From positions 5,440,586 through 5,504,585 of the forward strand of contig CP099849.1 in the NCBI GenBank assembly GCA_030062745.1: a stretch of 64,000 nt of DNA, given 5' to 3'. The stretch's first letter is position 1, and each line of letters begins with the position of its first letter. The translations under genes were made by a program, and so were the position numbers. The notes beneath the pieces were generated by a model. That model did no database searches. It saw only the letters and a list, made by a program, of their open reading frames with translations, and was not told where the DNA came from. Source of the stretch: Capitulum mitella (lineage: Eukaryota; Arthropoda; Thecostraca; Pollicipedomorpha; Pollicipedidae). Below, one piece after another: positions 1 through 64,000 of the stretch.

Positions 1-599
1 TTGCACATTTTGCAAACGAATCCACATTGTGTGCTCACCAACGTCTAAAATTTGTGTTATCTCTTGTTAAAGGTGTGCGGTCTCTGGCTGGTCGTATTAC
101 ATCGTCGAGTACACATTTTATCTATTTGCAGCAATGAATTGCAAATGCAACCCAACTTGGCCCTTTAAGTTACTGTAGTACGACATCCCGAATATTTTTC
201 CCAGTTTCCTCAGATATCGCCCTACTTGAAAGTGGGCGTCGAAATTTGAAAATGGTTACACGGCTAAGATGAGAACTAAATATGGCCAGGATGCGTCGAA
301 ATTTCACGGATCTCCTATGTTAAAATCGGCTTGTATGTAGTTCTTTCATGCAAATTGGCCTCTTAAGTACCAACGCTACGGCCACAACGAGTAGTGCATG
401 TTATAGCGAAAGCTTTGTTCTACTTGGGACCAGGCGTCGAATTTTAGTTTTCCAGGTTAGTTAGTAACTATACTGGTTACACCGCGATTTCAGGCAAATT
501 TCCCTATGGCGGCCTTACGCTTAGGGCCCGACCAGAACGCCAGATGAGCGGCTCGGTCCGTAACGCCCCCTGGGAACTCATCAGAATATCTGAAACCTT
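1..599. other. no gene recognised
   Basis: I find no convincing coding sequence, RNA gene or repeat end in this stretch. The downstream LINE fragment may extend further left, but its reading frame is lost here. Confidence 0.4.
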
Positions 600-1275
600 C
601 CTTCATTTTCTGTAAAGTTCTGGAATACTTGCATCAATCCGGGCACTGACGTTAAAAATCTTGGAGTCGCTTTTGACCGTTTTGTCTTGGGGCTCTCATA
701 TCTCTAAACTTTCGCAGAAATGTTTCGGAATTCTTACCGGCATCCCCACCTGCGTCGCTGTCTCCCTTCCGGTACCCTTCCTGTAGCTGTCTTTGCCTTG
801 GTTTTCCCTCACGTCCGGTATTGCCTCACAGTTTATGGGAACGGTTCAGCCAAGAACACGGCTGCCGTGCAGACAATTGTCAGTTTCACTGCACGCGTGA
901 TATCAGGGAAAAGAAAATATGCGCACATTTCGGCCGTGCGGGAAAATCTGGGCTGACTCCTTTCCGACAGGATGTTTGAGCACCAGCCACTGACGTTACT
1001 ACATAAGATCCGGTGTACAGGCGAACCAGAACTCCTTGCGGCATCGTTATGTCTGAGCAGCGATCGGGCGGATCACGCGAGACATACCAGGCAGGACCGC
1101 CTGCTCAGCCCACCTCGCATCCGTGGTTCGATTGCCGGAAAGAGGCAATTCGTATACCGCGCCGCCTCTTTCGTCAACACATTGCCAACAGACATCGCTG
1201 ACATGTCTTTTTCAACTGTTCCGACGCAAGCTGAAGCAGCACCTTATTGCGACGTTTTACAATCGTACGTGGCAA
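600..1275 (+). pseudogene. LINE reverse transcriptase C-terminal fragment
   Basis: Read over shifted frames, this matches the C-terminal part of a non-LTR retrotransposon reverse transcriptase. VKNLGVAFDRFLSW and ISKLSQK appear first, then FPHVRYC and a basic stretch. The tail follows as HTRQDRLLSPPR, GKRQFVYRAASFVNTLP and TDI. This order (VKNLGV, FPHxxYC, RRR/TR, YNSLP-like) is typical of the Jockey/CR1/L2 side of the LINEs. The copy lacks the catalytic YADD region and needs at least two frame changes, so it is a 5'-truncated dead copy. A second fragment of what looks like the same family lies at 17,715-18,510. The match is from memory of the family and was not aligned. Confidence 0.7.
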
Positions 1276-1335
1276 CCTACTTTCCAGTTTTTGTTTACAA
1301 AGCTTAGTAGCTTGACTTGTGGGACGAGTGAACTG

Positions 1336-1337
1336 TG

Positions 1338-1430
<93 letters not shown>
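1336..1430. repeat. (GTGC)n/(GT)n microsatellite
   Basis: A GTGC tetranucleotide run passes directly into a pure GT dinucleotide run. The short Cys-Val or His-Thr reading frames across it are repeat artefacts. Confidence 0.95.
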
Positions 1431-1431
<1 letters not shown>

Positions 1432-2902
1432 TTACCTCTTGCACCCTTCTTGCGTGATGACTCGGGATCGAGAATGGCCTCTGTGGCCTCGGTCATGTTT
1501 TGGTGGATGATCCATTGGCGTAAATAAATGAATTAATACCCCCTGACCCATCCTGTCAATATTGGATCGCCTGGCCAGACTTCCCAAACTTGCAACTGCC
1601 CCGGCCCTCAAAGCTTCTGTTAATTCTTCGCCCCACGACATAGCCAGCCTAGCTTCGCGAAAATACGAAACTGTCGTCATGGACCGGGGCGCTCATTGGG
1701 CGCCTTCGACCGGCCCGCCGTGTTAAATCGCCCAAAGGGCTTTTCCTACAAATGTGAGAAAAAAAATGTTTCCGTTCTTTGACTTAAGTTAGTTATCCAA
1801 ATTCGCCGCTCGGCTTTTGGTACATGAGGAGTTACAGTATCAGGCGCGATAGAACATGGACCTGAGAGGTCGTTTTTCGTCAAAATTACGTTAAAGAAAA
1901 AGATTTGGCATCATTGAACCATTAAACGGCACCAAGGAAACGTGTCTATGGTAGTGGAAACTTCCTTTGCCGTCATACTGAGCAATATATAAAAAAACGC
2001 CGTTCGGTTCCATGTACAAAAAGGCGTGGGGAGTCCCCCAAAACTGAGCTTTCTTTGCTGCAGGAAAAATTGACCCTGTTATTTCTGCAACATATCTGCC
2101 ATAAATTCTTAAAACACAGCATTTTAGCCACCACGAAAGAAGCAACGGAAAACATCCATTTAAAGTTTCTCCTCTTTGTAGTCTGCATCCCATATGTTTG
2201 CCATGTTTGGACAGTATCTGGTATTTGTGTGTTGGATTTGATATAATTGCATGCAATGTTGCATATCGCGGAAGACCTAGATGCGATTATTAAACTTTGG
2301 CGCGCATCTAGGTGATGTAAATATATCTATGAAGTTACTTTGCTGATGTGTTATGCAGCCGATATATTGCGTATGTTGTTTTAAGGTCAACGAACTGTAA
2401 TGTGCACGATCGCTGCACTGCATCTGCCCTATCTTATGGCGCTGTCATACGCACTCCCTTGGCTTAAAATGATCCGGATTTATCTTCACAAGATGCGTGA
2501 ATGAGATCTGTTCATTCAGCTTACCCGCAGCGAAACACGTGATGTGGAGTTACATTATGATGTTCTCACAACATTGCAATATTTTGGAATTTCGACCCGA
2601 GATGTCATTTGGTTGATTCGAGCCTCGCAGGCACTTCTGGCAGTGTCCATTTGGCGCTCTGGCTGACCGCTGTGTAGATATTGGCCTTTGCAACGCTGTG
2701 CAACATTCTGCAACAGTGTGCAAAATGAACCAAATCGGTGCGTGAGGCCACAAGAGTGCTCGCGAGGCTCAAATCAACCACAAGGATACCTTGGGTCAAA
2801 ATTACAACATACTGCAATGTTGAGAGATCGCTATAATGCAATTGCACGTCATAGCCGTCTTTGTTTATAGCAAAAAATGGCAATATGACTGCAACTTGTA
2901 AT
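1431..2902. other. no gene recognised
   Basis: AT-rich sequence with only short open frames of ordinary composition. I see no domain, splice-supported exon or repeat boundary. Confidence 0.4.
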
Positions 2903-2918
2903 GCACACTCACACACAT

Positions 2919-2981
<63 letters not shown>
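2903..2981. repeat. (CA)n(TA)n compound microsatellite
   Basis: A CA run passes into a TA run that stops at the left end of the pogo-like element. The TA tract resumes at 8,329 on the far side of two transposons, so both seem to have landed in one original TA tract. Confidence 0.95.
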
Positions 2982-2983
<2 letters not shown>

Positions 2984-4643
2984 GGGGAGACCGGGGTCAA
3001 ATGTAACACGGGGCAATTGTAACAGAAGCGTTTACTTCGAAACTTACAGATGGATGGCGCTGGAGTCACTACTGGATATGCGCAGTAAGCTGTTCCTTTT
3101 CCTCACGGGGTTTCAGGCCGGTGCGGCGGGTGACTCGATTGTGCTGTTCACAATTGTGTTTTTTAGAGTGTATTGTAACTTTATTTATTTTTTAATATGA
3201 TCAGCTCATTCACGTATGTTACTAGACACGGGTTTAAGAGTTTGTGTGGGGTGGGTGGGGGTCAAAAAATGAGGGCATCAGTTGCCGCCCACGCCGCCTT
3301 GTTTTGCGTTATTTTTGTCTCAAAGATGGCGTGGCGTGACGGGGACAATTGTAACATTTTTGCTGGTATCAAATGTAACAGTGTTACAATTGATCCCTTT
3401 GGCCAGACCATTCAACCTCCATTTATGTAAAATATCAATGCACTTGGCATTAATGTAACCACTGGGGCGGAGGCTATGGAAACATGCCCCGTCCAATTAA
3501 TCAACATGCAATTTTGTTCCCAAGTTCAATATCAATATTATTCAAAAATCATACTTACGGTATTATTGTCACCAGTCCCTGATTTATCTTTTAGGCACTG
3601 TTCTGTCAATTTTAATTTTAAGACGTGGTTGCATTCTTGGCGGCTAGTCACCGTGGTCTTACCGTAGATGTTTCACCTTCACAGAGGATTTATTAAGATA
3701 TTTTATTATTTTATTTGTTGATTATTTTTTGTCTTTCTCTGAATGTTATACTGAGAATACATTATTATATCCATGCATCATGGATGATATATATATATAT
3801 CATGCATCATTTCTGCAGAGGCTGATACATTGGGGATCGACAAGCCTGGTCCATCGGGGATCGCACAGTCTCGTCTATCGGGGATCGCCTCGAAGCAGCT
3901 CACCCCTGAAGCGATTCGGCCGCTACCCATGGCAGGCCCAAGAAAAAACAGCCGCGCGGGTCGAAAGCGAAAGGCCGCAATTCTGACTGACACTCTAGAA
4001 AAGAGAGCGATAGAGCTAAAAGAGAGTCGAAAGGATTGCAAACAAGCTTCGAAGAAGCTCAATCTTGACAAGGACAAGCATGAAGAGAAGAAGACGAAGG
4101 CTGGTGGGAAGAGGGCTCGGAAGACAGCACGCAGGGAAAGCAGCAGTGATGATGAAGAAGACGTCTTCTGCTTTTGATGACGCGTTGGTTCTTGGCCTGG
4201 GAAAGATAGAGCTGTTATCTAATTCAGGAAAAGCTGCTAGAGTACTTGAGCTTAAACGCCGTTGCGAAATCGTATTTTTTGTATTGGAGCTGTGATTTTA
4301 TTCCAGGAAAGGCTCAAGATGTAAGAGACAATGTTGTTCATAAAGGCTGTTTTCGACAAAAGTGGCTTTCACTACATCACTACACCATTCGCTAACATGT
4401 TACATTTGACCCTAGGTGCTGTTACAATTTACCCCGTACCTGGGGTTCATTGTAACAGCTGAAGTGACTTTTTGAAACAGTAATTTCGACACCTTAAAGT
4501 CATTATTTCGGGATCTTTCCATATCCGCTACAAAGGCAAAATATCAGGGTTTGTAAAAACCCGAGAAAACGTTCCCCAAACCGAAATATTTTTGTTCCAG
4601 GATCGAAAAGGTAAAAAATGTAACATTTGACCCCGGTCTCCCC
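2984..4643 (+). mobile_element. pogo-like (Tc1/mariner) element, non-autonomous
   Basis: The 1,660-bp element is bounded by terminal inverted repeats beginning GGGGAGACCGGGGTCAAATG at the left, with its reverse complement ending at 4,643. A TA dinucleotide sits outside each end (2,982-2,983 and 4,644-4,645), the target duplication of Tc1/mariner elements. Subterminal sequence repeats ATTGTAACA/TGTTACAATT motifs. The only coding remnant is a transposase C-terminus at 3,830-4,177; the DDE catalytic core is absent, so the copy cannot mobilise itself. Superfamily assignment rests on the TA duplication plus the tigger/pogo-type tail. Confidence 0.85.
3830..4177 (+). pseudogene. pogo/tigger-type transposase C-terminal remnant
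   Basis: The frame reads LTPEAIRPLPMAGPRK, then SRAGRKRKAAILTDTLEK, then a long Lys/Arg-rich helix and SSSDDEEDVFCF. The pairing of a P-E-x-I/V-R-P-x-P-x-A-G-P-R-K motif with a T-D-T-P/L-E-K motif and a charged tail ending in SSDDE is characteristic of the C-terminus of pogo/tigger/jerky-like DDE transposases, where the tail is not catalytic. The DNA-binding CENPB-type domain and the DDE core are missing. It lies inside the inverted-repeat-bounded element 2,984-4,643. The first Met is probably not a true start; the 5' part was deleted. Confidence 0.7.
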
Positions 4644-5362
4644 TACATAGGTGGGCACTGGTCCGTTACTCCGTTACTCCGTTACTAACAAAGTTACTTT
4701 TTTGAGTAACGGAGTAACGGACCCGTTACTTTTATTTTACTGTAACGGACTGAGTAACGGAAGTTACTTTTGTGGTCCGTTACTCCGTTACTTTTTGGTC
4801 CGTTACTCCGTTACTTTTTAAACTCCTTACAGACACCGCCCGGCTTTATTTGCAGCGGCACACCCATTGGCTACTTGAATAGCCAACACCCAATAGCGTG
4901 CGGCGCTGCAAGCGCGGCTGGGCGCGCACTCAGCTGACAATCGCGGAGTCGACTTGTTGACAATATTCGTCAGCTGATAAACGTTGACGGCAAGCTGGCG
5001 GCAATGGTTCAGTATAAAGGCCAGCTGACTTTGGTCTCTTTTGGGACAAAAGTATTGAATTATGCGTAAGTTTGATATGACTTAAAATGATAAATTAACC
5101 AGTCGTCATTTTTCAGGCTAAAAGATATCAAAGTTATTGTCATTTATACTGGAACAGCCAGCAGACGGCAGTTTTCATTGTTGTCTCAAGTTAGTCACGG
5201 ATTGCTTACCACCGCCACACGGTTCCCCGCCAAGATCACTCAAGGCTGTTGAGCACATGATTACTGCCGTCATGGCCTTGGATCTGTGATGTCCATGGGG
5301 CGATGGAGTGGTGATTGAATTGATTCTTGACTGGCCTGAAATTTTAACTACGTGACACTAAA

Positions 5363-5662
5363 ATGTCTCATCATGGCGTCTTTACGCCGCCACTGGAGGC
5401 CGAAAACCTTGACTCCGAGTCCGACGGTGCCTCAGCTTCGGAGACAGAGGACGAGCCCGGTCTGGGTCACCCATGGCCACATCTAGAAACGTACTTTGAG
5501 TTTAAGGAGGAGGGGAAAAACGTCATTTTTACGTATGTCCTGTGCCGACCGAAAGAGGTTATAATCAAGGGTCACAAGAGTAGCCTTTCAAACCTAAAGG
5601 CACATATCAAGAGGAAGCATTATTTACGGTATTTTCAGGTGAGAACAGAATGTGCACAATAA
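5363..5662 (+). pseudogene. BED zinc-finger fragment of hAT transposase
   Basis: A 99-residue open frame. After an acidic N-terminus (SESDGASASETEDEPG) comes HPWPHLETYFEF, KNVIFTYVLCRPK and SSLSNLKAHIKRKH. This is the layout of a BED finger: aromatic lead-in, Cys-x2-Cys, Asn-Leu-Lys, His-x4-His. The first zinc-ligand cysteine appears replaced (TYVLC where C-x-x-C is expected), so the finger is probably dead. A splice-donor-like GTGAGA follows the frame at about 5,640 (CAGGTGAGA), so this may have been a first coding exon. The rest of the transposase is not present downstream. Confidence 0.65.
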
Positions 5663-5761
5663 GTTGTCAGTAGTGAAACATGATTATGAAGCTTGTCGAC
5701 TATTGCTTGGACTATTTGCCTTAACCATATTCTCTCCAGGCAGTGAGATTCACATTACCCT

Positions 5762-6320
5762 GGGGGGGGGGGGGCAGATTGCCGTAATCTACCTTTCGGC
5801 CGACGCTTACGCGTAATTTTTGGAGACGCGGAAGTGGCAACACAAGTTGTGTGAACAATTTAGCCCATTCAGGTATTTTTCTAAGCACTGGCCCCTACTG
5901 GATGTGTAAACTGACTTGGTTCGGTAACTCTTGAATTTTGATTCAGTTGACACATGTTTGCCTTCAGCCGATACGAGCTAACCAAACCAAAAAAAACAGG
6001 CAAATTGAACCCAACAAAAAATTGCTTTTACATGCCCATCCAGGGCAATCCATGCAACCATACAGTAGGTTTTAGGTTAGGTTAGGTTAAATCATTTTTA
6101 ATTTGGAGGACAGGCTACATTGTCCATGCGATTCGAGTTACCACTTCTGCGTTCCCGAAAAAAATATCAACTGGCCGAAACACCTTTCTGCTGACACATT
6201 ATTTTTTGTAGACGCAGAAGTGAGGACCCAAACTCAAGCATGATATGAGCCGTTGCCACTTTTGCACCTTCGAAAAATATGCATTGGCCGAAAGGTGAAG
6301 ATTACCAATTCTGCCCCCTC
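5762..6320. repeat. foldback (inverted-repeat) insertion inside the hAT element
   Basis: The left arm (5,762-5,802: G-run, GCAGATT, GTAATCTACCTTTCGGCC) is mirrored by the right arm (6,277-6,320: GGCCGAAAGGTGAAGATTAC, CTGCCCCC). The arms pair over about 35 bp with a few mismatches. The interior has no open frame, and no clear target duplication is visible. Confidence 0.6.
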
Positions 6321-8184
6321 CCCTCCCCGCCCTCCCAGAGATCTCGAGATGCATTCGTCCAATGTTGATGGGATGAATGCCATTTAATATGTTTGAACGA
6401 GATCTCCAATCCCGGTCCCCAAAAATTCGAAAATTGCGAAAATAGGGCGTGGGGCAAACAAACTCCAAAATTTAGAGATTTTTGGAAGGTCACTGCGGCC
6501 GTGTTTACCAACCAATTTCCATGGGAATAAGACGGTTCAGCTTGGAATGTCCAAGTCTTTTATATACCGAAAGTTGAAATTTGAAATAGAAAACCATAGG
6601 CAGTTCCAGGGAGGGCAAGAAGGGTGATTTTTGAAATAAGAAATTTCCTTCGTTTTTCTTTGTTTTGGGTGATATAAACATCAGATGTACAACTAGCAAG
6701 CCAGTTTAAGTTTATATGTAGCGCAGAGGTGGATCCAGGTAAACAAAATTGGGAGGGCACCATAAGCACAATAGTGTGCTTCCCCATTTTTTCAGTACCT
6801 GGGTGTGCGTTCGCCTGAAAATGTGTGTGCATCCGCATTGTTTAGGATGTGTATGACTATATAAATGAGTCAGTGATCTTTATTTCTGCTCAGAATGTCA
6901 CGATAGTGAACCGCACAACTTTGCAGCTTCACCTACAGCACATTACCGCCGAAATCGGGGGCTTGAAACCGCCTCTGCGGGACCGATTTTTTTTAAATGT
7001 TGACAAAACACTTGTGTATCAATTCCATGAAATGCCAGAAAATCTTGTGGCGCTGCGGCGAACGGTGTGGGAGCGACAAGCAAAAAGACACGGGTAGCAG
7101 AATCTGCCCCCCCCCCCCACAGGGAATAGGGTTGAATGAAGTGTTTTTAACCCGTCTCCGGCCGGGCTCAGAATGCCCTTTGCCCGGCCGGAGGGGGAGC
7201 GCGGATTTCCGCACCTCCCAGGATCTCGGCTCCCATATATCGCACGGAAAAAAGGAAAACACTGGCGGAAAGGTTTTGTCAAACCAAGACGAAAACATTC
7301 AAGAGTTTTGACCTCAGGTCAATTTTGAGGCCACCAGACGCCATGAAAGGTCAAAACACGTCCTTGGAATTAGGTAAATAGACACAATATCTTGTCCCTG
7401 AAAAGCTGAACTTAAGCGACATATACTGAACCGTAAGACAATAGCAAGTTCATTGATATCAATTTTGGCCTTTCACAGGGGTCAGGTCAGGTCACGTCAT
7501 CGTTCCAAAATGTTCCACTTGTGAACGGCTAACATCCTCCGTTGCATCTTACTTATGACCATGTTTTTATAGCTAATTTGTCTTTTCAAGGGTGCTGAAG
7601 AGGTACTAAAACACCTTTTTTTAGTCTTTTATTTCACAATAATAAAATCCATATCAGTCATGTTTTTTTGAGTCCTTCGTCGTTTGGTATTAAAAAAACG
7701 TCAGGGGTATCAGGAATCTTACCTCCACGCACGCGCTCGTACACAAACTAATACACACACATAATTTCAAAACAAAACAAAAAGTTCGCGAGACCGAAAC
7801 GAGCTCTGAACGGAGACCATTATGTTCAGGGCGGATACTTCGAGAGGCATTGTTGATCAAACCCAGTCGATATATGTCCGCTGTTTGTCGCATTTTGGAT
7901 GCGTCCGCTCCAGCGCCGGTTGTTCCCGCTCCGTCGGCGCCGCGGGCAATGAACAGGAATTCGTTGGTTTGAACATTGTGGCTAACACAGTGGTAGAATA
8001 CCCGCCGCGGCTGTTGTCCCCGGCGCCGCCGACTCTACAACGGCTGGTGAGGGCAGTGGACAGCTAGCGGAGTTTTTGGGGTAAGCGCTTTTTGTTTCTT
8101 CCTTTTGTATATGGAATGCGTTTTACAACCACAAAGCAGCATAAAAGACTTAAAACCCGCGTTCGCTTGGTTTTCACTGCATTT
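6321..8184. other. non-coding interior of hAT-like element
   Basis: No transposase core is seen. A TTTTTAACCCG motif with a short CCGGCCGGG-type inverted sequence lies at about 7,145-7,200. Scattered GACCTCAGGTCA and AGGTCAGGTCA motifs occur at 7,310-7,500, resembling those in the TTAA-type elements. Confidence 0.4.
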
Positions 8185-8324
8185 AAAAAAGTAACGGAAT
8201 AACGGAGTAACGGTAACTTCCGTTACTTTTTAAGACAGAGTAACGGGGTAACGAGTGACGGACTGGCTTTTTTTAGTAACGTAGTAACGAGTCACGAAGT
8301 TACATTTTTTAGTAACGATACCCA

Positions 8325-8328
<4 letters not shown>

Positions 8329-8374
<46 letters not shown>
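8329..8374. repeat. (TA)n microsatellite
   Basis: A pure TA run directly abuts the right end of the hAT-like element. It is probably the continuation of the tract at 2,941-2,981. Confidence 0.95.
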
Positions 8375-8375
<1 letters not shown>

Positions 8376-8640
8376 GTGAAGACTTCACCATACAACATTG
8401 CTGTGACCTCACCCCGTCACTGTGCATATTTGGTTTGCGTCGTAATTTGCGGTGGTGAAATGGGTTTTCAGGCCGCTACAAGGCAAGCACGACAAACATG
8501 CATTTAAAGCCTTTTAATTTTATAATTTGCACCCCATCTTCCTTCCGCCTTTCGAAGACGCCCGACATAAGAGTTAGATTTCCGATCATTGCATCCAATG
8601 CAGCATCCCTTGCAAATGAAGTCACCTTAACCCTATTCCC

Positions 8641-9838
8641 GGAGGGCTAGACGGTATGGTCGATTCCCGGCGGGGGGGCGGATTCGGTCCCCCCTGAGAT
8701 CTCGAGAACTACTCGTCCGATTTCATCGCAACAAACAGCAATCGATTTGCCGTTACGTGAACTACACTTTTACAAAAAGAAATTTTCAAAATTTTGAAAT
8801 TTGTGGATACAGGGGGGCAAAAATGTCAAAATCGGGGGTACTTTTGGACTTCTTATAACTCCGTTGTTTATGGACTGATTTCGATGAAACTGGCATGAAT
8901 TGAGAGATTATGGATAGGGCTTTTACCATGGGTCCGCAAATCTGAAATTTTGAGAAAATTCATGGGTATTCACAGGGTTTCAAAAATAGGAGGATTAGTT
9001 CTCCAGCAACTGAATGAACAAAAGAGGCAAACACCCTTTTTTGGCTTCTGCTAGTCATGTTATACTAAATAAGTAAAAATCGCATTACAATGTTTGTATA
9101 ATGTTAGCATAGGCGGTGCCAGGGACATGAAAAAGGGGGAACTGTCATGGTCACACGTTTCTCAGATCAACTTGTGACCTTTAACCTTAAATGACCTCCA
9201 GTGACCTTGGGGTCACTTGGAATCATCTCGTGTGCATTTAATATTATCTGTAAACGTTTTCAATCATTTGAATTCGCTCTATTTCAAAAATTTCATTTTT
9301 GGGCTTTTGCGATATAGTGTACGCGCACTGACATTTTAGGTCATAGCTTCGTGACCCGACCTGATATCAAGCTGAAACTTGGTACACAAGTAGAGGGCAC
9401 CCTTCTACGTCAGATATATTCCGGGTTTGGCATTTGAAAAAAACGGCGCCGAAATTCTAGCAAAAAAACTGATTTTGACTTTTGACCTTGACCTGACCTT
9501 GTAAAATAATCTCAGATAAACAAAATTACGTCTGCACATTGCCCAACTATTTAGCTATACATCCATGTAAAGTTCTAAGTTCTAGCTTTAAAACTCTGTT
9601 TTTTGCAGACATTTTCATTTTACCATCAACATGGCCAAAAATGACATGAGGTGCCTCCCAAAAACGTTGCCTGGCTCTGCCCCTGAGCAAAATAGAATTT
9701 TGAAATTTTGTCACAGCACGAAGGAAGAATAGCTAGGAAAAGTCAGCAAGTTTCGTGAAGCTGCGTTAAAAAGCCTGGAATTAGCAAGCAAAAAACCCGA
9801 GGGGGGCGGATTCCGCCCCCCCCCTGCCGGGAATAGGG
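8641..9838 (+). mobile_element. TTAA-type non-autonomous element, copy A
   Basis: The 1,198-bp copy starts CCCTATTCCCGG and ends CCGGGAATAGGG, with TTAA on both sides (8,637-8,640 and 9,839-9,842). Next to each end lies a G/C-run segment with GGCGGATTCGG-type sequence. The interior has no open frame but many TGACCT/AGGTCA hexamers, for example a cluster of three at about 9,483-9,500. A TTAA target duplication with a CCC-start terminal repeat is what piggyBac-superfamily elements show, so I infer a piggyBac-mobilised MITE. No autonomous partner is in this window. Confidence 0.85.
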
Positions 9839-10058
9839 TTAACAGTCAACCTAGTATATGCATCTATATCATGTCAATGCTCCTGCAAAAGTTGGTAGTA
9901 GGTGCAACGCTCTTGCACATTGACCATTTGTGTCGTGGTCGCCCTTCAATAATGCACATGGCCCAACACCGAGCAATGTGGTCTCTCGAACCTCACAGAA
10001 TAAACAATAGAAAAAATAACACATTCTCATTGCATTGTACGAGACGAGACCGGACTTT

Positions 10059-12496
10059 TCAACGGTACGTTGTCCGTCTGCCCCGTTTTTGCAGCGTTTG
10101 GAGTACTCCATCCTTAAAGTTCAAGCAGCGAAGGAATCCTGCAGCTATGTCGTGGTTGAGTTTCTCGTCTGCTTGCTGGGAGAATCTCCCCAGCGCACCC
10201 AACCGTGTTACTAGTTCCGCAGCATGGAAACACAATGTGGATGTACGGAGTAACCATTTGCTTCTGGAACACGGCCAGGAACACGCTGACAAATTTCCCG
10301 CCCTCTTTCAGGAGCACCGCGCTCTGATCGCAGGCTTTCACAAGCTGCATGAGGTGGACATACTGCGTCAGCATATTCCTCAGCTGACTATCTAACGCAT
10401 GCGAGGGTGCGCAGTCTAGCAGAATTTCAGTGTCCATCAGCACACGCAAGATGCCATCGCAGTCATCGGAAGACAAATTGGACGTTTCGACCCTGTCCTT
10501 CCCTGCAACAAACTTGCCAGAGGTTTTTCACATTTTGTTTGATTATGGTCACCAACTGCTGACGGCAGCGAACATCACGCACTACCGCAAAGACACACTG
10601 GAATAATCTGTTAGTCGCACGAAGGTGCATGTGCAGCGTTTCTATAGCAACGCATTCAAGTGGGACTGCCTGAAACAGGTTCGCTCTCACGACGCCTGGT
10701 TCCTTCATTCTCACTTCGTCGCGACGTCTGTGCGTTCCAATGTGGCGCGACGTGTTGGGTGCATGACAGAATATGCACGCGAATGTCGAGTTTGCTGTAT
10801 TAAAGCCAAGCACCGTTAGAAGAAACTTATAATCTCCCCCAGGAAGAATTCGAACTGCTGCCGTCGCCCATCGATCTCAAGACCATTGCATTGAATAGTT
10901 GCAATCTGTTCATTGATACGCTTCACGCAAGGACCGAGATTTTCATGATCTTTGATGCGACCGATGCCAGTGACGAGTGGCTTCCGTTTTTGAGGCTCCG
11001 TTTCATCTAGAAGGGTGTTACCGAAGTTCGTGAATGATGTATATTTGCCGACTTTGCTCCGATCATCTGAAAAAAACATTGCTTAGGTGTTGGCACGATA
11101 GAAGCAAAGCTATAACAAGCAAAGTGATGGTGGCAAATTAAAGGGCAGCGTCGGTGCTGCCTAAAGACCATTGAGAAGAATTAGCTTCTGCACGGCTATA
11201 TGAAGGAGAAAACGTTGCACCGTTTACTTTCGCGGACCAAAGAACGATATAATTAGTACCAGGTTGAATTTCTCTTTTGTCGTATCACACTTCTACACCA
11301 GCTTATCAGTTCTTAAGACCTTTCGTCTATAATGGCTCAATATAACCCAAAGAAGGCACACTTCGTACGCTGTGTCGACCGAAACCACCCCCCTCCCCCA
11401 TGCGTATCTACTTACCTGAGATTTTTACCCTGATGCGACTGTCACATGGACTTGACTTTAAGGCACGCAAAGCACTGTCGACATCAAGCCACGCTCCACA
11501 CCCATCAGTAGCCGTGGAGAAGGCTGCATTCAACCTGAAAGCGCGATGATATAATTCACGCAGCAATATGCAACAAACATGTCTGAGACGTTTACACTGA
11601 CGTCCACATTTCCAGCTAACGTACAATTACGACTACGTTACATCGAAATATTCGCGAGCATATTATGCGCTTAGCACTTGCACTTTGGAAGCTTGAAACA
11701 ACACATGGATGAAATGAAAAATGCGCACAGCACTAATGAGGCATTGCACGACCTCAATGAACAAACTTACCCGCTCCGCGCTCTGCTGATGGCGTAGGCA
11801 GACGGCGTGCCGGGCGCCAGATTGCGCATTTCGCGCGTGTTACGACGAGATACCCCGCACTCATCCATGAGCTGGTTGGCGACCAGCGGCGACATCCTGA
11901 ATGCGTTAGCACCAGGGGTGGAGGAGGACGCACGGATTGTTTGCAGCCCGTAATCGGCGCCTTCATTCCGTAATTTCTTTTTTACATGGTGGATGTGTGA
12001 CGCACTGTACTTTTCGCGTCTAGGTGTCTTTCTCCTTGTGGTCGCTTCAGTTTTTTTGGTCAAGGAGTGCTTAGCTGTCTTCGGTGCAGATATTTCAGCA
12101 TTTTGCTTCACCTTTTCTGCATTTGCAGCTTCCAGAGACGCCTGCAGCCTCCCATTTTCTTCTTTCAATGCTGCAATCTCATTCTGAGATTCAACACTGC
12201 TTACTGTCACCCGGTAACTGTAGAAACACCTTTGTAAATGAAGTAACCAAATCACGTTTTTGGCAGCCGCCTGATCTTCAGCGCACTTGTTTGTAGGTTT
12301 TCCTTACGATGTCGTTCACTCTCTGGGATAGGGCATCACTGTTTGTAATGAAATGATGCTTTCTAAGTTCGGCACACAAGAACTCCAATACGCTAGGCAC
12401 CGATTTTAAGTTTTCATGGGCTTTACACACTATGCATTTATTTACACTAACAACGTTGCTCTTGATTAAACAAAATATCAGATCGGAAAAGTCCAC
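10059..12496 (-). pseudogene. spliced, frameshifted gene of a repeat-associated invertebrate family
   Basis: Function unknown. From right to left: a possible first exon (12,307-12,496); an exon at 11,771-12,217 with an N-terminal coiled coil (QNEIAALKEENGRLQASLEA), a basic stretch and DECGVSRRNTREMRNLAPGT; an exon at 11,416-11,534; and an exon from 11,066 leftwards. The 11,771 donor (GTAAGT), 11,534 acceptor (TTTCAG), 11,415 donor (GTAAGT) and 11,067 acceptor (TTTTTTTCAG) fit in phase and join ..RVKIS to DDRSKVGK. Further on come FEFFLG, VLGFNTANSTFACIFC, an LxxxxLHMHLR segment and TPYIHI..HAAEL. I recall this motif order from multi-copy proteins in cnidarian, amphioxus and arthropod genomes. 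A one-base loss in a G run near 10,843 and two more frame changes near 10,500 and 10,220 break the frame. The start is not certain. Confidence 0.55.
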
Positions 12497-12559
12497 CTCT
12501 CCCGGCTTGCACAGCGGCTCAGTTCACCGCCACAGTACACTGGTCTTGCTGGGCTGCGC

Positions 12560-13700
12560 CACGAATGAACCCACTACCCGGAAGCGGACCATCTTGAAGC
12601 TTACCTCCCATGCCTCTGGCCAGTGTAACCTATGTGTGGCTCCTCTCGAGGTTGAGAAGGTCACCAACGAATCCCATTCAGGAAGCCCTTCTGGCTGGCC
12701 AGGGTCTCCTTTGCCGTGCCAGGCACCCTCTTAAATTTTTTTCGTCTCAGGTGCCTCTCTGGCAATTTTGGCGGTTTCATGGACCCTTTGCGTGCTGTGG
12801 CCCCTTGCAATCCCAGGGGTCCTTGAAGAGTTTGAAGGGTCCTTCTTTCTATCTTTGGGGCCGTCTTTCCGTGTCAGCGTCTTATTAACCCGGCCGGAGA
12901 CCCTCTGACTACATCGAGAACCTTGAGCTTTTCACTCACAGGGGCTCCCTAGGAACTCAGTCGTTGTCTTGGCCGTCTCAGGGGCCCTATGAGGCATGTG
13001 GAGGTCTTAGGAAGACTCTACCATGTTGGGGCCCTTTTTGTGGTCTCAGGGGCCCTTTGGGAGCTTCAGGGGCCCTCTGCGCGTCTCAGAAATCATCGAG
13101 CCCTCCAGAAGGCCTCCCGGACTGCATCAATAGCCCGTCAGGTTCTGGTAGAGACCCCGTGAAGCTCATACGGGCCCCTTTGGGACTCCTTTTAGGTCCC
13201 TTCTCAGGCTTCAAGGGGAGGAAGCGATCGCCCCAATTTTCCCCCTCTGGATCCGCACCTGGCCCGCGTTATCAGTGGGGCCCCATGTGGTTAAAATTAC
13301 TGACGGTTTGTAAAGGGGTCCCGCTTAAGTGTAAAGGGGGCCATGCGCGCCTGTAAAGACGTTCCTGCCGACCTGGCGAGGTGCCTCTTACAGGTCGGCA
13401 GGGACATGTTTGCAAAATGAAAGCAAAGGCCCCTGAATGACCGCTTAGGGGTCCCTGTTGGCCAGGGGGACCACTGCCTGTCTGTAGAGGGTACCCTATC
13501 CGCCTGTAAACGGCCCCTGTCGATCTCTGGAGGCAGAGACAGGGGCCTTCTTCAAGACCGAAAGGAGGTCCTTTCAGAGGCTGACAGGGGTACTTTATGG
13601 GCCGACAGGGGGCCCTCCCCAGACAAGCAGTGAACTCCCCTGCGTTAACAGTTAAGTTAACAGGGGCCCCTTAACGCTCATTGAGACCTCGGACCTCTCT
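12560..13700. repeat. degenerate GGGGCCC-rich repetitive region
   Basis: About 1.1 kb is built from loosely repeated short blocks such as CAGGGGCCCT, GGGGTCCC, TGTAAAGGGG and GGCAGGGAC. Many blocks are self-complementary through GGGCCC. The open frames here (for example 12,964-13,356) are rich in Pro, Gly and Ser and look like by-products of the repeat. I do not recognise the family. Confidence 0.5.
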
Positions 13701-14666
13701 TCATAGCACACAAAGTCTTCTTGTATACTAGGGGTACGTTTTCTTTGGGCTTGTAAGCATTCTTTAATGCTTAGAATGTTTTTATTTTGCTTTAATCGAA
13801 TTATCACCCTTCACCCAGACACACAGTACGCTATACATTCACATTCACACACACTTATCGCCGTCTCACGTCACAGCGCACAGCACGCAGCGCTCGTCAC
13901 GCTTACGTCCCGCCACGTTTTGTTCTCGCCACTGCACATGGAAGCATTTTTGCCTGTGTTGATTGTTTAAGAAAAGCTAGATGTATATCATTGGGATGTT
14001 CATTCCATGATTGCTACTGGTTTCTGCTTTCGGGTCTTTTAAGTTGTTTGCGGAGTAAGGCATCACAGCATAGCTGCCGATTTGTATACTTTTGGGTGGA
14101 CCATCCCCCTCCAGTGCTGAGCTCGCCTTCTACGGCGTTCTCGCTCCCCCCGGGCACTTTTGTCTTCAAGATTGCCTTACACATACTGGTTTTGCCCACC
14201 GTAAACCTCAGTGAAAAAAACAAATATCTCATCAAATGGTTTGTCATGTCCACACAGATCCATATCTTCACGTGTGAACCAGGCGATGGGTCTGCGAAGA
14301 AGTCGCTCGTGCGTGAAGTTTTTCTCCTGTTTGGGTGACGTCACGCGGTATCATCGGGATCGCACCACCGGCTTAACTTCTTGTTCTTTTTCCGGCAGTG
14401 TTAATCCGGTAACCGTCGTTTTGGTGGCGAATCGAGGGCGGCCCGCGGGTCGTTCCTCGATAATATGACGCGGGAGGCCCCATACCCCGTTTTGTTCCAT
14501 AGATTTGGTCCGACTGGTTGCTGGAGTGATGCTAGGAATCGGGGTCCTTGTTCAGCGCATAGCTTGTTGCAGACTCCGACTCCTACGTCAAAGCTTTAAT
14601 GTTCTGCCAGAGATGCGAAACGAGCTTGTGGTAGTCAGCTTGACCCTGTTTCGGCCAGTTGCCCGC
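13701..14666. other. no gene recognised
   Basis: Moderately GC-rich with short open frames on both strands (for example 13,991-14,338 plus and 14,014-14,271 minus). None shows a domain I recognise. Confidence 0.35.
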
Positions 14667-14777
14667 TGATCCGCGGGTCAGGTATTGAACCCCGGGACGA
14701 CTGGAACCCCTCTTACCAGGAGGTAAGACGGGTTCAGGAGGGGGACACAAGCGCTCTACCAACTGAGCTACGGATCA
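14667..14777 (-). other. tRNA-related sequence (pseudo-tRNA or SINE head)
   Basis: On the minus strand the ends TGATCCG and CGGATCA form a perfect 7-bp acceptor-like stem. They enclose a canonical A box and D arm (TAGCTCAGTTGGTAGAGC) and a B-box-like GGGTTCAATACC. The middle is about 38 nt too long and holds its own palindrome (CTTACC..GGTAAG region, 14,711-14,726). The T loop is enlarged, so a normal anticodon arm cannot be drawn. It is best read as a decayed tRNA or a tRNA-derived SINE head, less likely an intron-containing tRNA. Confidence 0.6.
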
Positions 14778-14939
14778 CTCAAGGTAATGGTGTGGTTTTG
14801 CAGTATCTGAGATGGGGGAGTGACCAGAGCGGTTTGTATGGACAACAAAAAGCTTTTCGCTAGAAAAGCAAGGACCTTTTTGTGTAAAACTGTCCGGACT
14901 ATTGAATACTATATTCTCTTATTCTTTTTAACTATTAAC

Positions 14940-15295
14940 CGATTTTCCGTAGACTTGGAACTTAGGTAGACTCGACCAGGTACGCAGACTTTGAAAAAAG
15001 AGGACCATAACCTATTATATTTGGGCTAGATCATGCTTATATCGATTTTTCAAAGAAAATATTATAGAAGATAAATTGACCACTGCCAACGGCTTTTGAA
15101 TAGGGCCAAAAACATAAAAAATAACGTCTTACATTAGAACACCTAGAGACCTAGGACATCTTAGACCCATAACCAATTACATTTGGGCGGCCCTTATATC
15201 AATTGCTTTTAAGAAACACGGCAGAAAACGGATTGGTCTCTGTTAACGGCTTTTAAATAGAGCGGAAAATATAATAAAACATCTAATCCATTGTT
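14940..15295. repeat. diverged tandem dimer, about 160-bp unit
   Basis: The block GACCATAACCTATTATATTTGGGC ... AACGGCTTTTGAATAGGGC (from about 15,002) recurs as GACCCATAACCAATTACATTTGGGC ... AACGGCTTTTAAATAGAGC (from about 15,163) in the same orientation. It is AT-rich with no open frame. Confidence 0.6.
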
Positions 15296-16455
15296 TCACA
15301 AACTGCACTTGGTCACCACTGCTCTTGATTGCCCCAGTGTTTTTTGGCAATGTCCAGGGACTGCTACAAATTGCCGATCCGCGCAGTCTGTATCAAATTT
15401 GCGATGGACATCTGCACATGGACAATGATACAAATGCTGTACCCTGATTAGTGACAAATCCTGACTGGTTTTTACGGGGTTCGACCGGTTATAACCGTTT
15501 AAAATCAGGTGGGTCAACTAAAATTAGCTTCAGCGGGTTTTTTGCCAGCCCTGAACTACAAGCAAACCAACGCGTTACACGGATGGTTCGGCGTCAGAAA
15601 TCGAAGCTTTATACCGGACGCAGACCTCTGCCCACGCTTAATACCATAATCTTGAAAAAGACATTAAGGCAAATACCACAAACTTCCCGCAAACAGATGA
15701 TCCCAAATCCAACAAGTTGCACGTTCACATGGATGGTATCTTGCCACTGATATTCTAACCCTTGGTTGTCCTTGACGGCGTTTGTGACTTGGCATCCCAT
15801 CACAGAACGGTTCCCAAACCAAAGGTCTAAATGGCAAACGGGTACAACTCAGCACGTGCGTCCCGAACACACCAGGCTGAAGTTATTGGCGTGTAAAACA
15901 ACATGATTGGAATGGCACGTATCACGTGCTCTTGCCCGCCAATGTTCAGCATCCCAGCGGCAGTATATTTTGCGGCAATGAAGAAGGGATGTTAATCTTG
16001 GGCACCTCTCGCATCACGTGCAAGGTACCCCCGTTTCGACCTGTACCCATCGAAACTGATCGCACAGCTGCCCGTCCGCCCGTCCAAGCCATCATGATCG
16101 CACCGAACTGCGCCGTTCGCGTTCTGGCAATTGGCCTATAAAAAAACAGGAGTGAAAAAGAGGTGCACGTTCGCAGCACGCGGCATGTTGGACCATGCCC
16201 ATCACATGAGGTATCGCCGGATAGCCCTAATGCTGGTCTATCTACCGACCAAATTTCAGCCGCGTAGGTCACTTATGACGGCACTCGGAGGCTCCTGATT
16301 TCAAATCGAAAAACGCGCCTGTGGTATCGACGTGGATCACACGTGGGTGCCGACCACAAAAGCACGCACCCGCAGGTGGGGCCCATGTTGTCACCAAGTC
16401 TTGAGTTGACTGCACCCGCCGTTTGACCTATACCCATCATTAATTGATTCTGCAG
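15296..16455. other. no gene recognised; loosely repetitive
   Basis: Short blocks such as TTCGCAGCACGCGGCATGTTGGACCATGCC (about 16,170) recur in altered form near 16,530-16,560, so part of this is an old repeat. No coding sequence is supported. Confidence 0.35.
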
Positions 16456-16458
16456 GGG

Positions 16459-16525
16459 TGCTTGTTGTTGTTTATTGGTGTTTTCGGGCGGGCCCGAAAA
16501 CATCAATAAACAGCAACAACAAGCA
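16459..16525. repeat. near-perfect hairpin, about 30-bp stem
   Basis: TGCTTGTTGTTG then TTTATTGGTGTTTTCGGG (16,459-16,488) pairs with CCCGAAAACATCAATAAA then CAGCAACAACAAGCA (16,493-16,525). The stem has one mismatch, a 3-nt bulge and a very short loop. A third related block (GCCCGACAACACCAATAAAT) lies at about 16,742-16,761. Confidence 0.8.
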
Positions 16526-16923
16526 GGGGTCCGGTTCGCGCCACGTGGCATGTGCCATACGTCACGAATCGCTTCGAAACCTGTACAGTCTGTCCGCTGA
16601 GTCGGCGCACCTATTGGTGCCACATGAGTTGCAAGCGGCTGGTGGGTTCGGACGTTAGAGGCCCGGAGGCTTGGATACACTGATTGACAAACACCTCGAT
16701 CTGAACTTTTGTTTCCAAGTGATTGGAAACAAATCGGCGCGCCCGACAACACCAATAAATAATAAAAAAGCTTGTTTTGGACGCTTTTAGCGAGTGAGAT
16801 TTTATACATGACAATCACTAATAAAATAAAATAATAAAATAAAAAAATATGCGAATATTTCCCGTAAGCGGCCAGCAGGATAGGGGCCTAGTCGGACCTA
16901 AACCGGGCATTTGGTTTGGCCTT

Positions 16924-17029
16924 GGTTTTGACACCACTGGCGTGAAATTGCAAACCACTTGATTCCGGGGGAGTGGCTACGTTCCTTCCCGATTCCCCTG
17001 AGTGGGTGGAAGGTAGTGGTGTCAAAACC
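16924..17029. repeat. inverted repeat GGTTTTGACACCACT
   Basis: A perfect 15-bp inverted repeat (16,924-16,938 and 17,015-17,029) encloses about 76 bp. No gene or target duplication was found around it. Confidence 0.75.
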
Positions 17030-17714
17030 AGGGGCTGGCAGACCCAGCCAAAAACCCGTTTGGGCTCTTCCGGCCGCAAACCGGACTGGCCATGATAAAT
17101 TTGCCCGTAACGTCCCAGTTTCCCATTAACGCCTTTCGAAAAGTTGGGCCTGAACGGGGCGCTGCCGTGGGACGGTTAATCCCCGGTCCATACCAGTCCC
17201 AGAAATTCTCCAGTATTGCACGGTATTCTATTGCATTGTATTGCAATTCGTGGAGGCGTCCAAAGTGAAAAAATAACATCGCGGCGTTAAGTACCCGAAT
17301 GAAGGACTGGGAAGTTTACACAGGTAAACACGCAATCCCTCGTTACGACATTAGCGGCGGAGAGAGCAAAGCGAAGTCTGGTTGGGTGACAGTGGGCCTG
17401 AGATAGGAAAAGACAGCGGCTGTGAATGGCGAAGCAAGAAGAGAAAGCGAGTCAGGATGACGCTGATTGAGACCAGTGCATGCGCGGTACGAGAATGTTC
17501 GTTAGCCTGCCTCTGTACGTACGTGGGCGAAAGAGGCGGGAACGGCGGCTCGCCGGGTATGGCGAGCAGGGCTTCATTATTTCTGACGAAATAGGAAGCC
17601 ATATCCACGGCCTCGTTCCCCTGCAGCACCTGATGGGCCAGCGTCAACGTTCTGGGCGTCACCATGTCGCCTGCGGAAAGCCAACCAAGGCTCTACGGCT
17701 GATTGAACACGTGG
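17030..17714. other. no gene recognised
   Basis: Moderate GC content with several short open frames on both strands and no recognised domain. The left part may be the decayed 3' portion of the minus-strand LINE fragment. Confidence 0.35.
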
Positions 17715-18510
17715 TCAATTTGCATGTCCAAAAATAACTCCTGCGGCGAAGTTTACGATCTTTTGTAGCCGGGAAAGGCTCTTTTTTGAGCCACTATCAA
17801 AAATGGCACGGCAGTACTGCACGTGGAGAAGTACCGTGGCAGGAGCAACTGAACGCAGCGCCCGGCGCAGAAAGCGATTCCGCCGGTGCACAAAGCTCGA
17901 CGGCAAGCCAGTACAGCGGTTAATAATGTCCGATACATGAGAGTGCCAAGAAAGACAACGGTCGACGATAAAGCCGAGATTTTTCACAGTGGTAACATGA
18001 AACAGCAGTGCGCCTCTGAACCTCGCGGTACAGGGAGGAATGTCACGCAGATGTTGACTGTCAAAGAGCATTAGCTGAAGTCTGCTCACGTCCACTTTTA
18101 AGGAATTTGCGCGAAGTCAGAAGGCAAGGCGCAAAGAATGTTTTCCATGAGCAAAATAAGATCCGGAAGAGGAGATTTCCCCTTGCCGCTGAGGAGCAGC
18201 TGTGTGTCGTTCGCGTACTGGATGATGTCAACATTTTCGGTGACATCATTCGCAAATATGCTTTACAAAAGAGGGTCCGGAGATGAGCCCTGAAACACAC
18301 CAATACTATTAGGCAGCCTTCTAGACGTGGACTTCCTCCCAGAAGAGTCAGTGAAGCTGGCCTCTGGGTATAGCCTCTGAGGTAGGCAGAAAGCCCAGAA
18401 TTATCATCGCAGCACTGAGTGACTTTCAGAGGAAATTTTGAGCGATCAGTAACATCAAGGCATTTACTGAGAGCCAGGAGTCACAGCACAGAGATTCTGT
18501 CGCCATCGGT
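17715..18510 (-). pseudogene. LINE reverse transcriptase fragment
   Basis: Read on the minus strand across shifted frames it shows consecutive reverse-transcriptase motifs. LSAYLRGYTQ comes first, then GVFQGSSPDPLF (the GVPQGSxLGPLLF block). A YANDTQLLLSG-like stretch, reached by a frame change, stands where the catalytic YADD is expected. RLQLMLF and VKNLGFIVDRCLSWHSHVSD follow. The same VKNLG..D..LSW..H motif occurs in the fragment at 600-1,275, so both probably derive from one Jockey/CR1/L2-like family. The copy is truncated and frameshifted, with no 5' endonuclease. Confidence 0.75.
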
Positions 18511-18595
18511 GGTTGATAAGATGCAATCAGTGGCATAATATAGATATAGTTATAATTAAAATAATATAATATAATATAAAAATATAATTAAAATA

Positions 18596-19652
18596 GTGGA
18601 TACAAGGGGGCAAAAATGTCAAAATGGGGGGTACTTTCGGACTTCTTATAACTCCCTTGTTTATCGACCGATTTCGATAAAACTGGCATGAATCGACAGA
18701 TTATGGATAGGGCTTTTACCATGGATCCGCAAATCTGAAATTTTGAGAAAATTCATGGGCGTTCACAGGGTTTCAAAAATAGGAGGATTAGTTTTCTAAT
18801 AACTGAATGAACAAAAGAGACAAACACCCTGTTTGGCTTCTGTTAGTCATGTCATACTAAACAAGTACAAATCGCATTACAATGTTTGTATAATGTTAGC
18901 GTAGGCGGTGCCAGGGACATGAAAAACGGGAACTGTCATGGTCACGCGTTTCTCAGATCAACTTGTGACCTTTAACCTTAAATGACCCCCAGTAATCTTG
19001 GGGTCACTTGGAATCATCTCGTTTGCATTTAATATTATCCGTAAACGTTTTCAATCATTCGAATTCACTCTATTTCAAAAATTTCATTTTAGGGCTATTG
19101 CGATATAGGGTACGCGCACTGACGTTTTAGGTCATAGCTCCGTGACCCGACCTGATATCAAGCTGAAACTTGGTACACAAGTAGAAGGCACCCTTCTACG
19201 TCAGATGTATTCCGGGTTTGGCTTTGAAAAAAACGGCACCGAAATTATTGCGAAAAAAACTAATTTTGACTTTTGACCTTATAAACCCGACCTTATAAAG
19301 TGTCGCTTATAAAGTGACCTCAGATAAACAAACGTACGCCTGCGCATTGCCCAGCTATTTAGCTATACATCCATATAAAGTTTTAAGGTCTATATTATTC
19401 TTAAAAACTCTGTTTTTGGCAGACATTTTCCTTTTACCATCAACAGGTCTCAAAATGGCATGAGGTGCCTCCCAAAAACGTTGCCTGGCTCCGCCCCTGA
19501 GCAAAACGGAATTTTGAAATTTTGTCATGGTACGTAGAAAGAATAGCTAGGAAAAGTTACCAAGTTTCGTGAAGCTGCGTTAAAAAGCCTGGAATTGGCA
19601 AGCAAAAAACTCGAGGGGGGGCCTGATTCAGCCCCCCCTGCCGGGAATAGGG
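18596..19652 (+). mobile_element. TTAA-type element, copy B (5' truncated)
   Basis: The sequence follows copy A from GTGGATACAAGGGGGCAAAAATG to the right end CCGGGAATAGGG and then TTAA (19,653-19,656). The left about 150 bp, including the left terminus, are missing and replaced by an AT-rich stretch (18,541-18,595). Confidence 0.85.
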
Positions 19653-19656
19653 TTAA

Positions 19657-20309
19657 GTGGATATGCTTGAATTTGGCACATAGGCGTGCACGTGAATGAA
19701 TCACGGCCTTTCGCTAGGGCAATGACTTTTGGAAGAGAAAAAGCAATGGATGTAGTTCATCTCGAGCCAGTCATGCAGTAGCCCTGCCCATCATTCTGCA
19801 AATGATTTTTGGCATACGCTCCTTCAGAACAGCGGTTTCAGCGACCTCGGAAGGGCGTCATTGAGACATGAGACGGTTCCGGGGATATTGACAAAACCAT
19901 GGCAAAGCGGTGAATTCTACCAGGTCGAGACCGTTCTGTAAATCATGTTTGGCCTTCATATCAGCGGCTGGTGACAACTCGAGAAAAATTCTGGTTTTAG
20001 GGCGGAAAACGAAAGGCACAAAGAATTTTGACCTGAGGGCTAGGTCATGTGGTGGTCTCTGCAGAATCGAGACCCTGGCGTAAATGATGCTCGGCACACG
20101 GCACACGGGCTTTTACATCCGTAGGTCGCAGATACCTGTAGTTGTTTTGCGGACAAGAACGTGATGAACATTTTCCCCCGAACCTAAAGTTGAGCAGCCT
20201 CCTTTGTAAATACAGCTGTGAATCGCTACCCCATGGCTAAGATCGAATGTCTGCACCATGGCTAACAGAAACTTCATAAGCTCAAAGACAGCACGCTATG
20301 CTATTACAT
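19657..20309. other. no gene recognised
   Basis: Unique-looking spacer between two TTAA-type elements in opposite orientation. No domain is seen in the short frames (for example 19,858-20,106 minus). Confidence 0.35.
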
Positions 20310-20313
20310 TTAA

Positions 20314-21521
20314 CCCTATTCCCGGCGGGGGGGGGCGGAATCCGCCCCCCTCGGGTTTTTTGCTTGCCAATTCCAGGCTTTTTAACGCAGCCTCACGAAA
20401 CTTGGTCACTTTTCCTAGCTATTCCTTCTACGCGCCGTGACAAAATTTCGAAATTCTATTTTGCTCAGGGGCGGAGCCAGGCAACGTTTTTGGGAGGCAC
20501 CTCAGGTCATTTTTGGCCATGTTGAGGGTAAAAGGAAAATGTCTGCCAAAAACAGAGTTTTTAAGATAAAACTTAAAACTTTATATGAATATATAGCTAA
20601 ATAGTTGGTCAATGTGCACATGTAATTTTGTTTATCTGAGGTCACTTTACAAGGTCAGGTCAAGGTCAAAAGTCAAAATTTGTTTTTTCGCAATAATTTC
20701 GGTGCCGTTTCTTCAAATGCCAAACCCGGAATATATATGACGTAGAAAGATGCCCTCTACTTGTGTACCGAGTTTCAGCTTGATATCAGGTCGGGTCACG
20801 GAGCTATGACCTAAAATGTCAGTGCACGTACTCTATGTCGCAAAAGCCAAAAAATGAATTTTTTGGAATAGAGTGAATTTAATCGATTAAAAACGTTTAC
20901 AGATAATATTGAATGCACACGACATCATTCCAGGTGACCCCAAGGTCACTGGAGGTCATTTAAGGTCAAAGGTCACAAGTTGATCTGAAGAACGTGTGAC
21001 CATGACAGTTCCCCCTTTTTTTATGTCCCTGGCACCGCCTATGCTAACATTATACAAACATTGTAATGCGATTTGTACTTCTTTAGCATAACATGACTAG
21101 CAGAAGCTAAAAAAGTGTTTTGGCCTCTTTTGTTCATTCCGTTATTAGAAAACTAATCCCCCTATTTTTGAAACCCTGTGAACGCCCATGAATTTTCTCA
21201 AAATTTCAAATTTGCATACCCATGGTAAAAGCCCTATCCATAATCTCTCGATTGATGCCAGTTTCATCAAAATCGGTCGATAAACAACGGAGTTATAAGA
21301 AGTCAAAAAGTACCCCCCATTTTGACATTTTTGCCCCCCTGTATCCACAAATTTCAAAATTTTGAAAATTTCTTTTTATAAAAATGTAGTTCACGTCACG
21401 GCAAATCGATTGCCGTTTGTTGCGATGAAATCGAATAAGTAGTTCTCGAGATCTCAGGGGGGGCCGAATCCGCCCCCCCTGCCGGGAATCGGCCATACCG
21501 TCTAGCCCTCCGGGAATAGGG
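20314..21521 (-). mobile_element. TTAA-type element, copy C (reverse orientation)
   Basis: A full-length 1,208-bp copy in reverse orientation with TTAA at 20,310-20,313 and 21,522-21,525. The ends are CCCTATTCCCGG and CCGGGAATAGGG. It carries the same TGACCT clusters as the other copies and no coding sequence. Confidence 0.88.
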
Positions 21522-21525
21522 TTAA

Positions 21526-23263
21526 AGTACTGTTCAGGGCGCCACAGTGTTCACAGACACGGCCAGGTAAATGCTCAGCTGTGGAAGTTCTGATTTAGAT
21601 GTCACAATGAATCGCTAACAGTTCGAAACCCTTGAATGGACTGATTAAGACACACTCACTTTGATATGAGTGTGCGGCGACTTGCAAACGTCCTCATCAC
21701 GACGCAAAACGTTCATGGAGATTTTGACCTGCCATTATGGTCAGACCGGGACCAAGACTTGAAGTCCGTTCTGTGCTCCGGTTTGACAACAGCTTTCTTT
21801 TGAGCGGTGTTTGTTGTTTGCCATATGTTGAGTACATCGGGGGTTCCCCGTTAGCAGCATGCTTACGTACGTTGTTGTGCACTTAGTTGTGTCCCAGTCA
21901 CAACCGAAATCGATTGAAAAAAACGAAGACGCCGGTGTCGTCGCCAATCCGACGATCGAGCAGGTTCGTGAATGCGCTCAAAGATGGCCCTCTACCCATA
22001 CTTGAAGATGGAGTACACAAGACACTAGCCAGTTCCAACGTTCCAGTTGCACAATGCCTCATCTTTGCACGGAGAAGGTTGTATCGTTTGGAAGAATAAA
22101 AAGGTTGTATCGATCGGAGAGGGTAACGGGGTTGTTCTACACGGCTGAGCCTGACGGCCGGGTTTCAACGTTCATCCTTTTCAAATCCCATTTCTCTTTT
22201 TGATGCCCAATTTCAAGTTCCATGCCCGCATTTATCTCGCTTTCGTGCTGGTATTAGTGTAACGTTTGCCATTCTCGATATCAGAATGATGTAATGATCA
22301 TCGTAGGCTGAAAGACCGTACTCATCACTCACTATAGCCTACCTCACTGCTCTCTGGCAGCCAACCCATCTCGGCTTTTGTCGGAAACTTTCAGATGTTC
22401 TGGCGCCCCGTTTTGGTTTTTCCGCCCGAACAAGATGGTTTTCCGGAAACTGTCACGCTCGTCACCTTTCCTCCTAAGCAGTCATTTGTGGTCAGATGTG
22501 AAGCCAGGATTTCACCAAGGAGGGGGCAGGACAAATCTAATCTCCCCTTAAAACTGAAAACGTCTGGGATTTCGAATACTTCTTGTTCAGGATCGATCAA
22601 TTTTCATGTTTGATACGTAAAGGAACCTTAAATATTCAGCCTCAAGGGGATCCTGGCCCACCTCGTTTACGGTCCTGGCACTGGTTCTGTTGGCGGCGAG
22701 TTGACAAGAACCGTATTTTTCGTGGGGATTAGGTATGAAACGCCAGATACTCCTCGGCTTCATCCAAGAGACGCTTTGGCTTTCATTAGTTCTGTTTATT
22801 ATCGGCCACGAACTATCAGTTTCAACTCAACAAGTCACGAATCATGTCACATTGAAGTCAATGGTCTCTCGATAGGGTGCGTGACGGCTTTTTCACAAGA
22901 CACACAGATTACAGAAGTATGCCACTGCGGCAAGCAACGCGCAGGAATTGATACGCGATCGACATCGATATGTCGACAGTAACCTGCAAACACAAAACGA
23001 CACAAACAGAGCGAATAAATACAATGTTCGACACCGGCCCATTCGGCTCGGTTTGATGCCTTTACCTATTTACCCCGTTTCCGTTGTTCTGTGAGTACCA
23101 GTCCTTACCCACGATGAACGCTCGTCGATTTCGACGCTCGACGTCGAGGACGGTCCGCCTGAGGGCTCCGCTGCCGTGAAGGCGGCGGCGGCGCCAGACG
23201 GTGACCAGGAGGGCAGCTGCGGTCCCTGACGCGACCGAGGCCGCCTCCGGGCGTCCAGCGCCG
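21526..23263. other. intergenic; 3' flank of the LDLa gene
   Basis: No gene is recognised. A minus-strand AATAAA at about 22,797-22,802 could be the polyadenylation signal of the LDLa gene. From 23,070 to 23,263 a different minus frame stays open, holds a short hydrophobic run followed by WRRRR, and ends at a donor-like GTAAGG (about 23,110). Confidence 0.4.
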
Positions 23264-25987
23264 TCACGGCGCAACCGGGGCCGCCGCAGCCGCGCGGGCC
23301 GTCCTCAGGAACTGGTGGCAGTGGAGCTCGTCGTAGCCGTCAGCGCAGTCGGGCCGGCCGTCGCAGCGTGTCTCGAGCGGCATACAGCGGTCGTCGCAGC
23401 GATACTCGGAGCCGGCGCAGGGCGCCGACCGCGAGCAGCCGTGCTCCGGTGACTCGTCCGAGCCGTCGGCGCAGTCCTTGCGCCCGTCGCACATGTAGCA
23501 AAAGTCGATGCACCTGGCGTCACTGATACAACGGAACTGATCCTTCTTGCAGCCGGGCTCGACGGGGCAGCCCCTCTCGTCAGAACCATCGAGGCAATCT
23601 CGTCGACCGTCGCATCGATGCAGATGGTCAAGGCACCTCCCATCGCACCGAAACTCATGAGATGTGCAAGGTCTTGGAGTGGTTGCTGGTGGAGGGCAGC
23701 CCCTCTCGTCAGAACCATCGAGGCAGTCTTGTCGACCGTCGCATAGATGCAGATGGTCAAGGCACCTCCCATCGCACCGAAACTCATGAGATGTGCAGGG
23801 TCTTGAAGTGGTTGTCGGCGGAGGGCAGCCCCTCTCGTCAGAACCATCGAGGCAGTCTTGTCGACCGTCGCACCGATGCAGATGGTCAAGGCACCTCCCA
23901 TCGCACCGAAACTCATGAGATGTGCAAGGTCTTGGAGTGGTTGGTGGTGGAGGGCAGCCCCTCTCGTCAGAACCATCGAGGCAGTCTTGTCGACCGTCGC
24001 ATAGATGCAGATGGTCAAGGCACCTCCCATCGCACCGAAACTCATGAGATGTGCATGGTCTTGGAGTGGTTGCTGGTGGAAGGCAGCCACATTCGTCAGA
24101 ACCATCGAGGCAGTCTTGTCGACCGTCGCATCGATACAGATAATCAAGACATCTCCCATCGCACCGAAACTCATGAGATGTGCAGGGTCTTGGAGTGGTT
24201 GTCGGCGGAGGGCAGCCCCTCTCGTCAGAACCATCGAGGCAATCTCGTCGACCGTCGCATCGATGCAGATGGTCAAGGCACCTCCCATCGCACCGAAACT
24301 CATGAGATGTGCAAGGTCTTGGAGTGGTTGCTGGTGGAGGGCAGCCCCTCTCGTCAGAACCATCGAGGCAGTCTTGTCGACCGTCGCATAGATGCAGATG
24401 GTCAAGGCACCTTCCATCGCACCGAAACTCATGAGATGTGCAAGGTCTTGGAGTGGTTGGTGGTGGAGGGCAGCCCCTCTCGTCAGAACCATCGAGGCAA
24501 TCTCGTCGACCGTCGCATCGATGCAGATGGTCAAGGCACCTTCCATCGCACCGAAACTCATGAGATGTGCAGGGTCTTGGAGTGGTTGTTGGCGGAGGGC
24601 AGCCCCTCTCGTCAGAACCATCGAGGCAATCTCGTCGACCGTCGCATCGATGCAGATGGTCAAGGCACCTTCCATCGCACCGAAACTCATGAGATGTGCA
24701 AGGTCTTGGAGTGGTTGGTGGTGGAGGGCAGCCCCTCTCGTCAGAACCATCGAGGCAGTCTTGTCGACCGTCGCATAGATGCAGATGGTCAAGGCACCTT
24801 CCATCGCACCGAAACTCATGAGATGTGCAAGGTCTTGGAGTGGTTGGTGGTGGAGGGCAGCCCCTCTCGTCAGAACCATCGAGGCAATCTCGTCGACCGT
24901 CGCATCGATGCAGATGGTCAAGGCACCTTCCATCGCACCGAAACTCATGAGATGTGCAGGGTCTTGGAGTGGTTGTTGGCGGAGGGCAGCCCCTCTCGTC
25001 AGAACCATCGAGGCAATCTCGTCGACCGTCGCATCGATGCAGATGGTCAAGGCACCTTCCATCGCACCGAAACTCATGAGATGTGCAAGGTCTTGGAGTG
25101 GTTGGTGGTGGAGGGCAGCCCCTCTCGTCAGAACCATCGAGGCAATCTCGTCGACCGTCGCATCGATGCAGATGGTCAAGGCACCTCCCATCGCACCGAA
25201 ACTCATGAGATGTGCAGGGTCTTGGAGTGGTTGTTGGCGGAGGGCAGCCCCACTCGTCAGAGCCATCGAGGCAGTCTAGTCGACCGTCGCATCGATGCAG
25301 ATGGTCAAGGCACCTTCCATCGCACCGAAACTCATGAGATGTGCAGGGTCTTGGAGTAGTTGTTGGCGGAGGGCAGCCCCACTCATCAGAACCATCGAGG
25401 CAGTCTTGTCGACCGTCGCACCGATGCAGATGGTCAAGGCACCTTCCGTCGCACCGAAACTCATGAGATGTGCAGGGTCTTGGAGTGGTTGGTGGCGGAG
25501 GCGGCGGGCAGTTCTTTTCGTCGCTGCCATGGATGCAATCGTTCACACCGTCACAAAGCTTGTAGTTCGATAGGCACCGGCCGTCACACCGGAACTCACC
25601 CTCGCCGCACAGTGGAGCGCAGCCGTGCTCTGTCAGTTCGTCGGAGCCGTCGTCGCAGTCGCTCATGCCGTCACACAGGTAACAGCGCTCAATGCAGGTG
25701 CCGCTGAGACAGCGGAATTCGTCGGCCGTGCACCAGCGGGCGTTCCGGGCTTGCCGCCGGCCGCGTCGACATGCCAGCTCGTCCGAGCCGTCCGTGCAGT
25801 CCGGGGACGAGTCGCAGAGCAGTGCAGCCGCGATGCAGCGACCGTCGCCGCATCGGAACTGCCTGCTGCCGCAGCGGGCCGTCGAGTTGGCTCCGGTCGG
25901 CGCCCGTTCCACCGGGGCGAGGGCGGCGGGAGGCCGCCTGGCCCAGGCCCCGGCCACCAGCAGAGCGGCCAGCAGCGTCGTCTTCAT
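23264..25987 (-). CDS. secreted protein with 20 LDL-receptor class A repeats
   Basis: An intronless 907-residue frame. Residues 1-17 look like a signal peptide (MKTTLLAALLVAGAWA). LDLa modules follow at 39-73, 86-123 and 127-160, then fifteen near-identical modules at 172-807 with PPPTTTPRP-type linkers, then 813-851 and 857-890. Each has the six cysteines and the calcium-binding CDGRxDCxDGSDE signature; most array modules are only 34 residues. LDLa modules bind calcium and usually ligands on lipoproteins or other extracellular proteins. No EGF, propeller, protease or membrane segment is present in this frame, so I infer a secreted multivalent binding protein. The eleventh array unit has an extra cysteine (DECGC). 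The start is the first Met, with a TATA-like element upstream. The ligand is unknown. A downstream exon in another frame cannot be excluded. Confidence 0.85.
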   Translation of the reverse strand: MKTTLLAALLVAGAWARRPPAALAPVERAPTGANSTARCGSRQFRCGDGRCIAAALLCDSSPDCTDGSDELACRRGRRQARNARWCTADEFRCLSGTCIERCYLCDGMSDCDDGSDELTEHGCAPLCGEGEFRCDGRCLSNYKLCDGVNDCIHGSDEKNCPPPPPPTTPRPCTSHEFRCDGRCLDHLHRCDGRQDCLDGSDEWGCPPPTTTPRPCTSHEFRCDGRCLDHLHRCDGRLDCLDGSDEWGCPPPTTTPRPCTSHEFRCDGRCLDHLHRCDGRRDCLDGSDERGCPPPPTTPRPCTSHEFRCDGRCLDHLHRCDGRRDCLDGSDERGCPPPTTTPRPCTSHEFRCDGRCLDHLHRCDGRRDCLDGSDERGCPPPPTTPRPCTSHEFRCDGRCLDHLHLCDGRQDCLDGSDERGCPPPPTTPRPCTSHEFRCDGRCLDHLHRCDGRRDCLDGSDERGCPPPTTTPRPCTSHEFRCDGRCLDHLHRCDGRRDCLDGSDERGCPPPPTTPRPCTSHEFRCDGRCLDHLHLCDGRQDCLDGSDERGCPPPATTPRPCTSHEFRCDGRCLDHLHRCDGRRDCLDGSDERGCPPPTTTPRPCTSHEFRCDGRCLDYLYRCDGRQDCLDGSDECGCLPPATTPRPCTSHEFRCDGRCLDHLHLCDGRQDCLDGSDERGCPPPPTTPRPCTSHEFRCDGRCLDHLHRCDGRQDCLDGSDERGCPPPTTTSRPCTSHEFRCDGRCLDHLHLCDGRQDCLDGSDERGCPPPATTPRPCTSHEFRCDGRCLDHLHRCDGRRDCLDGSDERGCPVEPGCKKDQFRCISDARCIDFCYMCDGRKDCADGSDESPEHGCSRSAPCAGSEYRCDDRCMPLETRCDGRPDCADGYDELHCHQFLRTARAAAAAPVAP
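23567..25474 (-). repeat. 129-bp coding tandem array, 15 units, 387-bp higher-order period
   Basis: Fifteen consecutive 43-codon units (the last lacks its linker) encode the central LDLa modules. Units differ at only a few positions: HLHR or HLHL, RQ or RR, and PPPT, PPPP or PPPA in the linker. Two consecutive trimers repeat the same order, so identical blocks recur every 387 bp (from 24,005, 24,392 and 24,779). This indicates recent homogenisation by unequal exchange and makes the locus a likely length polymorphism. Confidence 0.92.
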
Positions 25988-26099
25988 CGTCAGCTAGCGG
26001 CGGCGCCGAGGGCGCAAGAGCGTGCCGTGCGCGTGCGACGGGTCCTCCCAACTGCGCGACACTGCGGCTGTCCCGCTATTGGCTGTGCTGGCCCGGCCC

Positions 26100-26115
26100 G
26101 CTGCCCTTAATACGA
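26100..26115 (-). promoter_or_regulatory. TATA-like element upstream of the LDLa gene
   Basis: On the minus strand CGTATTAAGGG lies about 115-120 bp before the start codon at 25,987, within a GC- and CpG-rich stretch reaching about 26,350. The position is compatible with a core promoter, but no initiator was confirmed. Confidence 0.35.
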
Positions 26116-26399
26116 TATCTGGCCGCCTCTCGCGCCGCAGCCTCTCCGACGGCCGACATGCAGGCGAGCTCGCCGCAAACGGAACAATATACGGAGTCGC
26201 GTTTCAATATACAGCCGAGGTCGGCCGGACGCGTCCGGCGTGTCGCCACCCACGGCGATCGGCCGCCGAGACCACCGGCGCACGAACCACAGATGCTGGA
26301 GGGGAGCTCGCCTCGTCCGCGTGCCGTCCGCACTATCCGGCAGGATGCTGCCCAGACGTACGAAACAAAACGACGGCTGACAGAGTTAAGCAATTATTT

Positions 26400-28734
26400 C
26401 GTGCCATGTCGTAAACATCGTGTTTAGGTTTACTGAATCGAAGAAGCCTCCACCTTCCCTGGTTCAAACGCCCGTGGATATCCCTTTCAGCAGCGGCTCA
26501 GAACACTGGCCTGGGAACTGCGTAGGTGCAAAGTATGGCAACAAATTGCAAACCCATTAAAACGCACAGAACTAGAGGATCCTTGTGCTTTATAGTCTAT
26601 TCGTGGGAAATGTGAAGCATTTCGTCATCTTCAAAGACGACACCAGCAACTGGCTGGTCCTGTCATGCACAAGAAAACGACCAAGAAACGAGTCAGACTG
26701 TGTTTCCATCTAGGTCAGTGCTCGTCTCCCGTGACCCTGTGCTCACCGCTCCCGGAAGTTATCTGTCTTAGACAATCTCCAAGACATCAAAACGTGCGAC
26801 AGATCCTCCAAATAAGCCCAACAACATTTGTGCCTCTAACGAATATCGCAAAAATCCATGCCTTCCTTGGCGAGCTGCTAAATAAAAGGGCTGTAAAAAA
26901 GAAATTGCTACGGCTGATTTAGTTCAAGGTTGACTTTGTATATCTGTTCGAACTATGCATGTCAAGGCGAGTGTCATGGTGTGAACCACAGAAGATTGGC
27001 AGAATAAAATTATTCGGAATACTCTTACCGAGTTAGGGATCAAGAAGTCTGGCTTCACTCAGGTAAACAACACGACAAATGGGAAGATATCGACATATAG
27101 AAATGACAAATCCTACGGATATATGCCCGCCGTTGGCGGCAGAGATAACTCAGAAGCATATTATTTGGCGACATAGGACGTTTGGTAATAGCCGAAGAAC
27201 AACATTTGGATCGCGTTGGTTCAAAATATTCCGTTGTTATCGGCAAGACATTCCTTGTGGTTTGATGGTTTCATTTATTCAGGATGGCGCAGGCTTTCGT
27301 CATTTCACACTAGCTTCTTGTGACGAGGAATCCGGCCTTGCCGCAAAAAAAGATCTAGGTAGCTTTGATAAGAATTAACGCATTTCACACCGCATTGCCA
27401 CATCTGTAGATTCTTACATCGGTCGATTTATTTAAGCCACAAAGTCAGCGGTCAAGAAGGGACCGAACAGACCAGCATTCCTTAGCAAAGTGCAGTAACG
27501 GAACAAGTGACTCGGGCCGTATGCAAGGTAATGGTGCTTTCGGTATCTTATGAGCAACAACTGTTTGTTTAACTTACTGATGAGATTCCTTCCACTTTGC
27601 AACATGTTTCAGAAATTTCTTAATTTCCCTGGGTGACAGTGGTAAGATAAGAAACAATAAGTCGTCTTAAATATTATTGCCTCTGTTTGCTGTACAGCGG
27701 ATCCCCTCTGTTCTCGCCTTCGCCATTCGCAGGTTTGCGTGTTCGCAGTTTTTTTGGAGAAATTAACTTAATACATCACAGGATTTCTCCCGCATTTTTC
27801 GCAGCTGAAGCTCATCCTAGCGATTCCTAGTGCTATTACTGCATGTTTCTGGTGGAAAATGCTGTTCTGTGTGGTTATGCTGCACAGTTACTACAGGTAT
27901 GTGCTGCGCGTTACAGGAAACGTGCATTCTACGGTATAAACCAATCCCCAGCTCTTTCCTCACAATGAGAGCTTTCCTGTGCTTGGCTCAAAGGGTAGCG
28001 TCCCTTTACGTACGCCTTCACGTCTTGTTTCTGCCTATCCTATGGCAGGATATCATCATATCCTCCATTCCTATGGGCCGGGCAAATGTCGGGCCCAATC
28101 AGGGGCCGACGATAATTTTTCCTCATCATCACCTTCATCGTCATTGCATCGTGAGCACTGTGCATTATACTCAGTAAGTCTTGTGCAATAAGACTTGTGA
28201 ACTGCAAAATGTGTAGTAAAGCTGATTTAATTTTTCAGGAAGTGTAATTGCGTCATTATGTCTTATAATGCATTGTCTGGTCTCGTACAGGGTCTGCAGG
28301 TACTGACAATTTAAATAGCAAACATAGTGCTTTTCGGGGGGGGGTCGGTCTCTTCGTAGAATCGCCTCATCCGTGGGGGGGGGGAGGGTCCAGACTATAA
28401 ATTCCGCGAATAGTGGGTGTACGTTGTATTACTAAAAAGGCTTGGCGTCAAGGCGTCGCCGAGGTGCAGTGGGAAGGGCACTGGATGGCACGTCGAATCA
28501 AGGAAAATGCACGAATGAGTTTCGTGCTGTTTTCACACGATGAAAGAAAAAATAACATCACGAAGAAAAATTGTGGATCAACGTTGGCAGTGCCATGTAT
28601 TCCTGACAGCGGAGACAAATGTGCCTTCGTTCCATGCTGCACCAGCGAATGTTGAAGTTTCTAATGGTTGGCGGGTGCACTTGGCCCTGCTGCCAACCGA
28701 CTCCGGTGGCACTGCCATTGGAATGCCATTCATA

Positions 28735-28735
<1 letters not shown>
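26400..28735. other. no gene recognised
   Basis: AT-rich intergenic sequence with short, unremarkable frames. Two G-runs at 28,326-28,390 resemble the G-run ends of the TTAA-type elements, but no paired terminus is found. Confidence 0.4.

Positions 28736-28766
<31 letters not shown>
28736..28766. repeat. (TA)n microsatellite
   Basis: A short TA run. The Tyr-Ile frames across it are artefacts. Confidence 0.9.
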
Positions 28767-28770
<4 letters not shown>

Positions 28771-29290
28771 CATATAATCATTTTTTATGACCCCTGTTGG
28801 CGCGTACGTGCGTCAGCAAAGGTCATAAAAGAGTCTGCATGTAATCGATGACCCTACCAACATGGCGACAGTCCTACCACTTCGAATAATATTAACGTTA
28901 GCTCTATGGTGGTGTATGGAAAGGAATCGCTGAAAAATGACTGTGGCCTTACGAATTTTGAAGACATTCCAATACTGGTCGTGGTATATATTAAAATCGA
29001 TTCATAAACAGTTCATATATCCAAGCCAACGACAATATAGCAACGGGACCTTTCAGACTAAATCGACAGGAAGCCAGGTAACTATTTTCACACCAGGCGA
29101 GGATCCGAATGACCAAAAGCAGTCGTAGTTTCATCCACTGCGCGCTGAACTAGAAAACAGAAAAATATGAAGACAGTGAAAGAAACGAAACCGAGAACGG
29201 AACCCCTGTGTCCCATAAGTGCATTCTCCGTGCGCCACGAGGAAAACTCGAGATACACAGGTATAGGTCGGCATAACTTAGAACCTATCT
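28767..29290. other. no gene recognised
   Basis: Spacer between two TA tracts; only short frames and no recognised domain. Confidence 0.4.
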
Positions 29291-29352
29291 TATATATATA
29301 TGTGCATATATATATATATATATATATATGTACATATACATATCCTAGGACC

Positions 29353-29395
<43 letters not shown>
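29291..29395. repeat. compound (TA)n/(CATA)n microsatellite
   Basis: Two TA tracts are separated by TGTACATATACATATCCTAGGACC. The neighbouring TTAA-type element copy D is truncated shortly after this tract. Confidence 0.9.
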
Positions 29396-29396
<1 letters not shown>

Positions 29397-29494
29397 CTTG
29401 TATATAAATATACACATACGTACCTCTATACATGGGGATACATACAGTTTTTCATTTGAAAAATACTAACAAAAAGCTTAAAAATTTCCGTTGA

Positions 29495-29874
29495 CCAAAA
29501 CGGCAATCGATTCGCCATGCCGTCAACTACATTTGTATAAAAGGAAGTTTTCAAAATTTCGAAAGGTGTGGATACAGGGGGCAAAAATATCAAAATCAGG
29601 GAGATTTTTGGACTTCTTATAACTCTGTTGTTTAGGGACCGATTTCGATGAAACTGGCATGAATCGAGAGATTATGGATAGGGCTTTTACCGTGGGTACA
29701 CACATCTGAAATTTTGAGAAAATTCATGGGCGTTCACGGGATTTCAAAAGTAGGAGGATTAATTTTCCAACAAATGAATAAACAAAAGAGGCAAAAAAAA
29801 CATTTTTGGGCTCCTGCTAGTCATGTTATGCTAAAGAAATATGAATTGCATTACAATATTTGTATAATGTTAGC
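29495..29874 (+). mobile_element. TTAA-type element copy D, left part
   Basis: Matches copy A from the AAACGGCAATCGATT region through GTATAATGTTAGCATAG, then is interrupted by a hAT transposon. The rest of the copy resumes at 33,984. The left terminus is missing. Confidence 0.85.
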
Positions 29875-30015
29875 ATAGCCGGCAGGGCCTATTTTAAGGA
29901 AAAATGACTGCGGGGGCAATTCTGCGAACGAGACGCATTGGTTGAGACCACCCCCCGCATTTGCGTTCTCCTTATTGAATTTTGTCCACTTCATATATAT
30001 ATATTTCCTAAGGAA

Positions 30016-30018
<3 letters not shown>

Positions 30019-30085
<67 letters not shown>
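30019..30085. repeat. (TA)n microsatellite inside the hAT element
   Basis: A pure TA run of about 67 bp. Flanking TTCCTAAGGAAAG and CTTTCCTAAGG form a short inverted pair around it. Confidence 0.92.
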
Positions 30086-30087
<2 letters not shown>

Positions 30088-30596
30088 TACTTTCCTAAGG
30101 CGAATTACGATGAACACTTCCACAGCGCTCTGTCATTAACTGATATGTCTTTTGGGGGAAACCATGTGTGCAAAATATGGCTTGGTCCAGCACTCTTAAG
30201 CACTTTCACATGAAGACTGTATGTCGTTTGTGCTGGATTTTATTTTATTTCGATGAAATTCGCGCTGGTTTTTGTGCATTCCGAGCCCATTAAATTCAAA
30301 GGACACGATTCCATTTATCCCCAGCAAGAACTTATTCTCCCTGGACTTGTGATCCCTGGGAGATTCGCTCAGGGATGTCTGAAATGCTCCCAAACGTGTT
30401 TTGTGCTTGAGTTTTTTAAAAGAAGCGCACGATATGCATAAAATGCACATCATAGTACTCCTTTTGACACACTGGATCGAAAGACACTTCGCATTCTGTC
30501 TCAGGTCATTGGTCACTGGCCCTGTCGGCAGTAGTGTGGCTTAGGTGGGAATGATACTTCAGTCCTCTTAGTGGTCTCGGGGTTCTGGCGACGATG

Positions 30597-32857
30597 CTAT
30601 TCGACGACTTGCAGCAGGTACTGCTTTTGCCTTTCATCCTTCGTCATTACCTTGTTGTATACTTGGATAAGAGCCACAGCTCGTTCGGCGAAGTCGCTAA
30701 CTACCGCGATCCCGCACAGGACTTCCTTAGCGTTCGTGAAGCCAGGTGCTGTCTCCCAATCAGCGGGATCTGCGGCAAGGAAGTCCATGTTGATGCCGTA
30801 GGCTTTCAGGTTGCCCATCGACTTAGCGGTAATGAAGTCGACGATGATCTTCCTGGGACGAGAACCTCCTTTTCTGCGAGATCCACCTGCGCTCGCTGGG
30901 AGGACTCTCCGATCCCTGTTCCTGGAGTGCCGCGATCATCCTCGTATTCATCTCACACGGCACGCCCTCGTCGAAAAACGACACACCAGCCAGTTCTTCG
31001 CTGGGGCACCATAATAGGTGATTGTTATAATAAATCATATGTCGACTATAATGTCATAATAGATAATAGGTGATCGGCAAACTCCTTGGAGATCCCCTTC
31101 GAAATTTCAGCATTCACATCAGGCTTGGCAGAACGGCCAGGTCGCGCACGGAAGCGCTGACCGCCGATGAAGAACAGAACCATGCACTGACGTACAAAAC
31201 AACCATGAAAGAGACGAAGCGCTTGAGTGCTCCCAATTCACTGAGAGTCACGGAGAACTGATGGCAAAGCCAGAAGATCTTGATCCCGCAGATTATGCGC
31301 CCCATCCATCTGGCGCGATGGAACCATCTATCTGGCACGTTGGAGAGCACCCGGCTGGGGAACTTGATTCGCCGTGGAGGCTCTTGACCAAAGGGCATAA
31401 TCGAGACCTCAAAGAACCAACGATGATCATCGCTAGGCTGGATTTCGGCGAGCTTCTCACGGCAGAAGGCGACGAAACGATTGTTGGAAGAGAAAAACTC
31501 ATACAACATAGTCTCGGCCAATGCTGGCTCCAGGTCTTCATACACCATAGGTTCAAACTTGTTCCAATCAATGAGTCCCCATCTCCTCTTGAAGCTCTTG
31601 AACAAGGAGATCGCGGTCCCGAGGACGGACCGAAGCGCGTGGAGAAAGCCGCCTCTGCCTCCAGTTCGACGATATGATGACGACAAGCAAAGTGAAAAGG
31701 CCGTCACTCAAGCTTCTGCTGAAGAAGCGTGTTTGCTCCCACCACTTGTCCAGTATTGCTGGAGGTGGTGTCGAAGCTCATGCCGACGACGTTGTCCGAA
31801 ACCTCCCAGTCTTCCAGACAAAGCGCGACAACGTCGGCTGGCGTTGCTCCGGCTCTACTTGCAACTTCCAAACACCGAAGAGCTTGGCGGCACTTCTTGG
31901 ACCGGCTACAATGACAGAGTCGATCCACCTTTTCCTTTCCATCGTCAGTAACAGTTTGCCGTCCCAGTGGACCACCAGGTTGGGTGACGCGGAGAAAGAA
32001 TGCTAGATTTCGTCCGCAATGGCTTTCCTCTGCGATCTACGTGCGCGCCTGCCCGAGCTTCTGTGATCGCCAGTTCAGAGGAGTCGTGGCCGAGGACCGA
32101 AGCCGTCGCCGATAGGAAATGAATTGCAGAGCGATCATTGAGCTTGGTCCGATCGAGGGCTGCTGCCTGACCAGGAGTGGCGATGTTCTTGGCTCTCCTG
32201 CAGGGCCGCTTCGAAGGCATGGCCAAGGGCTGCGGGTCATCCTGATCTGTCAATTATGTGTTATCGGTAGGCGAGTATTCCAGCTGGGCAGTTGCCTCAT
32301 GCTCGGTCTGCTGTTTAATCTAACAGCGGGCCCTTTAAAGCTTCGGCCTACTGTTGTCGTTGAAGAGCTCGCTCCTCCTTCTCAGAAGGGAACTTATCGA
32401 ATACCACCATGACGCCTCGGCGACCTGGATCCCTTTGGGCCTAGAGAATGTCTTTATCCTCTTGGTTTTGATGATCTTAATGGTGCCGACAAGGGCAAGG
32501 TCAAAAACATTGTTAAGGTTGTCCCTAAATCCATTCTTCTTGTCAATTTCCTGGCTGAACCTCCAGAATTTGCCTTTGGTACTGGTCAAGCTTCCTGTTG
32601 AGCTTCTTTATCACGGTCCGCTCCGGTGCAGTGAGAATACGGGCTTTGTTCCACACCTTCATCATTTCGCGGACGATCTGTGTTTTGACCTACCTCTGGG
32701 TAAGCTTATCCACACGGTGGGACTGAAAATATTGCTGCAGCACTTCTCCCCGCGAAGGCAGTTCTGAGCACCGGTCAACCAAAATTTGGCTTTTTTCTCG
32801 TGGTGCAGCCATAGTGGCACAGACTTCCGTTATAAAAGGTACTTTCTGCATTGACGC
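30597..32857 (-). pseudogene. decayed transposase of the hAT-type element
   Basis: Reading minus and changing frame several times gives collinear blocks of one long protein. They begin with PREKSQILVDRCSEL and VLQQYFQSHRVDKL (32,857-32,690), followed by a charged segment (32,589-32,335). Next come TPGQAAALDRTKLNDRSA and LSATASVLGHDSSEL (32,190-32,060). VHWDGKLL (31,970) and MSFDTTSSNTG (31,775) lie at the core. The C-terminal part has FKSFKRRWGLIDW, HARWMGRIICGIKIFW and ADPADWETAPGFTNAKEVLCG, ending LLQVVE (30,597). I recognise this as a family present in many copies in arthropods and other invertebrates, usually named uncharacterised protein. The VHWDGK and SFDTT aspartates are candidate catalytic residues (inference). 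Multiple frameshifts and stops make it non-functional. Confidence 0.75.
31011..31074. repeat. 40-bp insert flanked by 12-bp direct repeats
   Basis: ATAATAGGTGAT occurs at 31,011-31,022 and 31,063-31,074 around 40 bp of AT-rich sequence, inside the transposase coding remnant. Removing the insert and one repeat rejoins the transposase similarity. It is either a tiny insertion with target duplication or repair filler. Confidence 0.65.
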
Positions 32858-33983
32858 AGGTGGTCCTGAAATATCCTGACGTCTAAAAACGCGCGGGAAA
32901 TTGCCAGACCGGCACCGTGGGTTGCCGTGGCATGGCAAGGCGTGGTGCTTCAAATATATGTCACAGTCTGCAAACGATGGGCAGAATATTGGCAAGATGT
33001 TGCGGCAGCTTCGATTCTTCCCTAAATGAGACAGTAGGTTGCCTGTCCGGGATAGTTTCTGTTAATCTAATCTATCCCCAAAATACATTTTCTCACCGAA
33101 TTTTGGCCATATGTTTTTCAACACTGCGCAGAAGTGTAAAAGCTGTCCTAACACAGGCAGAACAAACTTCTCCATTTCCAGGTTATCGGCCCCAAAATAA
33201 AAAAGTCACCTCAGATTGAAATATTTGCCTTAGGCCCGCCTCAGTGAGATATCATCAATATTCGTCATTATCTGCAGTCTGGGCCATGCCATGTTCGTTA
33301 AGCAGATGAAGCATTCTCATGGGATGCTCAAACCCATGCACTAGGAACAGCAAGATTGACGGTTTTAATATATGACTGATTAATTTTCTGTTTTCCTCGC
33401 GTAAAACTCGGGTTTAACCGCCTAGTTCAATGAAGTTCTACCAATCAGGTACTGGGATTTTAGCAGGGTTTTCGGATCAGGATCATTGGTGATGACTACA
33501 GCACTGCTGGACTGTTACCGCATTCATATAAACCTTATCTCACCATAGCGAAACCGCCCTGCGCACCAGCTCGCCGTTCAGTTTTCTTGCGCTTGAACAC
33601 GTCAAAGATGGTTATCATCATTTTTAACGTGCTTACGATGCAATGAAACGCCTTGGCCGCCCACCAGACAATCGCGGCATCGGGTGCCGGCGTACTAATT
33701 ACGAAACACGCTCACCAGCGGTCACTAGGTGTGCCTGCAATACGTATTATGAAGTGATGCTTCTAAGTGTGCTCCCACATTACTCAGTGATTCAACACAT
33801 CCTTCGTTGATAAGATGCTGCTTTGCGAGCGCAGCGCTTTATGGAATACCTTCCTGGGTACGCTAGTACACCTGGCTTTTTTTCCTTGCATGGGCAAAGG
33901 ATCTTGACTGGGGGGGCAAAGTGCCCGACTGGGGGGGCATTTGCCCCCCCAGTTAACATGTTAAAATAGGCCCTGATAGGCGG

Positions 33984-34702
33984 TGTCAGGGACATGAAAA
34001 AGGGGAACTGTCATGGTCACACGTTCTTGAGATCAACTTGTGAGCTTTCACTTTAAATGACCTCCAGTGACCATGTGGTCAGCTGGAATGATTTCACGTG
34101 CAGTTGATATTATCTGTAAACGTTTTCAATCATTTAAATTCACTCTATTTCAAAAACTTTATTTTATGGCTGTTGCGATATAGGGTACGCGCACTGACAT
34201 TTCAGGTCATAGCTCCGTGACCCGACCTGATATCAAGCTGAAACTTGATACACAAATAGAGAGCACCTGTCCACGTCATATATATTCCGGGTTTGGCACT
34301 TGAAAAAACAGCACCGAAATCATTGCAAAAAAAAAAATTTTTGGCTTTTGACCTTGACCTGACCTTGCAAACTGACCTTAGATGAACAAAATTATATCTG
34401 CACATTGCCCAACTATTTAGCTATACATTCATATAAAGTTTTAGTTCTATCATAAAAACGCTGTTTTTGGCAAACATTTTCCTTTTACCCCCAACATGGC
34501 CAAAAATGGCCTGAGGTGCATCCCAAAAACGTTGCCTGGCTCCGCCCCTGAGCAAAATAGAATTCTGAATTTTTTCACTGCACGTAGAAAGAATAGCCAC
34601 GAAAAGTCGCCAAGTTTCGTGAAACTGCGTCAAAAACCCTGGAAATGCCAAGCAAAAAACCAGAGGGGGGCGGATTCAGCCCGCCCTCTGCTGGGAATAG
34701 GG
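33984..34702 (+). mobile_element. TTAA-type element copy D, right part
   Basis: Resumes copy D with TGTCAGGGACATG and runs to the right end GGGAATAGGG at 34,702. The TTAA that follows (34,703-34,706) is shared with copy E. Confidence 0.88.
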
Positions 34703-34706
34703 TTAA

Positions 34707-35909
34707 CCCTATTCCCGGAGGGCTAGACGGTATGGTCGATTCCCGGCAGGGGGGGGGGGCGGATTCGGTCCCCCGGGATCTCGAGAACTACTCGTCCGAT
34801 GTCATCGCAACAAACGGCAATCGATTTGCCGTGACGTGAACTGCATTTCTGTAAAAAGAAATTTTCAAAATTTTGAAATGTATGGATACAGGGGGCAAAA
34901 ATGTCAAAATGGGGGTACTTTTGGACTTCTTATAGCTCCGGTGTTTTTAGACCGATTTCAATGAAACTGGCATGAATGGAGTATATGGATAGGACTTTTA
35001 CCACGGGTACACAAATCTGAAATTTTGAAAAACTTCATGGGCGTTCACAGGTTTTCAAAAATAGGAGGATTAGTTTTCTAACAGCTGAATGAACAAAGAA
35101 GGCAAAAACACTTTTTTGGCTTCTGCTAGTCGTGTTATGCTATAGAAGTACAAATCTCATCACAATGTTTGTATAATGTTAGCATGGGCGGTGCCAGGGA
35201 CATGAAAAAGGGAACCTGTCATGGTCACACGTTCTTCAGATCAACTTGTGACCTTTGACCTCAAATAACCTCCAGTGACCTTGGGGTCACTTGGAATGAT
35301 CTCGTGTGTATTTAATATTGTCTGTAAACATTTTCAATCGTTTGAATTCACTCTAATTTCAAAAATTTCATTTCATGGCTATTGCGATATAGTGTACGCG
35401 CACTGACATTTTAGGTCATAGCTCCGTGACCGACCTGATATCAAGCTGAAACTTGATACACAAGTAGAGGGCATCGTTCTACGTCATGTATATTCCGGGT
35501 TTGGTATTTGAAAAAACGGCGCCAAAATTATTGCAAGAAAACAAATATTGACTTTTGACCTTGACCTGACCTTGTAAAGTGACCTCAGACAAACAAAATT
35601 ATATCTGCACATTGCCCAAGTATTTAGCTATACATCCATATAAAGTTTTAAGTTCTATCTTAAGAACTCTGTTTTTGGCAGACATTTTCCTTTTACCCTC
35701 AACATGGCAAAAAATTGCCTGAGGTGCCTCCCAAAAACGTTGCCTGGCTCTGCCCCTGAGCAAAATAGAAGTCTGAAATTTTGTCACGGCACGTAGAAAT
35801 AATAGCTAGGAAAAGTCATCAAGTTTCGTGAAGCTGCGTCAAAAAGCCTGGAATTGGCAAGCAAAAAACCCGAGGGGGGCGGATTCAGCCCTTTCTGCCG
35901 GGAATAGGG
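34707..35909 (+). mobile_element. TTAA-type element copy E
   Basis: A full-length 1,203-bp copy directly downstream of copy D, joined through a single TTAA. The right end GGGAATAGGG is followed by TTTA instead of TTAA. It probably arose by insertion into the terminal TTAA of copy D. Confidence 0.87.
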
Positions 35910-35913
35910 TTTA

Positions 35914-36480
35914 TCAACCAGGCTTTGGCCCTGGTGCCATCTGCCACGAGAGCAGGGGCTGTGTTACGGGAGAGTAGCAGCGTAGTCAGAGTTTGGTCCG
36001 AGAAATCGAATGAGCCCCTCCGGTAATGGACAGCGACGCCCAAAATGTAGTGTCATCAGAAAGATTAGTTTAAAGATAGAAGAAAATAATTTGCGTAATG
36101 CGCGTTTATTTCGAAATCTGCATGTGTGGTTTGTGGTGCAGTCAGTTGCTTATACTTATCAAACCTTTCTATTTTAGCCTTGACCCACACCCCCTTACGA
36201 AAATCTTCTCCACGGGCACTGAGCGGGGAGACATCAAGCGTAAGCTACTTTAAGCTTGGAAAGTTTACCATTAGTCTTATGACGATACGTGGAAAGAAAA
36301 GGTCCTGACATGTCCCCCCGCGGTGTTGCTCCTGTCCTGGTTTGACAGCGTGGTGCCACCACGGCGTGAAGGATAGTCTCCGAGCGAGGCCTGAATATGT
36401 GTACATGAAGATCTGCGCGAGACGAAAGGCGCATTCGCGGGACGCTTCTCACGGCTTCTTTTTTCTGGGCAGCCGTAGTC
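35914..36480 (-). mobile_element. LTR retrotransposon fragment
   Basis: Contains the 265-bp LTR at 36,046-36,310 with internal-like sequence on both sides. Upstream on the minus strand (36,311-36,480) is GC-rich sequence ending in a purine-rich GCGGGGGGACA tract. Downstream (35,914-36,045) begins with a primer-binding-like TTTTGGGCGTCGC. No gag or pol frame is present. The left side is cut by TTAA-type element copy E. Confidence 0.5.
36046..36310 (-). repeat. candidate 265-bp LTR
   Basis: On the minus strand it begins TGTCAGGACC and ends GACACTACA (5'-TG..CA-3'). It carries a TATA-like AAGTATAAG (about 36,150-36,160) followed, about 45 bp later, by AATAAA (36,105-36,110) about 60 bp before the end. 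This is the order expected for promoter, R and polyadenylation signal in an LTR. No second copy is in the window. Confidence 0.55.
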
Positions 36481-36770
36481 TGAAGTATTGCATTGGTTCG
36501 CCTGTTCTAAACTAAGCGAGACAAAGAGACAACAGCAATCTGTTTCGTAGCTCTTTTATCGTTGCTACATACCGACATAAATCAGCGTGATGGCTAGAAA
36601 GTCGTTTAGATCATGTGCAATCCTGTTGAATGAAGCGAACATGCGCAACTTACGGAGATGTGGCTCTTTAATAGAAAACTCCCAAGAAGACCCACCATGT
36701 CTATGTTTTCGTAAGAATTGCAACCACATTTTCAGTTTGTTCCCATTTGGTGCTATGTCCTAAGATATGT

Positions 36771-36772
<2 letters not shown>
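36481..36772. other. no gene recognised
   Basis: AT-rich spacer with no notable open frame or repeat end. Confidence 0.4.
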
Positions 36773-36834
<62 letters not shown>

Positions 36835-36860
36835 TGCGTTATATATATGTATATATATAG
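36773..36860. repeat. (TA)n microsatellite
   Basis: Two TA tracts separated by TCTTGCGTTA. The Tyr-Ile frames are artefacts. Confidence 0.92.
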
Positions 36861-36981
36861 AAGATAGAAAGATAGATGGATACATCACTTTATGCTTTAT
36901 TATGTGCTTTCTACCTATCTTTTATGTATTGCAGCCGTTTCTTTCGTTATTTTTGCCGAATTCTCTTTAAAATTGGCAGAA

Positions 36982-37050
36982 AATATTGCAGGGGCCCAAA
37001 CCAACATTGGACCCCCTCGAAAGGATACAAATCGACACCCCTGCATAACG
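36982..37050. repeat. GGGGCCCAAACCA repeat end, shared with 63,903
   Basis: GGGGCCCAAACCAACATTGGACC then CCCTCGAAAGGATACAAATCGACACCC is repeated with small changes at 63,903-63,982. It is probably an end segment of an unidentified dispersed element. Confidence 0.6.
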
Positions 37051-37544
37051 GTATGGACGGGGTCAAGCTTCCTGGCGTATCACGTGTCTTTCGTGCAGCC
37101 TCATCCATCTCCGCGATCGTCAAATCACGCCATGGATAGGTGGATTCCGGTCGAATTCTGCCAGTTGCCTTGGCTTGCTTTAGCGTCATCTTATTTTCTG
37201 CCTATTTTCAGCAATTTTTGGAGAAGTGCAGGCAATCTTTCCGTGTACGCGCTAGTAAGAAAGGTTTTGTGTTATAAAAGTCCAAATATTACGGCGCTTC
37301 TTCCGGCTTTTATAACATCATACCAATTTTAATCACGCATACTTTGCGTAGTGTCGAAATATTAGAGTATTATGACATCAAACCCCTTCTTCTCCGCGTG
37401 CTCCGAAAAACTTAATTATCAACAACTGAGTAAGAATGCCATAACTTGTATGACATTATGCTATAATGGCATAATGCCACTACGGACTTGTAAGTTATCA
37501 TGACAATGGCCGTCTTGCGCCGTCAACTACCGACAAACTTTTGC
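37051..37544. other. no gene recognised
   Basis: AT-rich. Short ATAATG/CATAATG blocks near 37,450-37,480 resemble the 40-bp insert at 31,023. Confidence 0.35.
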
Positions 37545-37548
37545 TTAA

Positions 37549-38745
37549 CCCGCCCCCGACCGAAGGGGCAGTTGACCGCCCCCCCTGAGGTTTTTCTGGG
37601 ATTGCGAGAGAACGAACAAACACAGAGTCACGAAACTTTGTGTACCTTTTGCTTTATCCATTTGACATCCCGTGTCAAAATTTTGACTTCAGGCCAGGTC
37701 AGGTGCCTGACCTAGGTCAGGTCAAACAGACCTATGTCCAAAAAGGTTTAGCACCCTCTAACTTTTTCGCAAAACAAGATATCTCAATAATACTCTCAGG
37801 GATTAGTGATCGTGATAGATGCAACAAATCTGCTATCTCAGGTTTTTCGGAGTTTTCCGGGTCATTGACCTAACGTCAAGCCCATTTTTAAGACATGTCG
37901 TTTTTTTCGGAAACTGACGAAATATTTCATAACATTTTTAGTGTGGAGTGAAGCAGACATCTAGTTACCGTCATTGCGCAAAGTATCAATGACTTTCAGT
38001 CATTGACCTGAGGTCAGGTCACGAGTGAGCCGAAATGTACCACCGTCAAAATCGACGATGAATTACTCAGAATGGGTAGAAAATGGCAGAACTAGATTGA
38101 ACAGACGTAAGTAATACAAGGAACCTCAAAAAGTTTGAAAAAATAGCATATTTTGGAAATAAACAGGCTCTCACGAATAAAGTTCCGCCAATTGTGTACA
38201 TTGGTAACTAATGAATTTTTCCACAACTTAAGCATGAAAAACTATCACAAGAACTACCATGATGAATAAAATTTACATAGATAGGCTTTTTCCGCGAAAA
38301 TAAAGGAACGCTAAAATTAGCTCCCGTCAATTTGGTACGGCATACGGCAGCGGCGCACACAGACAGCTGGCGGAAGAATTGCCGTGTCTTTAACTCAACG
38401 TTTCGGCGTATATATTGAACAAATCTGGGAAAATTAGACGTGTATCGGCATCCACGGACCTTTACTTGTGCGCTGGTGCCTTTACCTATGCGTCATTAGT
38501 CACCGCCCTTGAGATTCAGGCCATTTCTCGGTCTCATGCAGTCGGCTATGAGAAAACATATGTAGGGCGTAAATTGCTTACATATTATCTAAAACTAAAA
38601 ATGAGAGCAGTTTCGAGCTCTATTCGTCACACAACGGTATGCTTATTTTTTATCGTGCGACCAGGCGTTCGTGAGTTAGAGGGCGGCCAACTGCCCCCCC
38701 CCCCCAGTCGCGCATGTTCGAAACCGGCCGACGGTCGTGCGCGGG
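37549..38745. mobile_element. second TTAA-flanked non-coding element family
   Basis: TTAA occurs at 37,545-37,548 and 38,746-38,749. The left end is CCCGCCCCCGACCG and the right end reverse-complements to CCCGCGCACGACCG. Each is followed inward by a GGGGCAGTTGxCCGCCC segment and a G- or C-run. The interior has repeated GACCTGACCTAGGTCAGGTC-type motifs and no coding sequence. The organisation parallels the CCCTATTCCCGG family (TTAA target, GC-rich ends, AGGTCA-rich interior) with different sequence. Confidence 0.65.
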
Positions 38746-38749
38746 TTAA

Positions 38750-39778
38750 ACGAGACGCAACTAAAATTACGTACACGATACTTCCATACATTGCGTCAGT
38801 CCAACCCGAAGACTCCCTCCTCTGTCACCATCCTAGCACGGAACTAAGACTAGTGCCGAAGGAAGATATTGTGCATCGAGTAGACAACAGACCCTTTCGC
38901 ACCGCTTCAACATCAAAACAAACTCATCATTCAAACTGTTAGTACAATACTTTAACGATTAAGTTGAACAAGCTGTAGACCGACCCTTCCTTCCCTAGAA
39001 GCAGAAAAAAACAAAAATTAGTTGCTTTCACAAAACAATTTCGCTTCCTCATCTACCAACGGACAACGTTCCTTTGCCAGCCCCGCTCTGGAAAGGACGC
39101 ATTTTTTTCCGGCACATGAACCAGCACTCGCCCCCCAATCACCTCTACAAATCCCAAATTCACTTCTCCATGAGAAAGTCCAGGATATGTCACAGCTGTC
39201 TATTTGAACAACTGTCGCTGGTGAGACATTCAATGAAATACGACACACGAGAGGCACCCTAACACGCAGTGATAATGTTTTAAACGACTTGTGCAATTCT
39301 AGCAAGCACGCAAATATCAGCAGTAGGCAAATCATGAGAGTGATAAACACGTCAATAAAATTAACACCGCTCCAACAATTATCACGCAACGGATCAAAAT
39401 CATTTATCCGGCATTACATAACCATGAGTTAATGGCTCGTGGTTGATAAGGCCTTACGTCACCTGTGCCAGAAGACCAATAAATACCTCCAGCCTATCGG
39501 CACTTCGAGAGAGACTCTCTTCTCCAGTCAGGCCGTCATGGGCCGCTGGACCAGACTCTCAGCTGGCCGGCGGCAGCTCAGCACCCTGGACACGGTGGTC
39601 TGGGACCATGGCCAGGCTGGGGCGACCACGGCTTCGACAACGGCACCGGCACATTCTCATCTTGTCACCAACGCGGTGAACAAGGCTTGACGGGCGCACT
39701 TCTAAAGCAGATCACACCCCTCGTGACGCAAGCCTCTCAAGGTAACGACGAACTAAGAAGTCCCAGAAGTACGAGAGC
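38750..39778. other. no gene recognised
   Basis: Spacer. The open frame 39,439-39,690 (plus) is GC-rich and contains RLSAGRRQLSTLDTVVWDHG, but I recognise no domain. It could be 3' sequence of the minus-strand gene that ends at 39,779. Confidence 0.35.
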
Positions 39779-40073
39779 CTATTTCTTTAGGAAGCTGGTG
39801 ATCTTCGTCTGGCGGGAGCCGCGCTGTCGGGCCGTCTCGCTCACCACCTCGAAACGGGCGAACTGCGCGGCGGCCGCCTCCTCGGCGCGGCGCACGCGCT
39901 TGGCGCCGGCGGCAGCGCGATCTGCGGCGCCGGCCGCGGCCATCTGGCTGGCCAGCTCGCCGCCGTCCGTGTCACCGAAGGCGGCCTCCAGCAGGAGCTC
40001 GGCCTGCGAGCCGGCGGTGTCCTGCGACTGCGGCGGGCCGCCGGCGACGGTCGGCTCCTCCTCGTCCGCGACC
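39779..40073 (-). CDS. terminal exon ending in a PIP-box-like motif
   Basis: A GC-rich minus-strand exon beginning after the acceptor CGCCCTGCGACAG (intron side at 40,074) and ending in a TAG at 39,779. It encodes about 97 residues: an acidic, Ala/Gly-rich segment (VADEEEPTVAGG), a Glu/Ala-rich probable helix (AKRVRRAEEAAAAQFARFEVV) and the C-terminal QTKITSFLKK. The last ten residues fit the PCNA-interacting consensus Q-x-x-I/L/M-x-x-F-[aromatic] except for Leu in the final aromatic position, followed by lysines. C-terminal PIP boxes are common in DNA replication and repair proteins. I do not recognise the parent protein. The next GC-rich stretch (40,074-40,250, minus) may be intron or another exon. 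Confidence 0.5.
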
Positions 40074-40105
40074 TGTCGCAGGGCGAGAGAGCGCCGGACA
40101 GTCAC

Positions 40106-40558
40106 AGAACGACGCCAGAACGGGCCAGCCCGACTGCCACCACGGCACGCCGTCGCAGCCTAGCCGTTCCGGCAGCCGCCTACATTCGCCGCGCTGCCAC
40201 GTCAAAGGGCGCTTCAGGTGGGCGGCAAAGTCGGCCCGAGAGATTTCCTCATAAAAACCTAGTCACCATGAGAATCAAGAGGACCAGGGGACGGGGAAAC
40301 GTAACACTGATGAACAAGACACGCCCTGTTGGGGGGGGGGGGACTGCGAAAACTTACGTAACAAGTCATACCGCCAGGCTTGGCAGCAGACATCTGTAAT
40401 TAATGCCTGTATTTCTGACGGGTTAAAACCAGCAGGTTCTAAAACAGGGTTGACAGAAAATGGCAAAAATGGCAGAGAATATTTCAAGGACAGTACCACA
40501 ATGGCAATCGCCTTTTCATACTTTTAATGAGAATGAATGAAATACCACTGTATATTAT
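40106..40558. other. no gene recognised
   Basis: GC-rich up to about 40,250, with an open minus frame reading FYEEISRADFAAHLKRP. This could be an exon of the same gene as 39,779-40,073 but has no confirmed splice sites. The remainder is AT-rich with a G-run at 40,330. Confidence 0.35.
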
Positions 40559-41474
40559 TCATGACAGATATGGGTCAAGGTGATAAGCAAAGTTCAGACC
40601 ATGTCTGATGTATTGCATACGTTTCTTGATCACTACATAGTGGAGAGCAATGGGAGAGGTGCAAAGGAAAATGGATAATTTCGTTGCCGGTGACGCCCAA
40701 GTCACGAAACCATTTCTTGAATTAGACGCGTCTCTGGCGACTACATGCACGGCTTCCAAAAAATTCCTGATCTGTTTGTTAGTTTTCGTTTCGAAAATTT
40801 TCGTTTCGTTCTGCACTGGCAAATGGTAGCATTCCTCAATGTGTGGCAATGTCGCGTTGGATATGCGGTGATATTTTACATCTCGTCTGTGTTCCTAAGT
40901 GCGTGTTTTCACGCCTCGAATTGTCTCTCTTATGCATGTCTCACTGCATCCTGAGCAAGTTATTTCATAGACGACACTGACTAGGTAGCTTCCCGCCCTC
41001 CGAACCTCCACCATGTCTCTGATCTTTTGTCCCGACGTCGTTGCTACCTTGACGTCTACCGATTCTACTTTCTTTGCGATAGTGTCGGCTGGTTTTGGGT
41101 ATAGGAATCGACATCCCCATCGAAGGCTTCTTTTTCTTGCCCGTCTGTCCACTCTGATTTCTGATTGGCTATGCCCTTTTTCTTCAGTTTAATGTGCAAA
41201 CCCTCTGGGTCCTTCAGCTTCGCAAATGTTTCAAAAATACGCCGGACTTCTGCAAGGCAGCTATCGTCACGTATCATAAATGCCCTCAAAAAAAAAGAAA
41301 CCCATCACAATTCTACTCCTCACTCGGTCACCATCAGCTGCATCAACGCGAACATAGCCCTCCTCGTTGGTAGGCTTCCTGTGCACCTTCATCTTCAATT
41401 GCCGTGCCTGCTTTCACCATACATGTGTCTAAGAATGGGATATTGCCATCACTTTCCAGTGCAACTTTCCAGTG

Positions 41475-41991
41475 TTATTGACATGCAAACTGCTTTTCCG
41501 TGTTGACCGCGTTCAAAAGGTTCAGTTTTTCTACCAGGTTTGTGTCTTTGGAAACTACAACCAACGCATCATCGACAAATCGCACCAATATGTTTTCTCT
41601 CCCCACGATATCCAGGAAATGTGATTCTTCCAAATTTTCCAAGTACAGACATGCTGCTACCGGACTCAGAGGTGACCCCATAACTAACCCACATTTGTAT
41701 ACACTCGTCATCGTTTGCGGAACTGACAGATTTCAAACAACTGGTCACGAACGTCATGTACTGATCTTCGGGTAAAGGTAAACCGTCTTCCTTGGAAACT
41801 ATGACGCTGCGTATGGCGTCTTTAGCTCCCTCTATCGGGGCATTCGTAAACAGAGACGTAACATCAAAGCTTGCCAGTTTCGCGTCTAACGCATCGACTT
41901 CTTTTCGCCTATCCATCATTTCGTTTGTATTCTTGTTATGACTTTTGCTGATTCGGCCTCGAGCGGCTGTCAGTGGCTTCGCTTCATTCAC
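41475..41991 (-). pseudogene. Penelope-like reverse transcriptase core remnant
   Basis: Two overlapping minus frames cover the palm of the reverse transcriptase. The first carries LASFDVTSLFTNAPIEGAKDAIRS and EDGLPLPEDQYMTFV. The second carries GLVMGSPLSPVAACLYLENL and FVDDALVV, the YxDD-type catalytic box with Phe-Val-Asp-Asp, as is usual for Penelope-like enzymes. A frame change near 41,730 separates them. Confidence 0.8.
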
Positions 41992-42160
41992 CTGTGGGGA
42001 GCACTGCTGGTTCCAGATGTAATCGGGCGCATGGGGACGTCTTGTCTGTGCACTTTTGGCACATTTCTCACACGCGGGGCAGTGGATGTCTCTTTAATCA
42101 AACGAAGCAACAGTTTTGAAGCGATGCGTCTATTCAGAACATTTCTCGCTCTTTAGTTAA

Positions 42161-43367
42161 CCCTATTCCCGGAGGGCTAGACGGTATGGTCGATTCCCGG
42201 CAGGGGGGGCGGATTCGGCCCCCCCCCTGAGATTTCGAAAACTAACTGTTCGATTTCATCGCAACAAACGGCAATCGATTTGCCGCGACGTGAACTACAT
42301 TTTTATAAAAAGAAATTTTCTAAATTTTGAAATCTGTGGATACAGAGGGGCAAAAATGTCAAAATCGGGAGTACTTTTGGACTTCTTATAACTCCGTTGT
42401 TTATGGACCGATTTCGATGAAACTGGCATGAATCGAGAGATTATGGATAGGGCTTTTACCATGGGTCCGCAAATCTGAAATTTTGAGAAAATTCATGGGC
42501 GTTCACAGGGTTTCAAAAATAGGATTAATTTTCTAACAACTGAATGAACAAAAGAGGCAAACACCCTTTTTTGGTTTCTGCTAGTCATGTTATACTAAAG
42601 AAGTACAAATCGCATTACAATGTTTGTATAATGTTAGCATAGGCGGTGCCAGGGACATGAAAAAGGGGAACTGTCATGGTCACACGTTTCTCAGATCAAC
42701 TTGTGACCTTTAACCTTAAATGACCTCCAGTGACCTTGGGGTTACTTGGAATGATTTCGTGTGCATTTAATGTTATCTGTAAACGTTTTCAGTCATTTGA
42801 ATTCACTCTATTTCAAAAATTTCATTTTAGGGCTATTGCGATATAGGGTACGCACACTGACATTTTAGGTCGTAGCTCCGTGACCCGACCTGATATCAAG
42901 CTGAAACTCGGTACACAAGTAGAGGGCATCCTTCTACGTCATATATATTCCGGGTTTGGCATTTGAAAAAACAACGCCGAAATTATAGCAAAAAAACAAA
43001 TTTTGACTTTTGACCTTGACCTGACCTTGTAAAATGACCTCAGATAAACAAAATTACATCTGGACATTGCCCAACTATTAAGCTATACAGTGATATAAAG
43101 TTTTAAGTTCTGCCTTTAAAACTCTGTTTTTGGCAAACATTTTTTTTTTACCCTCAGCATGGCCAAAAATGGCATGAGGTGCCTCCGAAAAACGTTGCCT
43201 GGCTCCGCCCCTGAACAAAATAGAATTTTGAAATTTTTTTCATAGCACGTAGGAAGAATAGCTAGGAAAAGTCACCATGTTTCGTAAAGATGCGTTACAA
43301 AGCCTGGAATTGGCAAGCAAAAAACCCGAGGGGGGCGAATTCAGCCCCCCCCCTGCCGGGAATACGG
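42161..43367 (+). mobile_element. TTAA-type element copy F, nested in the Penelope element
   Basis: A full-length 1,207-bp copy with TTAA at 42,157-42,160 and 43,368-43,371. It starts CCCTATTCCCGG and ends CCGGGAATACGG (one change). It splits the reverse-transcriptase reading frame of the Penelope-like element, so it inserted later. Confidence 0.9.
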
Positions 43368-43560
43368 TTAAACAGTTTGCTTTCTTTGTCCGCATATCCT
43401 ATTGGCTTCTTGGTATATGTTTCGGTGTCAGTAAACATTCGGGCCATATTTCTATTATATTCCGTCCTGTTCGTAATGACGATGCCGCCTCCTTAATCTC
43501 CCGGAGTTATTACCACACTGCAATCTTTGGCTAGGCCCTTTGGTACGCGCGAATGTCTTT

Positions 43561-44996
43561 TCGGTAGACTGCTGGTTCCTCATCTGCTGACGCATTACAG
43601 GAAGTCGAAATATAATCAAGCGCTGTTTGGTCCTTCTCGGAAGACTGTCTGGTTCCCCATCTACAGACCCTTCACGGCAGGTCGATATTTTCTGGAAACG
43701 TTGGCTGATGATTTTCGTCTTTTTCTGACGCGAAGTGTCTTATGCTATAGCGCATATGATTTTATCCACGTTAGGCCAAGTATTTCAAAATGGTTTCTCC
43801 TTTAAACTTTTCTCTCCACCACTGTAATTACTCCCCACCATGACGATCAAGACTCCGCGCTGTCGAAACGCATGAAATACATCTGACATAATTTGAATTT
43901 TGCTTAAAACCTTCATCCATAACATATAACAAATTATATATACCAAATGCAATACATAAGATAATAAAGATGGAATATCATTAAAGATGACATACACTAA
44001 ACACCCCTACATGTTCAATTTTAAAATATGTACATGAAAAACACGGAGTAAAGAAGTAGCTCAAGGGACGAGGTAGAAACAAATGGTGACGAACTAAACC
44101 TTGTACTTGGAAGGAATGTGTTTATATTCATAGCTTAAACGTAACAGAGAATACTGGGAGCTCATGGTCGTATTTACAGGCTCCCATCCAGTTGCGTAGC
44201 ACGAGGGGGGGGGGGCAGAGAGGCTGCTTGACCACTCTCACGGTCGGAAATTTCCAAGATGCGTGGCTATTATCTCCAATTATTTGTTTAAAAGAAAATA
44301 AAAACTAGAAAGTGACATAATCTTATGTTCAAAATCCCCAGCTGTGTGCTGTTTGAGAGCGATAAAGTCATCTTCCCCATGTTTGCAATAAAAGGGGAGA
44401 ACAGTAATACGTCTATTTATTTGGACTTCATCCCTCCCCCTCTCTTTGATTAAAGCCCCGGCTACGTTACGAAACTCATAAGACCAGACAGTGGTTAAGA
44501 AAATGCATGCAAATCCTCTGATACGCTTTTTGAATGATGCAGCATATCGTTTGTAAGGGGTCAGTGACCTGAGGTCAGGTCAGCTGGCTGCAAAATCGAA
44601 TATACGGCAAAATGGATAGGTCAATAACCTGGCATGACCTTGGACCCTCTTTAAGGTCAATGATCATTTGTGACGACGTAAAATTTCATGGAATGTTTAA
44701 ACACTATTCCGTGCTCCTGCCCGATGCCTACGATTCCGTGCTGGAGAAGCAGATTCCGTCTTTCCCTGCGATCTCCAAAACTTTTGGTCGGATTTCATAG
44801 CCGACAACGTAGGAAGGAAGCCGACAGCCGGTGGCAAGATATACGTTATCTTAAAAAGACATTCGAAAATTCTGACAAGGGGTATTGGCGTACCAGCATG
44901 AGATAAGGAAATTTAATAATACGAACTTTCTGACCAAATTTAATGACCATTTTTATTCCATTTCAAGCCATTCACGCAACCATTCATATGTCTATG
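43561..44996. other. no gene recognised
   Basis: AT-rich with a G-run at 44,208-44,218. GACCTGAGGTCAGGTCAGC and other TGACCT motifs occur at 44,560-44,660. The region may contain further decayed elements; I see no coding sequence. Confidence 0.35.
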
Positions 44997-46277
44997 ACAT
45001 ATGTTACGAAGAGGTCGATTTTCGAAATTCATAGGCGTATCCAGGGCGAATAAAAAGGGGTAGAAGTTTTGGGGAAATGTTGACTCATTCTACGATGTAT
45101 TTTGTGTATGGCGAGCTTAATTGTGTTTGGCAAACATTTCCATGTCACACGTTATGTTATATATATACGACAAATGCTCGTCGATGGATCCAGTTACCAG
45201 AAGAATGGGGTAACTTTGCACATGATGAAATAGTGGTAATTGGTTTTCATATTCAAACACATTGCCAGTACCATTCTGTACTGTCCATAATATTTTCATT
45301 TTGAAATCATAAGCGCATCACATTTTGAAATAACAATATTAAAGAAGTACCCAGGGCATTTGAAGGGGTATTTTTCGCAAAACGTGAAGTTTTGTTGTAT
45401 ACTCTGCATCTGGTGAGATTGCGTGTAAAGAAAATATTTCCACATGTCACATGCCATATCATGTATACACTGCAAGTGCTCTAAGGCGAATCCAGGTACA
45501 GGAAAAGAGCGGTCAATATCAACACAGTGATGGCTATGTTTCATTCCATAAATCTAGTCATAACTTCTCAGGAATAACAAAAATAAAATAAATCAAAATG
45601 AAAAAAGTACCCCTTTTACAGAAACCTTGAACCGCCCTTGACTTTATTTTCACTGAAATGTGTGTCATTTAATCGTAGTATGAGCGGAGCTATCAAAACC
45701 AATCGCACATATCCAAATGTCTATTATGCCACTGGACATGTTAATGGACGAAAACGTACTCGAAAACCAATGCCTTGGGACGCCGCGGGCAGTAAATATA
45801 TCTGAATTATATGCGCAAAACAGGATAAGTATCACCTACTTCACCTACGTTTGCTGTATTTTATTCATACCGTGAGTCATAAATTCTCAGGAAGAAAAGT
45901 ATGAACACCCTGTTCTGCTTGCACCTGGATCCGCCACTAACGAGCGATTTTCTAACAAATACTTGACAGTATGCAGATTACAAATATTTCGATCATTTGG
46001 ACTCTCCGTGACATTATAACGGACATCAACATCATACATGACCGTCAAAGTGCGCTATTACCAGAAAGCGCGATATTCCTTAACATGCCTCACAAAAACG
46101 TGTCCTGAAACCGCTTCTAGATGACACAAAGTTTTGAAATTTTGTCACAATATGTCAAAAGTATATTTAGGAAAAGCCACAACGTTTCGTGAAGCAGCTC
46201 ACAAAAGCCCGGCAATGGCCTGCGAGAAACCGGAGGAGAGGGGGCAGAACCTGCCCTCCCCACACAGATATGGTTAG
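44997..46277 (+). mobile_element. highly diverged relative of the TTAA-type elements
   Basis: The right end follows the family order with many changes: TTTTGAAATTTTGTCACAATATG, TTTAGGAAAAGCCACAACGTTTCGTGAAGC, AAAAGCCCGGCAATGG and CGGAGGAGAGGGGGCAGAACCTGCCC, ending near ATATGGTTAGG. The left boundary is unclear and 44,997 is a guess. Confidence 0.45.
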
Positions 46278-48306
46278 GACAAAGTATAGCTGGCTTCCCA
46301 TGTTAACTTGTTTCTGAGATAAAATGATTATTCATTTCGCCTAGGTTGGTCCTGCATGACTAGTGACCATAAGTGCTCTTGTTTTAGTGACTTCAGGTTG
46401 TTCTTATGATCTCAGACGTGTTTCAGTATCTCGTTTTGTTCTCTGGTACCACCACTTTTCGAGCGAGACAGATACATTTTGCCTACTATCGTCCTTGTCC
46501 TGACCTGAACTGATCTGTCCTTGAGGCATGCCAATCAAGGACACATCACCGATCAAATCACATTATGGCGACCAAATGACGTTTGTTTGACATTCGTATC
46601 TTTACCCAATGACATGGTACGAATGTTTGTAGGAGCTGACCTCCGCTGACCTGATATGACCTGATGACCTACATTTATCTTCTGACAAAAGTTGCCATAT
46701 CTGACCAAACATTCGCAGTGATGTTCCAAAGCAAAATGTTACCAGAAGTAACGTTACCTGGGTCTAGTTTTGATATGAACCATTGTTGTATTCCAAATGC
46801 TGCTGACCTGACCTGACATGACCTGAGGAGTACAGAATTATTTTTAACAGTGTAGAATTATTTCAGGCCCTGTTTAAACTGTTCGGCACTCAAGATCCCT
46901 TTTAAGGGCAGTCTTATTTTCTCTCACTGCCTAAAGATTTTGGACGCCATGACATGACCTTGTGTGACCTCTTCATCCCATAATACTACCTCAAAATAAA
47001 AAATGAGTTTATTTTTTTTACAGAACTGGACGAACTTTCCATTGGTGTCACTCTGATCTCCGTAGCTCTTGCTTCTCGAGATCATGGGGGTTCTGGAAGA
47101 CCCCTCGAGTAAGCGAGGTGCGGTTCGGACACCCCGGTAATCTTAATGATTGGAAACAGGCCCTTTCTGTTTCCTCTGGCCATGACAGTTAAACTTGGAT
47201 GACATCGAAATCTGGAACTCGACATTTAATAGGGGTTATCTTTTGCGGTTCTGAGCGATGAACTGAAAACAACACAACAGTGGGAAATGGAAAGCACTGT
47301 TGTGGAAACATGGCTGAAACGTCATTTACCGTATATATATGATACATTACAGTGCCGTCACAATGTGATGACAGAATTTGGAAAGAGCATGTTCCCTGTT
47401 ATGCAGATCCACGTTCACTGTATGAAACATTTTTCGTTAAAATATCTTTTATTTCAGCACTTCGCGGACTATAGAGATAAATCTGAGGCAACAAGTGGAA
47501 GAAACGGCATTTTGAATTGAATCACAAACCAAGGAGGGATCCAGACCGTGTGATGAGTGAAGGGGAAAGGCCACACCTCCATCCGTGTGGCTTAGCCTAA
47601 ACCCAAATGTTGACGTCTCCACGGATTTCAGCCACTTTGTTTTACGATTTTCTAAAATTTCTGTTAAAAAATGTTAGAAAAAACGCCTTTCCGTGCGAAA
47701 AAGGGGCCAAGACATGTTGGCCCCCCTTTCCAGGGAACGTGTGGGGCATGACCCCGACGATAGGACGTGGATCCGCAAGTGCTAGAAACATTGTGTGTAG
47801 TTCCCTTAAAATGTTTTTTTTTTTTCATTTCCCACCATTTCATGCCATTGTTAACCAACAAGAGGCAGACACTTGTTTTAGCCAATCGAAATGCTAATTC
47901 CTCCTACCGTGTCCAATGATGCGTTCTCCTCCACCGATGCGTTTCCCGATTCGATGGTTTGTTGCAGCTTCCAGTTCCTGGCTCCAGTCTGTCAAAAAGT
48001 TGGGCTGAAATGCTCGCCGTAATATACCATCCCATCCCGCGAAAAAACCGGCAAACGAGTCTTGATCAGTCACCAGTGATTTTTCCAATGCAGGACAAAC
48101 CACGAGAACATTTCCTTGGCAAAGCCTTTCTGCTCTGAACGGCGCTCTGCTCGCTCTGAGCTCAATCAACAAAAGGGCACGAACATCATTACCTTAACCT
48201 TGTTGGAATGAGACTTGAAGCGACGCTGAGTTGCGTTAAAGACACTTACTGTCATGCTGTAGAAAATTTCTCCTCTCAGTATCTACCGTCTTTCGCCAGG
48301 ATGCTC
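46278..48306. other. no gene recognised; 3' flank of Parg
   Basis: 46,500-46,990 is dense in TGACCT/TGACCTGA hexamers (for example GACCTGATATGACCTGATGACC). No open frame of note is present. The sequence up to 48,306 may include the 3' untranslated region of Parg. Confidence 0.4.
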
Positions 48307-59933
<11,627 letters not shown>

Positions 59934-60540
59934 GGCTGCAGGCTGGCCCAAGGCCACTTTGTATCAGATGGCCTCACTTGACTTCTGTGATAAATGTCTG
60001 AAATGCAAGTGTTTCAGATTACACATTTCTAGAATACCTGGAGATGACACCATGGACTTTGGTCACACAAGTATGAATGAGAGGCATCAAAATACTATTG
60101 AAATGTTAGCAATGTGAAACCATTGAGCCAGTGAAGCATGCCACATTCCTCTCAAAGCCCTATTTATTGTTCCTATCCTTGCATTATTGTGTTTCTTCAT
60201 AACTGACAATTATTTCTTCCTTTCAACATTAAACCACTCCATTATAGGTGTCAATTTCACACCCTTGGTTTTTCTCAAACATCTTTTGAATGATTTAACT
60301 GACATTTCTATGCTCACAGTGTCTTTACAAAAATGGCCAGCAATCCATTAACTGTTTTCTCTATCAAATTAGACCACAACTTTCTGAAATGGTAAGGTTT
60401 AAATGCAGTGGTCACCACCCAGCCGCGCATCTAAAAAATGCATAGCCACAATCGCGACAACCATGGCTTCGCATAACCTCGGACGACTTTCAGGTGTCTT
60501 TCACGTGACATCATATTGCGTACAAATAAAGAGAACACCT

Positions 60541-63240
60541 GAACCCTATTCATGTTTACAGCATACTTAAGGCCACCAAACTGACAAAAAGTGATGGATG
60601 TTAAAGCTATTTATAGACTTAGCAACAAGGGCTATAACATACTTCCTTTCAACCTACCCTGACCAAAGATGCAATGTGCAAACAAGCCAAATAGGGTGGT
60701 TTTAGGAAGGCTAAAAGGGTGGCTATCTAATGGTGCCACTCCAGTCCTCAATCAACACAATTTTAGATTTTAGGAGAAGAGAGAAAAGTGACCTAAACAG
60801 CCACTTACTGCTATCCCAGGGGCTGAATGTGACTCCTTATGACTGATGGACCATGTTCCAAACCTGCACTAGCAAATGTCCAACATTTCCAATATGCTAA
60901 AGCCCAGTAACACTGGGAATTCAGCCACATGCCAGAGCTGCAGATGTTTTTGCTGACCTCTCAACCATGGCCCACTGCTGGGCCAGCTTCCTACAAAGCA
61001 TATGGACTGCAAGATAGCAAGAACATTTGTCATGCTTTGACCAATCTGAACGATTCAGCATAATGGAGTGAGTCAAAAGGGTATGTCCTGGTCAGTCTTG
61101 CAATGGCAATCTCCTCCAAAGGAGAAGATCTGTATGAGGTGTTCCACTCTTTTATATATTAATATCATATCTGCTTAAGCAGAGTCATTATGTCTATCCC
61201 CAAAAAATGTTAATATATACCTTAACAAGGTTTTCCAAGATGTCATCAGACATCTCATTCTGTGAAGCTTTGACTTAGCTTTGACAAAAGGTCATCAGCT
61301 GTGCATTTCCAGGAATCCACCTATGACTAGGAATGCAAAAGACCTTAATCAGAAGCTTTAATATTGTCAGATCACAATCTCCTGGACTTCAATTACAATG
61401 GGGTAGTCTTCATTACCTTTTCAAGGGCCTGGATTGCACCTAGAATCAGCAGTTTTCCTCCCCATCATTCTGATATAGTCTAAATAATGTAGCTGACACA
61501 GCATGGTCCAGCCAATACAAGATTTAAGATTTTGTAGGATTTTTGAACCCATTTCCACACATATCTTCTTTAATCTACAAGAAATGGAGAGCCCCACATT
61601 TGCAATACCCTTTTCTCATCAAACAATACAGGGTTGCCATTTCTCTCACAGCACAAAAACATGGATAGTTAGCATAGGCAGAAATTTTAAGCAGCATTTC
61701 AATAACAGCTCCAATCCCCAAAACCAAAACAGAAAAATCTGACTCTACTTAAGCTGCCAATGAAGACCACAAAATGCAGACTGAAAGGAAAAGTTCTGCA
61801 GTGTCTCTAAACCTCCAGTGACAATGCTGATGAAACCATCAAAGATCCCGTAGAGGTGATCAAAAAATAGGCATTACCAAGGTATTTTAATACTGAGTCC
61901 TCCAAACAGCTCAAAGTCCAGGCCTTGCAATGCATTTCATGACTTACACACTTTCCATTGCCTTTGCTTTCAAAATTTCAGTACATCTCTGCATCATCAG
62001 ACTTTTATTTCCACTACATGGTCAGCAAGCATCAACTCATCCCAATCACTTGTTATCTGTGACAGTGGCATCTCATATGGCAATGGTGGAAACATGAAAT
62101 GGTCTGCTTGTTAGTGCACACAACTAGTACCATTTGTGGGTAAAGAAGGGAGTAGGGCAACCATACACTATCTCCAGCAACCCAGGAACAGCAACTGGAC
62201 CAAAGCTTATTAGTCAAGGGTTTGTGTGGGGAAAAGTTTGTAGCCAAAGGTTTGTAAAAACAAAGTCTTTATCTGAAATGCTTCATATCAAGGAGCTGCA
62301 GGCTGACAAAGGGTGTTATCAGACTTAGCCCAATCCAAGAAAGAGGTCAGGTTAGGTTAGATTACTATTTTAGGTTTGTTCCTTCCCCATTACAAGTCTT
62401 ATAGGTTCTTAATATGCAACTTATTATTATACAGTCAACCCAGCATATGGCCCCTATTGAGACATAACCTAATATTCTGCTTTGCATGATCTAACCTTTG
62501 TTGCACAGAACCAAATATGATTGCACCTTTTTATCAGCCAGCAATATCTAGTATCCTATACCCACCTTATGTATGGTGTTGTGCCTACAGTGCCACAATG
62601 CTCCCATAAAGGCCCCCTGCAGTCAATGGGAGGTTGCAAAATATCCAATCAAGTTAGTCAGATGAACTGACTGATGCCCGACGAGACACAGGACTTGACC
62701 CAAGACTTTGGACACCTGAGCCCAAGAGGCTGTGTGTCCTAACTCACAAACAAACAAACAAACAAACAAGTTAGTAAGGAGAGAATCTACAAGTCCTTTA
62801 GTTCCATGGGCACAATCCCACCACTGTCATAGACATAAAACTATAAGGGGAAGCTGACACCTGCTACACCATTACTAGCTGATTCAGTATAAATGATCCT
62901 AATTTTTCAAAAAAACTGTAGGCTAATCCAATAAGGTTACTTGAATGTCTATATCCCATTATCAATACCATAGCAGTGTCATATCTGCATCCCAAAATCT
63001 TAAGCACATCCTTAATGTTTGCCCATAAAGTTCATGAAACAGAAAAAATCCACATTTTTAACTGCTATTCACATATGAATTTCTACTCCCTGCATATTTT
63101 CACTCACAGTTCTCCCCTTCAATGACTGGTTTGCAGCTTTTAGAACATTACCTAAACAAACTGCACCAAAGTTTGTGCCAATTTGTATCAAGACTTTTCC
63201 CTTTTCCATGCCAAGTGGCACTTTAAATCCCAGAGGACAT
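60541..63240. other. CpG-depleted block
   Basis: I count about four CpG dinucleotides in these 2.7 kb (near 61,050, 61,849, 62,679 and 62,682), whereas flanking sequence on both sides has many per 100-200 bp. TG and CA are abundant. No gene is recognised; a (CAAA)n tract lies at about 62,747-62,769. The block includes a decayed copy of Parg exon 1 flanks. Confidence 0.8.
60810..60995 (-). pseudogene. decayed copy of Parg exon 1 end and intron 1
   Basis: Matches 59,545-59,735 in the same orientation. CCAAACCTGCACTAGCAAATGTCCAACATT corresponds to CCAAACGCGCGCTGGCGAACGTCCAACATT. The minus-strand QQWAMVE end and a shifted donor region correspond to QRWAMVQ-GTCAGC. Most differences are CpG changed to TpG or CpA. 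The reading frame and donor are no longer usable. Confidence 0.75.
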
Positions 63241-64000
63241 CTCGGATGTTCTCAGCAGACGGGACCCAAAACGTTCTTAGCGGCCCGGTGACAATTCGCA
63301 CAACAAGACACACTAATGTCACCCAAGTTACCTCGATAGACACATCAACTTATTTCGCAGTTACCTAGGTGGACGCCGAATCCGTCTGGTACGTACGACC
63401 TAAGGTCTTACTTGTTTCTTGTTTCATTTTAGGGCCTTGAGTAAGGTAATCGCTATCACCGGTAAACAATTAACGCAGCCCAATGTGCGTGCATAGTTTG
63501 TTGTGGCTTACGACACATATACATATATATATATATGTATATATATATACAAATATAATATAATACATGCATAGTGCTTCCAGCACAAGTTGCGGTTTGT
63601 CTCGACAGCGCAATAATTGACGAAGCTCAAATAGGGTTCCAAATATACGTAGGGCCGTGGTTCCAAACTTAACCTATGAACTCTGTCCGCTTTGCCCGAG
63701 GCCTGATATCCCGGTAACTCACGAAAGAGGTTGGCAGACGGGGCACTGGGTAAGTAACTGGCGACGGATTGACACCCGACGAGACATGTCTTAACTCTTA
63801 ATTACTTCATTCTGAACCCGATTCTTCGCATTCTCCGTATCTCTTATCTGTTGTGGCCATTCTTATCATTACCTTTGCCCTCTAAAACCAGCGGAAACTA
63901 TTAGGGGCCCAAACCATCATTGGGGGCCCAAATGAATATTAGGTGAGCCAAGGCCCTCTCGAAAGGAATACCAGTTGGCACCCTTGCCTGACACCTGATA
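63241..64000. other. no gene recognised; repeat end at 63,903
   Basis: CpG content returns to normal. It contains a TA/CATA tract (63,518-63,560), a CCCGACGAGACA block shared with 62,676, and the GGGGCCCAAACCA repeat shared with 36,982. Confidence 0.45.

What the first reader, a model, noticed from the sequence alone, without database searches (positions are those of the whole stretch)
60541..63240. Sharp 2.7-kb CpG desert next to a housekeeping gene
CpG falls to about four sites in 2.7 kb with abrupt borders near 60,520 and 63,240, while the rest of the window, including introns and transposons, has normal CpG. This is the footprint of long-term germline cytosine methylation with deamination, which is unusual in arthropod non-genic DNA. 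Alternatives are insertion of foreign CpG-poor DNA or an assembly join.
Basis: partly seen in the sequence, partly recalled or inferred. Interest (0 to 1): 0.72.

Follow-up and report, generated by a model that had tools for sequence, protein, structure and literature searches.

The report
CpG-stripped domain at PARG gene start
A 3.3-kb stretch at the start of a DNA-repair enzyme gene has lost nearly all its CG pairs in the way chemically tagged (methylated) DNA does over time, while the DNA around it has kept its own, so it looks like a sharply bounded fossil of local DNA methylation; direct methylation data are still needed.

Summary
60,521-63,242 holds 4 CpG against 108 expected (O/E 0.04) with normal GpC; a further 511 bp (59,913-60,423) holds none. 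A 97-bp island (60,424-60,520) with 9 CpG separates them. The five longest CpG-free runs of the window all lie here.

The gene on the left is PARG (minus strand). The desert lies at its 5' end: the left border coincides with the start of detectable PARG homology (59,912). Missing CpGs are largely matched by extra TpG and CpA. Window DNA "deaminated" in silico reproduces the desert's G+C and dinucleotide ratios within 1.6 SD. Desert segment 60,803-60,990 is an old duplicate of PARG exon end plus intron (59,531-59,724): 7 of 7 CpGs are lost in it, 6 as TG or CA. One repeat family elsewhere in the window shows only 1.6-fold CpG hypermutability. This favours methylation-type deamination in a bounded cis-domain over foreign DNA; a misjoin is less likely but not excluded.

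The kind of process is known (mosaic germline methylation). Unusual are the depth, below what vertebrate-level hypermutability gives in my simulations, and the 5' restriction. Methylation, gene structure, species and genome-wide frequency could not be tested.

The parts
59913..60423 (.). left part of the CpG desert (511 bp, 0 CpG), directly upstream of the 5'-most detected PARG exon; putative intron or 5' flank
60424..60520 (-). 97-bp CpG-normal island (9 CpG, O/E about 1.6); putative promoter or short exon of PARG (CACGTG, and an ATG in good context, on the minus strand); role inferred
   Evidence: meaning of the motifs recalled, no call
60521..63242 (.). main CpG desert, 4 CpG of 108 expected
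60803..60990 (-). decayed duplicate of PARG exon end plus intron start; 0 of 7 CpG kept
   Evidence: 68% identity, E about 2e-19; score 172.5 against a maximum of 51.5 in 40 simulated sequences. Its translation has no Pfam match
59531..59724 (-). copy of that duplicate outside the desert, 7 CpG
59692..59912 (-). 5'-most detected PARG exon; homology to solved PARG chains starts at 59,912; the frame stays open to 59,963, so the true exon start is not fixed
   Evidence: no Pfam match for this exon alone
53528..59691 (-). further PARG exons and introns found here, with normal CpG (five introns, limits approximate, O/E 0.85-1.08)
63243..64000 (.). right flank with normal CpG (38 CpG, O/E 0.98); holds a repeat fragment at 63,821-63,923

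Best explanation
The desert is the mutational footprint of a bounded domain at the 5' end of the PARG gene that has been CpG-methylated in the germline for a long time. 5-methylcytosine deaminated to T on both strands, turning nearly every CpG into TpG or CpA, while the surrounding DNA stayed largely unmethylated and kept its CpGs. Shown: CpG-specific loss, TpG and CpA gain, sharp borders, CpG loss in the desert copy of a duplicate pair, normal CpG in the rest of PARG found here and in the repeats examined. Inferred: that methylation is the cause; that it acts in the germline; that it is a 5'-confined form of invertebrate gene methylation (5' introns or flank); and that the 97-bp island is an unmethylated promoter or exon.
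For: CpG 4 of 108 with GpC normal. CA+TG exceed background expectation by about 83 (454 against 371) where about 101 CpG are missing; both rise: TG 179 against 144, CA 275 against 227. Against 42 overlapping in-silico-deaminated windows of the same sequence, every strand-symmetric dinucleotide ratio is within |z| 1.6, and G+C is 0.402 against 0.415 +/- 0.035 (0.466 undeaminated). Duplicate pair: 7 of 7 CpG lost in the desert copy, 3 as TG, 3 as CA, 1 as CC, and the desert copy has no CpG of its own in the alignment; GpC in the same pair is kept at 6 of 12. Fold-back arms outside the desert, 69% identical: 7 of 31 CpGs are TG/CA in the other arm and 11 of 31 kept; read from the other arm, 9 of 30 and 11 of 30 (TG/CA share: 6/7 against 7/31 p 0.004, against 9/30 p 0.011). 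One repeat family, six copies outside: CpG transitions 29/465 against 90/2297 at other C/G, ratio 1.6. Precedents: Ciona sperm has near-100% and 0% methylated domains with sharp boundaries, and repeats follow their surroundings (PMC3827831, passages); in the spider Stegodyphus exons and introns are methylated about equally and intergenic DNA little (PMC6409797, passages); [quoted passage not shown]
Against: No methylation data, species identity, DNMT genes or RNA. [quoted passage not shown] the rest of the gene found here is not depleted. The depletion is deeper than expected: simulated CpG hypermutability of 20-fold leaves O/E about 0.14, 40-fold about 0.077, 80-fold about 0.038, while vertebrates show 5-20-fold (PMC12994199, passages). 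The pooled density of CG+TG+CA is lower in the main desert (0.168 per base) than in background (0.193), though in the left part it is 0.190, so the balance is not exact. The duplicate comparison rests on 7 CpGs; retention 0/7 against 11/31 or 11/30 alone is not significant (p 0.08).
Confidence: 0.65

Rival explanations
1. CpG-specific hypermutation that is not steady methylation: a faster or one-off process (strong methylation with poor T:G repair, or an enzyme acting on methylated CpG) erased CpGs from this segment.
For: O/E of 0.037 needs about 80-fold hypermutability in the finer simulation; the upper confidence limit, 0.095, needs a value between 20- and 40-fold. Vertebrates show 5-20-fold (PMC12994199, passages).
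Against: The simulation uses one simple mutation model. The desert's TpG+CpA ratio (1.39) is at or below the simulated values for 20-fold and more (1.39-1.53), so it gives no sign of a recent burst. No such mechanism in animals is known to me (recall).
Confidence: 0.12
2. Assembly artefact: a CpG-poor paralogous stretch joined to the PARG locus.
For: Detectable PARG homology begins exactly at the left border (59,912), so nothing shown ties the two sides together; the right border has no gene continuity and only 758 bp of flank; reads were not available.
Against: No Ns; the reading frame of the exon stays open across the left border to 59,963 (weak); the 97-bp island would need two extra joins.
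Confidence: 0.09
3. The region is part of a larger methylated, CpG-poor region, and CpG-normal pieces (97-bp island, right flank) are younger insertions; those borders then mark insertions rather than chromatin.
For: The right flank holds a repeat fragment (63,821-63,923 matching 36,899-37,010); sequence beyond 64,000 is unseen.
Against: The left border adjoins a PARG exon, not an insertion; no target-site duplication was obvious by eye at the island.
Confidence: 0.08
4. Inserted foreign DNA from a CpG-poor genome.
For: Abrupt borders; very low CpG.
Against: It contains a diverged copy of the neighbouring PARG exon and intron; apart from CpG loss its composition matches local DNA; phage and plasmid collections gave no match (weak for an animal genome).
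Confidence: 0.06

Closest known systems
Mosaic gene-body methylation domains of invertebrates (Ciona; PMC3827831, passages)
   Same: methylated and unmethylated domains with sharp boundaries; repeats take the state of their surroundings, as the duplicate pair here seems to
   Different: in Ciona gene bodies are methylated and promoters spared; here only the 5' end or flank is depleted and the rest of the gene found here is normal; methylation was not measured here
5'-confined arthropod gene methylation (first three exons in Planococcus citri and Nicrophorus vespilloides; PMC7343188, section 8)
   Same: restricted to the 5' part of the gene
   Different: that signal is described for exons; here apparently non-coding DNA is stripped and the adjacent exon is not
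CpG-depleted genes of the copepod Eurytemora carolleeae (PMC11706791, passages)
   Same: CpG O/E taken as evidence of historical methylation; low values (0.09-0.80 in 80 candidate genes)
   Different: there depletion is genome-wide (mean 0.5) in coding sequence; here it is one domain in a CpG-normal window
Repeat-induced point mutation of fungi (recalled, no call)
   Same: C-to-T changes in a segment that contains a duplicate
   Different: classical RIP hits CpA and raises TpA (recalled); here CpA is raised and TpA is 0.74 against 0.71 in background

Membership tests
Germline CpG-methylated domain (mutational footprint) | CpG depleted with GpC normal | tested here: met
   CpG 4 of 108 expected, GpC 121
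Germline CpG-methylated domain (mutational footprint) | TpG and CpA raised by about the missing CpG | tested here: met
   +83 against -101; ratios within 1.6 SD of deaminated DNA; pooled CG+TG+CA density is however lower than background, 0.168 against 0.193
Germline CpG-methylated domain (mutational footprint) | direct 5mC in germ cells | not testable with these tools
   no reads or methylation data
Germline CpG-methylated domain (mutational footprint) | DNMT1 (and usually DNMT3) in the genome | not testable with these tools
Germline CpG-methylated domain (mutational footprint) | depletion within the range given by known CpG hypermutability (5-20-fold) | tested here: inconclusive
   model gives O/E about 0.14 at 20-fold and 0.038 at 80-fold against 0.037 observed; a coarser run gave 0.16 and 0.086; model-dependent
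Invertebrate gene-body methylation | depletion across exons and body of the gene | tested here: not met
   five PARG introns have O/E 0.85-1.08 and the nearest exon 0.78; only the 5' end is depleted
Invertebrate gene-body methylation | domain lies inside a transcribed unit | tested here: inconclusive
   the domain adjoins the 5'-most detected exon; the transcription start is unknown
Fungal-type RIP | CpA to TpA bias | tested here: not met
   CpA raised, TpA 0.74 against 0.71

The most novel reading that the evidence does not exclude
In this animal a CpG-eroding state is confined to a 3.3-kb cis-domain at the 5' end of one housekeeping gene, with a protected island of about 100 bp inside it and a border at the edge of a coding exon, and removes CpGs faster relative to other mutations than vertebrate methylation does (about 40-80-fold by simulation), next to repeats that show almost no CpG hypermutability (1.6-fold in the one family examined).
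Probability: 0.2. Interest if true: 0.72.

Novelty: new variant of a known kind. Interest (0 to 1): 0.48.

Why it matters
CpG loss through germline methylation is usually read as an average over genes. Here one locus seems to show both states side by side: an old duplicate with one copy inside and one outside the domain, sharp borders, and a small protected island. If confirmed, it gives a place to ask what sets methylation borders in otherwise CpG-normal DNA, and whether the relative mutation rate of methylated CpG can exceed that of vertebrates.

Tried and rejected
Foreign origin: plasmid and phage searches gave no match, and the PARG duplicate argues against it. RIP-like or deaminase action on other cytosines: TpA is not raised and G+C is explained by CpG loss alone. 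RNA families at 56-64 kb: three hits to two miRNA models, all below their gathering scores, on the AT repeat at 56.6 kb. tRNA: none (bacterial settings). Further PARG homology in the desert: no convincing match beyond 60,803-60,990; the best others scored 35 and 51 against a null maximum of 51.5, inverted best 50, and extension of the duplicate past 60,990 was not significant (9.0; 300 shuffles mean 8.5, max 14). CpG-collapsed comparison with the rest of the window gave only weak extra hits (best E 0.012; reversed control E 0.23). A two-state HMM segmented by A+T content rather than CpG and was not used. A first simulation with coarse time steps gave higher floors (O/E 0.096 at 50-fold, 0.086 at 80-fold); the finer time course is used, and the disagreement shows that the fold estimate is rough. 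Literature: eight answered paper searches listed nothing whose title or abstract start described a single locus like this; this is not a full survey. A barnacle search was a guess at the taxon and led nowhere. PARG exon limits were set by eye translations. On re-checking, a claim that the left border lies inside the conserved exon was withdrawn: homology starts at the border; confidence in the best explanation was lowered from 0.68 to 0.65 and the misjoin rival raised from 0.06 to 0.09 for that reason.

Full report
Observation. The CpG desert is real. In 60,521-63,242 there are 4 CpG where base composition predicts 108 (O/E 0.037, Poisson 95% CI 0.010-0.095), while the mirror dinucleotide GpC occurs 121 times. 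Markov simulations of 64 kb gave no CpG-free run over 217 bp in 60 tries and no 2,722-bp window with fewer than 107 CpG; the poorest real window in the first 59,900 bases has 86. The five CpG-free runs in the desert are 830, 798, 561, 532 and 512 bp; the next longest in the window is 218. Two corrections: the depletion extends left to 59,913 (0 CpG in 59,913-60,423), and it is interrupted by a 97-bp island at 60,424-60,520 with 9 CpG (5.5 expected; P about 6e-14 at the desert's own rate, but 744 of 5,990 background windows of that size reach 9). The borders are sharp (22 against 0 and 0 against 18 CpG in 300-bp flanks).

Surroundings. The neighbouring gene is poly(ADP-ribose) glycohydrolase (PARG) on the minus strand. 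Of six PARG exon translations scanned, four pass the Pfam PARG cut-offs and the two 5'-most do not; a joined translation matches solved PARG chains with E down to 1.7e-107, and the 5'-most exon alone matches them at 2.4e-8. In that exon the match starts at the codon at 59,912, which is the desert's left border; the frame stays open to 59,963, so it is not known whether the exon crosses the border or ends there. The desert thus lies directly upstream, at the gene's 5' end. Five other PARG introns (limits approximate) have normal CpG (O/E 0.85, 0.87, 0.96, 0.96, 1.08), as does the right flank (0.98). Where transcription starts is unknown. The island contains, on the minus strand, a CACGTG and an ATG in good context (sequence; meaning recalled), so promoter or first exon is a guess.

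Nature of the loss. TpG and CpA are both raised: TG 179 against 144 and CA 275 against 227 expected at background ratios, a gain of about 83 against about 101 CpG missing. The pooled density of CG+TG+CA is lower than background in the main desert (0.168 against 0.193 per base) and similar in the left part (0.190). When 42 overlapping 2,722-bp windows of the same sequence were deaminated in silico (96% of CpG to TpG or CpA), their G+C became 0.415 +/- 0.035 (desert 0.402; untreated 0.466) and every strand-symmetric dinucleotide ratio of the desert fell within 1.6 standard deviations of theirs. CpG deamination alone can therefore explain the composition. Gain of both TpG and CpA and sparing of other cytosines argue against single-strand deaminases and fungal-type RIP (TpA 0.74 against 0.71).

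A natural control. Desert segment 60,803-60,990 is a diverged duplicate (68% identity, E about 2e-19; score 172.5 against a null maximum of 51.5 in 40 simulations) of 59,531-59,724, the PARG exon end and following intron, 1.27 kb away outside the desert. All 7 CpGs of the outside copy are lost in the desert copy (3 TG, 3 CA, 1 CC), and the desert copy has none of its own in the alignment; GpC is kept at 6 of 12. CpG bases changed by transition at 6/14, other C/G at 12/80 (p 0.025). Which state is ancestral at each site is not known. As a control of similar divergence, a fold-back element at 54,751-56,645 (arms 69% identical) keeps 11 of 31 CpGs with TG/CA at 7 of 31, or, read from the other arm, 11 of 30 and 9 of 30 (TG/CA share p 0.004 and 0.011; retention p 0.08 both ways). 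In one six-copy repeat family outside, CpG transitions are 29/465 (6.2%) against 90/2297 (3.9%) at other C/G: 1.6-fold. PMC12994199 gives under 1.5-fold for species without substantial methylation and 5-20-fold for vertebrates (passages). So the background here looks largely unmethylated and the desert looks like a position effect.

How extreme. Starting from the window's own DNA, a simple model with 20-fold CpG hypermutability levels off at O/E about 0.14, 40-fold at about 0.077 and 80-fold at about 0.038. A coarser simulation gave higher floors (0.16 at 20-fold, 0.086 at 80-fold), so the figure is rough; still, 0.037 (upper limit 0.095) is lower than 20-fold gives in either run. This is the least explained part.

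Mechanism. Most likely (0.65) the region is a bounded germline-methylated domain whose 5-methylcytosines deaminated over a long time. Precedents: Ciona sperm has all-or-none domains with sharp borders and repeats follow their surroundings (PMC3827831, passages); a spider methylates exons and introns about equally and intergenic DNA little (PMC6409797, passages); [quoted passage not shown] It differs from typical gene-body methylation in sparing the adjacent exon and the downstream gene. As a membership claim, 'gene-body methylation' fails its body-wide feature; 'footprint of CpG methylation' meets the two composition features that could be tested, and its depth is inconclusive.

Limits. The animal's own genome could not be searched (six unanswered tries), so I cannot say whether such domains are common in this species, whether it has DNMTs, or what it is. 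The window ends 758 bp beyond the right border, which could be the edge of a younger insertion, and a misjoin at either border is not excluded. No methylation, RNA or read data exist here.

Verdict. A true, strong and sharply bounded CpG-deamination footprint; known kind of process, unusual in depth and placement.

Noticed in passing
54751-56645: Fold-back element: two arms of about 0.9 kb in inverted orientation, 69% identical, inside a PARG intron.
   Followed up: partly
23267-25993: 909-codon open frame on the minus strand with cysteine-rich repeats that look like LDL-receptor class A (by eye, no family search), carrying fifteen 129-bp tandem repeats at 94% match.
   Followed up: no
8627-9846, 18568-19656, 20310-21528, 33976-34706, 34703-35919, 42157-43376: Repeat family of about 1.2 kb, six copies 83-93% alike in pairwise matches, used as background control.
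   Followed up: partly
62677-62688 and 63775-63786: The 12-mer CCCGACGAGACA occurs once inside the desert (holding 2 of its 4 CpGs) and once in the right flank, within a 23-mer that is 83% alike; with 2 mismatches allowed the number of matches is no more than chance (3 against 3.4).
   Followed up: partly
63821-63923: Repeat fragment in the right flank matching 36899-37010 at 70%; the right border may lie near a younger insertion.
   Followed up: no
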